Shown here: positions 1 through 64,000 of the stretch, piece by piece
Position numbering within the stretch: position 1 is the stretch's first letter
How the letters are laid out: every line of letters starts with the position of its first letter
DNA from: Chitinivibrionales bacterium
GTDB taxonomy: Bacteria > Fibrobacterota > Chitinivibrionia > Chitinivibrionales > FEN-1185
Direction of reading: 5' to 3'
DNA: 64,000 bases
Assembly (NCBI GenBank): GCA_035516255.1
Contig: DATJAL010000061.1
Coordinates: 1 to 64,000 of the forward strand
Made by a program: the position numbers and the translations under genes
Notes under the pieces: generated by a model
Told to the model about the DNA's origin: nothing
Seen by the model: only the letters and a program-made list of their open reading frames with translations
The model's database searches: none

Positions 1-111
1 CGAGAATTGTTTGAGTATATTGAGCATGTGTATAATGGCCAGAGAATCCATACGGCGATCGGCATGCCGCCCCGTATATTTGAGTCTGTAAAGTTGAACC
101 AATGTGCCTAA
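1..111 (+). CDS. IS3-family transposase, C-terminal fragment (cut by window edge)
   Basis: The first 36 codons read in frame 1 to a TAA at 109-111. The translation contains EYIEHVYNGQRIHTAIGMPP, which matches the end of the DDE integrase core of IS3-family OrfB proteins (a YN-x-x-R-x-H-x-A-x-G pattern just after the catalytic Glu region). The rest of the gene lies outside the window, so whether it is intact cannot be judged. The inverted-repeat-like end of the element follows within 40 bases, and the interrupted gene begins right after it. Confidence 0.8.
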   Translation, partial: RELFEYIEHVYNGQRIHTAIGMPPRIFESVKLNQCA

Positions 112-117
112 ACGAGT

Positions 118-148
118 GTCCATTTTAAGGAGTCAGGTCCAGTGTACA
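118..148 (+). mobile_element. Right end (inverted repeat) of the IS3-type element
   Basis: The stretch TGTCCATTTTAAGGAGTCAG followed by GTCCAGTGTACA lies directly after the transposase stop. Read on the opposite strand it starts TGTACACTGGACC, in keeping with the TG...CA ends of IS3-family elements. Immediately afterwards the sequence switches to the open frame of a tail-fibre-like gene. The exact last base (148 or 150) is uncertain because the left end and target duplication are not visible. Confidence 0.6.
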
Positions 149-179
149 CATCTATACTGATGCAAATGGTAAAGCCTTA

Positions 180-656
180 ATGGTTGAAAGTGGACTCGTA
201 GGTATTGGCAATACGTCGCCGGGTACTATTGACGGAGCGCAACTAAAGCTTGATGTCACCGGATATGCTGGGTTTAACGGTCTGCGTGTAGGGTTGGACG
301 GTTCCAATGATATTTTAGCTGATTCCGCCAACGGTCTTACCATCACTTCAAAGAACGCCAGCGCAAAAATGCAATTCAAAACAGGCGGAACTTCTAATAT
401 CCGTATGACAATTGACTCAGGGGGAAACGTCGGAATAGGCCAGACAAATCCGGGGTCCAAGCTTGATGTTGCTGGTGCTCTTACTTTGGAACCTACAAAT
501 ACTCCGGCCAATCCTGCGTCGAGCGCAGAAGGCAGGATTTACATTCGCAACAACAAGCTAATTATTCAGTACAATGATGCTGGAACCATCCGATACAAGT
601 ACCTTGCCCTTAACGGAACGGGGGTAACGTGGGTGCATACCACGACTGCGCCGTAA
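180..656 (+). CDS. Tail-fibre-like protein with GIG repeats, 5' end lost to IS insertion
   Basis: The 158-residue product has VGIGNTSPG at residues 7-15 and GGNVGIGQTNPGSKLDVAG at 81-99. This is the repeat style of phage tail-fibre and bacterial adhesin-like proteins that carry collar or head domains. The frame stays open upstream of the first ATG (encoding IYTDANGKAL) back to the IS boundary near 148 and then meets a stop inside the IS end. The real gene therefore began further upstream and was broken by the insertion. No ribosome binding site precedes the ATG at 180. It is probably a non-functional remnant, though an internal start cannot be excluded. A hairpin terminator follows at 682. 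Confidence 0.6.
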   Translation: MVESGLVGIGNTSPGTIDGAQLKLDVTGYAGFNGLRVGLDGSNDILADSANGLTITSKNASAKMQFKTGGTSNIRMTIDSGGNVGIGQTNPGSKLDVAGALTLEPTNTPANPASSAEGRIYIRNNKLIIQYNDAGTIRYKYLALNGTGVTWVHTTTAP

Positions 657-681
657 TTTGTTCGTGACGGAATAGTTCCGG

Positions 682-709
682 GGTGATGGCCGCTCTGGCC
701 ATCACCCTT
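682..709 (+). terminator. Hairpin terminator after the tail-fibre fragment
   Basis: GGTGATGGCC (682-691) pairs perfectly with GGCCATCACC (697-706) across a 5-base loop and is followed by a short CTTT. It lies between convergent genes. The stem could act on the minus strand as well, but the T tract is on the plus side and is weak. Confidence 0.55.
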
Positions 710-2401
710 TCAGAAGGGAAGCCGGTATGTCGAGAGACCCAGATTTCGGTCAACCAGATAAATTGTATTCCCAAAAATGTGAATGTCATCACCGCCCCTA
801 CTCGGCTGAAATTTCGCAACAAACGTACCTTGTGCGTCGAAAATGTGTACTTCAAGAACGCCTTGACCACCGAAGTCAACAACATCTCGCGTGTAAAGTC
901 GCCCCTTAGTATCAATAGCCATTATGTTTGGGCTACCGCTTGTCCCAACTCTAAATTCGGTACTGCTTATCGTCACCAATGAGGTATCCACTACATGAAT
1001 ACACTGGCAAATGCCATCACCAACGAATACCGTTCTGCTGGCGCTTGCTACAATCTCCACGGCCGACTGCACCTGGACACTATCGACTATTCGCCCGGTG
1101 GAATCCTCTTTAGCAATGGTATGGCCGTTATTATAGATAACGTACAGATAATTGTTTGAATCAATCGCCAAATAAACGGGCTGGGTAACTGCCCAATGTC
1201 CAAGCGTTGTGCCGTCTGCCGCATATTTATTGATACCGTTCGACGAGACTGCATAAATCCTGCCACGTGAATCGACAGCTACGTCTGTGGGTGAATTCAA
1301 ATCGCCCGAACCAATTACTCTTATGGAATCACCAGTCCTGTTGAAAACTCTTACAAAACTGTCACCGATGTAAACACCATAGAATAAAGAATCTGGCCCA
1401 ATAGCAAATCGGTCTACCGGCTTCAATTGAGGAACGCTATCGATCAGTGCGATGTTGGTAACCACCTTAATGGTTGTGCCTCCGCTGAACTTTCCCGCAT
1501 TGTCACCCTTGTCGATGGAAACCACCTTGTACTCATAGCTCTGGTCTTGAATCCCCGTGCTGTCTCTGTAAACCGTACCTCTGACCAACGTAGTCCCGTT
1601 GATCGGTGTCTGGCCGAAGCTTGAGTCAACATTCCGCCGATATACGTTGTACCCCTTGACCAATGCCGAATCCTCTTTGTTCCAGGTGAGCGTGACTATC
1701 TGCCTTGCGGTGTCATAACTAATCTTCAATCCCGTTGGTATTGGAATCCCTGTAAACGGCAGTACGATCGTATCAGCCAAGGTATCATTCTTTCCTGCCC
1801 TCACCGCCAGACTCGTATCCAGCACGCCATAGTTGTCCAGAACTGAGAGAATGCGCACGTTATAGCTGCCTTGCGCCATGTTTGCCAGCGTAAAATTACC
1901 CACTGAATCTTGCGGCTCTGTGAGGGTATTGGTTCCCATCACGATAATGAAGACTTTGCGGGCGTCATCGCCCGGTTGCAGGCGGATAACACCCCGCAAA
2001 GAACCAGGGGCTTTCAGGGTATCGGTGGGCGGATTGATCGTGGAGTCTTTGACTACTTTTATGGAGTCCTGGTATACAACTCCGCTATCGCCGGTGGCGA
2101 GTACGTTATAAGTGCCGGTGTTAAGTTTTGCGGCGTAGTTGCCGTTACTGTCGGTGATTGCGGAGTCAACGGTTGCGGCTGTCGCCAAAATTTTTCCCAA
2201 TCCGCCGGTGCGCGGGTTGTAATTGACCGGGTAGAAGCGGACGGTAGCATGCGCAGCCGGCGTTCCGCCGGGGTTATACAGCATTGCTGAAACGCTCGGG
2301 TTCCCTACCTCTGTCCCACCCGCAATATTTTTCGTACAATGAAGGAAAATGAGAGAAGTTAGGACCACTAGAATTGCTGCTGCCAACAATAGTTTTTTCA
2401 T
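710..2401 (-). CDS. Large surface lipoprotein with carboxypeptidase-regulatory-like, FN3 and NHL-like regions
   Basis: The 563-residue protein begins with a hydrophobic leader ending LIFLHC; Cys22 is the likely lipidation site, although His at -1 is atypical. The region around residues 30-135 resembles a carboxypeptidase regulatory (CarboxypepD_reg) fold, with a second such stretch to about 215. A fibronectin type III-like region follows (WNKEDSALVKGYNVYRR). The C-terminal 230 residues contain repeats such as LNSPTDVAVDSRGRIYAV, typical of NHL or beta-propeller blades. The gene starts three bases after the stop of the upstream TIGR02147 regulator, so the two are almost certainly co-transcribed. 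The role is unknown; a surface-exposed binding or sensing protein is an inference from the domains. No enzyme active site was recognised. Confidence 0.8.
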   Translation of the reverse strand: MKKLLLAAAILVVLTSLIFLHCTKNIAGGTEVGNPSVSAMLYNPGGTPAAHATVRFYPVNYNPRTGGLGKILATAATVDSAITDSNGNYAAKLNTGTYNVLATGDSGVVYQDSIKVVKDSTINPPTDTLKAPGSLRGVIRLQPGDDARKVFIIVMGTNTLTEPQDSVGNFTLANMAQGSYNVRILSVLDNYGVLDTSLAVRAGKNDTLADTIVLPFTGIPIPTGLKISYDTARQIVTLTWNKEDSALVKGYNVYRRNVDSSFGQTPINGTTLVRGTVYRDSTGIQDQSYEYKVVSIDKGDNAGKFSGGTTIKVVTNIALIDSVPQLKPVDRFAIGPDSLFYGVYIGDSFVRVFNRTGDSIRVIGSGDLNSPTDVAVDSRGRIYAVSSNGINKYAADGTTLGHWAVTQPVYLAIDSNNYLYVIYNNGHTIAKEDSTGRIVDSVQVQSAVEIVASASRTVFVGDGICQCIHVVDTSLVTISSTEFRVGTSGSPNIMAIDTKGRLYTRDVVDFGGQGVLEVHIFDAQGTFVAKFQPSRGGDDIHIFGNTIYLVDRNLGLSTYRLPF

Positions 2402-2404
2402 ATC

Positions 2405-3238
2405 TTATTCCTCTTTTTCTTCCGTTGACACCGGAAAACACTGGAAATTCACCGCGAACACCTGCGCCGGGTTCCGTTCGGCTTCTGCTATTGACAAAAG
2501 CCTGCCTCTGCACTCCGCGATCGCATCAACAGCTTGTTTATATGATTCCTTTGAGAGGCCGACTATGCAAGCAGTAACATTTCTTTCGTCCTTGTTATGC
2601 GAGTCCAAAGATTCAATCGCCAGATGTCCCAGATTTTTATGGAAATTCATTGCCGCGACCGATGTTACTTCGGGGCCTGTGCTGATAACGGGAGGGCTCT
2701 GCACGAAGTGCCCGCCTTTTTCCTTTATCAAGCCAAGTTCAAGGAGAAGCTGAAAGGATTTTCTCGCCTGGGATTCGGTGATCCGCGGCGTGACACGTTT
2801 TGCCAGTTTGGCAAAATCTTTTTTAAATCCTTTTTGCGTCACAATCTCGCGTATCACGGCGTTGTGCCAATTGCTCAAATACGAATAAAGCCGCTCGTCG
2901 ATCTTGCCTGCGCTGGAATTTTTCCTCATCACCATCATCCTTGAGAAATACCGGTCTTTTTCCCTGTGCGTTTTGGCCTGGGTGAAATTCACCATGTTTT
3001 CGAAATAGTCGGATTCCTTGGGGCTGAGTTTGAAAAGGTCGCACAGCTTGAGGCACAGGGTCTGGTTGAGGTTTCTTTTTCCCTGCATCACGAGCCAGAG
3101 AAAGTTGGAGGTTGAAAGCCCGAGCTTGAACGCGGCAAAACGGTGGGAGAATGTATGGTTCAATTGCTTGTGTTCGTTGAACACGTCTTTAAGATATAGC
3201 CGATAATCGGTGTACTCATAAATATTGGTTTTTTTCAT
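2405..3238 (-). CDS. TIGR02147 family protein (Fibrobacterota-type putative transcriptional regulator)
   Basis: I chose the internal ATG (product starts MKKTNIYEYTDYRLYLKDVF, 277 residues) because AAGGA lies seven bases upstream; the longer frame adds ten residues with no ribosome site. YxDYRxYLKDxF at the N-terminus, followed by a helix-turn-helix-like stretch (FAAFKLGLSTSNFLWLVMQG) and FxxMVxFTQAKTHREKDRYF, is the signature of the TIGR02147 family, known mainly from Fibrobacter relatives and some deltaproteobacteria. Its members are thought to be DNA-binding regulators, but targets are not established. It heads an operon with the lipoprotein immediately downstream, suggesting it controls that gene or that both respond to the same cue. 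Confidence 0.85.
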   Translation of the reverse strand: MKKTNIYEYTDYRLYLKDVFNEHKQLNHTFSHRFAAFKLGLSTSNFLWLVMQGKRNLNQTLCLKLCDLFKLSPKESDYFENMVNFTQAKTHREKDRYFSRMMVMRKNSSAGKIDERLYSYLSNWHNAVIREIVTQKGFKKDFAKLAKRVTPRITESQARKSFQLLLELGLIKEKGGHFVQSPPVISTGPEVTSVAAMNFHKNLGHLAIESLDSHNKDERNVTACIVGLSKESYKQAVDAIAECRGRLLSIAEAERNPAQVFAVNFQCFPVSTEEKEE

Positions 3239-3428
3239 GGATAAATCCTTTTGAATATAACATACCAAAATGGGCGGGGGATGTCAATAGGGAAGAAAAA
3301 ATATCGTGTTCATTTAGAACACAGTCTGCTGGCAAAGCCTTGTTAATTTGCGGTCTGTGATATCTTCAATCCTTTATTTATTTTTATCTTTCTTGGAAAA
3401 TTCAATCTCTATCAAAAAAGGACAACCC

Positions 3429-4280
3429 ATGCCTCCGCTCATTCTCGACGGCGCCTCCCTCGCAAAGTCAATCGAAGAATCCCTCAGGCCCCGCGTTGAA
3501 GCGGTTGCAAAGAAAACAGGCGCGGTCCCAATCCTGGCCACCATTCTGGTGGGCGCTGACCCGGCAAGTGCCACCTATGTAAAAATGAAGGGCAATGCCT
3601 GTTCGCGCGTGGGCATGCAATCGAAAAAGGTGGAGCTTCCCGAAGCGACGACCACCGAACAATTGCTTGCCGCGATCGACGGGCTTAATGCCGATAAAAA
3701 CGTCCACGGCATCCTTCTGCAGCACCCGGTGCCGGGCCACATTGACGAGCGGCAATGCTTTGACCGCATCGCTCTCGGCAAGGACGTTGACGGCGTGACT
3801 TGCCTGGGTTTCGGCCGCATGGCAATGGGCGAGGCGGCCTACGGCAGCTGCACGCCCGCCGGCATCATGACCTTGCTCGAACATTACAAAATCCCGTTCG
3901 CGGGAAAGCACGCCGTGGTGGTGGGCAGGAGCCCGATTCTCGGCAAACCCATGGCCATGATGCTGCTCAACAAGCATGCAACGGTCACCATCTGCCATTC
4001 AAGAACGCAGGACCTGCCGGGTCTGGTGCGTCAGGCCGACATCGTGGTGGGCGCGGTGGGGAAACCGAAATTCATCAAGGCGGACTGGATAAAGGACGGC
4101 GCGGTGATCGTTGACGCCGGATACCATCCGGGCAAGGTGGGCGACGTTGACCTTGAGGGAGCAGCGCCGCGCTCAAGCGCCTACACGCCCGTTCCCGGCG
4201 GGGTGGGGCCGATGACGATCGCGACGCTCCTGCGGCAAACGGTAGAGGCCGCCGAAAAGGCCTGCGGTATCGGTAAATAA
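3429..4280 (+). CDS. folD: Bifunctional methylenetetrahydrofolate dehydrogenase / methenyltetrahydrofolate cyclohydrolase (FolD)
   Basis: FolD interconverts 5,10-methylene-, 5,10-methenyl- and 10-formyl-tetrahydrofolate in the cytoplasm, supplying one-carbon units. The 283-residue length is normal for the family. Visible signatures are Y50-x3-K54 ([10 protein letters not shown]; the Lys is catalytic in E. coli FolD), KDVDGV, the nucleotide-binding [16 protein letters not shown] and the C-terminal [14 protein letters not shown] took the ATG at 3429 because AAAGGA lies six bases upstream and the product then begins PPLILDG, as in homologues; the longer frame encodes an unrelated hydrophobic leader. 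It stands alone, divergent from the TIGR02147 gene, and is followed by repeat-rich intergenic DNA. Confidence 0.95.
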
Positions 4281-4283
4281 GAT

Positions 4284-4313
4284 TGCCACAGAGACACAGT
4301 GGGCACAGAGAAA
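4284..4313 (+). repeat. Repeat C: GCCACAGAGACACAG-type intergenic element
   Basis: GCCACAGAGACACAG is followed by a second GGGCACAGAGAAAA. Closely similar sequence lies at 20274-20302 (upstream of the expansin gene) and, more diverged and inverted, at 41888-41912 and 41966-41992. Such repeats are common between genes in environmental bacterial genomes; no function is known. Confidence 0.6.
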
Positions 4314-4424
4314 ATTGTAGTTTGACAGCCGAGAAAAGTCTATTTCATAGCCGCAGCTATCAGCGGCCACCGGTCAGCAGCCAGTCAATCTGCAAGAAGT
4401 AAACCAATCTGAATGATTTGCTTT

Positions 4425-4500
4425 TTGTGACATAACCTCTGTCCCCCTGCCCCTTTCCCCGAATCAGGAAAAGGGGAGCGGAAGCAACCTGTCGTTTCCA
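4425..4500 (+). repeat. Palindromic intergenic repeat with CCGAATC core
   Basis: TGACATAACCTCTGTCCCC leads into CCCTTTCCCCGAATCAGG and AAAAGGGGAGC, an imperfect inverted repeat around CGAATC. A related copy lies at 8262-8325 (GACATGACCTCGCCCC ... CCTCTCCGAATCGAAGAGG). Both copies sit 60-150 bases before a family A repeat, so the two may form a composite element. Confidence 0.5.
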
Positions 4501-4548
4501 ATGTTTCACGATGGTAAGTAAACTCGTTAGATTCCTGTTCAGCTGTCG

Positions 4549-4735
4549 TCACAAGGGTGCGCCCAACAGAAGGTTCAGGCTTGCAGCTATTGGTACCTGG
4601 CCGCACCCAGGAGGGGGTAGCGGAGGACCGGCCGCGCTGGATTTCGGATACGATATCGTAGGAAATAATTTGGAGCGCGACCGGGCCGTAGCGAGGGGGA
4701 AACCTCCCCCAACCAGAATTTTTTTCAAAAATTAA
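4549..4735 (+). repeat. Family A structured repeat, copy A1
   Basis: GGGTGCGCCC (4555-4564) pairs with GGCCGCACCC (4599-4608). A middle stem GACCGGCCGCGCT (from about 4626) pairs with AGCGCGACCGG (from about 4674) with one mismatch. A terminal hairpin GGGGG (4695-4699) / CCCCC (4706-4710) is followed by ACCAGAATTTTTTT. The end abuts the stop codon of the minus-strand gene at 4732. It is one of six forward copies in the window and could be a small RNA with its own terminator or a non-autonomous mobile element; the sequence alone does not decide. Confidence 0.65.
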
Positions 4736-5466
4736 ATTCTTACCATCATCGCTAATTTTATCGCCTCATACAGCGACTTCACCAGCGGCGGCGCGTAAAA
4801 CCGTTTGGCGTATTTCACGATATCGGCGTCGGGCTTCTTTTCCCGGTTGAACCACGAATACAAAAAGGGCCTTCCCGTGTCGCTCCTTCCGGTGCGCTCG
4901 TAAATGACGCGCCCGGTTTTGTCCCATATCTGCACGTGAAAGCTCGTTTTGGCCGTATAGGAAGTGGGCCGTTCATAGGAAGGGCCGTTGAACCTGTCGT
5001 GGCGCCAGCCCGTTGGCCGGATCGCCGCGTTCCTGATTTCGCAGGAATAGGGCACGGCGATGAAGTCGGCGCCGTGCTTTTTCGCCAGGGACTGCACGCG
5101 CAGCGAAATGTCGCGGAGGTTCGCCGTGTCCTTGTCGAGCAGGGAATAGCCGCCGCGCCTGAAATCAGAAAGGGAATCGAGCGTGTCCGGCTTGCTTTGG
5201 CACAATCTGAAATTCTGTGAGACCTCAAAGGAGAGCAGCGCATTCGCGGCCCGGATAAAAAAGGAATCGTTGAAAAGGGAATCGGGGATCGCCTTGGTGT
5301 TGTCCACGTAGAGGACATGGAGGGTGTCAAGCGGCAGGCACAGCACTGTTTTTCCTTTGTCAAGAAGAAGGCCGGCGCTGTCGTTTTCGTAGGTCGCCAT
5401 TCGGCCCGCGCAGCCGGCCAGGCACAGGGCCGCAATCGGGACCAACAGGGACAGGTTCTTTTTCAT
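4732..5466 (-). CDS. Hypothetical lipoprotein
   Basis: The 244-residue product starts MKKNLSLLVPIAALCLAGC; LAGC is a good lipobox with lipidated Cys19, so the mature protein should be anchored to a membrane facing the periplasm or surface. The rest is soluble and mixed alpha/beta, with VLCLPLDTLHVLYVDN near the start and the motif HGADFIAVPYSCEIRN in the middle; KTSFHVQIWDKTGRVIYERT resembles outer-membrane assembly-associated lipoproteins only in general style. I do not recognise a named family. It stands alone, convergent with folD across a repeat-filled gap and divergent from the membrane protein at 5676. Confidence 0.75.
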   Translation of the reverse strand: MKKNLSLLVPIAALCLAGCAGRMATYENDSAGLLLDKGKTVLCLPLDTLHVLYVDNTKAIPDSLFNDSFFIRAANALLSFEVSQNFRLCQSKPDTLDSLSDFRRGGYSLLDKDTANLRDISLRVQSLAKKHGADFIAVPYSCEIRNAAIRPTGWRHDRFNGPSYERPTSYTAKTSFHVQIWDKTGRVIYERTGRSDTGRPFLYSWFNREKKPDADIVKYAKRFYAPPLVKSLYEAIKLAMMVRI

Positions 5467-5675
5467 ATTCGTCCGGTTTGCAACTGGTGATGGTGGTATA
5501 TTTATTTTATTGATATTCTATCTCCTAAAGATAGATTATCGTACGGTGCCGCAGGTAACCGTGATTTTCGCAGGACGCGGGTGGCGCGATGATGAACCAT
5601 GCTTCATCGCCGGGAATCCCGGCCGCATCAGCCCGCCTTCTATTCAGATAGGAACCTTTACCAAAGGAGTGTGCC

Positions 5676-6503
5676 ATGAACCGGCAGATATTGTTTTTTC
5701 TTGCGGCGGTGGCGGTGATCGTCATTATCATCGTCACGGTGGTCATGATGGGCCCGGGCAGGGTGGCGACGTCAAAGGAGCGGTCGGCGGCGAGCCTGGA
5801 AAATTCCGGCGTGTACGATTCTGCGATGTCGTCGTACGGCATGGCGCTCGTCGCAAAGACCGAGGGCAGGACCTTTCCCGATATTCCGAATAAAACCACG
5901 GCGGCAAACCTCAAGATATCGCAAATGAACCCACAGACCTGGGAGAAGCCCATTGCCGAAATCGTTGACTGGCTGAACGTGGACACAAAGGTGCCCGGCG
6001 AGGTGCAACAGCTTTTCGACGGGCTGGCGCGCTGCGAGCAGAAGGTCAACTACAAGAATTACATCTTTGAAATAAAAACGAACAAAGTGAAGCTCGACCA
6101 ATATAAAATGGTCTGGCGGCAGATGTTCTGCCCCGAATCCACGCTGCAGGCCGGGCTTGTCGAAAAGGCGTTTTCGCAGAGTGCGGTCATCATGACGATC
6201 ACCGGCAATGAAACGTATTCATACGATTTGAACTTTGTCAACACCGCAACGGGCAAGCGCATCAACGTGCCGGTGGATTTCGACAAGCCGGCGCCGTTTC
6301 TGATCAAGCCGGGATCGTACTGTCTTCTCATGAAGAGCAAGACCCTGTTCAAGCACGGGCTGCAGGCCGAACGGGACTGGACGTCCGGCACCGAGGCCGT
6401 TTCGTTTACCGTGCCCGATTCGGCGAACGTGATGTCGGCGATGTTGCGGACCGAGGTGGAAAGGAAGAAGGAAAAGGCTCCGCGCGGCGATTTGATGAAA
6501 TAA
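5676..6503 (+). CDS. Hypothetical membrane-anchored protein
   Basis: The 275-residue protein has one strongly hydrophobic segment at residues 4-26 (LFFLAAVAVIVIIIVTVVMM) and a soluble remainder, so it is probably an inner-membrane-anchored periplasmic protein. AAAGGAGTGTGCC supplies a good ribosome site before the ATG. The C-terminal half has beta-rich spacing (YSYDLNFVNTATGKRINVPV, PFLIKPGSYCLLMKS). No family was recognised and no catalytic motif is visible. It is followed at once by an inverted family A-like repeat. Confidence 0.7.
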   Translation: MNRQILFFLAAVAVIVIIIVTVVMMGPGRVATSKERSAASLENSGVYDSAMSSYGMALVAKTEGRTFPDIPNKTTAANLKISQMNPQTWEKPIAEIVDWLNVDTKVPGEVQQLFDGLARCEQKVNYKNYIFEIKTNKVKLDQYKMVWRQMFCPESTLQAGLVEKAFSQSAVIMTITGNETYSYDLNFVNTATGKRINVPVDFDKPAPFLIKPGSYCLLMKSKTLFKHGLQAERDWTSGTEAVSFTVPDSANVMSAMLRTEVERKKEKAPRGDLMK

Positions 6504-6511
6504 TTTTAAAA

Positions 6512-6650
6512 TTTTTGGCGGGGGAAGTCTCCCCCTGGCCCCCGGCTTCCGCCGCCTTCTTGACAAAAACAAAAATCGGGAAGGCGGCGGCGATCCGGGG
6601 GCACACCCCCTCTTTGGCGCCGGTACTCGGTGGTTTGCAGGCAGACTTGG
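6512..6650 (-). repeat. Family A-like repeat in inverted orientation
   Basis: Read on the minus strand it has an inner stem of GCCGCCGCCTT with AAGGCGGCGG, then GGGGGAGACTTCCCCC (6520-6535) as terminal hairpin. The inner stem and hairpin match copy A3 at 21312. The outer GGGTGCGCCC arm is not clear in this copy. The hairpin end lies 17 bases after the stop of the 5676 gene, so on the plus strand it could also work as a terminator-like stem. Confidence 0.55.
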
Positions 6651-6792
6651 TGGCTGGCGAGACGGTGGCGGTTACTCGAGCTATTATTTTGTGGAAAAAG
6701 AAGAATATTATAGACAGCACAGATAAAGTTGAAATAAAGTACTCGTCTGGCTGACCACTTGAGAAAAAAAATAAAACCGGCAAAAGGTCTTC

Positions 6793-6870
6793 TGCCCGGC
6801 GTTAGGTAGGACTGGAGGCCGCTCTGGAGAGCGGTGCTGCCCGGCGCCCCGCGAGCACTGGATTAAGCCG
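6793..6870 (+). repeat. Family B repeat, 5' part (copy B1a)
   Basis: GCGTTAGGTAGGACTGGAGG, GCCGCTCTGGAGAGCGG (a small hairpin) and TGCTGCCCGGCGCC resemble the 5' halves of the copies at 25343 (inverted), 33425 and 44105. The matching 3' half is at 7241-7376, on the far side of an AT-rich open frame. Confidence 0.5.
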
Positions 6871-6873
6871 AAA

Positions 6874-7215
6874 ATGAAACTAAAAATGCAAATGTTGAAA
6901 AAGTCAAATAATGATTTAATTGACGCGCTTGAAAAAAAGGGGTTCAATCGCGTACTTGTAGAGCAATTACTTGAAAATATAAAAAAAATATCTTTTAGGA
7001 ATATTCAACTAAAAATTGATGAGCCTGTCTTTTCAAAATATGGAATTTGGGATGCCTTCCTTGCCGATGATTTGATCTCGATGTCAAAACCAATTGTGGA
7101 TATTCCACAACAACGATGGAATGCATTTAACAATATTGGTTTGAAAAAGGCTACAATTCTGGATGTATGCAACTTCTTTGGGGCAATAACTGAATTGATT
7201 TTTTTTATTTGGTAA
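6874..7215 (+). CDS. AT-rich hypothetical ORF inserted between repeat halves
   Basis: The 113-residue product (MKLKMQMLKKSNNDLIDALE...) is basic and helix-rich at the start and ends with hydrophobic ITELIFFIW. Its DNA is strikingly richer in A+T than all neighbours and uses AAA, ATT and TTT freely, which suggests acquisition from elsewhere. No ribosome binding site is clear before the ATG and no family was recognised. It is framed by GC-rich repeat sequence, with GGTAGGACTGGAGG on the left and GGTTGGACTGGAGG on the right as a near direct repeat. It may be a small cassette or mobile passenger gene, or a decayed fragment. Confidence 0.5.
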   Translation: MKLKMQMLKKSNNDLIDALEKKGFNRVLVEQLLENIKKISFRNIQLKIDEPVFSKYGIWDAFLADDLISMSKPIVDIPQQRWNAFNNIGLKKATILDVCNFFGAITELIFFIW

Positions 7216-7240
7216 GACAAAAAGAAGAGGATGAATTTTC

Positions 7241-7376
7241 GCGCCAGGTTGGACTGGAGGGTGAGCTCAAACGAATTGCCGGCCGACCCCTCGCCGCAGG
7301 CGACTTCGGGCGGACCGGCAACGAGGCGAACAGCCGAGCCCGAAAGGAGAACCGGTGCCGTGACCGGCAGGCGCCC
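7241..7376 (+). repeat. Family B repeat, 3' part (copy B1b)
   Basis: ATTGCCGGCCGACCC (from about 7274) pairs with GGGCGGACCGGCAAC (to about 7322), and ACCGGTGCCGTGACCGG (7351-7367) forms a hairpin just before the terminal GGCGCC. The same order occurs at 44105-44310 and, inverted, at 25343-25547. Confidence 0.55.
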
Positions 7377-7390
7377 AAATCATATTGATA

Positions 7391-8212
7391 TTATTTTACT
7401 TTTAACTCAAATCCCGCCTGAATCGCAAAATACCCCTTCCCCCGGAACTGCGGATCCCGAAAGTACAGGCCAGCCATCACCGCGAGAAAATTCGATTCAA
7501 AGGTTTTCCATTCAGGCTGTATTATGGCCATGGCGCTCAGGCGGTCGGAGAACACCTTGGTGCCGAGCACTGAAAGGGTGTGGTAGTTGAGGCCGCTCAT
7601 GACCATTTTGTTTATTTCAACCAGAGCATAGGCGTCGTCCTGCACGTCGACGTCTTCCGTTTTGTGAAGTGCCCAGGAGTGTATTTCAAGAAAATAACCC
7701 GAGCTTTTCATATCGAAATAGTTCGCGGTGACGCAGTCGACCGCGATGAAACGGCCGAGCTTTACTTTTATTTCGGGTGCGGCAGAGCACCACCAGCCGT
7801 TGACCGAGGCGGGATGAATGGCCTTGCGCGCGGAGTCGCCGTAATCGGAAGTTGCCGTCGCCATGGGATAATACCCGTATCCGAAAACATTGAACATGCC
7901 GTAGTAGCCGCCGCGCAGGGTGATGTCGAAAAAGGCGATGGGCTCCAGGGTGACGCGCAGGCCCAGGAAATCGTCCGCCGGCGTCCATTCGTTCGCGAGT
8001 CCCGCGTCGAGTTTGGTGGATTTCCAGAAAATGTTTTTGCTTTTAGACAGGGGCAGCCGGTACTGGGCCCGGGAATCGAGCAGCACCCCGAGGGGGTTGA
8101 GTGAAAATCCCAAGGATTGATAATAGATAAGGCCTTGAGTGGCAAATGTAGATGAGGCAAAAAGAAAAATAGGAGCTAGAAGGACGATACTATTATGTCT
8201 GGCTCTTTTCAT
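7391..8212 (-). CDS. Outer-membrane barrel-like hypothetical protein
   Basis: The 273-residue product has a signal peptide (MKRARHNSIVLLAPIFLFAS, cleavage probably after FAT or FA) and then alternating hydrophobic and polar strands rich in Gly, Tyr and Phe (FFDITLRGGYYGMFNVFGYG; GKGYFAIQAGFELKVK at the end). The closing aromatic/hydrophobic strand is typical of outer-membrane beta-barrels. No specific family was recognised, and no partner genes share its transcript; the gaps on both sides are full of repeats. Confidence 0.7.
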   Translation of the reverse strand: MKRARHNSIVLLAPIFLFASSTFATQGLIYYQSLGFSLNPLGVLLDSRAQYRLPLSKSKNIFWKSTKLDAGLANEWTPADDFLGLRVTLEPIAFFDITLRGGYYGMFNVFGYGYYPMATATSDYGDSARKAIHPASVNGWWCSAAPEIKVKLGRFIAVDCVTANYFDMKSSGYFLEIHSWALHKTEDVDVQDDAYALVEINKMVMSGLNYHTLSVLGTKVFSDRLSAMAIIQPEWKTFESNFLAVMAGLYFRDPQFRGKGYFAIQAGFELKVK

Positions 8213-8261
8213 CTGTTTACAAAAATATAATTAATGGAAAATAGAAAATTTGTTTCTTAAG

Positions 8262-8398
8262 ACATGACCTCGCCCCGGCCCTTCGGGCCACCCCTCTCCG
8301 AATCGAAGAGGGAAAATGGTTTGTGTTTTTCATTTTCCCCAGGGCGTTGCCCCGGGCTACAGATATTTCGCCCCTGCGGGGCTCAGGAAACCCAACCA
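8262..8398 (+). repeat. Composite palindromic intergenic repeats
   Basis: Two units are seen. The first, GGCCCTTCGGGCC with CCTCTCCGAATCGAAGAGG, is related to 4425-4500. The second, from about 8337, holds CCCAGGGCGTTGCCCCGGG and GCCCCTGCGGGGC, both short hairpins. The second unit looks like a palindromic repeat type widespread in environmental bacteria. No function is assigned. Confidence 0.5.
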
Positions 8399-8447
8399 AA
8401 ACATTTTCCAATCAATCAATTGGTAAGTTTCCATTTCTCAAAAACAG

Positions 8448-8570
8448 TCGCTTCAAGGGTGCGCCCAGCAGTAGGTTAGGGCTTGCAACGGGTGGTTCCC
8501 AGCTGCACCCAGGAGAGGGGAGTGCCGGGGAGGCCGAGGCCGGGGGAGATACTTCTCCCCCGTATTTCTT
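8448..8570 (+). repeat. Family A structured repeat, copy A2 (short form)
   Basis: GGGTGCGCCC (8457-8466) pairs with AGCTGCACCC (8501-8510), and the terminal hairpin CGGGGGAGATACTTCTCCCCC lies at 8541-8561. The middle helix is much shorter than in A1. The gap continues to hppA at 8700 with nothing further recognised except AT-rich DNA. Confidence 0.65.
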
Positions 8571-8699
8571 ATTCATCTTCAAGCATTCTTCATAACTTTT
8601 TCCCCCACCAGAAACCTTTTTTTCATGCCATCTTTTATTTATTTTGTTAGGCCGCCACTGTTTTGTTTTTATCATACATTTTAACCGAGGAGCAGGAGT

Positions 8700-10760
8700 A
8701 TGCATTACATCACCTGGTGTGCCCTTGGGGCAGGAGTTCTGGGAGTTCTTTATTCGCTTGTCACCGCGGGCTGGATCATGAAGCAGCCGAGCGGCTCCGA
8801 CCGCATGAAGCAGATTTCCGAAGCGGTCCGCGAGGGCGCCACCGCGTTTCTCAACCGGGAATACCGCACCGTTGCCATGGTTGCCGTGGTCATTGTCGTC
8901 TTGTTGGGTATCATGGGTTGGAAAACAGGAAGCGGCGTCTGGATCGCCATCGGCTTTCTCATCGGCACGGTCGGCTCCGCGCTGGCCGGATATATCGGCA
9001 TGATGGTGACCGTGCGCTCCAATGTGCGCACGGCCGAGGCCGCGAAGAACGGGCTGCAGAAGGCATTGTCCCTGGCTTTCAAGGGCGGGTCAGTGACGGG
9101 CCTTATGGTTGTCGGCCTCGGCCTTCTCGGCGTGACCGGCTTCTACATGGTGGCGAAACATTACGCGCCCGAATCCGCGTTTCATGCACTGGTCGGTCTC
9201 GGGTTCGGCTGCTCGCTTATGAGCGTGTTTGCGCGCATCGCGGGCGGCATTTACACCAAGGCCGCCGACGTGGGCGCCGATCTGGTAGGAAAAGTTGAAG
9301 CAGGAATACCCGAAGACGATCCGCGCAACCCGGCCGTGATCGCCGATAACGTGGGCGACAACGTGGGCGACTGCGCCGGAATGGCGGCCGACCTGTATGA
9401 AACCTATACGGTGACGATCGTCGCCGCTATCCTTCTTGCCAAGACGGTGTTCGGCGCGCAGAGCATGTGGGTGGAATTCCCTCTTCTCATAGGCGCCATT
9501 TCCATCGTTGCGTCGATCATCGGAACGTACTTTGTCAAGATGGGGAAGACGCAGTACATCATGGGAGCATTGTACAAGGGGCTCGCGGTCTCCGGTGTGC
9601 TTGCCGCGATCGCATTCTATTTCGTCTCCGTCCTTTTCATCAAGCAGCTCCCCGCGGGTGAGCAGGTTTTTTCGGCCCTGAATGTGTTCCTCATGGCTGT
9701 CATCGGCTTGGCGCTTACCGGCCTCATCGTCATGATCACGGAATATTTCACTTCGACGAGTTTCGGGCCGGTCAGGCATATTGCCAGCGCGAGCCAGACA
9801 GGCCACGCGACAAACATCATTGCCGGTCTTGCAGTGTCGATGAAGTCAACGGCGCTCCCGGCGCTCGTGATAAGCGCCTCGATCCTGGGCGCGTTCTGGC
9901 TCGGCCACGGTTTCCAGAACGCCGCGGCGGGTCTCTTTGCAATCGCCCTTTCCGCAGTCGCCATGCTTTCCATGACCGGTATCGTGGTGGCCATCGACTC
10001 CTACGGCCCGATCACCGACAATGCGGGCGGCATCGCCGAGATGGCCGAGTTGCCCGAGGCGGTACGCAACATCACCGACCCCCTCGACGCCGTGGGCAAC
10101 ACCACAAAGGCCGTCACAAAGGGGTATGCCATCGGCTCGGCGGCGCTTGCAGCGCTCGTGCTGTTCGCCGAGTTTTCCCGGTCGTTCGGTACCGCGATCT
10201 CGTTCGATCTCTCCGATCCGCGGGTGCTGGTCGGTCTCCTTATAGGCGGCTTGTTGCCGTTCTTTTTCGGCTCGCTGCTCATGGAGGCCGTGGGAACCGC
10301 CGCAGGCGGCGTTGTCGAGGAAGTCAGGCGCCAGTTCAAGGCGTTTCCCGGCATCATGGCGGGAACGCAGAAACCGCAATATGGAACCTGCGTTGACATC
10401 GTGACAAAAGGCGCGATCAAGCAGATGATGCTTCCCGCTCTTCTTCCCGTCGCGGTGCCCATTGCCGTCGGACTCATCCCGGGCCTGGGCAAAGAGGCGC
10501 TCGGCGGCGTGCTCATCGGCGCGATCGTGACCGGACTGTTCCTGGCCATCGCCATGACCAGCGGCGGCGGCGCATGGGACAATGCCAAGAAGTTCATCGA
10601 GAACGGCGCGTACGGCGGCAAGAAGTCAGACGCGCACAAGGCAGCGGTCACGGGCGACACCGTGGGCGACCCGTACAAAGACACGGCGGGCCCCGCCATC
10701 AACCCCATGATCAAGGTGGTGAACATCGTGGCGCTGCTCATTGTGCCGCTTATCAAGTAG
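8700..10760 (+). CDS. hppA: Membrane-bound proton-translocating pyrophosphatase, K+-independent type
   Basis: This integral membrane enzyme hydrolyses pyrophosphate and pumps ions across the inner membrane. The 686-residue length and about sixteen hydrophobic segments fit the family. The substrate-binding block [18 protein letters not shown] followed by [19 protein letters not shown] is intact. In the diagnostic loop it reads [16 protein letters not shown]: Lys470 replaces the Ala found in K+-dependent enzymes, a change known to remove K+ dependence, and K+-independent members are H+ pumps. GAGGAGCAGGAGT precedes the ATG. A strong hairpin terminator follows at 10798, so the gene appears to be monocistronic. 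Confidence 0.96.
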
Positions 10761-10797
10761 GCCCTTTTTATTTGCAGTATAGTTTTTGATGAAGGAC

Positions 10798-10834
10798 AGG
10801 CGGGGTGACAGTGTAAGTTTCCCCGCCTTTTTTA
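10798..10834 (+). terminator. Rho-independent terminator of hppA
   Basis: AGGCGGGG (10798-10805) pairs with CCCCGCCT (10821-10828), followed by TTTTTTA. It lies 38 bases after the hppA stop. Confidence 0.85.
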
Positions 10835-10854
10835 TTGCTCTCAGGAAAGGTAAA

Positions 10855-10945
10855 ATTCCCCGCAGCTCTGCTGCGGTTCTAAATTATTCTTAAATTTCTT
10901 GGCACCTTGAAGCTCTGCTTCGAGGTAGTTCATTTCGTCCACCTA
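10855..10945 (+). repeat. Tandem small-hairpin intergenic repeat
   Basis: CCGCAGCTCTGCTGCGG and then CCTTGAAGCTCTGCTTCGAGG form two adjacent hairpins that share the loop sequence TCT and are followed by TAGTTCATT. This style of palindromic repeat occurs in many environmental genomes; only one copy is seen here. Confidence 0.45.
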
Positions 10946-11029
10946 GTTGAGGCGCTTTCTTTTCCCTGATTTTCTTAGTATATTTTTCTTATCCAACGAT
11001 CATTCAAGAGTATTCATTTTATTTTTTTT

Positions 11030-11506
11030 ATGAAAACTACCTATCGTTTTTCGATCATCATCCTCCTGTCACACTTTTATTTTATTTCCGCCTCTCCCGG
11101 CGATTCGATTCTCGGCAAATGGCAGAATCCCGAGGGCACGGCGTGTTTTGATTTCTACAAGGCCGGCAACGAATACCGCGCCAGGCAGCTCGGGCTTTCG
11201 CATCCCGATTTGATCGACACGCTCAATCCAGTGGATTCCCTCAAGTCAAGAAAAATGTACGGCGCGACCGTGCTGTCCGGGCTTGTGTTTAATGCAAAAA
11301 AGAACCGGTGGGAAAAAGGGACGGTGTATGATTGCGAAAACGGAAAGACCTACTCATGCCTTTGTACGATCACCGATAACGGGCAAAAACTGCGCATGCG
11401 GGGCTATCTGGGGATAAGCGTTTTGGGAATTACAAAAAACTGGGTGAGGCCCACGGTCGAGACCCGGCGAAAGATCGAGCGGATCGAGGCCGTGGCGAGA
11501 AAATAA
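11030..11506 (+). CDS. DUF2147 family secreted protein
   Basis: The 158-residue protein has a signal peptide (cleavage near ISA-SPG), then GKWQNPEGTACFDFYKAGNE, and later WEKGTVYDCENGKTYSC and LRMRGYLGISVLGITKNWVR. This pattern (W..G.iYdp.nGktY ... RGylG...lG.tq.W.R) is the DUF2147 fold, a small lipocalin-like beta-barrel exported to the periplasm with unknown ligand. No Shine-Dalgarno sequence is obvious before the ATG. Two lipoprotein genes follow with short gaps (29 and 16 bases), so the three probably form one transcription unit. Confidence 0.85.
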   Translation: MKTTYRFSIIILLSHFYFISASPGDSILGKWQNPEGTACFDFYKAGNEYRARQLGLSHPDLIDTLNPVDSLKSRKMYGATVLSGLVFNAKKNRWEKGTVYDCENGKTYSCLCTITDNGQKLRMRGYLGISVLGITKNWVRPTVETRRKIERIEAVARK

Positions 11507-11535
11507 CATTGAACGATATAGCAAGCAGGTGTTCC

Positions 11536-11919
11536 ATGAGAGTTCTCCAATTTCTTTTCGTTCTGTTTCTTCTTTCGATGGCCGGTTGCGTCAAGACGAC
11601 CCAAAAGACCAAACTCATGGTCGTGACCACCTACCAGTACAATGACGTGTGGATCCTGGACTGCCTCTCAAAGCCCGAGGCGGACAGCATCATCAAGGTC
11701 GTTTCGGCCCAGACCGCGCAGCCGGTCCTCAAGATTTCCTATTCCGCAAGGGACCTCATGAAATTAAACAAAGACAGGAACTACAAGCTGTCCTGCAACC
11801 GCCTTGACGTCCTGACCGCGGAGCAGCGCGTGCCCCAGGCTGCATCGGGCACGGCCTATGAGGTGGAAAAGGCCAACGGGGTATGGGTGGTCAAGGGGAC
11901 GTACAAATGGTCGCGGTAA
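11536..11919 (+). CDS. Small hypothetical lipoprotein
   Basis: The chosen ATG gives MRVLQFLFVLFLLSMAGC, a good lipoprotein signal with Cys18; an upstream in-frame ATG at 11509 adds nine polar residues and would spoil the signal. The mature 110 residues contain KLMVVTTYQYNDVWILDCLS and end GVWVVKGTYKWSR. No family was recognised. It lies between the DUF2147 gene and another lipoprotein gene in the same orientation. Confidence 0.75.
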   Translation: MRVLQFLFVLFLLSMAGCVKTTQKTKLMVVTTYQYNDVWILDCLSKPEADSIIKVVSAQTAQPVLKISYSARDLMKLNKDRNYKLSCNRLDVLTAEQRVPQAASGTAYEVEKANGVWVVKGTYKWSR

Positions 11920-11935
11920 GAACCTGGAATCAAGC

Positions 11936-12502
11936 ATGAAAAAACTGGCCTTGCTGTCGGCCGCCGTTCTCCTCATCTCGTGCGCCAACACGTATTTCTG
12001 CAATTTCACCCTGCTCGACGTGCAGCGTCCCGCGGGTGCGGCCGAGAAGTGCGGTCCCGTTGCGATCGCCAGGGACCCCGATACGATGTCCATAAAGTAC
12101 CGGTTCAGCGACAGCCTTTTCGACGCCGTGTTCTTCATCACCGAATACCAGTTTGAGTTCAACTTGAAAAATAAGACGGGGAAACCCGTTTCCATTCTCT
12201 GGGAGAAATCCGCGTATGTCAATCCCCGCGGCGAGCGCAAGCGGGTGATCCACCGCGGCGTCAGCTATGCGCAGAAGTCGGTGCAGCAGCAGCCGACCGT
12301 TGTCGCCAAGGGAGAGACGGTTTCGGAAATCATGCTGCCGTCCGAACATATCAACGTGTACCTGTACGGCAGCGGCGGCTGGTCGCTGTACCCGCTGTTC
12401 TCACAGGGCGACGTGGGGAAAAACGTGAGCGTCGTGCTGGCGTTCCAGATCGGCGGCGTCGTAAGCGAGTATGTGTTCACAATGAAGATAAACGCCATAT
12501 AG
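11936..12502 (+). CDS. Hypothetical lipoprotein
   Basis: The 188-residue product starts MKKLALLSAAVLLISCANTY with lipobox LISC (Cys16). I took this ATG because the longer frame from 11858 lies inside the preceding gene and masks the signal sequence. The body looks like a beta-sandwich (YQFEFNLKNKTGKPVSILWE; VVLAFQIGGVVSEYVFTMKI), reminiscent of periplasmic Ig-like proteins, but no family is certain. It is the third gene of the DUF2147 cluster; no terminator is obvious before the convergent GH30 gene. Confidence 0.75.
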   Translation: MKKLALLSAAVLLISCANTYFCNFTLLDVQRPAGAAEKCGPVAIARDPDTMSIKYRFSDSLFDAVFFITEYQFEFNLKNKTGKPVSILWEKSAYVNPRGERKRVIHRGVSYAQKSVQQQPTVVAKGETVSEIMLPSEHINVYLYGSGGWSLYPLFSQGDVGKNVSVVLAFQIGGVVSEYVFTMKINAI

Positions 12503-12684
12503 TCATTTTGCCGGATAACCAGGATCGATTAAAATCGCGGCTTATCATTTCACTGGTATTTTTCCCTTTCCTTGTTTTCCCCTCATTTGCCAAGGTCACG
12601 ATTGCGGCGGTGCTTCGAAGGGCGCTTAAAAAAATCTGCTGTTGCGGGATTGTCCGGGGCGATAACAATTGACAAGAGAGAGAA

Positions 12685-14385
12685 TCAATTCCCTATTATC
12701 CAGTGGAACGGCTGGAGCGAACACTTCCCGCACGTGATCTTTACCATATATATCCCCGTGCCGAGTCCTCGCGTGTTGAGCGCCGCCCGGTCGCCTGAAA
12801 CAATTTTTTTAATCAGCGCCCGTCCGCTCATGGCAAACAGCTCGACCGCATAGGTGTTTACAGAAGGAAATTTTAGGGAAATCCCGTCAGCCGACTGCCG
12901 CGCCCAAACGCGGCGGCCGAACGCCGCGGCCTGCGCCATCCTTTCCGAAATGGAAACAGTCGGCGCCCATTTGAACGTGAAGCTTGCCTTTGAGGGCACG
13001 AGGTAGGAAAACGACTGGCCGCCCCACACCACCCTGACGGTCTTGTCGGCAAGCGTGTCGTTGAACACGAGCAGCGCGATGGACTGGTCCGGGTTTACAA
13101 AGGCAACATTGAGGAGCTGGTTGTCGTAGGTTGACTGTATGCGGTACGCGCCGTTGGAGACGAACTTGGTGATGTGGCCGATGTCGTAGTAGTCGATGCG
13201 AAAGTCAAACGTGCCCTGTTTTGACGCGTCGTAGCGCCACACGCGCACCAGGCCCCGGCAGTCGCTGCAGCCGCCCACATGCGGCCCGTTCTGCTCGTCG
13301 GCGGCGATGGGCCATTTGACAAATGATCTTGAGAAATCGCGGATCACGGCGACCATTTTCCGCATGTCGGCCTCCTGCTGGGGCCGGCCGTCGGTGAACC
13401 CCGACCATTCGGTGAAGTAAACGTTATAGCCCTGGTCAAAAACTGTTGTCTGAAGCGAAGGGTCGCCGCCGTACCCATGAAACGCCACACCGCCGATGAT
13501 GGGACTGTACTGGATCGCCGGGTCGTTCAAAAACGGCTGAACCAGGCTGAAGTGGTCCCAGTTGAAATCCAGAAGCAGGATCTTGGTGGTCAGCTTTGCG
13601 GCCGCGAACGCGGGCAGCCAGTAACTCGTGAGCATGGTGTGCATGGCGTCGCTGCCCATTATCGAAACCGACGGATAGTCGATGCTGTCGCAGCAGGACG
13701 GTTCATTGTTGAGCGTCACGTAATTAATGTGCACGCCCTCCGCATCGTATGCCTGGATGGTCTTGAGGTAATAGTTTACATGGTGCGGATAGCACGCGGG
13801 GAGGATCTCGCCCCCAACGAGGCTGTTGTTCGATTTCATCCATGCCGGCGGGCTCCAGGCGTTCATCTGCAGGGTGAGCGCGGGGTTAAGCGCCCGCGCC
13901 CTCTTGGTCAGGGGGAGCACGTCCCGCCGGTCGTGGTTGATGCTGAAATTGGGCAGCATTGAGTCGTATTTGTCGGCCGCGCTGTCGTCGTAGGTATACC
14001 GCTCGAGCGTGAGGTCGGACGAGCCCATGGGGTTGCGCAGGTAGCTCACCCCGATCCCCTTGACCGGGTCGAAGAGGGCGGTCATGAGGCTGTCGCGGAG
14101 TTCCGGTTTGACAACACTGTCCACCAGCCAGGCTGCGCCGTCGGTGAACGATGCGCCCGCGCCTTCCCATTGCTGGTATTTTATTTTCTCGTTCACCGAG
14201 AGGACCATGTCGGCGTGCTGCGTGTCCTGGCCGAACACGGCCGAATCGCAGGGTTCGAGCCCGCGCGCGACCCACGTCGACGTGGTCGTGGTGATCCAGG
14301 CCTTCACGGTTTCACCCGCGGCGAAACTCGGCGATGAATGCAAGGTCAGGATGATCAGCGTAAAAAACAGTATTAAACGTTGCAT
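12685..14385 (-). CDS. Secreted glycoside hydrolase family 30 protein with C-terminal sorting-like tail
   Basis: GH30 enzymes cleave beta-glycosidic bonds with retention (glucosylceramidase, beta-1,6-glucanase, glucuronoxylanase). The 566-residue protein has a signal peptide to about residue 23, then a TIM barrel with WEGAGASFTDGAAW. The likely acid/base is Glu228 in TLNNEPSC and the nucleophile Glu326 in VYFTEWSG. A beta-sandwich side domain follows to about residue 485. The final 80 residues (VELFAMSGRALIKKIV ... LGTGIYMVKI) look like a type IX-style sorting or carrier tail. Next to two laminarinase-like GH16 genes, a beta-1,6-glucanase role on mixed beta-1,3/1,6-glucan is likely, but the subfamily was not determined. 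Confidence 0.88.
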   Translation of the reverse strand: MQRLILFFTLIILTLHSSPSFAAGETVKAWITTTTSTWVARGLEPCDSAVFGQDTQHADMVLSVNEKIKYQQWEGAGASFTDGAAWLVDSVVKPELRDSLMTALFDPVKGIGVSYLRNPMGSSDLTLERYTYDDSAADKYDSMLPNFSINHDRRDVLPLTKRARALNPALTLQMNAWSPPAWMKSNNSLVGGEILPACYPHHVNYYLKTIQAYDAEGVHINYVTLNNEPSCCDSIDYPSVSIMGSDAMHTMLTSYWLPAFAAAKLTTKILLLDFNWDHFSLVQPFLNDPAIQYSPIIGGVAFHGYGGDPSLQTTVFDQGYNVYFTEWSGFTDGRPQQEADMRKMVAVIRDFSRSFVKWPIAADEQNGPHVGGCSDCRGLVRVWRYDASKQGTFDFRIDYYDIGHITKFVSNGAYRIQSTYDNQLLNVAFVNPDQSIALLVFNDTLADKTVRVVWGGQSFSYLVPSKASFTFKWAPTVSISERMAQAAAFGRRVWARQSADGISLKFPSVNTYAVELFAMSGRALIKKIVSGDRAALNTRGLGTGIYMVKITCGKCSLQPFHWIIGN

Positions 14386-14490
14386 ACCGCGAGGCCCCGG
14401 TAATTTCCATGAAATAGTGGTTTCGGCAAAGTAATGAAAATAGTGTTGGGAGAACGCAAAGCGGTAGCGTGATCTGTCATGCGCAGGGTG

Positions 14491-15546
14491 TCATCTGTCC
14501 CAAATGATTCTGGTCTGAAAGACATCTTTTACTCCTGATATCCGGAGCAGGTATGTTCCTTTGGCAAGCGAGCAAAGCGGCAGCGTGCAGAAATTGCCGG
14601 TGCAGTTGGCGACGACCGAGACGCGGCCGTCCAGCCCGTAAAGGCTGGCCGTACGGCGGTCAGGGGAGGGCATGGTGACCATGAGCGAGTGAGTAAGCCG
14701 CTGTACCGAATAGCCGGGGCGCGGCGCAGCGGTTTTTTTATCGCGGGCGGAGGCACCATTCGACCATTGGTACACCTTGACGTAATCAATCACCATCTGC
14801 TGGGGAAAAATGTTGTTGTCGATGGCGCCGCCCCAGTCGCCGCCGAGTGCGATGTTGAGGATGAAATAGAACCGCCGGTCGAACGGCCACGATTCCCAGC
14901 CGGAGTGCTCGTTGACATAGGTGAAATAGCACAGGGTGTCGAGGTAGCCGCGGATGGTGTCGGGCGTCCACTCCATGGCGTACACGTGGAACGCGGTCGC
15001 GAAGTCGTCGGCGCGCGTGGTGTCGGTCTTGGCCGTGCCGGCGCGCCAGTTGTACGTGAGGCTGTGCGCGGAAAAGTGGATCACGCTGGGGTCGTTGCCC
15101 ACGTGTTCCATTATGTCAATTTCGCCGCTTTGGGGCCAGCCGCCGTAGGCATTGTCGGTGGGCATCATCCAGATGGCGGGCCAGGTGCCGCCGCCGTAGG
15201 GCAGCTTCGCGCGCACCTCGAAGCGGCCGTACAGCCAGTCGCCCTTGTTCATGGTGCGGATGCGCGCCGAGGTGTATTCGTTGTTCTGCCAGAAGTCCTG
15301 CCGCGCCTCGATGATAAGGGTGCCGTTTTCCACCCTGCAGTTTTCCGGCCGGTTTGCGGTGTAGTATTCCGCCTCGTTGTTGCCCCAGCCGCCGGCGCCC
15401 ACCTGATAGCTCCATTTTGTCGAATCCGGAAGGCCGGAATAGGTGTCGAAGCTGTCGGCCCACACGAGCTTCCAGCCCTGGGCGCAAAGGGAAAGGGGGA
15501 GCATGAAAATAAAAGCGGCAAAACGGGAAATCGCCACGGCATCCAT
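14491..15546 (-). CDS. Secreted GH16 beta-glucanase (laminarinase-like) with sorting-like tail
   Basis: GH16 enzymes hydrolyse beta-1,3 or beta-1,3/1,4 glucans. From the ATG at 15546 the product has 351 residues with signal peptide MDAVAISRFAAFIFMLPLSL and mature start near AQGWKL. The catalytic signature is GEIDIMEHVG, with Glu142 as nucleophile, Asp144 as helper and Glu147 as acid/base. The bulged active-site form EIDIME is usual for laminarinases. The last 75 residues (TASLYGLDGRVSVVANC ... LAKGTYLLRI) form the tail shared with neighbouring secreted proteins. The longer frame to 15798 overlaps the upstream gene and is not used, although AAAGGA directly abuts this ATG, closer than ideal. 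Confidence 0.92.
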   Translation of the reverse strand: MDAVAISRFAAFIFMLPLSLCAQGWKLVWADSFDTYSGLPDSTKWSYQVGAGGWGNNEAEYYTANRPENCRVENGTLIIEARQDFWQNNEYTSARIRTMNKGDWLYGRFEVRAKLPYGGGTWPAIWMMPTDNAYGGWPQSGEIDIMEHVGNDPSVIHFSAHSLTYNWRAGTAKTDTTRADDFATAFHVYAMEWTPDTIRGYLDTLCYFTYVNEHSGWESWPFDRRFYFILNIALGGDWGGAIDNNIFPQQMVIDYVKVYQWSNGASARDKKTAAPRPGYSVQRLTHSLMVTMPSPDRRTASLYGLDGRVSVVANCTGNFCTLPLCSLAKGTYLLRISGVKDVFQTRIIWDR

Positions 15547-15607
15547 TCCTTTACTGATAAGAATTGGCAGAACGCTTCTGATCGGATGAGGACGGCGTGC
15601 GCGCCGT

Positions 15608-16654
15608 TCACCGCTGGACGACGACGCGTCCGGTGAGCGCGCCGAAGGCGCCGCGGACCGCCGCGCAATAGACGCCCGGGGAGAGCCTGCCCGCGTCGAT
15701 CCTGAATGATGAGGCAGTCCCGCGTGCCGACAGCACCTTCTCGCCCCGCACCGAAACCAGTTCAAAATAATAGGTCTGACGGGAGGGGAGGTCGACAAAA
15801 ACCGAGCCGCCCGACGTTTTCAGGGAGGCGGACGGACGTGCGGGGCTTGCGGCAGCCGGCAACACCGTTCCCACGTTCGGGTCCCATTGGTACACGCGGA
15901 CATAGTCCACGATGAGGCTTTCCGGGAACACGGTGGTATTGTTGATATTGCCGTCGAAGTTGCCGCCAACGGCAAGGTCGAAGATGATGTAATACTGTTT
16001 GTCAATAGGAACGTCGGGATGCTGTGCTTTTACAAGCGTCACGAAATTGACGGTGTCAAAATACCAGCGTATCGAATCGGTGTTCCATTCGATCGCGTAC
16101 GTATGGAAGTTGTCATGCACGTTGCCTGTGGGCATGGTATAGGTGCCGCCCACCTGGGAGTTGTTCGATGCCCAGTGGAAGGTGCCCGAGGTCCAGTTCG
16201 GAAGCCTGCCCTTGCCTTCCATTATGTCAATTTCTCCGCACACCGGCCACCCGCCGCCCACGCCGAGCATCCAGAACGCGGGCCACATGCCCTGGGTGAG
16301 GGGCAGGCGCATGCTCGCTTCGATGCGGCCGTACATGAATGTTTTCTTGTTCGAACTGTTAAATCTGCCGGAGGTGATGGTGCCGTTGTTTCTTGTTTCA
16401 ATAATGAGATGGCCGTTTTTCACGAAAATGTTGGAGCCTGCCTGGTCGTGGCCTGCGGTGTATTGTTCCTGTTCGCCGTTGGGCGGGTTGTTTGTCGGAT
16501 TCACCGTCCAGTTGCTTTCGTTGAGGGCCGTGCTGTCGAACTCATCGGACCAGAATAGTTTCCAACCTCCGGAAAAAGCATTTGATGACAGTAAAAAAAG
16601 GAACACAAATGTGAGTTGGACAAATGTTGTTGTTTTCAGGCGGTGAAGCGCCAT
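15608..16654 (-). CDS. Secreted GH16 beta-glucanase with sorting-like tail
   Basis: The 348-residue protein has a signal peptide to about residue 28 (FVFLFLLSSNAFS), then the jelly-roll catalytic domain with CGEIDIMEGKG (Glu141, Asp143, Glu146). It is clearly homologous to the GH16 gene downstream but not a recent duplicate: loops differ and the region near residues 90-105 is rich in Asn, Ser and Lys. The C-terminal tail YYFELVSVRGEKVLSARG ... LSPGVYCAAV is of the sorting-like type. It is first in the GH16-GH16-GH30 series. A spacing of 61 bases to the next gene suggests co-transcription. Confidence 0.92.
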   Translation of the reverse strand: MALHRLKTTTFVQLTFVFLFLLSSNAFSGGWKLFWSDEFDSTALNESNWTVNPTNNPPNGEQEQYTAGHDQAGSNIFVKNGHLIIETRNNGTITSGRFNSSNKKTFMYGRIEASMRLPLTQGMWPAFWMLGVGGGWPVCGEIDIMEGKGRLPNWTSGTFHWASNNSQVGGTYTMPTGNVHDNFHTYAIEWNTDSIRWYFDTVNFVTLVKAQHPDVPIDKQYYIIFDLAVGGNFDGNINNTTVFPESLIVDYVRVYQWDPNVGTVLPAAASPARPSASLKTSGGSVFVDLPSRQTYYFELVSVRGEKVLSARGTASSFRIDAGRLSPGVYCAAVRGAFGALTGRVVVQR

Positions 16655-16972
16655 TTTGTAAGCCCTCTCTATCCCCCCGGTTGTGTTGAAGCGATTAAAT
16701 TATCTAAAACTTCTTTCTTGCTCATAATATAATGGTGCATGCGGCGTTTTGCTTGGAAAAAAATCTTCTTGTTAAAAATTTTTTATTGGACAGCAGGTTC
16801 GTATAAATAAGCATTTCCTAAAAATCTGCAACTGCAAGGATAAGAATTGCAATGCGGATATTTCAGTCCGTATTTTCAGTTATTTTGCAACTTTTGCTAT
16901 AAATTCATTCATTGCATATGATAGAATAATATATATCGGGTGTGTTATGCTCTTCGCCGTCGGAAGGAACCC
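16655..16972. other. AT-rich divergent intergenic region
   Basis: This 318-base gap separates the start of the GH16 gene (minus) from the start of the amidase gene (plus), so it must carry both promoters. It is far richer in A+T than its surroundings. No operator, riboswitch or repeat was recognised. Confidence 0.6.
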
Positions 16973-18214
16973 ATGACCGCTCAACGCAGAATCATGGCCG
17001 CAATTATCCTCGCACTGGCCGCAACAAATTTACAACTGAATGCCTGCACCGTATTTTGTATTCAGAAGGGCGACCAGCCGGTGGTCGGAAGGAACTATGA
17101 CTGGGGGTTCAACGAGTGCATCGTTTTCATCAATAAAAGCGGCTTGTCCAAGACCGCGTTTGCCTATTACGGCGAGGCGCCGGACAACCCGGCCCAATGG
17201 CTGTCCCGGTACGGCAGCGCGACGTTCTGCCAGTATGGACGCGAAAACGGGTTTGCTGGCATGAACGAGGCCGGATTGGTGGTGAACGGGCTGTACTTGA
17301 GCGAAGCGCAATACCCCGCTCCGGACGCGAGAAAATCGGTTTCCATGGATCAGTGGATCCAGTACCAGCTCGACAATTTCAGCACCGTGGACGAGGTCGT
17401 CGCGAGCGATAAAACCATCCGGATACGCCAGCCCTCTGGAGATTATTCCCGGGTGCATTTTTTCGTCACCGACAAGAGCGGGGCCACAGCGGTGATCGAG
17501 CACCTGAACGGCGTCATGGTGTGCCATACAGGCGCTGGCCTGCCCTATGCCGCGCTCACCAACGATACCTACGACAATTCCCTTGCTTACTTGAGCAAGG
17601 GACTGACCGATACGGCAAGCACCGGTTCACTTGACCGGTTCTTTCGCGCAGCGACTCTTTCGAAAAATTACGACACTGCCGTTGCAACCGGCACGTATGG
17701 GGAATACATTTTGTCAAGAACGGAGCAGGGATCTACCCAATACAGCGTTATCTTTGACCCAAAGGGCCTGTATGTGGTCTTTAAAAGCCAGTCCAACCAA
17801 CAATTCCGCTATTTCAACCTTGCATCGTTCGACATGTCATGCCGCACGCCGGTAAAAATGTTGAATGTGGAGGCCGTGGCCTCCGGGGACGCGACCGCTG
17901 GTTTCACGGACTATTCCACGCAGGCGAACGAAACGCTCATCCTGGACGCATGGGAAAACCTCGGAATAACCGTGTACCAGCCGGCGCTCGATTTTTTCGC
18001 ACAGTATCCGGAACAGTGTACATGTACCGATGCAGGCGTGGCCGGCGTAACGCGGAGCCTGCCGGCATGGAACTCATCCAGAGCAAGACTGTTCGATCTG
18101 CTGGGAAGGTTGCTGGGAACTGCAATCATCCGGTATCCCGCGCGGGCGGGGACAAAGGTGATGCTCCCGAAACAGTCATGCGCAGCGGCTGGAGTTATCA
18201 TCCAAGGCAAATGA
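16973..18214 (+). CDS. Secreted linear-amide C-N hydrolase (choloylglycine hydrolase / penicillin V acylase family)
   Basis: This Ntn-hydrolase family cleaves amide bonds such as those in bile salts, penicillin V or acyl-homoserine lactones. From the ATG at 16973 (GGAAGGA upstream) the product has 413 residues. A leader ends LQLNA and the mature protein would begin at Cys24 (CTVFCIQKG), the expected N-terminal nucleophile. GRNYDWGF supplies the Arg and Asp of the active site, and NENGFAGMNEAGLVVNGLYL-like spacing is visible around residues 95-120. The end, RARLFDLLGRLLGTAII ... AAGVIIQGK, matches the sorting-like tails of nearby glycanases, so export to the surface is likely. The substrate is unknown. 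The downstream barrel gene starts 17 bases after the stop. Confidence 0.88.
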   Translation: MTAQRRIMAAIILALAATNLQLNACTVFCIQKGDQPVVGRNYDWGFNECIVFINKSGLSKTAFAYYGEAPDNPAQWLSRYGSATFCQYGRENGFAGMNEAGLVVNGLYLSEAQYPAPDARKSVSMDQWIQYQLDNFSTVDEVVASDKTIRIRQPSGDYSRVHFFVTDKSGATAVIEHLNGVMVCHTGAGLPYAALTNDTYDNSLAYLSKGLTDTASTGSLDRFFRAATLSKNYDTAVATGTYGEYILSRTEQGSTQYSVIFDPKGLYVVFKSQSNQQFRYFNLASFDMSCRTPVKMLNVEAVASGDATAGFTDYSTQANETLILDAWENLGITVYQPALDFFAQYPEQCTCTDAGVAGVTRSLPAWNSSRARLFDLLGRLLGTAIIRYPARAGTKVMLPKQSCAAAGVIIQGK

Positions 18215-18231
18215 CCGTAAAAAGGATTCGT

Positions 18232-19167
18232 ATGAAACAGGTTGGCCCTGTTGTTGCCGCAATTTTTCTTGCAGTGAGCGTAGTAAGCGCCTTGCCGAAT
18301 GATTCACTCTCTATGCCGCCCGCGCAATCCTTCACCCTGCTGCCGGAATATTACATGCAGTTCGACATGTCCGCTTTTGCTCTCCAGCGCGATGCATTTT
18401 TCCGGCGCCAATATCTCGCCGAGCCCCACCCGGACCTGGACTTTTATTTGTTTTCGTTTAAGAGCTTCATCGCGATGGCATGGGACGTGGATTTCCTGTT
18501 CGGGCTCGGCGAGGTGCCGGGTGACAACGTGTTTACCAACCTCAACGTATCGCTGGGCTACGGCCCAGACCTCGAACTGCGGCTCCGCAACGCATGGGTG
18601 ACCGCCGGCCTCGAACACCGTTGTTTCCATGATATTGACAGAAAGGACTTCCCCATCGTCTGGTGGGACCGGCTGCACGCGGAGGCGTCGTCGCCCAACG
18701 CGCGCCTCAACACTTATTGGCGCACGCTCGTGGCCGACCGGGAATTTTCGTACAGAAACCGCGTCGCATGGCAGGCCGGGGCGGGATATTACCTCAAGGA
18801 ACTGTTCGGCTGGGTCGATCCGTATAAAATTGACGGGAACGATCCTTTCATATGGGATGCGTCGGCAAAATGCCGGTACGCGTTCTACAAGCGCCGCAGC
18901 TGGATTTTTTCCATGCGCGGCGAGACAACGGTGGGCAATTTCAGCCGCCTGGACGGCTCCCATGTCGCGAACGGGACCAACTGGTTCTGGCGCGAGGCCG
19001 TGGGCGTCGAGGCCTTTTTCATCCGCGGCGCGCGCGGCGGCTGCGTCTACGCGCTCTATGATCTCGACGACATGCCGGTGCAGCCAAGCGACCCGCCGTT
19101 CACCCTGGGCGATTCGCGGTTTTCACGGAACGGACTTTTGCAGATAGGAATTACCGTTTTTAATTAG
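18232..19167 (+). CDS. Outer-membrane barrel-like hypothetical protein
   Basis: AAAAAGGATTCGT precedes the ATG at 18232, giving a 311-residue product with signal peptide MKQVGPVVAAIFLAVSVVSA. Alternating strands (NVSLGYGPDLELRLRNAWVT; NGLLQIGITVFN at the end) and many Trp, Tyr and Phe residues suggest a beta-barrel. The WRTLVADREFSYRNRVAWQA segment resembles DUF1207-type or lipid A deacylase-like outer-membrane proteins, but I cannot assign a family. It appears co-transcribed with the amidase gene upstream. Confidence 0.75.
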   Translation: MKQVGPVVAAIFLAVSVVSALPNDSLSMPPAQSFTLLPEYYMQFDMSAFALQRDAFFRRQYLAEPHPDLDFYLFSFKSFIAMAWDVDFLFGLGEVPGDNVFTNLNVSLGYGPDLELRLRNAWVTAGLEHRCFHDIDRKDFPIVWWDRLHAEASSPNARLNTYWRTLVADREFSYRNRVAWQAGAGYYLKELFGWVDPYKIDGNDPFIWDASAKCRYAFYKRRSWIFSMRGETTVGNFSRLDGSHVANGTNWFWREAVGVEAFFIRGARGGCVYALYDLDDMPVQPSDPPFTLGDSRFSRNGLLQIGITVFN

Positions 19168-19275
19168 TCGTCATGTTCATTTCATCCCGTAATTTTGATG
19201 ATTTTAATTTTAGCAAACCACGTTCAGCCTCGTTATATTAACTGGTATCAAGCTTATGTCGGTTGAAAGGAAATT

Positions 19276-20232
19276 ATGAAAATTGTTGCTTCGATCGCTC
19301 TCGTTCCGCTTTTTCTTTTTCTGAATTGTTCCAATCCGCTGCAAAAAATACTTGACCAGTTCGACAGGACACCTGAGATCGACGCGTTCACCAAGGCGGT
19401 AAAGGTGAGCCTGCCGCTTGCCTACGCGGCGAACACCGCCATGGACGCGGTGAACGGGATTGTTCAACCGGGCGTCACCGTGGTGCGCACGCCGCCGAAC
19501 CCTGATTCCTTTCCGTGCAACGCTATCGTGACCATCTCAGTAACCCCGGCGCATCCGCTGCCGGTGGGTCCCACCACGGTGAACGGCGCCATGGTGGTCG
19601 CGGCGCTGTGGAGCGACTCGAACGCGGCGGTGGGGTCGGTGTTCTTTACAAACACGAATATCAAGGACGGCACCTTCTCGCTCAAGAACGTCGCCCTCGT
19701 ACCCATGGTGCGCGACACGTCAGGCACCATGGTGGTGTTCGCGTCCGAGGGCATCAACACCGATTCGGCCGAGACGTTCAACGCAACCGTCAAGCTCACG
19801 GATTCCGCGGTGAAGGTGCAGCTCGGCGGCGTGCCCACTACGCTTCCCACCGACAGCTCACTCGCCGTGAACCAGAAGGCATGGATCACCATTGCAAAGC
19901 TGCCCGCCGGCGGCGTTTTGGGACAGGAGACCTACACGCTGTACGGCGCGAGCCAGTATCTGGGTGTCAGCCCCTCAACCACGGATGTGGTCCAGGCCGT
20001 TATGCTCGCGGTAACGATGAAACCCTTCGCATGCCGCAGTAACCCTCTCGTCTCAACCCAGACCACGGGCTATGCCATGATCCTCGACCTTAAAGTGAAT
20101 ACGAATATCGAGATGGGAACCACGATACTGGGGTTCGGCAACGCATGCGATGGAAAAGGGATCATACGGCTCGCGACCGGCTGCTATATCATGAAGACCG
20201 GGTCGACCGTGGCGTTGAATTTGGATAAATAA
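19276..20232 (+). CDS. Hypothetical lipoprotein
   Basis: The 318-residue product begins MKIVASIALVPLFLFLNCSN, with Cys18 the likely lipidated residue. GAAAGGAAATT precedes the ATG. The sequence is dominated by beta-forming Val/Thr stretches (VTISVTPAHPLPVGPTTVNG; TSGTMVVFASEG), as in surface-exposed Ig-like or adhesin-like proteins. No family was recognised. It stands between the amidase/barrel pair and the expansin gene, all in the same orientation. Confidence 0.75.
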   Translation: MKIVASIALVPLFLFLNCSNPLQKILDQFDRTPEIDAFTKAVKVSLPLAYAANTAMDAVNGIVQPGVTVVRTPPNPDSFPCNAIVTISVTPAHPLPVGPTTVNGAMVVAALWSDSNAAVGSVFFTNTNIKDGTFSLKNVALVPMVRDTSGTMVVFASEGINTDSAETFNATVKLTDSAVKVQLGGVPTTLPTDSSLAVNQKAWITIAKLPAGGVLGQETYTLYGASQYLGVSPSTTDVVQAVMLAVTMKPFACRSNPLVSTQTTGYAMILDLKVNTNIEMGTTILGFGNACDGKGIIRLATGCYIMKTGSTVALNLDK

Positions 20233-20235
20233 AAA

Positions 20236-20302
20236 GATTTCTCGCAAAAGGACGCAAAGATCGCCCGAGAATAAGATTGCCACAGAGACACAGAGAAAAA
20301 TA
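20236..20302 (+). repeat. Repeat C copy upstream of the expansin gene
   Basis: TTTCTCGCAAAAGGACGCAAAG is followed by GATTGCCACAGAGACACAG and AGAAAAATA. It directly precedes the AGGAGG ribosome site of the expansin gene, so the transcript leader of that gene is partly made of repeat sequence. It is similar to 4284-4313. Confidence 0.55.
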
Positions 20303-20312
20303 GGAGGCGAGA

Positions 20313-21233
20313 GTGAACGTCGAGGTGTTTGCAAAATACTGTCCTTTGTCAATTATTATCATGATAGGATTCTCTTCACTCTCCGCCCAACCCGACTCCG
20401 GCAACATCATCCACGCCGGCCAGGCCACCTATTATGCGGCCACGGGCGACGGCAACTGCATGTTCGGCCCGTCGCCCAATGATCTCATGGTGGTCGCCAT
20501 GAACAATACGGAATACGACAGTGCCTCGGTATGCGGCGCTTCCATTCATGTCAAGGGACGCTTGGGTGAGGTGACGGTGCGCATCGTTGACCGGTGCCCC
20601 GAATGCCCGAAGGGCAACATCGACATGAGCCCGCAGGCGTTTGCGAAAATAGACGACACGATCCTCGGCCGCGTGCCGGTAACGTGGTGGTACGTTGAAA
20701 CGCAGGTGACGGGCCCCATCCAATACCGCGTGAAGACGGGCAGCAACGCCTGGTGGATCGGCATCCAGATCCTCAATCATAGAACGCCAGTTGTCAAGGT
20801 CGAGGCGCTTTACAACGGCGCATGGGCGAACGTCCCCCGCACGGACTACAACTACTTCGTTGACACGAGCGGGCTCGGGCCCGGACCGTTCACCCTGCGT
20901 GTCACCGATTTTTACGGCCAGCAATTGGTGGACACCAATATTCCCCTTTCGCCCGACGCCATTACAAACGGACTGGCGAATTTTTCGAGTCATTCGGCGG
21001 TGATCGCCATGTCTTCCGGAATGAAAATAAATAAAAAGGATCGTGCATTTATTTCAATGAATTTAGGCGGCGGATTTGAAAAATTTCAGGCGGCGGACGT
21101 GTTTGATGTTTTTGCGGTGGATGGAAGTTTCGTCCACAGAACTAACGTGGACGGAATGAAAACATTACGTGCGGGGAAAAATACTGCAAGTGGGGTTTTT
21201 ATTGTTAGGCCGGTCGACTTTGTAAAATATTAG
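20313..21233 (+). CDS. Bacterial expansin-like protein (DPBB domain plus CBM63-like domain) with tail
   Basis: Expansins loosen cellulose networks without hydrolysis. The GTG start is supported by TAGGAGG seven bases upstream. After a signal peptide (to about residue 25) the double-psi beta-barrel spans about 33-130. GQATYY, VDRCPEC with Asp93 and GNIDMS with Asp104 correspond in order and spacing to Thr12, Asp71 and Asp82 of B. subtilis EXLX1. The second domain (about 131-230) has the paired Trp147-Trp148 and Tyr residues that line the cellulose-binding face. An additional 75 residues ending ASGVFIVRPVDFVKY form the sorting-like tail seen on other secreted proteins here. The product likely acts outside the cell on plant cell wall cellulose. 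Confidence 0.9.
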   Translation: MNVEVFAKYCPLSIIIMIGFSSLSAQPDSGNIIHAGQATYYAATGDGNCMFGPSPNDLMVVAMNNTEYDSASVCGASIHVKGRLGEVTVRIVDRCPECPKGNIDMSPQAFAKIDDTILGRVPVTWWYVETQVTGPIQYRVKTGSNAWWIGIQILNHRTPVVKVEALYNGAWANVPRTDYNYFVDTSGLGPGPFTLRVTDFYGQQLVDTNIPLSPDAITNGLANFSSHSAVIAMSSGMKINKKDRAFISMNLGGGFEKFQAADVFDVFAVDGSFVHRTNVDGMKTLRAGKNTASGVFIVRPVDFVKY

Positions 21234-21311
21234 CAACCCTTAGAAGATTATTAGCATTCATTCCACATAGCTAAAATAAAGAAGTATACTCCATATCGAT
21301 TCATTTGAACC

Positions 21312-21475
21312 GCCGCTTCAAGGGTGCGCCCAGCGGAAGGTTCGGGTTTGCCCCCGGCCACACCCAGGAGAGGGGAGTGGGTGCAGATCACCGCCGCCGC
21401 ATTGGTTTCTTTTTTAGCAAGGGGCGGCGGAAGCTGCACCCCGGGGGAGATACTTCTCCCCCGAATCATTTTTAT
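21312..21475 (+). repeat. Family A structured repeat, copy A3
   Basis: GGGTGCGCCC (21322-21331) pairs with GGCCACACCC (21357-21365). The middle helix pairs GGGTGCAG and CCGCCGCC with GGCGGCGG and CTGCACCC. The terminal hairpin is GGGGGAGATACTTCTCCCCC (21443-21462), followed by a T-rich run. It lies between convergent genes and ends seven bases from the subtilase stop. Confidence 0.65.
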
Positions 21476-21481
21476 TTTTAA

Positions 21482-23707
21482 TTAAAATCTTGTAAAAACC
21501 TGCTCAATTCCCTTCCCGCCCTTCCATCGAGCCTTCGCCACAAAGCAGCCTTTGGCGATAATCTGAGGAACGACGACCGCACGGCCTGGCTGCATGGGAA
21601 GGGAAGCGCACAATCTCCCTCGTAAATCGAACACGTCAACGAATATTTCTTTTGCGTCTTTAACGCCCGGTCCGGCCAGCGAAAGCATGTCGCCGCCGCT
21701 GAGCACCAGCAGGATGGTGCGGGCCGTCACCATGGAGGCCGCCCCTAACCGCGTTGACATGACAGGAATCCCCATGCTCTCGATCGCCGCAAGCGCGTTG
21801 ACCTTTCCAGCGCCCCAGCGCACATCCGGCGTGGTGATGTTCCCCGTGTATTTGTCCTTTGTTGCGGTGTTCTGCAGGGTTTGCACCACGGTCTGGGGGG
21901 TGAGGGTCTTGTCGGCCTCGAGCATGAGCGCGATGATGCCCGCCACGATCGGCGCGGACACCGAGGTACCCTGGGTCCACCCATAGCGGCCGCGCGTGTT
22001 GCTGTGGTCCGGCCACACGGCAGTCCGGCCCGTCTCCTCGGCTTGAGAGCTCATGGCACCCGTGATGATACGGCCGCCGGCGCAAATCTCGGGTTTTACC
22101 CTTCCGTCAACCGTGGGCCCGATGCTCGACCACGGTGCCCACTGGTACAGCGTGGTGTCGCCGATGCCGGTCACGGTGCCGTCATAAAGCGGCTGTACGG
22201 TTTTGCTGAAATAACTGCCCACCGAAATGATCGTCTTTGCCGTGCCGCCCACCTCGTCGATTGTGGTGATGGTGTCGCCGTCGGAAAATCCCGGCAGGCT
22301 CAACCCGCTGAAATTCTGTTTGTAGCAGTTCCACGCGTGGATGGTTTGGACGGTGGTTGACGCCAGGCGCACGCCGGGAACAAGGTTCATGCCGTTGGCA
22401 TACATCGCAACCTCAATGTGCGGCTTGAGGTTGGCGGCATTGCGGCGCTCGACATAGGTGTAGAATATCATCGTGTCGGGGCCGGTCGCGCTATTGGGAT
22501 ATAACACCGTGTCTATGGATTGGAAGTTGACGCTGGTAGTGAGCACGCGGCCGCTTTTTTTATATGCCATTGTTGTGAGGTCGATGAAATAGATGGTGTC
22601 GGTGAACGCCTTGTTGGGCTCGCCCCAGATGTCTGCATAGGAATAGGCATAGTGATGGACATCGGTGGGGCTTAGGGAATCGATGATTATTTCAGGCCAG
22701 ACCCATGTTCCTCCTGCCCCGCCCGCCGGGAGCGTGAATTTAATGTGCGCCTTTAAGTTCCCATCGTTGCCCGCGGCGCCCACGATGATGTGGCCTGCGC
22801 CTGAGAGCTGGTCGATGGTTTGGTCCATGAGCGACGTGCCGTCGTGAGGCCCTTCCTGGATGCCGATGCTCATGTTCACCACGCACGGCATGGCAAGGGA
22901 ATCGGCGATCGAAAAAACCCACTTGAGCCCGTCGATGAAATTTGCAACGCTGTTGCCGTATTTCACCGCGATGATGCCGGCCTGTGGCGCTGCACCCCAG
23001 AACGGGTGGGTGGTATCGGAGCCTGCGCCGCAACTCGCGACAATTGTGCCATGTCCCGACTCTTGCGTGCCGAACAAGGTGTCCTGGTCGATTTCCTTCT
23101 GCATTTTAACGAGCCCGTAGCCGTACGGTTTGGGTGGAATCCCCGATGTATCGGTCTGGTCCCACATCGCAATGAAACGAGTGTGGCCCAGCGAATCGAG
23201 GAAATCAGGGTGATGGGGCTCGAACCCCGTATCAAGAAAACCGATGAGCACGCCTTTGCCCGTGAAATGTTTGGTTAGATAGTTGGGTGCCCTGCCCTGC
23301 ACTTCATTGATATGCGCCTGGTTCCGCGCCGAATCCATGGTGGGGTAGAATTTCGTGCGGTTGTCCACGAACAGGATGCCGTCAACCGCGGTGAGGTACG
23401 GTGCCGTGCTTTCGCAACCTTCGAGGGTGATGACGTCGCCGATGCGCGATATCAACCGCCAGCCGGCTGCCGTGAGGCCCGATTCGGAAAATGAGGCGTC
23501 CACCAAGGCCGCAACGCGGATGGTTTTTTTGCATCCGGACTTTTGTACGTCCTGTACTGCGGCGCGAAGGTTTTCTTTTGTCGGATACTTCGGGTGTTTT
23601 TGAAGCTCGAACGTACCGAGATAGGGTCCAAAATTTCTGCAAAAAGCGGGATTGAACGAGGCCAGGATCATAAAACAGATAATTAACAGGCACGTCCGGT
23701 AAATCAT
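21482..23707 (-). CDS. Secreted S8 family subtilisin-like serine protease
   Basis: The ATG at 23707 gives a 741-residue product with signal peptide MIYRTCLLIICFMILASFNP; the longer frame adds 48 residues before it. A propeptide-like region runs to about residue 145. The subtilase triad is Asp159 (FLDTGFEPHHPD), His219 (ESGHGTIVAS) and Ser582 (QGTSVSAPIVAG), with the oxyanion Asn in AAGNDGN (about 313). A long insert (about 325-480) lies between Asn and Ser, as in peptidase S8 proteins with Bacteroides-like jelly-roll insertions. The C-terminus ends in a tail (IFVDVFDLRGRLCASLP) resembling sorting tails of neighbours. The function is extracellular proteolysis, perhaps maturation of surface proteins. 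It appears to be monocistronic. Confidence 0.92.
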   Translation of the reverse strand: MIYRTCLLIICFMILASFNPAFCRNFGPYLGTFELQKHPKYPTKENLRAAVQDVQKSGCKKTIRVAALVDASFSESGLTAAGWRLISRIGDVITLEGCESTAPYLTAVDGILFVDNRTKFYPTMDSARNQAHINEVQGRAPNYLTKHFTGKGVLIGFLDTGFEPHHPDFLDSLGHTRFIAMWDQTDTSGIPPKPYGYGLVKMQKEIDQDTLFGTQESGHGTIVASCGAGSDTTHPFWGAAPQAGIIAVKYGNSVANFIDGLKWVFSIADSLAMPCVVNMSIGIQEGPHDGTSLMDQTIDQLSGAGHIIVGAAGNDGNLKAHIKFTLPAGGAGGTWVWPEIIIDSLSPTDVHHYAYSYADIWGEPNKAFTDTIYFIDLTTMAYKKSGRVLTTSVNFQSIDTVLYPNSATGPDTMIFYTYVERRNAANLKPHIEVAMYANGMNLVPGVRLASTTVQTIHAWNCYKQNFSGLSLPGFSDGDTITTIDEVGGTAKTIISVGSYFSKTVQPLYDGTVTGIGDTTLYQWAPWSSIGPTVDGRVKPEICAGGRIITGAMSSQAEETGRTAVWPDHSNTRGRYGWTQGTSVSAPIVAGIIALMLEADKTLTPQTVVQTLQNTATKDKYTGNITTPDVRWGAGKVNALAAIESMGIPVMSTRLGAASMVTARTILLVLSGGDMLSLAGPGVKDAKEIFVDVFDLRGRLCASLPMQPGRAVVVPQIIAKGCFVAKARWKGGKGIEQVFTRF

Positions 23708-23789
23708 GGTAATCTCCACCCAGTCCTTCAATGTATTAATAATATTATAGCACTTGTGGGCGGGATTTGCCAAAAAATGTTTATAAGAA

Positions 23790-23905
23790 TGTTGAAGGGC
23801 AAGTCTGCCTTTGACCCACCGGCTTCCGCCCGCGCCTTGAATATGATGCAAAAAAAATGCCTGCGCGGCGGCGATCCGACTTCATCCCGCCCCCTCAATG
23901 GGAGA
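23790..23905 (-). repeat. Degenerate inverted family A-like repeat
   Basis: Read on the minus strand, ATCGCCGCCGCGC pairs with GCGCGGGCGG across an AT-rich loop, followed by GAAGCCGGTGGG, as in the inverted copy at 6512. A separate CCCCCTCAATGGGAGAGGGGG hairpin lies at its right side (about 23889). The terminal hairpin expected near 23790 has decayed to AAGTCTGCCTTTGACCC. Confidence 0.4.
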
Positions 23906-24036
23906 GGGGGAAAATATGGAGTGAAAATTATTATTGGTGGCTGGTGATCCAATCTTGGGAGCACGAGCTTTTACACGGTCAGAAAAATATTGTAGCTCTT
24001 TAGGATGCCTGAAATATTTATACTTTACAACTGCTG

Positions 24037-24170
24037 TTTGCGGGCGCGCCCAACGGATGCGAGAATTTTGCAACGGTGGTACCCGGCTGCACCGAGGAGG
24101 GGCAGCCAGAGACCCTGCAGGCCGGAGGCTGAGGTGGCTCGATCGAGGGGGAGCTTCCCCCACCAGATTG
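24037..24170 (+). repeat. Family A structured repeat, copy A4
   Basis: GGGCGCGCCC (24042-24051) pairs with GGCTGCACC (24085-24093), and the terminal hairpin GGGGGAGCTTCCCCC (24146-24161) is followed by ACCAGATTGTATTTTAT. The hairpin ends only 23 bases before the ATG of the GIY-YIG gene, which has no obvious ribosome site. Confidence 0.65.
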
Positions 24171-24183
24171 TATTTTATCACTA

Positions 24184-24474
24184 ATGAAATATAAGAAGAT
24201 TAAACAAGCCTGGTTTGTTTACATTCTGGAGTGCGGGGACGGCACGTTCTACACCGGGATCACCAATAATCTGGAAGGCCGGATCAGGGCTCACCGATCG
24301 GGCAGGGGGGCGAAATATACGCGGGGCAGGCTGCCGCTGAAATTGGTCTGTTCGATATCCTGCAGGAACAAAAGCACGGCGCTTAAAAAAGAATACGCTG
24401 TAAAACGGCATTCGAAGAAGGACAAGCTGGCAATGATCAGAACATCATCAAGTGTGCAGGAGGATGAATTTTAA
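24184..24474 (+). CDS. GIY-YIG nuclease domain protein (UPF0213/YhbQ type)
   Basis: This is a small single-domain protein of 96 residues. WFVYILECGDGTFYTGITNN at 10-29 contains the GIY-YIG equivalents (VYI...YTG), Arg33 lies in GRIRAHRSGRGAKYT, and Glu70 is in KKEYAVKRHSKKDK; together they form the one-domain catalytic set of this nuclease superfamily. Members of this type cut or nick DNA in vitro, with poorly known roles in repair. It lies directly downstream of a family A repeat and is convergent with the yceH-like gene, only four bases apart. There is no Shine-Dalgarno sequence, so translation may be leaderless or rely on the repeat leader. Confidence 0.88.
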   Translation: MKYKKIKQAWFVYILECGDGTFYTGITNNLEGRIRAHRSGRGAKYTRGRLPLKLVCSISCRNKSTALKKEYAVKRHSKKDKLAMIRTSSSVQEDEF

Positions 24475-24478
24475 TACA

Positions 24479-25222
24479 CTATTGCGGCTTTTTTAACGCG
24501 ATAATCGCCTGCTTCAAAGTCACAACCTCCTCTAAGAGCATTGCGACCTTCTGCTCCACGACGGAAAGCCTGTCGTTCAGGGGAAGCCCCGTAGCAGGAG
24601 CGGCGGCCTGCGGCACGGCTGCAACAGCCTCGGACGGACCCGGCTGCGCCGCCGCATCACCCGAAAAGAGGTGCGCGTAACGCTGTTCTTTTCTTCCCGG
24701 CTGCTTAGGCAGCTTGACAATGAGGGGGCCGTTCTCCCAGTTCATGAGTTTCTGGATCGTCGTCTCCAGTTCGGCAGGATCTTTGAACGAATACATCCTG
24801 CCCGTGACGCCGCGCAGCTCCCCGCCGGTGAGCGGGCCGCGGAGCATGAGCGCGGTGAGAACGGCAAGCTCGGGCCGCATCTGGTTGGTGGCGACGGTGC
24901 GGCCATTCACGATGCTGTCCTGGTGCGTTGCGCCCGTCTCACCCTTTATGGCTGAAAGCCTGGCGGGAAGGCTGTGTTCGTACTTGGGGACCCTGCCGCC
25001 GGCGGTTGACATCTGCCACGCCAGATCCTTCGAGCGAAGCGTCGTGAGCGTGGCGCTCACCTCCTCCTCGGAAAGCGACATCACCGGGTCGCGGTTGTTT
25101 TTCTGGTTGCACGCCAGCACCAGCGCATTGAGCGAGAGGGGGTAGTATTCGGGCGTGGTGAGTTCCTTTTCGACAAGCGACCCGAGCACGCGCGCTTCGA
25201 CGGGGGAGAGGGTGATGTCCAT
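24479..25222 (-). CDS. YceH family protein (DUF480, UPF0502)
   Basis: From the ATG at 25222 (GGACACCGT-type leader; the longer frame adds 14 residues) the product has 247 residues. It starts MDITLSPVEARVLGSLVEKE and includes LTTPEYYPLSLNALVLACNQ, LRxKDLA and MRPELAVLTALMLRGPLTGG, the tandem winged-helix hallmark of YceH/DUF480. The function is unclear; the fold suggests DNA binding. The last 45 residues hold an Ala/Pro-rich linker and a coiled-coil-like segment (LNDRLSVVEQKVAMLLEEVV) probably used for oligomerisation. Confidence 0.9.
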   Translation of the reverse strand: MDITLSPVEARVLGSLVEKELTTPEYYPLSLNALVLACNQKNNRDPVMSLSEEEVSATLTTLRSKDLAWQMSTAGGRVPKYEHSLPARLSAIKGETGATHQDSIVNGRTVATNQMRPELAVLTALMLRGPLTGGELRGVTGRMYSFKDPAELETTIQKLMNWENGPLIVKLPKQPGRKEQRYAHLFSGDAAAQPGPSEAVAAVPQAAAPATGLPLNDRLSVVEQKVAMLLEEVVTLKQAIIALKKPQ

Positions 25223-25342
25223 GGGACGGTGTCCTTTCTTTAATTGGATAACTACAAATAGCAAAAATAAATATTCGCCAGTGAATTTAAAAAAAATGTC
25301 GGGGGAAGTCCAGCCTGTCTCACAAACTACTTAAATAATCAT
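25223..25342. other. AT-rich gap with remnant of an inverted family A hairpin
   Basis: TCGGGGGAAGTCC at about 25299 matches the terminal hairpin start of inverted family A copies but the partner arm is lost. It directly precedes the inverted family B copy. Nothing else was recognised. Confidence 0.35.
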
Positions 25343-25547
25343 GGCGCCTGCCGGTCACGGCACCGGCAACTTTTCCGCCCTTCCTGTTGGGCGGGTTGAT
25401 CCTTCCGGTCTCGCCTTCGGCTCGGGCAACTTGGCCCCTTTATGCTTGACGGCGAGGGCCGGGCAGCACCGCGCTTTGGCGACGGCCTCCGGGTCGCCCC
25501 TGGCGCGGCGGCGGAGTTCCTGTTAGTCAATAACTATTGGCGGCGCC
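25343..25547 (-). repeat. Family B structured repeat, full-length inverted copy (B2)
   Basis: It is bounded by GGCGCC at both ends. Read on the minus strand the order is TTGACTAACAGGAACTCCGC, GCGCGGTGCTGCCCGG, GCCCGAGCCGAAGGCGAGAC and finally TTGCCGGTGCCGTGACCGG before GGCGCC. These blocks recur in order at 6793/7241, 33425 (5' half) and 44105. It is followed by a family A copy on the right. Confidence 0.55.
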
Positions 25548-25616
25548 AATCGGGCTTAACCTTCTTTCCAAATTATTTGTTTTAAGGTTATTAAAAAAGT
25601 AATGTTACTTAACAAC

Positions 25617-25785
25617 TGCTCACCGCGGGTGCGCCCAACAGAAGGTTGAATCTCGCGACTATCAGTACCCGGCCGCACCCAGGAGGGGGTTGCGGGAGAC
25701 CGGCCGCGCAATTTCGGGAAAGAAAATATTACAGAACATTGGGAAGCGCGGACGGACTGGAGTGAGGGGGAATCGTCCCCCACAA
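25617..25785 (+). repeat. Family A structured repeat, copy A5
   Basis: GGGTGCGCCC (25627-25636) pairs with GGCCGCACCC (25671-25680). The middle stem is GACCGGCCGCGC with GCGCGGACGG, and the terminal hairpin is GGGGGAATCGTCCCCC (25766-25781). It ends about 65 bases before the ATG at 25848. Confidence 0.65.
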
Positions 25786-25847
25786 TATGTTTTTAACTAT
25801 ATTAATAAAAAGAATAGATTCCATCACCTCAACACAAAGGACCGCCA

Positions 25848-26654
25848 ATGAAGAGGTTTTATTATCTCTCGTCCATCACGATCATCGTACTGTTTTCTCT
25901 TGCTTTTTCTGCCAAGGACAAACCAGCCGAAGGCGTGATTCTCAAGGCCGACTACGGCGCAAAGCAACAGTGGACCTACACCATTTCATATACATCGCAG
26001 GGTAATTTCAGGCAGAAATCCGCGAACACCGCAAAGTCCACGGAAATCAAATGCCTCTTGGTCGCGTCGAAAAAGGACGCGAAGAAACTGTCCCTTAAGG
26101 CCGACAGCGTGTCGATCAAGTCCGACATTTACAAGGAGGATCTGCAAAAAGAAATCACCGAAAAGCTGCAGAAGTCCGATTATTCCCTTTCCCTCGCCAA
26201 CGGATTTCCTTCCATAGACACTTCCAAGGAAATTCCGGCGGGCAACTACCTCGAGTGGGACCTGTACCGGCAGCTCGCGAAGCTCCTGCCCTCGCTCCCA
26301 GCAAAGCCGTTGAAGCCCGGTTTCACATGGGAGCGAACCGACGTGTTTCCCATGAACAGCCCGCGCGGCAGGGTGTCGTGCGAGGTCTACCGCAACTACA
26401 CCTTCAACGTGCTCGCCGGCGATTCGGCCATGATAAGCTGGAAATTCCGGTACGCGGGAAGCGGAAAGGCCGACAGCTCGGCGCTCAGCAATGTTCCCGT
26501 GTTCGGCACCGGCAACGGCACCGCGGTGCTCGACGTGAAAAACGGCAGCATCATCACCGCCGAGATGAATTTCACCACGCCCGTGGCCATGGTCGGCGAC
26601 GTAAGTGTGGTGTGGCATGAGAACGCGGTGATAAAACTGGTGGACGTGAAATAG
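25848..26654 (+). CDS. Hypothetical secreted protein
   Basis: The 268-residue protein has a signal peptide (MKRFYYLSSITIIVLFSLAF, cleavage near FSA-KDK) and a mature beta-rich body with the start WTYTISYTSQGNFRQKS and the end FTTPVAMVGDVSVVWHENAV. The layout resembles DUF6263-like periplasmic proteins, but this was not established. Repeated Lys/Ser stretches (ASKKDAKKLSLKADSVSIKS) suggest an exposed surface. The next gene begins 19 bases after the stop with a strong ribosome site, so the two form an operon. Confidence 0.75.
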   Translation: MKRFYYLSSITIIVLFSLAFSAKDKPAEGVILKADYGAKQQWTYTISYTSQGNFRQKSANTAKSTEIKCLLVASKKDAKKLSLKADSVSIKSDIYKEDLQKEITEKLQKSDYSLSLANGFPSIDTSKEIPAGNYLEWDLYRQLAKLLPSLPAKPLKPGFTWERTDVFPMNSPRGRVSCEVYRNYTFNVLAGDSAMISWKFRYAGSGKADSSALSNVPVFGTGNGTAVLDVKNGSIITAEMNFTTPVAMVGDVSVVWHENAVIKLVDVK

Positions 26655-26673
26655 TTTTTCCTAGGAGGCGGCC

Positions 26674-28143
26674 ATGCGTTCCAAGTCCAGTCGTCCCTTC
26701 ACGCTGCTGATTTGTCTTGTCGTTTCTTTGCCGATTGCGGGCCTTCCCGCCACCGTCTCCATCGGCCCCAACAAAGAGGTGCTGCTCGACGGAAAGCCGT
26801 TTTTTCCCATCATGACCTGGCTGCAGAACGCGTCACGCATCGCCACGGAAAAGACCTACGGCATAAACACCTTCGTTGGCCAGGGCGACAATTCGACGGC
26901 GCTCGCGTATTGCAACGAGGCGCAGGCGCAGGGCGTGTATGCGGTTCCCTCGTGGAACGCCCCGGAAATCGCGTCGGTAAAGGCGCACCCGGCCATGCTC
27001 GGCTGGGTGTTCGGGGACGAGCCCGATCTGCAGGGCAACAACATTCCGCCGTCGGCCATAAAGTTGCAATACGATTCGATCAAGGCGGCCGACTCGGACC
27101 ATATCACCTTTCTCACCATCACCTCTGGGTTCTACAGCGGTGACGCCCTGCCGGCGTGGATGAACGGCAGCGATTCCATGTATTACAGCTATCCCAAATT
27201 CACCGATGTGATCGGGTTCGATTATTACCCGGTGTACGGCTGGTGCAGGCCCGACTGGATTTACAAAGTGGGAGGCAGCCAGGACGAGCTTGTCAGCAAA
27301 TACTGCAAGGGGACCAAGAGCACCTACCAGTGGATCGAGTGCGTCGCGACCTCGGGCCAGTGGTGCTCGATCCCCGCGCGCGGTACCGACGACGGGCCCT
27401 ATCCCTACGAGGTGAAGGACGAAGTGTGGCTCGCAATAGTAAAGGGGGCGAATTCGATCGGCTATTTCACGCATTCCTGGAAGTGCCCGGGCTATTCGCA
27501 GTGCTGCGTTTCCGATTCACAGATCGCCATGCTCAAGCAGGTGAACGGCCAGATCACGGCGCTCACCAGCGTGCTGTGCGGTGCCGATTCCAAGGCGGCC
27601 GTCACGGTTCAAACAAACGATCCGAAAGGATCGATTGCCTTCCGGGTCAAGGAATACAACGGGAGCCTTTACATTTTCGCTGTTGACGTCATAGAAATCA
27701 CGGGGGCAAAAGACACGCAGCAGGTCACCGTCACCGTGCCGGGGCTTCAGGGTCCGGTAACGGTGTATGACGAAGAAAGGACGATCACCCCGAACGGCAC
27801 ATCATTTTCGGATACCTTCCTTAAAATCAACCCCGTGCATATTTACGTGTCTTCGACCACAGCTACAATCCAGCAGAAAATTCAAGCCTATGGTATGATC
27901 AGGCCTCTGCGGGTGTCCTACAGTGGACGGGCGTCCTCGGTAAAATTTTTTGTGCAGAATAGATCATCAGGTATTATCCGGATATATTCCTGTTCGGGCA
28001 CGCTGCTGCGCACCATGAATACTGAAGCAGGCGCGGCCACCTGGGACTGCCGTGACGAATCGGGTAAAAAAGTCGCTGCCGGGATTTATCACGCGGCGAC
28101 TTCCGGATCGCAAAAGTCTGTCATTCCAGTTCTGGTACGATGA
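26674..28143 (+). CDS. Secreted TIM-barrel glycoside hydrolase-like protein with sorting-like tail
   Basis: AGGAGG lies five bases before the ATG. The 489-residue product has a signal peptide to about residue 26, then KEVLLDGKPFFPIMTWLQNA, a typical opening of GH-A-like barrels (GH2/GH42 style). HPAMLGWVFGDEPD may carry the acid/base Glu and FDYYPVYGWCRPDW lies in a later strand. Cys-rich segments (CSIPAR, WKCPGYSQCCVSD) hint at disulphides. Residues about 330-385 form a beta-sandwich, and the last 85 (IIRIYSCSGTLLRTMNTE ... VAAGIYHAAT) are a FlgD-like or type IX-like tail. The substrate is unknown, presumably a polysaccharide. Confidence 0.75.
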   Translation: MRSKSSRPFTLLICLVVSLPIAGLPATVSIGPNKEVLLDGKPFFPIMTWLQNASRIATEKTYGINTFVGQGDNSTALAYCNEAQAQGVYAVPSWNAPEIASVKAHPAMLGWVFGDEPDLQGNNIPPSAIKLQYDSIKAADSDHITFLTITSGFYSGDALPAWMNGSDSMYYSYPKFTDVIGFDYYPVYGWCRPDWIYKVGGSQDELVSKYCKGTKSTYQWIECVATSGQWCSIPARGTDDGPYPYEVKDEVWLAIVKGANSIGYFTHSWKCPGYSQCCVSDSQIAMLKQVNGQITALTSVLCGADSKAAVTVQTNDPKGSIAFRVKEYNGSLYIFAVDVIEITGAKDTQQVTVTVPGLQGPVTVYDEERTITPNGTSFSDTFLKINPVHIYVSSTTATIQQKIQAYGMIRPLRVSYSGRASSVKFFVQNRSSGIIRIYSCSGTLLRTMNTEAGAATWDCRDESGKKVAAGIYHAATSGSQKSVIPVLVR

Positions 28144-28363
28144 TCAAAAATGAGCCGGTGTCTTTGATCCGGCTCCCATTTTCGCCCAGCATAAAAACCG
28201 GATTGCCTCCCCGTTGCCTAAAATCTCTGGTACGTTTTTTGCAATTCTGCAAATAAGTCTTCCGTTAAACGTTTCCATTAATTTAGTTGCGGCATGGCTC
28301 CCGTGAAACAGAACCCGTATTTTTTTTATCCGGCATTATCAATTTCGCGAAAGGATCTTATAA

Positions 28364-29107
28364 ATGAGAATCCGGCATGCAATGCTTTTTTTGGCAGCGG
28401 GAATTGCCCTGGCATCGGCGTATGATGAAAAGTCAATGCCCGATCTCATCATACCCGAGCAGATTGATTCCAAGAGCCTCGAAGTGAACGTAACCCACCG
28501 GTTCTACCGCATTCCCACGGCCCAGTTTCCCGATAATTTCATCGCAGGCGCAAATGTTAAGGTGGGGCTCAGATATGCGATCTGGGAAGGACTGGAGGTG
28601 CGGTCGGAATATGTTTTTATCCCGAAGGAATTTGCTTTTGACGCGGGTTATACCCTTTCATTTCCGCAGCTCTATTTCCGGGCGCAGGCATATCTTCAAT
28701 TTTACGGCGCGCAGTCGGACGTTTCGTCGAACTGGAATTATAACGCCTTGTATGAGATCAATCTCCAAAGTACCGCGATCCTGTGGAGGCTTTTTCCTGT
28801 TGTCAACTTCGCCTTTGACGGCCTTTCCAAAAAGTTCGGCCTCGGGACGGGATTGGACATCATGATTCTGGATAATCTTGACTTAGTGGGAGAATATTAT
28901 CCCGTTCTGGGGGCGCGGGACATCCAATTCAACGGGGCGCCCCGCGTCGATTATTTCCTGGCGGGCGTCAAATTAACCACCCACGGCCATCATTTCATGA
29001 TAAACGTTGGGAACAGCAGGGACATGGTCATGCGGCGGCTCATGCGCGGCGCGCCGGACAACACGCTCTCCTACGGCTTCACCATCCAGCGGTTGTTCGC
29101 GTTCTAG
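28364..29107 (+). CDS. Outer-membrane barrel protein (DUF5777-like)
   Basis: AAAGGATCTTATAA precedes the ATG. The 247-residue protein has a signal peptide (to about ASA-YDE), then EVNVTHRFYRIPTAQFPDNF, and later strands such as VGLRYAIWEGLEVRSEYVFI, ending TLSYGFTIQRLFAF with a terminal Phe. The HRF and long strand pattern resembles DUF5777 barrels of Bacteroidota. No substrate is known. The 220-base gap upstream holds no repeat that I can see. Confidence 0.7.
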   Translation: MRIRHAMLFLAAGIALASAYDEKSMPDLIIPEQIDSKSLEVNVTHRFYRIPTAQFPDNFIAGANVKVGLRYAIWEGLEVRSEYVFIPKEFAFDAGYTLSFPQLYFRAQAYLQFYGAQSDVSSNWNYNALYEINLQSTAILWRLFPVVNFAFDGLSKKFGLGTGLDIMILDNLDLVGEYYPVLGARDIQFNGAPRVDYFLAGVKLTTHGHHFMINVGNSRDMVMRRLMRGAPDNTLSYGFTIQRLFAF

Positions 29108-29204
29108 CCCAAGAGACCGGCCATGCCCGAAACGGTGCAACCACGCGGACGATTGAATCTTCTGAAAATGCCGGCCGCCGGCGAATGGCGAATCGCAGTG
29201 ATGA

Positions 29205-29603
29205 GTGTCATCCTTCAATTCGGCATGGCGCTTTTTTTCAAACCGCGGTGCCGATGAGAGGGCACTGGGCCCTGCGGTTTCCATTGAGGTTCTTTACGGA
29301 GGAAAATCCTATCCGGCATCGTCATTTGTGCGCGACGACAATGGAAAGGCGATTGCATACCGGTTCACCGGAAACAGGAAGATTATTCCGCTTATGCGCA
29401 CCGGGTGCGTCGTCTGCCTCGAAAGCCGTCCCGGAGGGAAAATCGGCAACGCTGCCTACAGCATGCGCGATCTGGCGCGCAACGCCGCGCGTTTTTCGCT
29501 GGTGCCGGTTCCGTCAATCGAGGGGGAGGGCGAAGTGACGATACGGATTTCGGCCGGGGGAACCACACAGACAGCGCCGCGGCAATTGGAATCCCGCAGG
29601 TAA
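29205..29603 (+). CDS. Small hypothetical protein, possibly frameshifted
   Basis: The frame opens with a GTG at 29205 and gives 132 residues with soluble beta-like sequence (SIEVLYGGKSYPASSFVRDD; GEGEVTIRISAGGTTQTAPR). Another frame from the ATG at 29123 encodes MPETVQPRGRLNLLKMPAAG and then a hydrophobic stretch (WRIAVMSVILQFGMALFF), stopping near 29257. Joining the two would give an N-terminal anchor and a soluble domain, so a frameshift (real or sequencing) is possible. No family was recognised. It ends 27 bases before the convergent glycogen phosphorylase gene. Confidence 0.4.
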   Translation: MSSFNSAWRFFSNRGADERALGPAVSIEVLYGGKSYPASSFVRDDNGKAIAYRFTGNRKIIPLMRTGCVVCLESRPGGKIGNAAYSMRDLARNAARFSLVPVPSIEGEGEVTIRISAGGTTQTAPRQLESRR

Positions 29604-29629
29604 AGTCGAGTTTTCAAAAACCGGACTTC

Positions 29630-32149
29630 TCAGCTGTCAAGCTCGATTCGTATCGGCTTCACGCCCCAGATGTCATCGGCGTATTGCTGGATGGTGCGGT
29701 CGGAGCTGAAGCGCCCCATGTTCGCCACGTTGAGAATCGACATCTTGGCCCACTTGTCCGGCTTGCTGTAGGCGTCGGCAAGGGTCTTCTGGCACTGCAC
29801 GTAGGAATCGAAATCCGCCATCACCATGTACCGGTCGCCGCCGTTGAGCAGCGAGTCGTAGATGGGCCTGAAGAGCTGCGGGTCCTCGGGGGAGAAAAAG
29901 CCCATAGAGATGAGGTCCATCACCTTCCGGAGCTTTTCGTTCTTGTGGTAGTAGTCCCACGGGTTGTAGCCCTTGGCGCGCACCTCGCTCACCTCGTTGG
30001 TGCGCAGGCCGAAAATGAAGATGTTCTCGTCGCCCACTTCCTCCCACATCTCGATGTTCGCGCCGTCCATGGTGCCGATGGTGATGGCGCCGTTGAGCCC
30101 GAACTTCATGTTGCCGGTGCCCGACGCCTCGGTGCCGGCCGTGGAGATCTGTTCGCTCACGTCCGCCGCCGGCATGATGAACTCGGCAAGCGATACGCGG
30201 TAGTTTGGGATAAAATGTACGGCGAGCAGGCTGTTGGTGTCCGGGTCGCCGTTGATGACGCCTGCCACGTTGTTGATGAACTTGATCATGAGCTTTGCCA
30301 TGTAATAGCCAGGCGCGGCCTTGCCCGCGAACAGCATGGTGCGCGGCACAAAGCCTTTTTTGTTCCCCGCCTTTATGTCGCTGTACATCGAGATGCAGTG
30401 CAGGATGTTGAGCGTCTGGCGCTTGTATTCGTGGAATCGCTTTACCTGTACATCGAACATGGTGTCCGGGTTGAGCCGGATGTTCTCCCATTTCTTGATG
30501 ACCTGCGCGAAGCGCTTTTTATTGGCGAGCTTCACCTCGTGCCACTGCTTGCGGAATTCCGGGTCGTCGGCAAATGGCGCGAGCTTCTTGAGCTCCATGA
30601 GGTCCTTTATCCAGCCGCTGCCGATCCTGCTCGAGATGAGCGACGAAAGGGACTGGTTGGCGGTGTAGAGCCAGCGCCGTTGCGTGATGCCGTTGGTCTT
30701 GTTGTTGAATTTTTCGGGCCACATGTCGTAGAAGTTCTTCACCAGGCCGTTGGCGAGCAGCTTGGTGTGCAGCTCCGACACGCCGTTGACGGAATGCGAC
30801 CCGACGATGGCGAGGTAGGCCATGCGCACCTTGGGTTCGGGCCCCTCCTCGATGAGCGACATGTCGCGCAGCTTCTCGATGTCGCCCGGATATTTGTACG
30901 ACACCTGGCGCAGGAACTTGCTGTTGATCTCGTAGATGATTTCCATGTGGCGCGGTAGCAGGTTTTTCATGAGGCTCACCGGCCATTTTTCGAGCGCCTC
31001 GGGCATGAGCGTGTGGTTGGTGTAGGCGAACGTGCGCACCGCGATGTCCCACGACTCGTCCCAGGTCAGGCCGTATTCGTCGAGGAACAGCCGCATGAGC
31101 TCCACGATGGCGATGGCCGGGTGCGTGTCGTTGAGCTGGATCGCCACCTTGTCGGCAAAGTTGTGGAAGTCCTTGTTGTTCGAGCGGTAGCGCCTGATGA
31201 TGTCCTGCAGCGAGGCCGAGGTGAAGAAGTGCTGCTGCTTGAGGCGCAGTTCCTTGCCCGAATGGTTGTTGTCGTTGGGGTACAGCACCTTGGAGATGTT
31301 CTCGCTTGTCAATTTATCTTCGCAGGCGCCGATGTAGTCGCCGCTGTTGAAATACTCGAAGTTGAACTCGTGCGCGGCGCGCGCGCTCCACAGGCGCAGC
31401 GTGTTGACCGTGTTGTTGCCGAAGCCCGGCACCGGCACGTCGAAGGGGAGAGCGATCACCTCGTCGGTGTCCACCCATGCCACCTGCTGTTTGCCGTGCT
31501 CGTCGGTGTGGTAGAGCGTCTTGCCGTAGTACTTGATGCGGACCTTGTATTCGGGCCGCTCCATCACCCACGGGTTGGCGTTCTGCAGCCACTGCTCAGG
31601 GAACTCAACCTGGCTTCCGTTGATGATGCGCTGGTTGAAGATGCCGAACTCGTACAAAATGCCGTAGCCCACGGCAGGAAGCTCGAGCGAGGCCATGGAA
31701 TCGAGGAAGCAGGCCGCGAGCCTGCCGAGGCCGCCGTTGCCGAGGCCCGCATCGTGCTCCTGATCAACGATGTCCTCAATGTCAAGGCCAAGGTCCTTCA
31801 TGGCCTCGGTGCAGCTCTTGAACATCTCGAGGCTCACGATGTTGTTGGAGAGCAGCCGGCCCATGAGGAATTCCATTGACATGTAATACACGCGCTTCAC
31901 GTTGTTCTCGTGGTACTGCTGCTTGCTGATGATCCACCGCTCGATGAGCCGGTCGCGCACCGTGAAGGCGAGGCTCAAAAACTGCGAGTACGCGGTGAGG
32001 GAGTATTTGTCTTTTGCGAGACAGTATTCGAGGTTGTTCAGAAAGCCGAGCCGCACATTGTCCCGGCTCATCCCCTTGAAATGGACCGACCAGTTCTTGT
32101 TGTTCTTGTCATCCACCTGCTTCAAGGGCTCGGAAGAGGATTTGAGCAT
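29630..32149 (-). CDS. glgP: Glycogen/starch/alpha-glucan phosphorylase
   Basis: GlgP removes glucose-1-phosphate from glycogen or maltodextrin using pyridoxal phosphate in the cytoplasm. The ATG at 32149 is preceded by AAAAGGAACCAT and gives 839 residues, the usual family length. Signatures include RVYYMSMEFLMGRLLSNN, DAGLGNGGLGRLAACFLDSM and TEASGTGNMKFGLNGAITIG, where Lys682 holds the cofactor. All conserved regions appear intact. It stands alone, with Hsp20 upstream in the same orientation but separated by an intergenic repeat and a terminator. Confidence 0.97.
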   Translation of the reverse strand: MLKSSSEPLKQVDDKNNKNWSVHFKGMSRDNVRLGFLNNLEYCLAKDKYSLTAYSQFLSLAFTVRDRLIERWIISKQQYHENNVKRVYYMSMEFLMGRLLSNNIVSLEMFKSCTEAMKDLGLDIEDIVDQEHDAGLGNGGLGRLAACFLDSMASLELPAVGYGILYEFGIFNQRIINGSQVEFPEQWLQNANPWVMERPEYKVRIKYYGKTLYHTDEHGKQQVAWVDTDEVIALPFDVPVPGFGNNTVNTLRLWSARAAHEFNFEYFNSGDYIGACEDKLTSENISKVLYPNDNNHSGKELRLKQQHFFTSASLQDIIRRYRSNNKDFHNFADKVAIQLNDTHPAIAIVELMRLFLDEYGLTWDESWDIAVRTFAYTNHTLMPEALEKWPVSLMKNLLPRHMEIIYEINSKFLRQVSYKYPGDIEKLRDMSLIEEGPEPKVRMAYLAIVGSHSVNGVSELHTKLLANGLVKNFYDMWPEKFNNKTNGITQRRWLYTANQSLSSLISSRIGSGWIKDLMELKKLAPFADDPEFRKQWHEVKLANKKRFAQVIKKWENIRLNPDTMFDVQVKRFHEYKRQTLNILHCISMYSDIKAGNKKGFVPRTMLFAGKAAPGYYMAKLMIKFINNVAGVINGDPDTNSLLAVHFIPNYRVSLAEFIMPAADVSEQISTAGTEASGTGNMKFGLNGAITIGTMDGANIEMWEEVGDENIFIFGLRTNEVSEVRAKGYNPWDYYHKNEKLRKVMDLISMGFFSPEDPQLFRPIYDSLLNGGDRYMVMADFDSYVQCQKTLADAYSKPDKWAKMSILNVANMGRFSSDRTIQQYADDIWGVKPIRIELDS

Positions 32150-32203
32150 ATGGTTCCTTTTCTTCGGGGAAGGAGAGGGCGTTTCTATTTGGTAACAGGA
32201 CAC

Positions 32204-32400
32204 AATAAAATAATTGATGAGGGAGGATGTTTGGAGAAACTAATGAGCAATGTATCAGCGTAAAAAAAAATGCGATGAGGACATTTTTGGTGCCGGTCAT
32301 TGAGGGTGTCATTCCCGCGGAGGCGGGAATCCAACCTTTGGATTTTATAGGAAAAAATGGACTCCCGCTTTCGCGGGAGTGACATTATCCTAGGATTTTT
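32204..32400. repeat. dRS3-like inverted pair of palindromic repeats
   Basis: GTCATTCCCGCGGAGGCGGGAATCCA (about 32309-32334) and, inverted, TGGACTCCCGCTTTCGCGGGAGTGAC (about 32359-32384) flank a 25-base spacer. Each is a palindrome with CCCGC / GCGGG arms, and together they form a larger inverted repeat, the layout of a small non-autonomous mobile element similar to dRS3/CIR-like units of other bacteria. No other copy was seen in this window. Confidence 0.6.
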
Positions 32401-32411
32401 TGAATAGATCA

Positions 32412-32442
32412 TAAAAAAGAAGGCCGCGGTATTCCGCGGCCT
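32412..32442 (-). terminator. Rho-independent terminator of the Hsp20 transcript
   Basis: On the minus strand GGCCGCGG (32441-32434) pairs perfectly with CCGCGGCC (32429-32422) across a 4-base loop, followed by TTCTTTTTT. It lies 31 bases after the Hsp20 stop. Confidence 0.85.
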
Positions 32443-32472
32443 CTCCCCTGGGTACTCGGAAAAGGGGTTCTC

Positions 32473-32913
32473 TTATTCCACTTTCACCTCGATCTGTTTG
32501 GGTCTCGCCGCCTCGGTTTTCCTGAGCGTCAATTCAAGAACGCCGTTGGCGTATTTCGCCTCGACGTGCTCGGCGTCAACGTGGTCCGGGAGCGCGAACT
32601 CCCTGCGGAACGAGCCGTATCGCCTTTCATAATGGTAATACCGGTTCTTTTCTTTTTCGGTCTTCTCCTCTTTCTTCTCTCCGCTCAGGGAGAGAACGCC
32701 GTTCTTGACCTCGACGGCGATGTCCTTCTTGTCCAGCCCGGGCATATCGGCCCTGATTTTGTAGGTGTCCTTTTCCTCAACGATGTCGACGCGCGGGTAA
32801 TTGACAAGTGAAATGTCCCGGTCCCATGCGTTGAAGATGCCCGTGCCAAGAAAATCGTCCAGCAAGTTGGACAAGGTGGTTGCCGGTGTTTCATACCTGA
32901 TGAGTGCTGACAT
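32473..32913 (-). CDS. Hsp20/alpha-crystallin family small heat-shock protein
   Basis: Small heat-shock proteins hold unfolding proteins in a refoldable state. The 146-residue protein has the alpha-crystallin domain at about residues 38-135: RVDIVEEKDTYKIRADMPGL, VEVKNGVLSLSGEKKEEKTE, FRREFALPDHVD and the closing ANGVLELTLRK. The C-terminal KQIEVKVE provides the usual I-x-V type anchoring motif. AAAAAGGAGGACTT precedes the ATG. The upstream small gene (32961-33149) may share its transcript; a clear terminator follows. Confidence 0.94.
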   Translation of the reverse strand: MSALIRYETPATTLSNLLDDFLGTGIFNAWDRDISLVNYPRVDIVEEKDTYKIRADMPGLDKKDIAVEVKNGVLSLSGEKKEEKTEKEKNRYYHYERRYGSFRREFALPDHVDAEHVEAKYANGVLELTLRKTEAARPKQIEVKVE

Positions 32914-32960
32914 AAGTCCTCCTTTTTAAGGTTTATAAAAATTGGTTGTCGTTTTTTGTC

Positions 32961-33149
32961 TTAGACTTTCGAAAGAAATTCCTCCACGCTTTTACAGGTA
33001 TTGAGCGTGATTTCAAGGTTCGTGATTTCGTCCTTGCTGATTATGCTTTCCCTTTTCGGCCTTCCTCCAAGAAAGGGAATGTAATCTTTTTTAAGAACGT
33101 CCTCGAGTTTTATGGATCGTTTGTCTATCACATGCCTGTTCGTTTCCAT
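32961..33149 (-). CDS. Small hypothetical protein upstream of Hsp20
   Basis: GGAGGATCAG precedes the ATG at 33149, giving 62 residues that begin METNRHVIDKRSIKLEDVLK and end LNTCKSVEEFLSKV. The excellent ribosome site and the 47-base distance to the Hsp20 gene on the same strand support a real gene. The sequence is charged and helix-prone with no signal peptide. I do not recognise it; it could be a small stress-related or antitoxin-like protein, but nothing shows that. A plus-strand open frame of 110 codons across the same region has no ribosome site and is less convincing. Confidence 0.55.
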   Translation of the reverse strand: METNRHVIDKRSIKLEDVLKKDYIPFLGGRPKRESIISKDEITNLEITLNTCKSVEEFLSKV

Positions 33150-33424
33150 CTGATCCTCCAATGTTCAATTGCGGATTCTGTTTTTCAACAGCTAATAAAG
33201 GCAATGGGTATGCCAATAGAAAAGTGGCGGAATTTAAGGGATTTTGAGGGGGGGATTTTGGTGGTGTTTGATAATTGAACGGGGAATAAATCAGATGGTT
33301 TGATTATGAGACAAAGTTCTTCAAGATAACTTAAAAAATTTTTTGAATTCCTACCTTCTGAGAACTTTGATACATTTATATGGACAGAGATGATTGGTGT
33401 ATTGTCAAATTTCGTTGCTCGATT
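33150..33424. other. Gap upstream of the small gene/Hsp20 unit, no gene seen
   Basis: The promoter of the Hsp20 unit should lie here. No CIRCE-type inverted repeat (TTAGCACTC-N9-GAGTGCTAA) is present. The right part is AT-rich and leads into a family B fragment. Confidence 0.5.
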
Positions 33425-33500
33425 GGCGCCACCGATAACTGTTGACTAACAAGAACTCCCCCGCCGCGTTAGGCAGGCAAGAAGGCCGCGCTCAAAATCA
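33425..33500 (+). repeat. Family B repeat, truncated copy (B3, 5' half)
   Basis: GATTGGCGCC starts the copy. TGTTGACTAACAAGAACTCC and CGCCGCGTTAGGC, then GGCCGCGCT, follow in the same order as the other family B copies; the 3' half is missing. A family A copy starts about 45 bases further on, the same neighbourhood as B2 and A5. Confidence 0.5.
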
Positions 33501-33546
33501 AATTTTCACCAACCAGCGTTCCGCGAATCGAAAATTGCGTTGATAC

Positions 33547-33717
33547 TTTTCAACCGCCGCATCAAGGGTGCGCCCAGCAAAAGGAACGGGCTTGAATCAA
33601 ATGGCGCCCGGCTGCACCCAGGAGGGGGTAGCGTAGGACCAATCGCGCTGATTCCCGGCATTTGAGAAATATAGGAGCGCGATTGGGCTGAAGCGAGGGG
33701 GAAACTTGCCCCACATG
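33547..33717 (+). repeat. Family A structured repeat, copy A6
   Basis: GGGTGCGCCC (33566-33575) pairs with GGCTGCACCC (33610-33619). The middle helix ACCAATCGCGCT pairs with AGCGCGATTGG over eleven base pairs. In copy A1 the same helix is ACCGGCCGCGCT with AGCGCGACCGG, so both arms have changed together. The terminal hairpin GGGGGAAACTTGCCCC (33696-33711) ends about 30 bases before the next ATG. Confidence 0.68.
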
Positions 33718-33744
33718 AAATGTTTTATCTTATTTTAAAGACCT

Positions 33745-34395
33745 ATGAAAAATTATTCCCACTACCTCTTCGACGCCGACGGCACGCTCATCGATACCAC
33801 CGAGCTCATCTACCAGTGCTTTCTCTACACCTGCAAAAAGTTCGGCGACAGGCAGGTATCGCGGGCGGAAGTGATCAGGAACATCGGCCTCACGTTGCGA
33901 AGCCAGATGGAAGTGTACTTCGGTCCGCTTGACAATGAGCGGTTCTCCATGCTGGCGGGCGAACACATGAATTACCAGCTGTCAATTTATCCGAAATATC
34001 TGAAGCTGTTCCCGACCGTGAGAGAGGGGCTCGCCTGCCTGCGCGAACGGGGAAGGCATTGCGGCATTGTCACCTCGCGCAGGCGGCAGACGCTTGAACT
34101 GTACCTTAAAAAGACAGGGATATTTGAATTCTTCGAGATATTTGTTACGCCGGAAAATACTGAGAAGCATAAGCCCGAACCCGATCCGGTCCTCGAAGCG
34201 CTGTCGCTCTTCAAGATCAACGATAAATCCACAGTGCTCATGGTCGGCGATTCGGAGTTCGATGTTCAATGCGGCGTCCAGGCAGGCGTTGATACCGCTT
34301 TTGTAAATTGGAGCCACAATGATCATTCGTCATTCAGGATCAAGCCGTCATACCTGATTGACGATTTCAACCAATTATGCCCTCCGGCCGCATGA
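33745..34395 (+). CDS. HAD-superfamily hydrolase, phosphoglycolate phosphatase-like
   Basis: The 216-residue protein has FDADGTLIDT (nucleophile Asp10, acid/base Asp12), a helical cap (about 18-85), GIVTSRRRQT for motif II, KPEPDPVLEAL for motif III and MVGDSEFDVQCG for motif IV. This is the HAD subfamily I layout of Gph and PpaX-type phosphatases. The physiological substrate cannot be told from sequence. The ribosome site is weak (AAAG). It is followed 20 bases later by the ABC transporter genes, so it may head that operon. Confidence 0.9.
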   Translation: MKNYSHYLFDADGTLIDTTELIYQCFLYTCKKFGDRQVSRAEVIRNIGLTLRSQMEVYFGPLDNERFSMLAGEHMNYQLSIYPKYLKLFPTVREGLACLRERGRHCGIVTSRRRQTLELYLKKTGIFEFFEIFVTPENTEKHKPEPDPVLEALSLFKINDKSTVLMVGDSEFDVQCGVQAGVDTAFVNWSHNDHSSFRIKPSYLIDDFNQLCPPAA

Positions 34396-34415
34396 CATTG
34401 TATATTTAATCGCAC

Positions 34416-35132
34416 ATGGTAACCTTCACTTCCGTCACGAAAAAATTCGGCTCCGGAACGCTCGCGGTCGACGATGTGTCGTTCGCCGTGGGCGAGGGCG
34501 AGTTTTTCGCCCTGCTCGGCCCCAACGGCGCGGGAAAGACCACGCTCGTCAAGATGATGCTTGATTTTGTCAAGGTGACAAAAGGCACAATCGATATAAA
34601 CGGGGTCTCGAGCGCGCTCCCTTCGGGACGGCAGGGTGTTGGGTATCTTGCCGAGAATATTAAAATACCCGGATATCTCTCCGGGCTCGATTATCTCCGG
34701 CGGCTGGCCGAACTGTGCGGCATGGAAAGCGCCGCGGCAAAAAAGACCATCGCGGAATTGCTCGACACCGTCGGAATGTCGGGAAAGGAAAGGGCTGCGG
34801 TAAAGACCTATTCAAAAGGCATGCTCCAGCGCATCGGCCTCGCGGGTGCCATGCTTGCCGGCACCAAGGTGCTCGTGCTCGACGAGCCGGTAAGCGGCCT
34901 TGACCCCCTTGGCATCCGCGACGTCCGGCGCATCATGGAGGCGCTCAAGCAGAAGGGCGTCACCATCATCCTCAACTCCCATCTGTTAAGCGAAGTGGAA
35001 AAGACCTGCGACACCGCGGCCATCATCAACAAAGGCAAAATCGTGCTCAAAGATAAGATCGCATCGATCGTCCGCGAGGGGGAGACGCTCGAGGATGTGT
35101 TTGTGCGGGTGGTTGAGGCCGGCCATGCGTAA
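34416..35132 (+). CDS. ABC transporter ATP-binding protein (ABC-2 type exporter)
   Basis: The 238-residue protein has Walker A GPNGAGKTT at 35-43, signature TYSKGMLQR around 131-139, Walker B VLVLDEP at 152-158 and the His switch in LNSHLLSEVEKTCD. It groups with ABC-2 exporters of the NosF/CcmA/YxlF type, powering export by the membrane partner encoded next. Its last codons overlap the permease start by eight bases. The substrate is unknown. Confidence 0.94.
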   Translation: MVTFTSVTKKFGSGTLAVDDVSFAVGEGEFFALLGPNGAGKTTLVKMMLDFVKVTKGTIDINGVSSALPSGRQGVGYLAENIKIPGYLSGLDYLRRLAELCGMESAAAKKTIAELLDTVGMSGKERAAVKTYSKGMLQRIGLAGAMLAGTKVLVLDEPVSGLDPLGIRDVRRIMEALKQKGVTIILNSHLLSEVEKTCDTAAIINKGKIVLKDKIASIVREGETLEDVFVRVVEAGHA

Positions 35133-35937
35133 GTTGCTCCATATTGTCAAATATACCGTAGTTGACCTGCTCCACCAGAAGAGCTTTTTTATACTGCTCG
35201 GCGTGAGCATCGCGTTCGTTCTGCTGCTGCGCGGCTGTTACAAGGGGAATTATGTCGATGCGTCGAGCGGCCACGCCATCGACAGCGTCAAGGTCGCCTG
35301 GTATGCCTCGATCTTCGCGTTTCACGTCGTGTGCGCCGGTGTTTTACTCATTGCCGTCATTCTTTCGATGGGCCTTTTCAGCCGCGACCGGGAAAACGGC
35401 ACCACGCTTTACATGCTTTCCGCGCCTGTGTCCCGCACCGTGTACGCGGCGGGCAGGGTTGTGGGCGTATGGATCGTTTCGTTCGGGTTCATGTTCGTGC
35501 TCCACCTCACCATCTTCATCATAACCTTTTTAAACGCCGGCGGCACCATGCCCGGATACCTGGCCGCCTCGCTGGTCTGTTCTGTCAATGTGCTCTTCGT
35601 AACGCTGCTTGTCTGCCTGCTTTCCCTGTTCATGCCGGATTTCGCCGCCGCGATTGTCGGGATCGGCATTGTCGGGATCAGTTATGTTTCCGACCTGTTC
35701 TACGTGATCATGCAGAGCAGCGTGGTGCAGTCCGCGGTCGGCACCGCGGCGGGCAAGGTGTCGGTGTGGAGAATGGCATGGCCCAAGATTTCATCTTTGC
35801 AAAGCTACGCGATCTCGCTTGTCGACAATAGCCCTTTTCACAGCATCGGGCCGGTCCATCCGCTGATCAACATGACCCTGTACAGCTGCCTGATCTCGTT
35901 TTTTCTCGTCCTCGCGTTCAGGAAACGTGAATTATAA
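35125..35937 (+). CDS. ABC-2 type transporter permease
   Basis: From the ATG at 35125, which overlaps the end of the ATPase gene, the product has 270 residues with about six hydrophobic segments (for example FFILLGVSIAFVLLL, VVCAGVLLIAVILSMGLF, VWIVSFGFMFVLHLTIFIIT). FSRDRENGTTLYMLSAPVSR is the typical coupling sequence of ABC-2/NosY-like permeases. It forms a transporter with the preceding ATPase in the inner membrane. larC follows within 11 bases, so the transcript continues. Confidence 0.9.
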   Translation: MRKLLHIVKYTVVDLLHQKSFFILLGVSIAFVLLLRGCYKGNYVDASSGHAIDSVKVAWYASIFAFHVVCAGVLLIAVILSMGLFSRDRENGTTLYMLSAPVSRTVYAAGRVVGVWIVSFGFMFVLHLTIFIITFLNAGGTMPGYLAASLVCSVNVLFVTLLVCLLSLFMPDFAAAIVGIGIVGISYVSDLFYVIMQSSVVQSAVGTAAGKVSVWRMAWPKISSLQSYAISLVDNSPFHSIGPVHPLINMTLYSCLISFFLVLAFRKREL

Positions 35938-35947
35938 AAAAGGAATC

Positions 35948-37105
35948 ATGATGAAGACCCTTTATTTCGACCTCATGTCCGGCGCCAGCGGCGACATGAT
36001 CTTGTCCGCGCTGGTGGATGTCGGCGTGCCCAAAGCCTATCTCGGCAGGGAACTATCAAGGCTCAGAATCCCGGGCTTTGCCTTTGACGTGGAAAAACGG
36101 AAGCGCAGCGGCATTTCCTGTTTACACCTGAGAATGAAGTGGGACACGCCGCGCTCATACCGCCACCTCCGCCAGATCCTCGACATGATAAAAAAAGCGA
36201 ATTACAAGAGAAGCGTCTATGAGCGGTGCGAGGCGGTGCTCATGCGGCTGGGAAGGGCGGAGGCGAAGGTGCACGACATGCCGCTTGAAAACGTCCATTT
36301 CCACGAGGTGGGCGCGGTCGACACGATTGTTGACATTGCGGGAATATGCCTCGGCCTTGATTTTCTCGGCATTGACGAGATACGGTTTTCCGCCCTTACC
36401 GACGGCAGGGGAACGGTGGAGACCCTGCACGGCGTCATGCCGGTGCCGGTGCCCGCAGTCGCCGCGATGGCCGAGGGATTTGTCTTGAAGATCCTTGATG
36501 TCCCCACGGAACTCCTCACGCCCACGGGCTGCGCGGTACTCACCGCGCTTGGCAAACAGGAAACGGCCGTGAGCGGAACAATCATCAAAACGGGATACGG
36601 CTGCGGCGACAAGGTTCTCAAGGAAACACCCAACGTGCTCCGCGTCTTTCTTGTCAAGGCAGACCCGCAACAGCCGGGCGACTGCGTCAATGTCATTGAA
36701 TCGGACATGGACCATATTTCCGGCGAGATCATGGGCCACGCCGCCGCGCTCCTGATGCGCCAGGGCGCGCTCGATGTTTCCTGGACGCCGGTGTTCATGA
36801 AAAAGGGGCGTCCCGGCTACCGGCTCACCGTGCTCTGCGCGCCGGACAGGCAGCAGGAGTTCATCGACACCATCATGCTGCACACGCGCACGCTCGGCGT
36901 GCGCGTGCATCAGGCCGGCCGCGTTGTCGCGGAAAGAAAGCCCGGAACCGGCCGCCTGCGGGGACAGGTGATTGCGGTGAAGGAGTGCTCGTACAAAGGG
37001 CGCTCGTTTACAAAGCCGGAATATGAGGCCCTGGCGAAGATGAGCGGAAAGACGGGCGAGCCGGTGATCGAGCTGATGGAGGAGTTTACAAAAGCGGAAA
37101 GATAA
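35948..37105 (+). CDS. larC: Nickel-pincer cofactor nickel insertion protein LarC (DUF111)
   Basis: LarC inserts nickel into the pyridinium bis-thiocarboxylate ligand to make the nickel-pincer nucleotide of lactate racemase-like enzymes. AAAAAAGGAATC precedes the first of two ATGs; the product has 385 residues. Signatures are YFDLMSGASGDMILSALVDV, NVHFHEVGAVDTIVDIAG, DGRGTVETLHGVMPVPVPAV and PTELLTPTGCAVL. In some lactobacilli the gene is read by programmed frameshifting as two parts; here it is one uninterrupted frame. larB and larE are not in the window. It ends an apparent HAD/ABC/larC operon. Confidence 0.92.
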   Translation: MMKTLYFDLMSGASGDMILSALVDVGVPKAYLGRELSRLRIPGFAFDVEKRKRSGISCLHLRMKWDTPRSYRHLRQILDMIKKANYKRSVYERCEAVLMRLGRAEAKVHDMPLENVHFHEVGAVDTIVDIAGICLGLDFLGIDEIRFSALTDGRGTVETLHGVMPVPVPAVAAMAEGFVLKILDVPTELLTPTGCAVLTALGKQETAVSGTIIKTGYGCGDKVLKETPNVLRVFLVKADPQQPGDCVNVIESDMDHISGEIMGHAAALLMRQGALDVSWTPVFMKKGRPGYRLTVLCAPDRQQEFIDTIMLHTRTLGVRVHQAGRVVAERKPGTGRLRGQVIAVKECSYKGRSFTKPEYEALAKMSGKTGEPVIELMEEFTKAER

Positions 37106-37140
37106 GGGCGATACATCGTTTACACAAGGAATTAATTCCA

Positions 37141-37881
37141 TCATGTTGATCGGTCTTGCGCGACAGCCAGAAGCGAGAGGCCGGGTAAGAACGGAAGCAG
37201 CTTTGTCCAGCCGGCCTCGGCCGCGAGAATCGTCTTAAGGACAGAATTGAGGGGATCTGGAATTTCGGACATGTCACTCTTGCTTAACTGCCGATTTCCC
37301 TGATAAATTCTTCTGATCCACCTAACCAAAGCGATCGGCGGAAACAGCGTAACGTTGAGCCATTCAATGCTCACCGGTGAAAATCCGCTTTTCAGCAGTG
37401 CACGCTCCAGGCTCCACCTCGAGTAGCGGCGTTCGTGGCCGAGGGCGCGGTCGTGCGCGCCGAAAAGGAATGGATGGGCCGGGACGGAGATAACGAGCAT
37501 GCCGTTCGGCGAGAGAGCTTGCCGGATGGAGGTCAACAGAGCTATTTCGTCGGGGACATGTTCCATGGTGTCAAAACATACCGCGCCGTCAAATGAGTGT
37601 TGGCAAAATGGAAGGGAACATCCCATGGCCTGGACACAGACCAATCCTTGACGTTTTTTCGCATATGATAATGCATCCTTCGAAATATCTACGCCCACGG
37701 AACGCAGGCCCACCCGCCGAAGCTCCAAAGAGATGATGCCGGTGCCCATTCCAACATCAAGGATGAGGTCGCCCGGCCTAAAGTACTTCGAGACTCTTTG
37801 CAGGTAGTTGTGACGCATCCCCGCGAACCACCAGTGAGATGCTTCCAAAGAAAACATTTTTACATATTCTTTTCGGTCCAT
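37141..37881 (-). CDS. SAM-dependent class I methyltransferase
   Basis: The 246-residue protein has motif I LILDVGMGTGIISLEL (about 39-54), motif post-I VGVDISKD, motif II CFDTMEHVPDE and motif III LSPNGMLVISVP, the standard UbiG-like Methyltransf_11 fold. EASHWWFAGMRHNYL near the start is a frequent opening in methyltransferases of glycan and lipid gene clusters. It overlaps the end of the glycosyltransferase gene by 22 bases and is last in the three-gene operon. The target molecule is unknown. Confidence 0.9.
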   Translation of the reverse strand: MDRKEYVKMFSLEASHWWFAGMRHNYLQRVSKYFRPGDLILDVGMGTGIISLELRRVGLRSVGVDISKDALSYAKKRQGLVCVQAMGCSLPFCQHSFDGAVCFDTMEHVPDEIALLTSIRQALSPNGMLVISVPAHPFLFGAHDRALGHERRYSRWSLERALLKSGFSPVSIEWLNVTLFPPIALVRWIRRIYQGNRQLSKSDMSEIPDPLNSVLKTILAAEAGWTKLLPFLPGLSLLAVAQDRST

Positions 37882-38624
37882 GGCAGTTTTCCATATCTGT
37901 GGTGGATGCGGATGACATCAATGAGCATTTGCACCGAATCGTGAATGGGGTGCACTCTGCTCGGTGTGGAATTCATCCATTGTACGGCTATTTCCCGGCA
38001 TTCTATGTTCTTTTTTAAAACCTTTAACAGTACTTCCACGTCGAAGGCGAACCGCCGGACAAGAAGATCTTGGAAAACTTCCTGGGCAAGTCCCAACGGG
38101 AAGAGCTTGAAGCCGCATTGTGTATCTCGCAACGAGAATCCCAATGCGATGCGAATGATAAAATTGAAGATCTTTCCCATTCTTTCCCGGAAAAAGGCCT
38201 GACGCCGAACGAGTCGCGAAGTCTGCTGGGCGCGGGACCCGATCAACACGATGTTTTCCGACGCCAGCGGCAAAAGTTTTTCGATCTCCTCGATGGGCGT
38301 TGACATATCGGCATCAAACAACAGGATGTATGAATTTTTGGCCGCCAGAATGCCTCTCCGGGCCGCCGCGCCCTTCCCCTGGTTCGTCTTGGTCCGAAGC
38401 AATCGTACACGATGGTCGTTCAAAAAAGCCTTGATCGCAGCAGCTGTCCCGTCGGTGCTGCCATCGTCACAGACGATGACCTCGAACTGGTAGGGTCTTT
38501 CACCGCAATAGCGCAATACCTTGCTTATGGTCGCGGGGAGCCGTGCGGCCTCGTTAAACGCAGGGATGACGATTGAAATGCTTCTGACGTTTTGCACGTA
38601 ATGCTTTCTCGGCACGGTTAACAA
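37860..38624 (-). CDS. Family 2 glycosyltransferase, dolichyl/polyprenyl-phosphate glucosyltransferase type
   Basis: The 254-residue protein has ISIVIPAFNEAARLPATI, VIVCDDGSTDGT, LLRTKTNQGKGAAARRGILA and LLFDADMSTPIEEIEKLL, the GT2 fold of DPM/ALG5-like enzymes that move a sugar from a nucleotide donor to a polyprenyl phosphate. DTQCGFKLFP is highly characteristic of this group. There are no C-terminal membrane spans. It lies between a GT-C-like membrane protein and a methyltransferase, suggesting that the three decorate a surface glycan or lipid. Confidence 0.9.
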   Translation of the reverse strand: MLTVPRKHYVQNVRSISIVIPAFNEAARLPATISKVLRYCGERPYQFEVIVCDDGSTDGTAAAIKAFLNDHRVRLLRTKTNQGKGAAARRGILAAKNSYILLFDADMSTPIEEIEKLLPLASENIVLIGSRAQQTSRLVRRQAFFRERMGKIFNFIIRIALGFSLRDTQCGFKLFPLGLAQEVFQDLLVRRFAFDVEVLLKVLKKNIECREIAVQWMNSTPSRVHPIHDSVQMLIDVIRIHHRYGKLPWTEKNM

Positions 38625-38674
38625 ATGGAAAAATATCGTTTTCCAAGCACGTTCGACCCTTGTTAACCCTTGTG

Positions 38675-40297
38675 TTACGGCATAATTATTGGATAGCCGT
38701 CAACCCAACGTACTGCATGATTTCTAAGAGAATCCGAAGGCAAGAAATCAGGTACGGTGGATTTGTTAAGAAAAACATAGAGTGTATTCTTATCGAAGGA
38801 TCCCCGTGCATAAAGATTCTTCTGATCGTTCCGATAATTGCTCTTCGCAAAATAATCGGCACGCGCCATGCTCGCAACATTTATGGTCAGACCGTGGTCT
38901 CCTGCATATAATGCGAAAGGCACGTAATTATCGCTTTCAACAAGCGCTGGAATGCAGGCAATATGATCATATCTCTTCGCACACTGCGCCCATACGTTTG
39001 AGTGCAATGAATTTTTCCATAATGTCCTGTCGATGGAGACGCTTCTGTAAAACGGAAAAAAGTCCATTATTTGAATGACAACGGCAAACGAAATGATGAT
39101 TGCTGCTTTCCTGCTGTTCTGTATTCTCACAATGAGCACAAGGCACGAAAGCGTGAGGATGTAAGTGATTGGCCAGAACATTCTTCCGCTGGCCCTGATT
39201 ATTCCAAGTTTTTCATACACCAATTGGGGGAGCCTGAGGTGCAGCAATTCATGGTTTGCAAAGGTGATTGCGTTTGAAATCGACAACAAAAAAAGAATAA
39301 GGCAGGTCAACGCCAGGGGGACAGCATTGCTTTTCTTCACTATATATTTGTGCCGAAGACCTGCGATTCCGCTTGTCACCCCAAGTAAGATCAATCCGAG
39401 TCCCAAATAATTAAATCCTTCATACTGGCCCAAAGTTGCAGAGGGCAGGGCGTTAAAGAAAAGGAACGAGGTGAAAGGCATTGGATTGAGAGGAGCGAGG
39501 AGGTTCATCGAATAGTAGCCGAATCCAGATGCGGACGCTTCCTTGATTCCGATGATAAAATATCCTTCAATCCACATAGCGCCACAAAGCATGAATGCCG
39601 AAATGACGGAAAAAGAAAAAATTGAGGCGCGATGCCGCCCGTCGGACTCGAGCGAATTGCGGAGAAAATACCCACTATAGAGAAGGACGATCATGAAAAG
39701 AAAATAAAAATGAATCATCGACGCCGCGAAAAATAGAACCCCCCATTTTATGCGCGTATGAAGCGTATCTGGATCGAAATAAAGGTACAGGGCGGCTAAC
39801 AGTATCCAATGCGCCGTGAGGCTTTCATGTAATTCTGCGCGCTGAACCAGAACCGGCGACATGATGAAGAACAGAGTCCCGACGAACGCGATATATCGAT
39901 TTTTAATAAAGCGTGAAACAAGATACCACCCGAAAATCCCTTGAAGCATGTAGGAGAGAAGCAGCCATATACCGTGGTATTGGAAGTGTGCCGGTAAGAA
40001 CGGCGAAAAAGGCTTGAGGAGGAAGGCAATGAGCGGAATGGAATCGGTAAAGACAACGCTTGTGCCCTGTGGATAATTTAGCGATTGAACTATTCCAAGG
40101 GGAAAATGCCAGGGCTCCGTTCTGAAAAAGTGCCATCCTAAAAAATGTGTTGCGGCGTCCTGACGCAGAGTCCATTCAATAAATAGGGGATTGAGGATTT
40201 TACAACCGTAAACAGCGATAAAAAAGGCGGCTCCCAACAGCGCTGCTGAAACCGGCGAAAAGATACAGGCGGAGGATTTGCTCAAGTTTATCGACAT
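38675..40297 (-). CDS. Polytopic membrane protein, GT-C/YfhO-like (DUF6311-like)
   Basis: The 540-residue protein has about eleven hydrophobic segments (for example VSAALLGAAFFIAVYGCKIL, YIAFVGTLFFIMSPVLV, YILTLSCLVLIVRI), an early loop with DAATHFLGWHFFRTEPWHFP and NYPQGTSVVFTDSIPL, and a soluble C-terminal domain. An acidic first loop and the long hydrophobic body fit GT-C membrane glycosyltransferases that use polyprenyl-phosphate sugars, which suits the GT2 gene 50 bases downstream. The exact family was not verified. Confidence 0.75.
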   Translation of the reverse strand: MSINLSKSSACIFSPVSAALLGAAFFIAVYGCKILNPLFIEWTLRQDAATHFLGWHFFRTEPWHFPLGIVQSLNYPQGTSVVFTDSIPLIAFLLKPFSPFLPAHFQYHGIWLLLSYMLQGIFGWYLVSRFIKNRYIAFVGTLFFIMSPVLVQRAELHESLTAHWILLAALYLYFDPDTLHTRIKWGVLFFAASMIHFYFLFMIVLLYSGYFLRNSLESDGRHRASIFSFSVISAFMLCGAMWIEGYFIIGIKEASASGFGYYSMNLLAPLNPMPFTSFLFFNALPSATLGQYEGFNYLGLGLILLGVTSGIAGLRHKYIVKKSNAVPLALTCLILFLLSISNAITFANHELLHLRLPQLVYEKLGIIRASGRMFWPITYILTLSCLVLIVRIQNSRKAAIIISFAVVIQIMDFFPFYRSVSIDRTLWKNSLHSNVWAQCAKRYDHIACIPALVESDNYVPFALYAGDHGLTINVASMARADYFAKSNYRNDQKNLYARGSFDKNTLYVFLNKSTVPDFLPSDSLRNHAVRWVDGYPIIMP

Positions 40298-40651
40298 AAG
40301 GCTTTTTATTGGTTTTTTAGGAATTTATTCATAACTTTAGTGGGCTCTCAATGATGTATCCCCATCACGATGTGCATATTATACCATATAAACTAAAATG
40401 ATGGCAAAGTACTTGAATCTAGGTGGTGTCTTAAGTGAGACACTGCCGAAATCTATAAGGGATGAAAATAAAGGTGGCTTAAGGGACAGTCGAACGACCT
40501 TCGATCAATGTTTCCTTATAACGCAACTTGGTTTCCCCAATCCCCTTGTCCGCCGCCGCCGGGATATAGTATTTTACTCCATCCATTAACGGTATCCACC
40601 CGGAAATTTATTGCAATTACCATAAATCAATTTTTCCGAAAGGCGGAATGA
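40298..40651. other. metK upstream region, no riboswitch recognised
   Basis: The 354-base gap between the divergent membrane protein gene and metK holds one hairpin, GGTGGTGTCT / AGACACTGCC (about 40421-40446, two G-U pairs). It lacks the SAM-I core (GGUGGAGGGA...GCAACC) and I could not fit other SAM-binding folds. The 63-codon frame at 40398 has no ribosome site or recognisable product. Confidence 0.5.
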
Positions 40652-41815
40652 ATGAGGTATCTATTTACTTCCGAAAGCGTGTCGCAGGGGCATCCGGACA
40701 AGGTCGCAGACCAGATTTCCGACGCGGTGCTCGACGCGATGTTCGAGCAGGACCCCTATTCCCGCGTCGCCTGCGAAACGCTGGTGACCACAGGGCTCGT
40801 GGTGATCGCCGGGGAGATCACCAGCAAGGCGGTCGTTGACATTCCGGGGATCGCGCGTAAGACCATCGCCGAGATCGGCTACAACGACCCCACGCTCGGG
40901 TTCGACGCCAAGAGTTGCGGCATCATGGTGACGCTCGACAAGCAGTCGCCCGACATTTCGCAGGGCGTCACGGCCGGCAAGGGCCTGCACAAGGAACAGG
41001 GCGCGGGCGACCAGGGCATGATGTTCGGCTATGCGTGCGACGAGACAAAGACCTACATGCCGCTCGCCATCCACCTTGCGCACCGGCTCATGGAATACCT
41101 CACCGCGGCACGTGAAAAGAAGCTCATCAAGTACCTGCGGCCCGACAGCAAGTCGCAGGTGACTGTGGAATACGAGAACGACAAGCCCTTGCGCGTCCAC
41201 ACCGTGGTGCTCTCGACCCAGCACGCGCCCGAGGCGCCGTATTCGAAGATCAAAAAGGACATGATCGAGAAGATCATCAAGAAGGTTATCCCCGCAAAAT
41301 TGCTTGACAAGAACACCATTTACCACATCAATCCCACCGGCCGGTTCGTGATCGGCGGGCCGCACGGCGACAGCGGCGTGACAGGCCGCAAAATCATCGT
41401 GGACACCTACGGCGGCTACGGCGGCCATGGCGGCGGCGCGTTTTCGGGCAAGGACCCCACCAAGGTCGACCGGAGCGCGGCGTACGCCGCGCGCTGGATC
41501 GCCAAGAACCTCGTTGCGGCAAAGCTCGCGAAAAAGGTGAGAATACAGGTATCGTATGCCATCGGCGTCGCAAAACCGATTTCGATTTTCGTGGACACCT
41601 ACGGCACCGGCATCATGTCCGACGACCGGATAAGCAAGATCGTGGAAAAAGTGTTCGACCTGCGTCCCGCGGCCATCATCGAGAAACTCAAACTGCGGCG
41701 GCCCATCTACCGCGAGACAGCGCGCAACGGCCATTTCGGCCGCGAGCTGCCCAACTTCACCTGGGAAAAACTCGACATGGTTGACAAGATCAGGAAGGCC
41801 GCCGGGCTAAAGTAA
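40652..41815 (+). CDS. metK: S-adenosylmethionine synthetase (MetK)
   Basis: MetK makes S-adenosylmethionine from ATP and methionine. The 387-residue length is normal. [20 protein letters not shown] opens the protein, with [33 protein letters not shown] and [20 protein letters not shown] all present, covering the ATP, methionine, Mg and K sites. AAAGGCGGAATGA precedes the ATG. It is followed by a strong terminator, so it is probably transcribed alone. Confidence 0.97.
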
Positions 41816-41837
41816 GGCGGTAGGGTGATTGAAAAAT

Positions 41838-41868
41838 AAAAGGGCATAGAACTTCTATGCCCTTTTTC
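41838..41868 (+). terminator. Rho-independent terminator of metK
   Basis: AGGGCATAGAA (41841-41851) pairs with TTCTATGCCCT (41853-41863), followed by TTTTC. It lies about 25 bases after the metK stop. Confidence 0.88.
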
Positions 41869-41887
41869 ATATATTTTCATGAAAAGA

Positions 41888-41992
41888 TAGCCGCAGAGGC
41901 GCAGAAAACACAAGAGGAAATGGGAATAAAGAGTCCACACCTTAAATAACTCTCATTATTCCATGTGCCCCCTGTGTCTCCGTGGCGGATTT
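41888..41992 (+). repeat. Repeat C-like inverted pair
   Basis: GCCGCAGAGGCGCAGAAAACAC at the left and, inverted, CCCCTGTGTCTCCGTGGC at the right are both related to the GCCACAGAGACACAG element at 4284 and 20274. The right copy ends just before the ribosome site of the ammonia-lyase gene. Confidence 0.45.
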
Positions 41993-42012
41993 ATTCTTTA
42001 AGGAGTAGACAA

Positions 42013-43599
42013 ATGGACAAGCGCCCCGCAGTCGTGCTCACCGGCGGCAACCTCACGGTCGAAGACATCGTTGCCATCGGCATCGGTGACAAGCGCGTTG
42101 CGATCGACAAGGACGCCCTTGCACGTTGCAAGGAGTCCCGGACGTTCTTGACCCAAGAGGTCGAGGCAAAGCGGATCATCTACGGCGTGAACACCTCGTT
42201 TGGTCCCATGTGCAATAAGATCATCAGCGACGGCGACATCGAAACCCTTCAGGTGAACCTGATCAAAAGCCATGCGGCGGGCCTCGGCGATCCCATCAAG
42301 CCCTACATCGCGCTCGCCGTGCTTGCGGTGCGGCTCAACACGCTTGTCAAAGGGTATTCCGGCGTGCGCACCGAGCTGGTCGAGCTCATGGCCGCGATGG
42401 TGAACGCCGGTATCGCTCCGTTCATCCCCGAATGCGGCAGTGTGGGAGCGTCGGGCGACCTGGTGCACCTGGCGCACGTGGCGCTCGCCGTCATCGGCGA
42501 GGGCAAGGTGTTTTACAAGAAGGAATACTGCGACGCGGCCGGCGCGTTCGGGCGGGCCGGGCTTAAGCCCCTGCGGCTGAGCTACAAGGAGGGCATCGCG
42601 ATCATGAACGGCACGAGCGCCATGACCGCCGTCGCCGCGTTCGCGCTGTTCGGCGCCAAGAAGCTGCTGCGTCTCGCGTGTGTCAACGCGGCGCTGGCCA
42701 TTGAGATCTTCGGCGGCATCGACGACGCGTTCGACGAGGACCTCCACGAGGTGAAGCCGCATCCGGGACAGAAGGCCATCGCCCAGATCATCCGCAGGCT
42801 GTACGCGGGTTCGAAGAACATCACGCTGCGCAAAGACATGCACGACATCATCCGGAAGCAGCAGACCGGCGACAAGGTGTACGAGACCAGCATCAACGTG
42901 CAAGACGTTTATTCCATCCGCTGCACCCCGCAGATCCTGGCGCCCGTGAGCGAGGCGCTCGACGCAGCGGCAAAAACAATCGAGATCGAAGCGAACTCGT
43001 CAAACGATAATCCCATCATCATCCCGAGAAAGAAAAAAATCATCCACGGCGGCAATTTCCACGGACAGAGCGTCGGGTTTGCCATGGACACGCTGTGCAT
43101 GGCCGTGGCCGAGCTGTGCACGCTGTCGGAGCGGCGGCTCAACAAGCTGCTTGACAAAAGCCTCAACGAGGGCCTGCCCGAGCACCTGATCGTGGGCACC
43201 GTGGGCCTTACCATGGGGTTCATGGGCGCGCAGTATCTCGCCACGTCCACCACGGCAGAGAACCGCCAGCTCGCCAACCCGGTGAGCACGCTCTCGATCT
43301 CGTGCAATGCCTCGAACCAGGACGTGGTGAGCATGGGCACCGTCGCCGCGCGCAAGGCGTTCAAGGCCGTGAGCAACGCCAAGCACGTGCTCACGCTCGA
43401 GACGCTCGCGCAACTGCAGGCGCTGTCGCTGAGAAATGCAAAGACCATGGGCAAAGGAACGACGAATGTTTACAAAGAATTAAAAAAGCATTTTACCGTG
43501 TATGACAACAAACGGGTATTTCATGAGGATTTGGTAAAGTTCAGGAAGATTTTGTTCTCGAGTCAGTTGTTTGATGATCTGGAGAGGTATTATAAGTAA
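42013..43599 (+). CDS. Aromatic amino acid ammonia-lyase (histidine/phenylalanine ammonia-lyase family)
   Basis: AAGGAGTAGACAA precedes the ATG at 42013; the product has 528 residues. GSVGASGDLVHLAH contains Ala146-Ser147-Gly148, which cyclise to the MIO electrophile, and Tyr58 in YGVNTSFGP is the catalytic tyrosine. SHAAG with His87 in the selectivity loop is the pattern of histidine ammonia-lyases, yet the C-terminus and overall sequence resemble the broader bacterial HAL/PAL/TAL group, and no other hut gene lies nearby. It releases ammonia to give a trans-cinnamate or urocanate type product. Whether its substrate is His, Phe or Tyr is not settled. Confidence 0.9.
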   Translation: MDKRPAVVLTGGNLTVEDIVAIGIGDKRVAIDKDALARCKESRTFLTQEVEAKRIIYGVNTSFGPMCNKIISDGDIETLQVNLIKSHAAGLGDPIKPYIALAVLAVRLNTLVKGYSGVRTELVELMAAMVNAGIAPFIPECGSVGASGDLVHLAHVALAVIGEGKVFYKKEYCDAAGAFGRAGLKPLRLSYKEGIAIMNGTSAMTAVAAFALFGAKKLLRLACVNAALAIEIFGGIDDAFDEDLHEVKPHPGQKAIAQIIRRLYAGSKNITLRKDMHDIIRKQQTGDKVYETSINVQDVYSIRCTPQILAPVSEALDAAAKTIEIEANSSNDNPIIIPRKKKIIHGGNFHGQSVGFAMDTLCMAVAELCTLSERRLNKLLDKSLNEGLPEHLIVGTVGLTMGFMGAQYLATSTTAENRQLANPVSTLSISCNASNQDVVSMGTVAARKAFKAVSNAKHVLTLETLAQLQALSLRNAKTMGKGTTNVYKELKKHFTVYDNKRVFHEDLVKFRKILFSSQLFDDLERYYK

Positions 43600-43618
43600 A
43601 TGTTGCGGAAATTCTGAA

Positions 43619-43954
43619 TTATTCGCAATACATGTATTTGCATTGAATCCTGCATCCGCCGTTTGCGCAAAAAGACCGGTGGTTCGCCACATCCGCGTTG
43701 TATTCGTTGGTGTCATTCGCAATCATTGCCTCAATTTTTCCCACGCTGTCTTTTGGAATGCTGAAGACCGGTATGGTGTCCTCAAAACAGACGCAAAAGG
43801 TGGGTGTACAGGAAACGACCCCGCCGTTTGCATTAAGTTGCATTATTCCAGTTTTAAGCAAGATTGTTCTAAGACTATTTGGATTGGTTGGCTGATTGGT
43901 TCTGCAACCAGATAGCAGTAAAAGTACTAGGAAATATTTAAATAGTTTTAACAT
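43619..43954 (-). CDS. Small hypothetical lipoprotein, cysteine-rich
   Basis: The 111-residue product starts MLKLFKYFLVLLLLSGCRTN, with lipobox LSGC and Cys17. The mature part has eight further cysteines (SCTPTFCVCFED; SFCANGGCRIQCKYMYC), enough for four disulphides in the periplasm or on the surface. The start is preceded only by AACATTCAT-type sequence with a weak ribosome site. No family was recognised. It is convergent with the ammonia-lyase gene, 19 bases apart. Confidence 0.65.
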   Translation of the reverse strand: MLKLFKYFLVLLLLSGCRTNQPTNPNSLRTILLKTGIMQLNANGGVVSCTPTFCVCFEDTIPVFSIPKDSVGKIEAMIANDTNEYNADVANHRSFCANGGCRIQCKYMYCE

Positions 43955-44104
43955 GAATGTTACTCAATCCAAAAATGTTTCATCTGGATAGTCGCTGAAC
44001 AGGTTAATCAAAGTTCATCATGGCTCGAACCGATTTTAGAATAAGAACCTGACTCGGAGAGTCAGGCCACACGTTTCACCCTTATTTTACGGATTCACCA
44101 CCGC

Positions 44105-44310
44105 CACTCGACGGCGCGACAAGAATTTGTTGATAAAATGGACTCCGCCGCCGCGTTAGAGGCGACTGTAGGGCGCGCTGGAGCGCGTTGCCGGCCGACC
44201 CGGCCGCTAGACATAGGGCGGTCCGGCAACGAGGCCAAAGGCCGAGCCCGCAAGGAGAACCGACCCCGGTGATAGGGGTGAAGAATTTTTCGCCCCTATC
44301 ACCGGGGGAA
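44105..44310 (+). repeat. Family B structured repeat, copy B4, with extended hairpin
   Basis: GACTCCGCCGCCGCGTTAG, GGCGCGCTGGAGCGCG and GTTGCCGGCCGACCC paired with GGGCGGTCCGGCAAC follow the family B order. The terminal element is a 17-bp hairpin, CCCCGGTGATAGGGGTG (44264-44280) with CGCCCCTATCACCGGGG (44291-44307), replacing the shorter ACCGG/CCGGT hairpin of other copies. The upstream 150 bases (43955-44104) hold nothing recognisable. Confidence 0.6.
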
Positions 44311-44407
44311 CGCCCATCTTTTTTATTTCTCTCATTTTTTTCCCATTTTCCCCTTTTTCTATCTTATTTTATATCCAGACTGGAGCATCGCACATAAAGG
44401 AGGAAGT

Positions 44408-44944
44408 ATGGTTTTCGCCAAAAAGGTACTGGCTGCGGCGTTGTGCATCATGGCGGCTATGGCGTTTCCGCTTACCGCCCAGCAGTATTTCAGCAACTGG
44501 AAGATCACGCCGGCCGGCGACGGCTCCGCGACGATGCTCATCACCGATCCCGCCACACCCCTCAAGATAGAAGCGGAAATGGAATACCAGGTTGACAATG
44601 CCGGCATTCCCGTGAAGGCGACCGTCAAGTTCAAGGACGGCATCCATCGCGCATTGACAACGGAGGAAGTCGGCTTTTACTGGTCGCTGCTCAAGGGCGC
44701 CAATGCCTTCTGGGATTTCCTGCAGCCACAGGGAAAAATAAACAGCTTTACTTCTTCGGTCGACATGATCCCGCTCTCATTTCTCGGACGCACGGTGCGG
44801 GTGATTTCAAATGAGGGCAATTATTATATGGGGACGCTGAGCCAGAATACGAATACGCCGGAGTGGTTTTCGCTCGACATTAAGGGCAACAGGGTCTTGT
44901 TCTGGAGAAAAGCGGTGCGGGAAATCCAGACCATCAAGCAATAA
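44408..44944 (+). CDS. Secreted protein of an unrecognised three-member family (paralogue 1)
   Basis: AAAGGAGGAAGT precedes the ATG. The 178-residue product has a signal peptide (LAAALCIMAAMAFPLTAQQ) and shares blocks with the products at 47197 and 49529: NWKITPAGDG near the start, VKFKDGIHRALTTEEVGFYW, AFWDFLQ, FLGRTVRVISNEGNYYMGTL and the end AVREIQTIKQ. Such conservation in proteins of equal length (178, 181 and 182 residues) indicates paralogues of one family. There is no known domain, lipobox or catalytic motif. A terminator follows at once. The proximity to the ECF sigma factor suggests that envelope stress or a surface signal controls it. Confidence 0.75.
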   Translation: MVFAKKVLAAALCIMAAMAFPLTAQQYFSNWKITPAGDGSATMLITDPATPLKIEAEMEYQVDNAGIPVKATVKFKDGIHRALTTEEVGFYWSLLKGANAFWDFLQPQGKINSFTSSVDMIPLSFLGRTVRVISNEGNYYMGTLSQNTNTPEWFSLDIKGNRVLFWRKAVREIQTIKQ

Positions 44945-44965
44945 GAAAAAAATTTTTTGCGTTAT

Positions 44966-44995
44966 AAGCCGCGGGCCCGTTCCTGCGGCTTTTTT
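44966..44995 (+). terminator. Rho-independent terminator after paralogue 1
   Basis: AAGCCGC (44966-44972) pairs with GCGGCTT (44985-44991), followed by TTTTATT. It lies 22 bases after the stop. Confidence 0.8.
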
Positions 44996-45033
44996 ATTAA
45001 ATGGTCAGGGTCACACGTCCGAGGGCCGTTCAG

Positions 45034-46452
45034 TCACCGCGCGGGGACCAGGCGACGATTTGCGCTCTGGTCGGCGGGAATCTTTGCGATCTCCATCAGC
45101 ATTTTATCGGCGCTGCACGAACCGGGGAACTCGAACATGTACCGTTGTGCGGTCCGCTGCGCGTCCTCTCGGCGCTGTTGAGCGATTTGAACCTTGACGA
45201 GCATGCCGTATTCCCTTTCCCGCCAGGCGCCGTTCGGGTACCGCGCGAGATAGGTTTTTATTCCCTGTTCAGCCTGACCGTAACGGACGAGCTTGGAAAA
45301 AAGTATGCTGTTGGACCGGTGCAGCACGGCTTCCTTGACAAGGCTGTCCTCTGTTGCCGCCGATGCCTTGTCATAGGCATCGAGGGCGCTTTCCCAGCGG
45401 CCGGTGCGGCTGTAGCAGAGCGCGAGGTCGCAATAGGCGACGTCGCGGTCCGTTGAAGCCGATGCAAGGTATTGCATAATGGCAATGATTGCTTTATCGT
45501 AATCGCGGCGATAAATAAGGCCGCGGATCGCGTCGTATCCCTGTTTCTGCAGGGCGGGCTTTTGAAGACGGTCGCCGCGCTGCTGGCGCGCACCCGTTGC
45601 GGGTGCCGGGACCAGTGCGATGTCGGATGAGGCAATGGATTCGAATTGTTCGGTCAATTGTTTCTGTTCAACCTCGGGAATAGCTGTTCTTTCCCAGGCG
45701 CCGGTTTCACAGTGAATGATGCACCTGTCTCCGCATGACAGCAACATCCAGCCGTTGGTCTGGCTGTTGCTGAGTTTTACGCCGCCCTCGACAACGGAAA
45801 CGAGCACCTCGGCGCCTGTCTTTTCAACGGAAAAATGCGTTCCGGTGGTAAACACCGTGACGGGCGCGCACCTGACCGCAATCGTATCGTAAAGCCCTTT
45901 GTGCGCCGCGATCTGCACATCGCCCTGGTCCAGGTTGAAATACACGACCCGCGGCCCGCGGCGGTCTATCGAGACGCGCGTGTTGAGGCCGGCATGAATG
46001 GCGCACATCCTGTTGAACATGACCAACGTGTCTTTTGCCGACGTCAGCAGTGGAATTTCGGCGCCCACGTTGCGGACGGCGGAAGAAACCTCAACTCCGC
46101 TTTTTTGAACGTTCCGCAATAAATAAATGCCTGAACCCAGAACAAGCAAAAGAACGGCCGCCGCGGCAAGCCAGGCAAATGTTTTTCTCCGTGTCGTCAG
46201 GGAAATGATCCGGGGCCGGCGGTTTGCATTTGCAAAGGCGCGATCAATGACGGATTCCGTTGCCGCCCGGTCGAGAAGGAACTGTTCCGGAGCCGGCCGC
46301 TTGATCAGGGCGAGCGACCGCAGCGCCTCATCATGGATTTTTTTACAGCGGCCGCATGCCTGGATATGCGCCTGAACGTCCGACTTTTCCTTCCCCTGGA
46401 GAAGGCCGTCGCACAGCAGGTAAATGTGACGCTCGCTGATTGGACATCTCAT
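45034..46452 (-). CDS. Membrane anti-sigma factor with zinc-finger, FecR-like domain and TPR-like C-terminus
   Basis: The 472-residue protein starts with a ZAS-type zinc finger (His29-x3-Cys33-x2-Cys36 in AHIQACGRC). One membrane span follows at 92-112 (FAWLAAAAVLLLVLGSGIYL), then a periplasmic FecR-like domain at about 148-240 (VVYFNLDQGDVQIAAHKGLY; VTVFTTGTHFSVEKTGAEVL; VVEGGVKLSN). Residues about 320-460 are helical repeats of TPR type (DVAYCDLALCYSRTGRWESA). It overlaps the upstream sigma gene by four bases (ATGA), so translational coupling keeps both in balance. It probably binds the sigma factor in the cytoplasm and senses a periplasmic cue. Confidence 0.87.
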   Translation of the reverse strand: MRCPISERHIYLLCDGLLQGKEKSDVQAHIQACGRCKKIHDEALRSLALIKRPAPEQFLLDRAATESVIDRAFANANRRPRIISLTTRRKTFAWLAAAAVLLLVLGSGIYLLRNVQKSGVEVSSAVRNVGAEIPLLTSAKDTLVMFNRMCAIHAGLNTRVSIDRRGPRVVYFNLDQGDVQIAAHKGLYDTIAVRCAPVTVFTTGTHFSVEKTGAEVLVSVVEGGVKLSNSQTNGWMLLSCGDRCIIHCETGAWERTAIPEVEQKQLTEQFESIASSDIALVPAPATGARQQRGDRLQKPALQKQGYDAIRGLIYRRDYDKAIIAIMQYLASASTDRDVAYCDLALCYSRTGRWESALDAYDKASAATEDSLVKEAVLHRSNSILFSKLVRYGQAEQGIKTYLARYPNGAWREREYGMLVKVQIAQQRREDAQRTAQRYMFEFPGSCSADKMLMEIAKIPADQSANRRLVPAR

Positions 46453-47021
46453 GCTAAATCCAGAAGTCCTTTTTTTCTGAGGTGTTTCGTGATCGTCTTT
46501 CTGCCCTTGAACAGGATCGCCTTTATCCCGTTCGAATGCATTCCGGTTTGGGCCGCGATCTCATCGATGCTGGCATCCGCGAAGTAAAAGAGGGAAAAAA
46601 CCTCCCGGTTCTTCGGCGACATTTCCAGAACGGCCGACCTGATTTCCCCGAACGCGCGGTCCCGGTCCACCGAATCCTCGATGGTCTGCTCGCGTTTCAG
46701 CGCATGCTCCGGAACGTCCTCAAGCGCGACCGTTTTTTTATACCCTCCTTCCTTAACAAGGATGGTGAGCGCGACATTGACGGTGATCCGGTACAGCCAC
46801 GTGCTGAATTTGCAATTTCCCTTGAACTCCTTGATGCCCCGGACCACCCGCATTGCTACTTCCTGAAAAATGTCCTCCTGCATTTGAGGATTTCTGGTCA
46901 TGCGAGCCGTAACCGACTGTATCAGCCTGCTGTTGGAAATCAGGAGCTTTCTTAAAGCATCCGTTTCCCCGCGCTGGCTGCGCAGGACGAGATCATTGTC
47001 CTGGCTCCCGGTATCATCCAT
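46449..47021 (-). CDS. ECF-type RNA polymerase sigma-70 factor
   Basis: The 190-residue protein has region 2 (QEDIFQEVAMRVVRGIKEFK, then FSTWLYRITVNVAL) and region 4 (MSPKNREVFSLFYFADASID, IAAQTGMHSNGIKAILFKGR) and lacks regions 1 and 3, as extracytoplasmic-function sigma factors do. It is transcribed with its anti-sigma partner and is divergent from the paralogue 2/TPR operon. A candidate ECF promoter (47131-47159) facing that operon lies between them, hinting that this sigma factor drives the neighbouring genes. Confidence 0.92.
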   Translation of the reverse strand: MDDTGSQDNDLVLRSQRGETDALRKLLISNSRLIQSVTARMTRNPQMQEDIFQEVAMRVVRGIKEFKGNCKFSTWLYRITVNVALTILVKEGGYKKTVALEDVPEHALKREQTIEDSVDRDRAFGEIRSAVLEMSPKNREVFSLFYFADASIDEIAAQTGMHSNGIKAILFKGRKTITKHLRKKGLLDLA

Positions 47022-47130
47022 ATTATAAGACCCTGCATCCGGGGAAAGGTTTCTTTATTTATCTATTGGCAGAAAAATTGCATTGTTAAATATATGATTT
47101 CCAAACCGGAAGATGTGATTGAAAAAAGCT

Positions 47131-47159
47131 GGAAACCATATTCTGAAACTTCAGTCTAA
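47131..47159 (+). promoter_or_regulatory. Candidate ECF sigma promoter upstream of paralogue 2
   Basis: GGAAAC (47131-47136) and GTCTAA (47154-47159) are separated by 17 bases, matching the GGAAC / GTC pattern of many ECF promoters, and lie 38 bases before the ATG at 47197. It is directly next to an ECF sigma gene. It was recognised by eye only. Confidence 0.5.
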
Positions 47160-47196
47160 TTAAGTAGAAGTGCCTATCATGAGAAGGAGGAATGTG

Positions 47197-47742
47197 ATGC
47201 AAAATATTGCGATGAAGTTCATGACGCCGTGCGGTGCCTTTTTAATTCTCGGCTTCCAGTTGCTGTTCGGCCAACAGGTCGTGAACAATTGGAAAATCAC
47301 GCCGGGCGGGAACGGCAGAGCCGCTACCATGGTCTTTGCCGATCCTTCAACGTATTTGAAGATTGAGAAGGACCTTGAACTGACCGTGGATGCCGGCGGG
47401 ACAGCCACGAGCGGCACCATTCATTTCAAGAGCGGTTTTCAACGCGCGATGACGCCGGAAGAGGTAGGCTTTTACTATTCTGAATTCAAAGGCGACAATG
47501 CGTATTGGGATTTCATGGCCCAGCAAGGCGGTGTCGCGGTTTTCACCTTCGGCCGTGATCCGGTCCCGCCGGAATTCATCGGACAGAAGGTGCGGATCAT
47601 ATCCCAGGACGGGATGAGGTACATCGGCATTCTCAGCCAGGTTCCTCCGCCGAGCACGGGTGATTGGTATTCGCTGAATATCCATAACAGCACCATGCTG
47701 TTTTACAAGTTCGCCGTGAAAGAGATTCAGCGCCTCAAGTAG
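47197..47742 (+). CDS. Secreted protein of an unrecognised three-member family (paralogue 2)
   Basis: AAGGAGG six bases before the ATG at 47197 decides this start; the longer frame includes the ribosome site itself. The 181-residue product has a signal peptide (to about LFGQQ) and the family blocks VVNNWKITPGGNG, HFKSGFQRAMTPEEVGFYYS, NAYWDFMAQ, EFIGQKVRIISQDGMRYIGI and the end KEIQRLK. It is closest to paralogue 1. The TPR gene follows after 40 bases, so both are likely one operon running from the candidate ECF promoter. Confidence 0.78.
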   Translation: MQNIAMKFMTPCGAFLILGFQLLFGQQVVNNWKITPGGNGRAATMVFADPSTYLKIEKDLELTVDAGGTATSGTIHFKSGFQRAMTPEEVGFYYSEFKGDNAYWDFMAQQGGVAVFTFGRDPVPPEFIGQKVRIISQDGMRYIGILSQVPPPSTGDWYSLNIHNSTMLFYKFAVKEIQRLK

Positions 47743-47782
47743 CCGGCGCAGCGGCGGAAGATGATTCGTACCGAGGCGCCCC

Positions 47783-49456
47783 ATGACTGCGGAAAACAGG
47801 ACTCTCTATCACGGACCATCATGCGAGGATGACGAGGAGAGTGAGGAAGGCCGGGTCCTGAGCGATGCCGAATGGGCGCAGGCGCTCAACAAGCGCGGCG
47901 ATATTTTCCTCATTGACAAGCAGCGGCGTCTGCGCAATGCTCTTGCAGCGACCCTGGCTGCCGGGGTTGTCTGCGGCGTGGTATTAAGCACCATGCAACC
48001 GGTGAAGAGCGTGCCCGATATCCGCCGCACCATTCCGGAAGCAAGGATGGCGAAATTGCTTCGTGGCGGCGTGTCTCAGCCGTCCGGTGAAGAGAAGACC
48101 GGACCGATCCGCAGGCAGGAAAACGTGCCGAAAAGGACGGAGGCTGTCCGTCTTGTCAAGCATGCCCCGGCGCGGATCACCCTGAATGCGGACATCCGCA
48201 GGACCGCGGCCGGTCAAAAACCGGCGGCCGCCGTTTCCGAGGAAGACAGCATCATCCTGCGCCGCGGCAATGGTCTCAAGCTCACCGATCATGCCGGCGC
48301 CATTGCCGAATTCAGGAAGGTGCTCGGCCATGATCCGCACAATGCAGGCGCGCTCGCGGGCGTTGCCGACGTTTTTCTGTACGCCGGCCTGCTGGACTCC
48401 GCCGCTGTGATGTACGAAGCCGCCGTGGCCGCGAACCCGCGAAGCGCTCCGGCGCGCAACGGACTTGGAACGACGCGGTACTATATTTCGACCATGGCCG
48501 CGAACCCCAATTATGCGGCACGCATGAACATTTCCGATCCCAAACGGTACAGGCAAGCGCAGTACGACAGCGCAATAGCCGATTACACGAAAGCGATATC
48601 GCTCGACAGTTCCTACGTTCAGGCGCTCACCAACAGGGGCGTTCTCCGGGAAGCCCGGAGGGATTTCAGCGCGGCGCTCGAGGATTACACCCTTGCCATC
48701 AAAATCAAACCTGCCTATGCCGATGCCTATGCCAAGAGGGCCGCGACGTATAAATCCCTGGGCAGATATAAAGAAGCTATTGCGGATTACACGGCGTCAA
48801 TAAAATGCGACAGCAATACCTATGAATTCAACCCGATGCTCCATGTCGTGAACGCGTATTTCGGCCGCGGGAACGTGTACTACCAGCAGGGAGAACTCGA
48901 CAAGGCCATCGCGGACTACGACAGCGCGCTCGCTCTCGACCCGAATCATAGCCTTACCCTCATCAACAAGGGCCGCGCGCTGGGGGACGCAAAGCAATAC
49001 GACAGCGCCATCGTGTGCTTTACAAAAGCGATAGGTCTGCTTTCGCCGCTGGAATATGACGGCGTGCAGGAACACGCCTATTTCGGCAGGGGATTGATGT
49101 ACAGCCTCACCGGCCGCAACGAGATGGCGCTTAAGGATTTCAACGATGCGATCAGGATGAAACCGGACGACCGGTTCGCCTACCTGCACCGCGGAAATAT
49201 TTATAAATCGCATGGCAGCTATGATTCGGCGGTCGCGGATTACAAAAAATCGCTGGAGTCCCGCCAGCTGGCGGCAAAGTCATGCTGGCGGATCGCCGAG
49301 TGCTTTTCGCTTGAGAAAAACAGGGACGATGCACTGGTGTGGCTGAGGAAATCCATTGAAAACGGGTTTACGGACGTCGATGCATGGAAACATGACAGGG
49401 ACCTGTCCTTTTTATGGAACGATAAAGAATTTTCCGCACTTTCAAAACGGCAGTAA
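47783..49456 (+). CDS. Membrane-anchored TPR repeat protein
   Basis: The 557-residue protein has an acidic cytoplasmic start (CEDDEESEEGR), one membrane span at about 51-71 (LAATLAAGVVCGVVLST) and a basic linker. From about residue 155 to 535 it carries roughly nine tetratricopeptide repeats (for example YDSAIADYTKAISLDSSYVQ, DFSAALEDYTLAIKIKPAYA, LDKAIADYDSALALDPNHS). TPRs mediate protein-protein contacts, here on the outer face of the inner membrane. It is in an operon with paralogue 2 and next to the ECF sigma/anti-sigma pair, whose anti-sigma also ends in TPR-like repeats, so it may scaffold the same response. Confidence 0.88.
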   Translation: MTAENRTLYHGPSCEDDEESEEGRVLSDAEWAQALNKRGDIFLIDKQRRLRNALAATLAAGVVCGVVLSTMQPVKSVPDIRRTIPEARMAKLLRGGVSQPSGEEKTGPIRRQENVPKRTEAVRLVKHAPARITLNADIRRTAAGQKPAAAVSEEDSIILRRGNGLKLTDHAGAIAEFRKVLGHDPHNAGALAGVADVFLYAGLLDSAAVMYEAAVAANPRSAPARNGLGTTRYYISTMAANPNYAARMNISDPKRYRQAQYDSAIADYTKAISLDSSYVQALTNRGVLREARRDFSAALEDYTLAIKIKPAYADAYAKRAATYKSLGRYKEAIADYTASIKCDSNTYEFNPMLHVVNAYFGRGNVYYQQGELDKAIADYDSALALDPNHSLTLINKGRALGDAKQYDSAIVCFTKAIGLLSPLEYDGVQEHAYFGRGLMYSLTGRNEMALKDFNDAIRMKPDDRFAYLHRGNIYKSHGSYDSAVADYKKSLESRQLAAKSCWRIAECFSLEKNRDDALVWLRKSIENGFTDVDAWKHDRDLSFLWNDKEFSALSKRQ

Positions 49457-49471
49457 TGCCGGCGGCAGGGT

Positions 49472-49503
49472 AAAAAAAGGACGTTCCCATTCCGGAAACG
49501 TCC
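49472..49503 (-). terminator. Rho-independent terminator of paralogue 3
   Basis: On the minus strand GGACGTTTCC pairs with GGGAACGTCC (49503-49479, small loop), followed by TTTTTTTA. It lies 26 bases after the paralogue 3 stop and just after the TPR gene stop on the other strand. Confidence 0.8.
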
Positions 49504-49528
49504 AGATGATCGCATCTTAGTAAAAATC

Positions 49529-50077
49529 CTACTTCATTTCCTGGATTTCCTTTACCGTGTTTCCCGTGAACAGCAACGGTCCGCCGCTGGCGCCGTCAAC
49601 GGCAAGTGAAAAGCCGTCCCCATTTGAAGACTTTGCGAGCTTGCCGATATACTCTTTGCCTTCCGGGCTGATCAGCCGGCATGTTTTACCGAATACTTCG
49701 TTCGGAACCTTGTCGTTGCCGATCACGTAAGAAACGGTCTTCCCATGATCCCGGCTGTAATCCCACACTGTGTTCGGGCCGCCGCACTTGGCAAAATAAA
49801 GCGATGCTTCCCCGTTGTTCATTTGACGCTGAAAGCCGTTTTTAAAGTTGATGGTGCCGCCCGTTGCCCTGCCGTCGGCTGAAACGGAAAATTGGAAACC
49901 CGACTCTATCCCGAGATAGGTTTCAGGATTGCTGTAGGTCATTGCGGTGATGCGGCCGCTGTTGTCGGTCGTGAGCTTGCATCCCTCATACGTTTCTTCC
50001 CCCGCGGATGCCAAAACAGGACATAACATTGTTATTGCGAGCAACCCCGCCATCGCCTTTAAGGCACGGGACACCAT
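49529..50077 (-). CDS. Secreted protein of an unrecognised three-member family (paralogue 3)
   Basis: AGGGAGGTTATT precedes the ATG. The 182-residue product has a signal peptide (LLAITMLCPVLASA) and the family blocks INFKNGFQRQMNNGEASLYF, TVWDYSRDHG, EVFGKTCRLISPEGKEYIGK and the end TVKEIQEMK. It is the most diverged of the three and has extra cysteines in the early part (EGCKLTT; AKCGG). It is convergent with the TPR gene and has its own terminator. No ECF-like promoter is visible upstream. Confidence 0.75.
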   Translation of the reverse strand: MVSRALKAMAGLLAITMLCPVLASAGEETYEGCKLTTDNSGRITAMTYSNPETYLGIESGFQFSVSADGRATGGTINFKNGFQRQMNNGEASLYFAKCGGPNTVWDYSRDHGKTVSYVIGNDKVPNEVFGKTCRLISPEGKEYIGKLAKSSNGDGFSLAVDGASGGPLLFTGNTVKEIQEMK

Positions 50078-50289
50078 AATAACCTCCCTTTTTCAAATTG
50101 GCTGTTTTATTACCCAGATGCAACCCTTAAATATAATTAGATAGAGTGTGGCCTGAAAAGATTGCTTATTATAAATCTCTGTCGTATAAAAAGTTCAAAT
50201 AAGTGGGTAGATGCCTGCAGATTTGGTTTGAAATAGAGAGTCGGGAGCCCAATAATGCTGCTTGAACAGCACGAACCAGCAGTCAATCT

Positions 50290-51186
50290 TTATTTTGATA
50301 GCCAGAAGTCATAGAAGTTGAACCATTCGTGCGGCTTTTCCTTCGCCACCTGCTCGAGAATGCCCACATACCGTTCCATTGCCGTGAAGAGGTACTTGTC
50401 CCGGTTTTCCGGTGTGATGCCGTCAAAGAGGATGGGCGCATGGGCCTTGAAGGCGTATTTTTTAAGCCCCGTTTTCGTCACCATGACGGGCACGATGGGC
50501 GCGCCGGTGGCCGCGCCGATGGCAAACGGGCCCACGGGGAATAGGACGTCGTCGCCGAGAAAATTGTGTTTTTCACCTTTTTTGCCGATGCTCCGGTCGC
50601 CGTGCATGCACACGATGCCGTTTTTTTTGAGCGCCTCGCGCACCGCGAACATGAAGTCGAGGCCGTCACCGGCAACCGGAATGACTGCGGTCCTGCGCGC
50701 CGCAAGGGCCCGGCCCAGAACGCTGCGGACCTCGGGCCGCTCGGCGTCGACCATGACATAGCTGACCGGCGCACTGAGCCGTTCCGAAAGAAGGTCGCCG
50801 GCGATCTCCCAATTGCCGATATGCGCGCCGAGCAGGATGACGCCCCGCCCCTTTTCCAGCGCCTGCGCGATCACGTCCTCGCGGATCGATTCGAACGAAA
50901 AGAATTTTTTTCTGCCGGTGAGGAATGCGTACTTGTCAATAAGGCTCATGCCGAAGGAGAAAAAGTGCCGGTAAAGGTCAAACAGCCCGGTTCTGAGGTG
51001 TAAATGGCTCCTGAAGGAACGGACCGCGGCCGCCGGCTCTTTTTTAAACAGCGCGTAATACAAGGCCACGAATAAGAGCAACCCGTAGGCGGGAACGAGC
51101 CCGAACCGGGTGACGAGCTGGATGAAAATCCATGTTCCGGCGGCGCTGCCCTTTGATGTGCCGTCCCAGGCCGTTTCGGCGTTCAT
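50290..51186 (-). CDS. LpxL/HtrB-family lysophospholipid (lipid A) acyltransferase
   Basis: The 298-residue protein has one N-terminal membrane segment (GLVPAYGLLLFVALYYALF) and the acyltransferase H-x4-E motif His122...Glu127 in LGAHIGNWEIAG. MHGDRSIGKKGEKHNFLGDD and PFAIGAATGAPIVPVMV are also typical. This family adds secondary acyl chains to lipid A or related lipids at the inner membrane. It overlaps the upstream TPR-like gene by four bases. It is the last gene of a three-gene unit with a PMT-like glycosyltransferase. Confidence 0.88.
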   Translation of the reverse strand: MNAETAWDGTSKGSAAGTWIFIQLVTRFGLVPAYGLLLFVALYYALFKKEPAAAVRSFRSHLHLRTGLFDLYRHFFSFGMSLIDKYAFLTGRKKFFSFESIREDVIAQALEKGRGVILLGAHIGNWEIAGDLLSERLSAPVSYVMVDAERPEVRSVLGRALAARRTAVIPVAGDGLDFMFAVREALKKNGIVCMHGDRSIGKKGEKHNFLGDDVLFPVGPFAIGAATGAPIVPVMVTKTGLKKYAFKAHAPILFDGITPENRDKYLFTAMERYVGILEQVAKEKPHEWFNFYDFWLSK

Positions 51187-51854
51187 CGGGAAAGCCCGTT
51201 GTTGACGGAAACCACGCCGTATTGCTTGAGCGCCTGTATCGCGTCCTGTTTGCGCTTCGCGTCGGTTTCGAGCCGGCAGTAGCGGTTGAAATATTCCTGC
51301 GCCAGGCCGGGATTTTTAAGCGCCGAGGAATACAGCGCGGCGAGCTGGAAGCACGACAGCGCCGCGGTCGTTCGAAAGGTCGCCTGATCCGAACCGGCTG
51401 CCGGGTTCGAGGAATACAGATCGATTTCCTTTGTAAATTGCGGGGCGGCCGCAGCGGGATCGTTTTTTTCAAGCAGCGTCATGCCGAGCATATAATGAGC
51501 CACCTGAAGATTTGGGGCTATCGCGAACGCGCTTTCGAAGTGGCGCTGCGCCGAATCAAGTGCGGCGCGATTGCGCGAGCCACGGTACAGTTCGTTAAAT
51601 GCCCCGCCGATGTTCGCCTCCAGGCGGGCGCGCTGCTCGGGATTTCTCTCAGGTGCGAGCGCCTGCGCCATCCTGGCGATGTCGTTTGCAATTGACTGCT
51701 GCCGCGAGTCATTGATCTGCCCGATGGTGGCCGACGGATACGGTGTGCCGAAATACCGGTAGTTGCCGTGCATGAGCCCGACAACGAGCGCCCACGCGGC
51801 AAACATAACAGGGTACACCGCGGCGTCGCGGCGGATGAGCGCGCGAATGTTCAT
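51183..51854 (-). CDS. Membrane-anchored TPR-like hypothetical protein
   Basis: The 223-residue protein has one membrane segment at about 13-29 (AVYPVMFAAWALVVGLM) and helical repeats such as AQRHFESAFAIAPNLQVAHY and CFQLAALYSSALKNPGLAQE, with TPR spacing. It overlaps both neighbours by four bases (ATGA-type), so translation of the three genes is coupled. It may hold the glycosyltransferase and acyltransferase together, an inference from position only. Confidence 0.78.
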   Translation of the reverse strand: MNIRALIRRDAAVYPVMFAAWALVVGLMHGNYRYFGTPYPSATIGQINDSRQQSIANDIARMAQALAPERNPEQRARLEANIGGAFNELYRGSRNRAALDSAQRHFESAFAIAPNLQVAHYMLGMTLLEKNDPAAAAPQFTKEIDLYSSNPAAGSDQATFRTTAALSCFQLAALYSSALKNPGLAQEYFNRYCRLETDAKRKQDAIQALKQYGVVSVNNGLSR

Positions 51855-53419
51855 TGCCGTATCACCTTGTAAACCGCCGTGGGCGGGTTGTTAAGCACGT
51901 ACACCATCTGAAAGCGGTCCGGGAACGTCTGGAGCACGGGGTAGAGATACTGCCGCGTGGTCGCGGTCCAGGCGAAGTTGTCGAGCACCACGTAATCCAC
52001 ATGCGCGCTGTCTATTTCCCTCATGATATTGTTGACATCGTGCGAGTACGAATACATGACGCCGGCGCGCTTTGCGCGGATGTAGAACAACTCCACTTTC
52101 CGGTTCATGACGACGGCGTCCGGCGGCGTGTTGATCCGCATCCAGTCGGCGCAGCTGTAGAAGTTTTTCCAGTCCGGACCCAGGGCCTGGCTTTTGCGCA
52201 GGAACATCGACGCATATGAGACGTTGAGGACAAGGACGAAGGCCACGGCGATCCATGCGGCTGCGCGGCCGGGAACCGGCGGCCCCTGCACGTCAAGGGC
52301 TGCGTTCTTAAGGCGTGCAAGGAACGGCGTTTTTTTCTGCTGCCCGGCGAATACGCCGACTGCGCCCTCGAGGCCGTAAAGGAGAAAGAAAAATAGAAAC
52401 GGAACCACGCCCGCAACGAAGCGCTCGCTTGACCATTGCGTCTGCCACATAAGCAGGATGCCGAAGTACATGAACACGTACAACGAAAGGAATTTCATGG
52501 CGCCGAACAGGCCGCGCGCCCATCCCAACAGGATGAACACGACAATAAAGATGCCCGCGGCGGTCTGCTGGCCCGGCGTGGAGGGGAACGGCAGGGGAAG
52601 CAGGGACCGCTGCATGATGATCGAACCGTATGCCTTGATGTTTTCCATAACCCGCTGCGCCATCTCGGCGGGCGTCACGAAGCCCGCCTCGGGGTCGTAG
52701 GTATTTTTCTGGATGATCTGGACGAGATAGGAATTTTCCCACGAGGTGAGCATGTGGAACACGACCACGGTCGCCAGGAGAAGGACGACATGCGCGGCCG
52801 CATAGCTGTACCGTTTTGTAAAGAGGGTCGTGAGGATCCACGACGCGCTGAACGCGAGCCCCACGCTCCTGCAGTGCATGGGGAAAACCGAGATCACGGC
52901 CGTGAGCCAGAACAGCCACGCTTTTTTCGGGTTCGCAACGCTCAGTTCGTACAGGTACAGCGCGAGGAGCGAGAAAAAAAGATACGGTATTTCGCTCATG
53001 AGGCTCAAGCTGAATTGCGCGAGCGTCGCCGAGCCCGCGCACAGCAGCACCATGGGAACGAGCAGGTTTTTGGAATAGATCCGAAACAGCATGAACGCAA
53101 GGAGCGTGACGCAGGCGCCGAGGATGCCCTGCGCGATTTTCGCGAGCAGGATGCTGTCGGAAAAAACATCCAGAAAAGAAAGCATGAGGGGAAACACCGC
53201 GGGATATGTTTTTTCAACCGGCATGGTGGGGTGCTGGATCTGCCTGAACCCTTTTCCGTCGTGGATCGCCTTTCCGAGTAGGTAGTAGCGCGCGTCGTCG
53301 CCGTTGGTGGAAAGGCCAGGGGTGAACTGCGTTCCAAGCAACACGAGCTGGAAAATGATGATGATGCGCACCCAGGTTGACGAAGAGATTTGAAGGCCGG
53401 ATGGTTTGGTTTCTTGCAT
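51851..53419 (-). CDS. PMT/ArnT-like membrane glycosyltransferase (GT39/GT83-like)
   Basis: The 522-residue protein has about eleven to twelve hydrophobic segments. The first loop carries NGDDARYYLLGKAIHDGKGF, where the paired acidic residues match the catalytic Asp/Glu of the PMT/ArnT/GT-C fold, followed by YPAVFPLMLSFLDVFSDSIL. The C-terminal soluble domain (about 430-520) contains CADWMRINTPPDAVVM, usual for these proteins. It probably moves a sugar from a polyprenyl phosphate to a lipid or protein on the periplasmic side. It is the first gene of the unit with TPR and LpxL-like genes, which suggests lipid A or surface glycolipid modification. Confidence 0.85.
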   Translation of the reverse strand: MQETKPSGLQISSSTWVRIIIIFQLVLLGTQFTPGLSTNGDDARYYLLGKAIHDGKGFRQIQHPTMPVEKTYPAVFPLMLSFLDVFSDSILLAKIAQGILGACVTLLAFMLFRIYSKNLLVPMVLLCAGSATLAQFSLSLMSEIPYLFFSLLALYLYELSVANPKKAWLFWLTAVISVFPMHCRSVGLAFSASWILTTLFTKRYSYAAAHVVLLLATVVVFHMLTSWENSYLVQIIQKNTYDPEAGFVTPAEMAQRVMENIKAYGSIIMQRSLLPLPFPSTPGQQTAAGIFIVVFILLGWARGLFGAMKFLSLYVFMYFGILLMWQTQWSSERFVAGVVPFLFFFLLYGLEGAVGVFAGQQKKTPFLARLKNAALDVQGPPVPGRAAAWIAVAFVLVLNVSYASMFLRKSQALGPDWKNFYSCADWMRINTPPDAVVMNRKVELFYIRAKRAGVMYSYSHDVNNIMREIDSAHVDYVVLDNFAWTATTRQYLYPVLQTFPDRFQMVYVLNNPPTAVYKVIRQ

Positions 53420-53509
53420 GAATCAGATAGAAGGGATTAGGTTAACGGCAAGAAAAAATAATTGCCATGGGGGAGAATGTCAAAGCATATGTCTACGGGA
53501 ATGTTTTAG

Positions 53510-54514
53510 TCAGCAAATCCTCGGCAGCAACTCTCCCTGCGGCATCTCAACCGGCCTCGTGGCGCCGATGACGGTTTTCATGAGTACCGGGAACTTGCCC
53601 CGCTCCGCCACGTAGCCGATGACGCGCGCCTCCTTGCCGTCGGGGTGGCTGTGCATGGCCGCAAGCGCCTTGTCTTTTGCCTCGGCGGGAACAATGGCGG
53701 CGAACCTGCCCTCGTTTGCGATATGTAAAGGGTCCATGCCGAGAAACGCGCAGGCGCCGCGCACGACCTCGGGCACGGGCACGGCGTCTTCGTGGATCAC
53801 GATGCTTGCCTTTGATGCGTCCGCGATTTCGCACAATATGGCGGCGAGCCCGCCGCGCGTGGCGTCGCGCAGCGTGCGGACCGGCACCGAGCTTAACAAC
53901 AGGTTGGCAAGTGCCCACAATGGAGCGCAGTCGGAAACGGCCGTTGACGCGAAATGCAGGTTTTTCCGCTGCGACAATACCGTGATGCCGTGCAGGCCGA
54001 TAGCGCCGCTCACGATCACCGCGTCGCCGGGTTTTGCGTTCGCGGCCGACAGCGACACGCCCACCTTGACAATACCGATGCCCGACGTGGTGATGTACAT
54101 GCCGTCGGCCTTTCCCTTTTCGACCACCTTGGTGTCGCCGCCGGCGATGCGCATGCCGTTTGACGCGCACACGGCCGAAAGCGAGCGCAGCATTTTCGCA
54201 AGGAGCGCGGCGTCGAGGCCTTCCTCGAGCACCAGGGAAACGGTTATCATGGCAGGCTGCGCACCCATCATGGCGAGGTCATTGATGGTGCCGCATGCGG
54301 CGAGCTTTCCGATGTCGCCGCCGGGAAATTCGAGCGGCGTCACCACGAACGAGTCCGTGGTGAACGCGAAGCGGCGGCCGGGGATGTCAAAGATGAAGGC
54401 GTCTTCCAGCACGCCGGTGCCGCCCGGCACGAGCGCGGGCAACACAACGGATTCAAGGAGCTCCTTGTTTCCCCGGCCGCTGCCGTGCGACATGCGGATG
54501 GTCGTGACGCTCAT
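53510..54514 (-). CDS. hypE: Hydrogenase maturation protein HypE
   Basis: HypE receives a carbamoyl group on its C-terminal Cys from HypF and dehydrates it to the thiocyanate that becomes the cyanide ligand of [NiFe]-hydrogenase. The 334-residue protein begins with RMSHGSGRG, has LEDAFIFDIPGRRFAFTTDSFVVTPLEF, AACGTINDLAMMGAQP and RDATRGGLAAILCEI, and ends LLPRIC with the required terminal Cys. The gene starts three bases after hypD. It is the last gene of the hypF-C-D-E series. Confidence 0.96.
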   Translation of the reverse strand: MSVTTIRMSHGSGRGNKELLESVVLPALVPGGTGVLEDAFIFDIPGRRFAFTTDSFVVTPLEFPGGDIGKLAACGTINDLAMMGAQPAMITVSLVLEEGLDAALLAKMLRSLSAVCASNGMRIAGGDTKVVEKGKADGMYITTSGIGIVKVGVSLSAANAKPGDAVIVSGAIGLHGITVLSQRKNLHFASTAVSDCAPLWALANLLLSSVPVRTLRDATRGGLAAILCEIADASKASIVIHEDAVPVPEVVRGACAFLGMDPLHIANEGRFAAIVPAEAKDKALAAMHSHPDGKEARVIGYVAERGKFPVLMKTVIGATRPVEMPQGELLPRIC

Positions 54515-54517
54515 TCC

Positions 54518-55603
54518 CTATGCTCCGTATTTGAAATACGCCGCGCAGGATCCTTCGCTTGACACCATGCAAGGGCCCACCGGGTTCTCCGGCGTGCACG
54601 ACACGGTGAAAAGCGGGCATTGGTCCGGCCTCATGCGTCCCCGTATCACATCGCCGCAGGAGCAGGCCTTCGGCATTGCCGCCGTTGCGTCCGCCGGAAC
54701 CGAAAACCTGGCGGCCGCGTCGAAATCCTGATAGTCTTTTTTTATTGCAAGCCCGCTCTGGGGCAGCATGCCCAGTCCGCGCCAGGCCGTGTCTGCGACA
54801 TCGAACACTTTGTTGACGGCCGCGACGGCCTTTGGGTTGCCCTGCTTGTGCACAATGCGCTGGTAGGCGTTCAGCACCGCGGCTTTTTTGTTGGCAATCA
54901 TGTCGCAGACCATCATGATTCCGCTCAAAATGTCAAGCGGCTCGAACCCGGTGATGACCGCGGGCAGCCCGGCGCTTGCAAGGGGCTGATACGGCTTTTC
55001 GCCGATGATGGCGCTCACGTGGCCGGGCAGCAGAAATCCTGAAAGCGCGTTTTCCTTGTCGCTGATCAGCGCGGAAAGCGCCGGCGGAACGATTTTATGC
55101 GACGCAAAGAAGGAGATATTTTTGAGTTTTTCCTGTTTAGCAATTTCTATGGCGCGGGCGGTGGCGGGCGCGGTGGTCTCGAACCCCACGGCCAGAAACA
55201 CGACCTGGTCTTTTTTGTTCTGCGACGCGATCTCGAGCGCGTTGAGGGGCGAGGTGACCACATCGACAACGGCGCCTTTTGCTCTTGCCTCGTCGAGGGA
55301 GGTGCGGTCGCCGGGCACACGCACCATGTCGCCGAAGGTCGCGAGCCGGGCGTTTTTCTTAAGGGCAAGGTCGGCCGCGGCGTCGATGTAGGAGCCGGGC
55401 GTCACGCACACCGGGCAGCCGGGCCCGGAAATGAGCTCCACGTTTTTCGGCAGCAGGGAGCGCAGGCCGAGCCTGCCGATTTCCATGGTGTGCGTGCCGC
55501 ACACCTCCATGATGCGCACCTGCCCCAGCGAGGCCGCGGTCGCGGCTATCTTGGCGAGAAGCAGCCGCGCGGTTGACGGGTCGGAAAATTCAACGAGGCT
55601 CAT
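54518..55603 (-). CDS. hypD: Hydrogenase maturation protein HypD
   Basis: HypD is the iron-sulphur protein on which the Fe(CN)2CO group is assembled together with HypC. The ATG at 55603 overlaps the hypC stop (ATGA) and gives 361 residues; the longer frame lies within hypC and is discarded. MEVCGTHTMEIGR, ISGPGCPVCVTP, VGFETTAPATA and the Cys-rich end (CSCGDVIRGRMRPDQCPLF, CTPENPVGPCMVSSEGSC) supply the cluster ligands and active cysteines. Confidence 0.96.
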   Translation of the reverse strand: MSLVEFSDPSTARLLLAKIAATAASLGQVRIMEVCGTHTMEIGRLGLRSLLPKNVELISGPGCPVCVTPGSYIDAAADLALKKNARLATFGDMVRVPGDRTSLDEARAKGAVVDVVTSPLNALEIASQNKKDQVVFLAVGFETTAPATARAIEIAKQEKLKNISFFASHKIVPPALSALISDKENALSGFLLPGHVSAIIGEKPYQPLASAGLPAVITGFEPLDILSGIMMVCDMIANKKAAVLNAYQRIVHKQGNPKAVAAVNKVFDVADTAWRGLGMLPQSGLAIKKDYQDFDAAARFSVPADATAAMPKACSCGDVIRGRMRPDQCPLFTVSCTPENPVGPCMVSSEGSCAAYFKYGA

Positions 55604-55824
55604 TGTTCCGCCGTTTTCGCGAGTTCCTTGAGAAGTTCGAGCGTTATCTTTGCCTCCTCCTCGTCGTATTTCTGGATGGCAAAGCCTGCATGGACAAGAA
55701 CGTAATCGCCGGCGCGCACGCCTTCGAGGAGCGAGATGTCCGCCGAGGTGGTGTTGCCCAGCACCGACACCGTAGCGATGGAACCGCTTACTGCTGTTAC
55801 CTGAGCCGGGACGGCAAGACACAT
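55600..55824 (-). CDS. hypC: Hydrogenase maturation chaperone HypC
   Basis: The 74-residue protein begins MCLAVPAQV; after Met removal Cys2 is the active residue that binds iron with HypD. DYVLVHAGFAIQKYDEEEA is the typical second half. It overlaps hypD by four bases. HypC carries the Fe(CN)2CO group to the hydrogenase large subunit. No hydrogenase structural gene lies in the window. Confidence 0.96.
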   Translation of the reverse strand: MCLAVPAQVTAVSGSIATVSVLGNTTSADISLLEGVRAGDYVLVHAGFAIQKYDEEEAKITLELLKELAKTAEQ

Positions 55825-55906
55825 AATGTTTCTCTCAATAAAAGCGTTTGCTGAAGACGGGGAAAGGTATTAAAATACTACCATATCCCTTAAAATATTT
55901 CAATTT

Positions 55907-58177
55907 TTATCTTCTTCCCGCGGCCGCGATTGCCAACTGGCCGTACGAAACACATTCGTCATTCGGCGGGGTCCGGCGGTGAAGCGCAGGCAGGAGTCCG
56001 GCCTGCGAAAGCAGCGGCACGAGCCGCTCAACAAGAAACGCGTTCTGGAACACGCCGCCGCTCAGGCACACGGTTTTACACCCGGATTGCTGCGAGGCGA
56101 TTGCCGCCGCGGCTGCGGAGGCCTGTGCCAGAGTGGTATGGAACCTGGCGGCGATTTTTTGGACCGGCGTTTTGTTTTTCACCTCTTTATACACTTCGTG
56201 AAGCAACACGCCGGCGTCAATGATGATTCCGTCTTCCTCGACAGACAGCGGTAAACCATAGGAGCCTTTTTCGGACGGATCGCAAATCCCTTCAAGCATG
56301 ATCGCGGGCTGGCCCTCATAGGTCCGCTTCGTGCAGACGGCCAGAAGCGCGCTCGCCGCGTCGAACAGCCTGCCCATGCCGCTCGATTCAACGCACCCCG
56401 CGCCGGATTCCACCATGTCAAGCACGGCGCGTTTTTCCGCTTCGGGCATCCACGGAAATGCACCGGCCGCTTTTTCGCCGAGCGTTTTATGCAGCGCGGC
56501 GAGCGCGATGCGGCCCGGATTTCGTATGGCCTCGTCGCCGCCGGGCAGAAGCATGTACGAAAGGTGTCCGAGCCGCGAAAACCCCTTATAGGTGGCGTGA
56601 AGAATTTCCCCGCCCCAGATGCGGCCGTCAGGACCGTATCCGGTGCCGTCAAACACCAGGGCAAGCGCGTCGCCCCTGATTTCGTTTTCGGCCATGCACG
56701 CGGCCGCGTGCGCGTGGTGGTGCTGGACCTTGACAACAGGCAATCCCGTTTTTTCGGCGTACGACGCCACGAGTGACTGCGGGTGCAGGTCGCAGGCAAA
56801 TTTCTCGGGCGTGACCGAAAGCGCGGCGGTCAGGTGGTTGACGGCCATGTCGAGATTATTCAAATCTTCAAGGGACTCGATGGTGCCGATGTAGTGTGAA
56901 AGGTAGCAGCCGCGCTTCCTGCCGATGGCCACGGTGCTCTTGAGCACGCCGCCGAGGGCGACGAGACCGGTTACGTCGGCGGGCGCGGGAAGCGGCTCCG
57001 GGACAAAACCGCGGGAGCGCCGCATGATAACCGGACTTCCGGTGACAACGCGCACGATTGAATCGTCATTGCGCATGTGGATCGCGCGGTTGTGCGTGAG
57101 AAATGCGTCGGCAATATCACCGAGGCGTTTAAAAGCGGTTTCATCCTTGAAAACAACCGGCTCGTCGCTCAGGTTCGCGCTTGTCATGGTCAGTGCGCCT
57201 ATTCTTGGATCGTGAAAAAGCAGGTGATGGACAGGCGTGTAAGGGAGCATGATGCCGAGCGTATGCATGCCAGGAGCGACTTCGGAAGCGATTCCCGGGC
57301 AGTCAATTCGTTTTTGCAGGATGACAATGGGCCGTTCGGGGGATTCCAGCAATGCTTGCTCTTCCGCAGAAACAAAAGCCGCGCGTTGCGCGGTTTCAAC
57401 GTCCCTCACCATGATCGCGAACGGTTTTTCTTCCCTGTGCTTTTTCAACCTCAACCTGGTGATCGATTCGCCTGAATCCGCCCTGCACGCGAGGTGGAAC
57501 CCGCCGATGCCTTTTATGGCGACAATTCTACCGTCAACAAGCAAGTCAATTGCCGCATGCATTGGATCTTTTTCGTTGATGATTGAGCCGTGATTGTCTT
57601 TTAAAGCAAGCTTCGGCCCGCAGTCGTGACAGCAGGTCGGCTGGGCATGAAAGCGCCGGTCGCCGGGATGCTCATATTCTTTTTTACATGCGTCGCACAG
57701 GGCGAATTCCGCCATGGTGGTGGAAGGCCGGTCATAGGGGAGGTTTTTGATGATGGTGTATCTCGGTCCGCAGTCGGTGCAGTTGATGAAGGGGTGAAGA
57801 AAACGCCGGTTGTTCGGATCGAACATCTCCTTGAGGCATGCGGGGCACACCGCGACGTCGCGGGAAATGTCTATTTCCGCCGCCTCGCCTCTTCCGCTTT
57901 TGTCAATGACAAACCCTGGGGGAATTTTATGGACCGGTTTTTCCTGAATTTCAATTGACCGGATTTTCGCAAGAGGCGGGGAGGATTGCTTGATTGATTG
58001 GACGAATTTATCAACCAGGATTCTTTCCCCGTACGCATTGATGATGACACCCGTGGAATCGTTCTTGACATTTCCGGAAATGCCGTGCTGGTGCGCGAGA
58101 CGATAGACAAAAGGCCGGAAACCCACGCCTTGGACCGTGCCTTTGATGGTGATATGATAGGATATTACGGGATCCAT
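55907..58177 (-). CDS. hypF: Carbamoyltransferase HypF
   Basis: HypF uses carbamoyl phosphate and ATP to carbamoylate the HypE C-terminal Cys. The ATG at 58177 gives 756 residues; the longer frame adds 26. An acylphosphatase domain opens the protein (GTVQGVGFRPFVYRLAHQHG). Two zinc-finger blocks follow (VCPACLKEMFDP with INCTDCGPRYTI; CDACKKEYEHPG with CCHDCGPK). Then come a YrdC-like domain (IVAIKGIGGFHLACRA) and a Kae1-like domain (VQHHHAHAAACMAENE, FDGTGYGPDGRIWGGE). An 82-base gap separates it from hypC. Confidence 0.96.
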   Translation of the reverse strand: MDPVISYHITIKGTVQGVGFRPFVYRLAHQHGISGNVKNDSTGVIINAYGERILVDKFVQSIKQSSPPLAKIRSIEIQEKPVHKIPPGFVIDKSGRGEAAEIDISRDVAVCPACLKEMFDPNNRRFLHPFINCTDCGPRYTIIKNLPYDRPSTTMAEFALCDACKKEYEHPGDRRFHAQPTCCHDCGPKLALKDNHGSIINEKDPMHAAIDLLVDGRIVAIKGIGGFHLACRADSGESITRLRLKKHREEKPFAIMVRDVETAQRAAFVSAEEQALLESPERPIVILQKRIDCPGIASEVAPGMHTLGIMLPYTPVHHLLFHDPRIGALTMTSANLSDEPVVFKDETAFKRLGDIADAFLTHNRAIHMRNDDSIVRVVTGSPVIMRRSRGFVPEPLPAPADVTGLVALGGVLKSTVAIGRKRGCYLSHYIGTIESLEDLNNLDMAVNHLTAALSVTPEKFACDLHPQSLVASYAEKTGLPVVKVQHHHAHAAACMAENEIRGDALALVFDGTGYGPDGRIWGGEILHATYKGFSRLGHLSYMLLPGGDEAIRNPGRIALAALHKTLGEKAAGAFPWMPEAEKRAVLDMVESGAGCVESSGMGRLFDAASALLAVCTKRTYEGQPAIMLEGICDPSEKGSYGLPLSVEEDGIIIDAGVLLHEVYKEVKNKTPVQKIAARFHTTLAQASAAAAAIASQQSGCKTVCLSGGVFQNAFLVERLVPLLSQAGLLPALHRRTPPNDECVSYGQLAIAAAGRR

Positions 58178-58492
58178 TGAGATACAGTACTGTTTTGATA
58201 TACAAATTATATCCGGCTGACTTTGAAGATGCTCGTAGAAGGGGGATTTTGTCAATAATTATAACGGAAGTCTTTAATAGCCGCATGGTTCTTATAAATA
58301 AGAAGAAATGGTCGTGCAATCGGAAATTGGGGATCAATACCCTTTAAAATCCATATAAAATTTTAAAAGGCACAAAACTTGCGTATTTTGAAATTGTCAA
58401 TTTTGAGATAAAATGTGTGAAAGACAAATGCAATTATTGATAGTATCACCTTTTAAAGGGTGTAATGAAACTTCCATAAAAAAGGACCATTT
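58178..58492. other. AT-rich divergent region between hypF and the Ku operon
   Basis: This 315-base gap carries the promoters of hypF (minus) and the NHEJ operon (plus). TTGAAA and TAAAAT 15 bases apart (near 58392-58418) are a weak promoter candidate for the plus strand. CACCTTTTAAAGGGTG (58447-58462) is a near-palindrome 30 bases before the first Ku ATG and could be an operator. Nothing else was recognised. Confidence 0.4.
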
Positions 58493-59260
58493 ATGTCGGG
58501 AGCCATTTGGATCGGCAACGTCCATTTCGGAGACACCAACGTTGCGGTGAAATTGCATACTGCGGTCAGCCAGCATCGCGTCCAGTTTCATTTGTTTCAC
58601 AAAACAGACAGGGTCAAACTGCGCCAGCAGATGATATGCGCGTTTGAAAAGGTGCCGATCCCGGCCGAGGAACAGGTGAAGGGATATCAGCTTGACGAAG
58701 CAAAGTATGTGCTGTTTGACCCGGAGGAGCTTGAAGAGACCGAACCCGAGGGCGACAGGAACATCACGGTCCGGGAATTCGTGAAAACCGGGGAAATCGA
58801 TCCTGTTTTTCTGGATCGGACTTATTATCTGGAACCTGAAGCGTCCCCGAAAAGTTATGCGGCACTTGCTATGGCCATGAAGGGAATGGAGGCCGACGGC
58901 GTCTGCACCTGGGTGATGCGGAAGCGAGCGTATCTTGGCGCGCTGCATTCATCCGGAACCTCCCTGAGGCTGAACGTGCTCAGGCATGCCGATGAGGTGA
59001 TACCGGTGCAATCACTCGGCCTTGAGATCTTTCCGTTATCTCAGAAGGAATTGGATACCGGCAGTGAATTGATCAAGAAACTGACAGTGCATTTTGAGCC
59101 GCAAAAATACAAGAATGAGCACTACGAAAAATTGATGGCCCTCATAGAGAAGAAAGCGCGCGGGGAAAAACTGACGCTGCTGAAGCCCAGACACCTCAAA
59201 GCTACGAGCCCGAGCAGGCTGCTTGCGGCCCTGGAAAAAAGTTTGAAGAGGGCGGCATAA
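58493..59260 (+). CDS. Ku protein 1 (bacterial non-homologous end joining)
   Basis: Bacterial Ku binds DNA double-strand ends and recruits LigD. The 255-residue product begins MSGAIWIGNVHFGDTNVAVK and has the Ku core to about residue 230: VQFHLFHKTDRVKLRQQM, EEQVKGYQLDEAKYVLFDPE, EIDPVFLDRTYYLEPEASPK and a C-terminal basic part LLAALEKSLKRAA. AAAAAAGGACCATTT precedes the ATG. It is the first gene of a tight operon; the second Ku gene starts one base after its stop. Confidence 0.93.
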   Translation: MSGAIWIGNVHFGDTNVAVKLHTAVSQHRVQFHLFHKTDRVKLRQQMICAFEKVPIPAEEQVKGYQLDEAKYVLFDPEELEETEPEGDRNITVREFVKTGEIDPVFLDRTYYLEPEASPKSYAALAMAMKGMEADGVCTWVMRKRAYLGALHSSGTSLRLNVLRHADEVIPVQSLGLEIFPLSQKELDTGSELIKKLTVHFEPQKYKNEHYEKLMALIEKKARGEKLTLLKPRHLKATSPSRLLAALEKSLKRAA

Positions 59261-59261
59261 G

Positions 59262-60107
59262 ATGAAAACCAATAAGCGCGACCGTAAACCTAAGGCGGCG
59301 AGGGGTAACCTGCCGGAGAAAACGCCGGGCCTGGGAATCTGGAGCGGGACCGTCAGCTTCAGCCTGGTGGCGATCCCGGTCCGGCTCGTGCGGGCCGTGG
59401 AGCCCGGACGCGTCTCCTTCCGCATGCTCCACGGCAAGGACTACTCGCCGCTCGAGCGGAAAATGTTCTGCCCCGAGGAGAATGTGATGGTCCCCCCCGA
59501 AGAGACCGTCAGGGGATACGAAATCGCGCCCGGTAAAAACGTCATGGTGACCGACAAGGAGCTGGAATCGGTGTCGCCCGCGCGGAGCCGGACCATCGAG
59601 ATCGCCGAATTCGTTGACGAAAGCGAAATAGACCCGTTGTACTACGACCATCCGTATTATCTCGTCCCGCTCAAGGGCGGCGAGAAGTCTTACAGCCTTC
59701 TGGCCGAGGCGATGCGCCAGACGAAACGGGCGGGGATCGCGAAATTCGTTCTGGACGAACGGGAATACCTCGTGACCGTGACGAGCAGGGAGGGCGCACT
59801 GGTCCTTTACACGCTCCACTACAGCGACGAGCTGCTCCCTGAGGACCGCGGCGCACTGAAAAAAGAAGACGCTGACGACCGGGAAAAGAACGCCATAAAA
59901 GGCGGCATCCAGAAAATGATGAAGGGCTTTTCGCCCGGTAAATACGCAGACGAGCGCAAGGAAAAGCTCATGAGGATCCTTAAAAAGAAAATTAAGGAAA
60001 AAGCCCAGGTCGAGGCGCCGGAAATCGAGGAGGAGGCGGGCGGGGGAATGACCGACCTCATGGCCGCCCTGGAAAAAAGCATGCGCACCATGAAGAAGGC
60101 CCGATGA
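59262..60107 (+). CDS. Ku protein 2 (bacterial non-homologous end joining)
   Basis: The 281-residue product is homologous to Ku 1 but clearly diverged: basic N-terminal extension (KTNKRDRKPKAARGNLPEKT), GIWSGTVSFSLVAIPVRLVR, EETVRGYEIAPGKNVMVTDK, SEIDPLYYDHPYYLVPLKGG. A longer charged C-terminus (KEKLMRILKKKIKEKAQVEA) ends AALEKSMRTMKKAR. Two adjacent Ku genes suggest a heterodimer or two specialised homodimers, as described for rhizobial Ku2/Ku3. Its stop overlaps the polymerase gene (ATGA). Confidence 0.93.
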   Translation: MKTNKRDRKPKAARGNLPEKTPGLGIWSGTVSFSLVAIPVRLVRAVEPGRVSFRMLHGKDYSPLERKMFCPEENVMVPPEETVRGYEIAPGKNVMVTDKELESVSPARSRTIEIAEFVDESEIDPLYYDHPYYLVPLKGGEKSYSLLAEAMRQTKRAGIAKFVLDEREYLVTVTSREGALVLYTLHYSDELLPEDRGALKKEDADDREKNAIKGGIQKMMKGFSPGKYADERKEKLMRILKKKIKEKAQVEAPEIEEEAGGGMTDLMAALEKSMRTMKKAR

Positions 60108-61009
60108 ACAAATCGAAAATAACCATTAACAACCGGGAATTGCTGCTTTCAAACCTCGGAAAAGATCTATACCCTTCGTACGGTTTCTCCAAGGAGCGCG
60201 TCCTCGAATATTATACGCGGATCGCGCCGTTCATGCTTCCGCACCTCAAGAACCGCGCGATGACGCTCAAGCGCTACCCCGACGGCGTCGAAAAAGATTT
60301 CTTTTTCGAGAAACGCTGCCCGGCGCACCGTCCGCCGTGGATACAAACCGCCGAGGTTCCTTACGGTTCAAAGAAAACGCTGACCGCCTGCGTGGTAAAC
60401 GACCTGGAAGCTCTTGTCTGGGTTGAAAACCTTGCCTCCATCGAACTCCACGTTCCGCTGGCGAAAACATCGGCGCCCCGCGTCCCGGATTCGGTGGTCT
60501 TTGACCTTGACCCCGGCGAGCAGGCGAACATTCTGGACTGTGCCAGGGTGGCGCTCATCTTGAAAAATCTGTTTGACGATTTGAAACTGTCAAGCTGCGT
60601 AAAAACCTCCGGGAAAAAAGGGCTTCACGTCTATGTGCCCCTTAATTCGAACGGCGCGGGGTTCGATGAAACCAAACGCTTTTCAAAAGCGATCGCCGTC
60701 ACCTTGCGGAAAAACTATCCCGATCTTGTCACGGTGGACATCGCGAAGGAATCGCGAAAAAACAAGGTGTTTATCAACTGGGCCCAAAACGATGCCTCAA
60801 AGACCATGGTGTGCGTTTACTCATTGCGCGCGGAGGAAATGCCAAAGGTCTCGTTCCCGCTCGGATGGAAGGAACTCGGGGAGCTGGAACAAAAACATGA
60901 TCCTGAAAAACTGGTGGTGACCGCCGAAGAAGCAATCGGGCGCGTTGAAAAGCTCGGCGATTCATTTCGGGAAATTCTTGAAATCAAACAACGGTTGCCT
61001 TATCTATGA
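60104..61009 (+). CDS. ligD: Stand-alone LigD polymerase domain (archaeo-eukaryotic primase type)
   Basis: The NHEJ polymerase fills gaps and adds nucleotides at joined ends. The 301-residue protein corresponds to the PolDom module of LigD, here encoded apart from the ligase. LKRYPDGVEKDFFFEKRCP, SVVFDLDPGEQ with Asp134 and Asp136, and KTSGKKGLHVYVPL are all present. The third metal-binding residue, expected as Asp in a VFxDW-type motif, is Asn225 here (KVFINWAQND). This could lower catalysis, or be a sequencing error (one base). It overlaps both neighbours by four bases. Confidence 0.92.
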   Translation: MNKSKITINNRELLLSNLGKDLYPSYGFSKERVLEYYTRIAPFMLPHLKNRAMTLKRYPDGVEKDFFFEKRCPAHRPPWIQTAEVPYGSKKTLTACVVNDLEALVWVENLASIELHVPLAKTSAPRVPDSVVFDLDPGEQANILDCARVALILKNLFDDLKLSSCVKTSGKKGLHVYVPLNSNGAGFDETKRFSKAIAVTLRKNYPDLVTVDIAKESRKNKVFINWAQNDASKTMVCVYSLRAEEMPKVSFPLGWKELGELEQKHDPEKLVVTAEEAIGRVEKLGDSFREILEIKQRLPYL

Positions 61010-62622
61010 TGCTGCGGCAATACACGAAAAAACGGAAGCTGGCCGAAACGCCGGAGCCCGAACCGCGCAGGGGCAAAAGCTGGGAGCGGCATCTTGTTTT
61101 TGTGGTTCACAAACACGCGGCGCGGAGGCTCCATTACGACCTGCGCATGGAGCTTGGCGGCGCGCTCAAGAGCTTTGCCGTCCCAAAAGGCCCCTCACTC
61201 GACCCATCCGTCAAGAGACTTGCAGTCATGGTCGAGGACCATCCGTTTGACTACAAGGATTTTGAAGGGGTCATCCCGGAGGGAAATTACGGCGCCGGAG
61301 CGGTGATGATCTGGGACACGGGCTATTACGGCCATCCTTTGGCAACAACAAAATCTGAAAGCGAACGGCTGATTCTCGAAGGAATGAAAAAAGGGGACAT
61401 CAAGTTCACCGCGGCCGGCCGAAAGCTGAAGGGAGAGTTTGCCCTTGTCAAGACCCGCTGGGACGACAAATCGTGGCTGCTGCTGAAGAAAAAAGACCGG
61501 TTTGTTTCCTCGGCCGATGTCCTGAAGCAGGACCGCTCCGTGGTGTCAAATAAGACACTTGAAGAAATATCCGGCGACGGCCGGGCCGCGTTCTCGGGGA
61601 GGAACACGGCCGGCCCGAGCCGCGGGCAAAATACATCCCTTGCCGCCGAGGTGAAAAACGGACGATCGGCGGCAATGCCTCACCATGTCCGTCCAATGCT
61701 TGCCGCGAGCGTAAAAAAAGCGTTCAATCATCCTGAATGGATCTTTGAAATCAAATGGGATGGATACCGCGCGGTTGCGGAAATCGACAGGAAAAAGATT
61801 CTGCTTTATTCCCGCAATCAACTGCCGCTCATGGACAGATATTCCCCGGTCGTCGATTCATTGCGGGAACTGCGGTTCGAGGCCGTGCTGGACGGGGAAA
61901 TTGTTGTGCTTGACAAAAAAGGAAAGCCAGACTTCCAAATGCTCCAGGATTACCGCAAATCCCCGCAAGGGCGCCTGGTCTACTATGTCTTCGACATGTT
62001 GTTTTACCAAGGCCGTGACATCACCGGCCTTCCTCTTTACAAAAGAAAAGACCTGCTCAAATCAATACTGCCCCCCTTGCCGCATGCCGTTTTCTGTGAC
62101 CACGTATGGAAAGACGGCGTTTCTTTTTTTGAAGCCGCGAAGAAAAAAGGGCTGGAAGGCATCATGGCGAAAAATGCTCAGAGCGCCTACCGCGCGGGAA
62201 TCAGAAGCAGGGACTGGCTCAAGATCAAGAACCGCCTCGAACAGGATTGCGTCATCGCCGGGTTCACCGGCCCGCGCGGGTCGCGCACATACATCGGCAG
62301 TCTTGTTCTGGGAGCGTTCGATCATGGAACGTTGGTTTACGTGGGGCACTCGGGAGGCGGTTTCGGCAGGGAAAATCTCAAATCGCTCTATGAAAGGCTC
62401 CAGCCTCTGGTACAAAATAAATGTCCATTTAGCGTCACACCGCCGGAAGAGACCCCCGTCACCTGGGTTAAACCAGTCCTGGTCGGCGAGTTTGCTTTTA
62501 CGGAATGGACAAAAGACAACGTCATGAGGCAACCGGTATTCATACGGTTTCGTGAGGATAAAAGCGCCGACGAGGCCGTGCGGGAACCTGTCAGGACCGG
62601 AAAAGAAAGAGGACAACCATGA
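61006..62622 (+). CDS. ligD: LigD phosphoesterase plus ATP-dependent DNA ligase
   Basis: The 538-residue protein joins an N-terminal 3'-phosphoesterase (about residues 25-165) to an ATP-dependent ligase (about 225-520). HKHAARRLHYDLRME has His37, His43 and Asp45, matching the metal site of P. aeruginosa LigD; VEDHPFDY adds His79. The ligase motif I is EIKWDGYR with nucleophile Lys250, followed by DGEIVVLDKKGKPDF, LEGIMAKNAQSAYRAGIRSR and WLKIKNRLEQDCVIAGFT. The polymerase part is supplied by the preceding gene. The start overlaps that gene (ATGA) and the end overlaps the DUF72 gene. Confidence 0.95.
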   Translation: MMLRQYTKKRKLAETPEPEPRRGKSWERHLVFVVHKHAARRLHYDLRMELGGALKSFAVPKGPSLDPSVKRLAVMVEDHPFDYKDFEGVIPEGNYGAGAVMIWDTGYYGHPLATTKSESERLILEGMKKGDIKFTAAGRKLKGEFALVKTRWDDKSWLLLKKKDRFVSSADVLKQDRSVVSNKTLEEISGDGRAAFSGRNTAGPSRGQNTSLAAEVKNGRSAAMPHHVRPMLAASVKKAFNHPEWIFEIKWDGYRAVAEIDRKKILLYSRNQLPLMDRYSPVVDSLRELRFEAVLDGEIVVLDKKGKPDFQMLQDYRKSPQGRLVYYVFDMLFYQGRDITGLPLYKRKDLLKSILPPLPHAVFCDHVWKDGVSFFEAAKKKGLEGIMAKNAQSAYRAGIRSRDWLKIKNRLEQDCVIAGFTGPRGSRTYIGSLVLGAFDHGTLVYVGHSGGGFGRENLKSLYERLQPLVQNKCPFSVTPPEETPVTWVKPVLVGEFAFTEWTKDNVMRQPVFIRFREDKSADEAVREPVRTGKERGQP

Positions 62623-63329
62623 AAATCTTTGTTGGTACGAGCGGTTACGGCTACAAGGAATGGAAGGGCAATTTCTATCCGGAAAAAATATCCGCGGACA
62701 AAATGCTTTCGTTTTATTCCGGCCGCCTCGAGACCGTTGAAGTAAACAACACGTTTTACCGCATGCCCACGGAGCCGGTGGTCATGGGGTGGGCCAAGCA
62801 GGTGCCACCGGGATTCATGTTCGCGATAAAAGCTCCCCAGATGATCACGCACATAAAGCGCCTTAAAAATGTGAAAGAGGAAACCCGGTTTTTTTTGAAA
62901 TCGGTTTCCCGGCTGGGCAAAAAGCTCGGCTGCGTGCTGTTCCAGTTCCCGGCCAGTTTTCGCCAGGATGCGGAGACGCTTGGGAATTTCCTTGGCCTGA
63001 TACCGGAAAAAATCCCCTGCGCGTTCGATTTCAGGAGTTCATCGTGGATGGACATGAAAATTTTCGGCCTCCTCCGCGACAAGGGGTGCTGCCTTTGCAT
63101 GGAAGACACGGACGAGAAGTCCGTTGAGGAGATTGTCGGCACCACTTCATGGGGCTATTTGCGTTTGCGCAGGCCGGACTATTCCGAAGGCGATCTTTCC
63201 GGATGGGCGAAAAAAATATCATTGCAGAAATGGAAAACGGCGTTCGTGTTTTTCAAGCATGAGGACGACAGCGCGGCGAGGGGGCCGGCGCTGGCGCTAA
63301 GGTTCAGGGAACTTACGGGCAGCAAATGA
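62619..63329 (+). CDS. DUF72 (YecE-like) protein in the NHEJ operon
   Basis: The 236-residue protein starts MKIFVGTSGYGYKEWKGNFY and includes LETVEVNNTFYRMPTEPVV, PPGFMFAIKAPQMITHIKRL and WGYLRLRRPDYS, the DUF72/YecE TIM-barrel signature. Its biochemical activity is not established. It overlaps the ligase gene by four bases, so it is translated with the NHEJ proteins and may take part in end processing; that role is inference from linkage only. Confidence 0.92.
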   Translation: MKIFVGTSGYGYKEWKGNFYPEKISADKMLSFYSGRLETVEVNNTFYRMPTEPVVMGWAKQVPPGFMFAIKAPQMITHIKRLKNVKEETRFFLKSVSRLGKKLGCVLFQFPASFRQDAETLGNFLGLIPEKIPCAFDFRSSSWMDMKIFGLLRDKGCCLCMEDTDEKSVEEIVGTTSWGYLRLRRPDYSEGDLSGWAKKISLQKWKTAFVFFKHEDDSAARGPALALRFRELTGSK

Positions 63330-63399
63330 CCGGGACCTTCTTCATTTGCCATTATAGAGCGTGCAATGATGATTACGGATTTGTTATCGATTGAAAAAC

Positions 63400-64000
63400 T
63401 TATTTTTTTCGCCTTATTTTATTCAAATAAGCAACAACGCCCTCAATCCCTTCCCCGGTTTTGCACGACGTCTGGAAAATCTCCGCATCATGCTTTAGTT
63501 TCCTTATGTCACCCGTGGCGCGGGCCACGTCAAAAGTGACGTAAGGGAGAAGGTCGATCTTGTTTATGATCACCGCGCCGGCCCGGATGAAGAGCGTGGG
63601 GTATTTGATGGGTTTCTCGTCACCCTCGGCCACCGACAGCACCGCGATCTTGTCGTCCTCGCCGAGATCGTACGACGACGGGCACACCAGGTTGCCCACG
63701 TTTTCGATGACGAGGTATTCCGCGCCGGAAAACGAGAGCTGCCGCGCCGCCGTGTTGATCATGGCAGCGGTGAGGTGGCACGAGCCGCGCGTCTCGATCT
63801 GGACCGCGCGGGCGCCGGCTTTATCGATTCTTTCCTTGTCAAGCTGCGTCTGTATGTCGCCGGTAATCACGAGCAGCCGCTGCCCCAGGCGTTTTGCCAG
63901 GTGCTCCAGGAGCGATGTCTTGCCGGACCCGGGAGAGCTGATCATGTTGAAAACCGTGAGACCAAGCTCCTTGAACGCATTGCGGTTCTTCTGGGCAACG
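63400..64000 (-). CDS. hypB: Hydrogenase/urease nickel incorporation GTPase HypB (5' end outside window)
   Basis: HypB is the GTPase that helps HypA insert nickel into [NiFe]-hydrogenase. The visible 200 residues contain the P-loop SSPGSGKTSLLEHLA, VITGDIQTQLDKERID, ENVGNLVCPSSYDLGEDDKI and the G4-like motif NKIDLLPYV. The frame runs off the window edge (VAQKNRNAFKELGLTVFN precedes MISS), so the true start and any His-rich nickel-binding N-terminus are not seen. It is on the same strand as hypF-C-D-E, about 5.2 kb away, with the NHEJ operon in between on the other strand. Confidence 0.95.
   Translation of the reverse strand, partial: VAQKNRNAFKELGLTVFNMISSPGSGKTSLLEHLAKRLGQRLLVITGDIQTQLDKERIDKAGARAVQIETRGSCHLTAAMINTAARQLSFSGAEYLVIENVGNLVCPSSYDLGEDDKIAVLSVAEGDEKPIKYPTLFIRAGAVIINKIDLLPYVTFDVARATGDIRKLKHDAEIFQTSCKTGEGIEGVVAYLNKIRRKK

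Follow-up and report, generated by a model that had tools for sequence, protein, structure and literature searches.

A conserved ECF sigma/anti-sigma locus with a family of small secreted proteins and a common promoter-like site in Fibrobacterota

A cluster of six genes from a Chitinivibrionales bacterium (G000, genome of 4.28 Mb) raises the question of what an ECF sigma factor and its membrane anti-sigma factor have to do with the three similar secreted proteins and the TPR protein encoded beside them. The window analysed is a stretch of 64,000 nucleotides on contig C61 of this genome. The evidence gathered here consists of homology, gene neighbourhood, promoter-like sites and a predicted fold, and it points to a conserved locus of sigma factor, anti-sigma factor and secreted family with a common and rare site of ECF promoter type. 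The reading favoured, with a probability of about 0.6, is an autoregulated ECF sigma/membrane anti-sigma module with the family of small secreted proteins as its principal dedicated output.

All six genes were found where the first-pass annotation had placed them, and are listed in Table 1 together with two candidate promoters. The start of the anti-sigma gene overlaps the end of the sigma gene by 4 bp. The start of PB was taken as the ATG behind AAGGAGG, the first start of the open reading frame being a GTG at 47170. The TPR gene starts 40 nt behind PB and is probably co-transcribed with it. Upstream of PC (window positions 50290-53419, minus strand), overlapping genes for a lipid A acyltransferase-like protein, a TPR protein and a membrane protein of 522 aa are arranged as an operon, in an order that is also kept in the same-genus congener G001.

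Table 1. Positions and characteristics of the genes and candidate promoters of the cluster in the window.
Feature	Position	Strand	Characteristics
PA	44408..44944	+	178 aa; secreted two-domain protein of a new family; four shared motifs, alignment scores, orthologue in G001
Anti-sigma factor	45034..46452	-	Zinc-type C-H-C-C N-terminus, membrane helix ~94-115, FecR 157-226, TPR C-terminus
ECF sigma factor	46449..47021	-	Sigma70_r2, Sigma70_r4_2 (Pfam), TIGR02937
Candidate sigma autoregulatory promoter	47025..47054	-	AGAAACC-N16-GTCTTAT, 12/14 positions
Candidate PB promoter, ECF type	47131..47160	+	GGAAACC-N16-GTCTAAT, 14/14 positions
PB	47197..47742	+	181 aa; secreted two-domain family protein; AlphaFold2 model from base 47200
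TPR protein gene	47783..49456	+	One N-terminal membrane helix; TPR by Pfam
PC	49529..50077	-	182 aa; secreted two-domain family protein; shared motifs

The sigma factor (190 aa) showed Sigma70_r2 at residues 29-89 (8.3e-13), Sigma70_r4_2 at residues 126-176 (2.8e-10) and no other sigma domain in Pfam, and matched TIGR02937 at 1.3e-25 (90 bits, cut-off 42.9). On these matches it is an ordinary ECF (group IV) sigma factor with sigma2 and sigma4 only. The anti-sigma factor matched FecR (PF04773; 9.1e-6, 26.5 bits, cut-off 24) and TPR_19 (7.4e-7), while the match to zf-HC2 (2.4e-4, 21.6 bits) lay slightly below the cut-off of 22.2. Its membrane helix was read from the sequence. Residues C3, H29, C33 and C36 are invariant across four anti-sigma orthologues, and the last three form the Hx3Cx2C signature of class I zinc-type anti-sigma factors (PMC7406223). 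With these Pfam matches and those of the TPR protein, the first-pass description of a sigma/anti-sigma/TPR group accompanied by three paralogues is borne out.

The module resembles the SigW/RsiW type, an ECF sigma factor with a membrane class I zinc-type anti-sigma factor, in its sigma factor, which has sigma2 and sigma4 only, in the overlap of the anti-sigma gene, in the Hx3Cx2C signature, and in candidate promoters of AAC/GTC type and probable autoregulation. It differs from that type in its periplasmic part, predicted here as FecR plus TPR, and in its apparent dedicated target, an unnamed secreted family. The FecR domain is shared with FecI/FecR cell-surface signalling; on the other hand, the zinc-type N-terminus, the TPR extension and the apparent autoregulation set the two apart, FecI-like systems lacking autoregulation (PMC8103513). 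No TonB-dependent transducer with a signalling domain was found by Pfam among the window genes from 44408 to 53419, and the cluster of the congener (L029) has the same genes apart from the TPR gene.

As the first-pass annotation had claimed, PA, PB and PC are genuinely paralogous (32-45% identity): pairwise local alignment gave scores of 387, 218 and 292, where shuffled sequences reached at most 51-56, and all four motifs that it listed occur in each of the three. Signal-peptide-like N-termini were read from the three sequences (PA ...PLTA|QQ, PC ...LASA|GEE). Searches of Pfam and NCBIfam returned no family that covers the three. The nearest Pfam LSM-clan match, to LSM14, reached 20.5 bits against a cut-off of 30 and concerned one of 17 family members. 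Against solved structures, the family profile gave nothing beyond chance-level matches, to taurine dioxygenases (E 0.009, covering a short R...E...WD stretch) and to SPT5 (E 0.36).

The AlphaFold2 model of PB, built from 17 sequences (pLDDT 88.6, pTM 0.79), places strands between residues 26 and 83, helices at 86-95 and 98-108, and strands at 130-179. The predicted N-terminal domain is thus a sheet plus a helix pair, and the C-terminal one a five-strand barrel of Sm/Hfq type. For this barrel, Foldseek returned Hfq and Sm matches with probability 1.00 and a target TM of up to 0.78, at E-values of only ~0.006-0.05; the likeness to Hfq of M. jannaschii (PDB 5dy9) and other Sm/Hfq-like barrels (target TM 0.74-0.78) is confined to the C-terminal barrel. 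The family differs from those barrels in its signal-peptide-like N-terminus, in the position of the barrel behind a sheet/helix domain and in having no sequence-level membership. The statement that the three proteins hold no recognisable domain is therefore retained at the level of sequence, but not for the C-terminal third of the predicted structure. The N-terminal domain alone (pLDDT 90.6) gave no confident Foldseek match. LolA recurred as a weak one (best E 0.044, TMq 0.36, ~55 residues), and at these values a LolA/RseB-like fold over the whole domain was rejected. Tandem-Tudor matches of the whole model (rmsd ~15, TMq 0.23) superpose one barrel at most, and matches from a viral structure library were mostly small barrels or poor superpositions.

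The distribution of the family was assessed with a profile of its 17 members, run on 168 genomes of the phylum and then on 392 relatives. The 17 genes lie in 6 of the 168 Fibrobacterota genomes, belonging to four genera of one order, and no further members were found in the set of 392. A degenerate-peptide scan of contigs from 84,980 species, which reaches close relatives only, matched the congener alone. Copy number is five in G000 and six in G001. The orthologues of PA and PC in G001 (69% and 58% identity, the former in the same place in the cluster) group with them in the tree; the partner of PB, moderately supported, is a copy on another contig (C27), and copies may therefore have been shuffled between places. 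On contig C17 of G000, two family copies lie tail-to-tail beside a GH64 beta-1,3-glucanase-like gene, without sigma gene or motif (L028:2998-4191), and contig C3 of G001 carries a head-to-head pair of family genes (L031:8592-10214).

An anti-sigma profile run on the same 168 genomes retrieved four full-length orthologues (G000, G001, G021 and G035) at ~700 bits or more, everything else scoring below 90 bits; these four had also built the profile. All four adjoin a family gene, so that the neighbourhood is conserved in relatives, as the first-pass annotation had asked to be checked. The sigma operon and the family gene are divergent in G000, G001 and G021 and tail-to-tail in G035, and these differing arrangements indicate that the association is more than one inherited block. 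Family genes without such an anti-sigma factor occur in G002 (only 79% complete) and G030. Elsewhere in Fibrobacterota, modules in G043 (C453:1972-4939, L112) and G035 (C382:454-3229, L115) likewise have a sigma gene followed by a FecR-TPR anti-sigma gene and an adjoining small envelope protein, but this protein carries a PEGA domain or is a secreted one with weak SH3 likeness, and does not belong to the family.

The TPR protein accompanies the family at some loci only and is not a core part. It belongs to the cluster at this locus, and in a second genus (G002) a family gene lies immediately before its homologue; in the congener, however, it is absent from the cluster, the best match being on another contig, and no homologue was found in G021 or G035 at E 1e-30. 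In G002, the family gene and the TPR gene are preceded by a gene (C188, L034:1473-2978) whose match to the capsule-assembly protein Wzi falls below threshold.

At all four anti-sigma loci, the operon-adjacent family gene is preceded by GGWAACC-N16/17-GTCTAAW, with 13-14 of its 14 positions matched. AAC at -35 and CGT at -10 mark the ECF promoters that were studied first, and autoregulation is found in most ECF operons (PMC8103513); the motif fits this general type. The PB site is one of three matches to a looser pattern in the whole genome. Across 15 genomes this pattern gave 0-4 matches per genome, near the reversed-pattern control, and by itself is therefore not a regulon finder. With GTCTAA fixed, five matches occur in the six genomes that carry the family, and four of them are promoters of family genes. 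The fifth (G000 C49:9803), an exact GGTAACC-N17-GTCTAAA, lies before a gene for a 187-aa protein that has a membrane helix and matches no Pfam family (L113:4855-5418). The motif was first spotted by eye. In a de novo search of 16 upstream regions, the best 10-base dyad was AACC-N16/17-GTCTAA, present in four regions and equalled in 4 of 200 shuffled sets, a modest result by itself (about 0.02); a search for 4+4 dyads gave nothing above shuffles.

Upstream of the sigma gene, the congener has GGAAACC-N16-GTCACA in the same place as the candidate site of G000 (L029 ~9547-9578, plus strand). The -10 element of the G000 site stops 3 bases before the ATG, and that of the congener likewise within a few bases, so that use of these sites would imply a leaderless mRNA or a different start. 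No motif precedes the sigma gene of G021, and that of G035 is cut by the contig end. Matching promoter sequences suggest that the sigma factor turns on itself and at least one secreted family protein. In G001, the site of PC and that of C3a, a copy on contig C3 away from the operon, score 12/14. A convincing motif was absent upstream of PA and PC in G000, of the two C17 copies and of the C27 copy of G001, and hence the regulon need not include every copy of the family; G002 and G030 likewise have no motif before their family genes. A one-mismatch search for further regulon members gave mostly intragenic sites, and looser searches also matched unrelated genes. One site with a single mismatch, AGAAACC-N16-GTCTAAT at G000 C19:59715, lies before a WXXGXW-repeat protein with a lipoprotein-like N-terminus (L114:5844-6644), a possible extra regulon member.

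From these data we infer as follows how the module would work: its topology and signal, how the sigma factor is released and uses the sites, and what the secreted proteins do. The cytoplasmic zinc-type domain of the anti-sigma factor would hold the sigma factor at the membrane, and its FecR and TPR parts would face the periplasm and receive an envelope signal. From GGWAACC-N16/17-GTCTAA promoters, the freed sigma factor would then drive transcription of its own operon and of PB, which is divergent from it and followed by the TPR gene. The secreted proteins would have their role, envelope protection or feedback, in the periplasm, where they would most likely bind a component of the envelope during stress. 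The picture proposed at first, a self-contained system of envelope signalling that brings its own effectors, is partly supported: the conserved neighbourhood and the rare common promoter uphold the module and its link to the family, whereas the effector role is putative, no clear sigma promoter was found for PA and PC of G000, and the TPR protein is only partly linked.

The secreted proteins could instead be sensors or feedback regulators of the anti-sigma factor, RseB- or CnrX-like, which bind its periplasmic FecR/TPR part and are made in larger amounts by the sigma factor, closing the loop. RseB has a LolA-like part, and both the weak LolA matches of the N-terminal domain and the presence of the family beside every full-length orthologue found of this anti-sigma subtype agree with such a role. 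Those matches are short, however, family members persist in G002 and G030, which lack the anti-sigma factor, and family copies exist far from the operon; this reading is considered unlikely. The specific proposal that the paralogous Sm-like-barrel proteins, under control of the sigma factor, read a periplasmic signal and bind and tune the zinc-FecR-TPR anti-sigma factor is considered unlikely; if true, signal-reading barrel proteins would be a new type of ECF input.

That lineage-specific secreted proteins came to lie near a sigma operon by chance, the neighbourhood being inherited synteny, would accord with the long stretch common to G000 and G001, from MetK to the 522-aa membrane protein, and with the several family copies found elsewhere without sigma gene or motif. 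The association recurs, however, in two genera of another family in different surroundings (L036, L037) and with the same rare promoter-like site, and this explanation appears improbable. An RNA-binding function, to which the Hfq and Sm matches of the barrel might point, is very improbable given the signal-peptide-like N-termini and the LSM-family sequence match below cut-off, and because Sm/Hfq-like barrels have many non-RNA roles.

In the library searched, papers on ECF systems of Fibrobacterota and Fibrobacter, and on periplasmic Sm-like lipoproteins, were sought with nothing directly relevant found. With the autoregulated module as the preferred reading, an unnamed family of signal-peptide-bearing proteins gains a regulatory context, a predicted fold and a concrete candidate promoter, and FecR-TPR anti-sigma modules whose small envelope proteins can be exchanged may be a recurring theme in Fibrobacterota.
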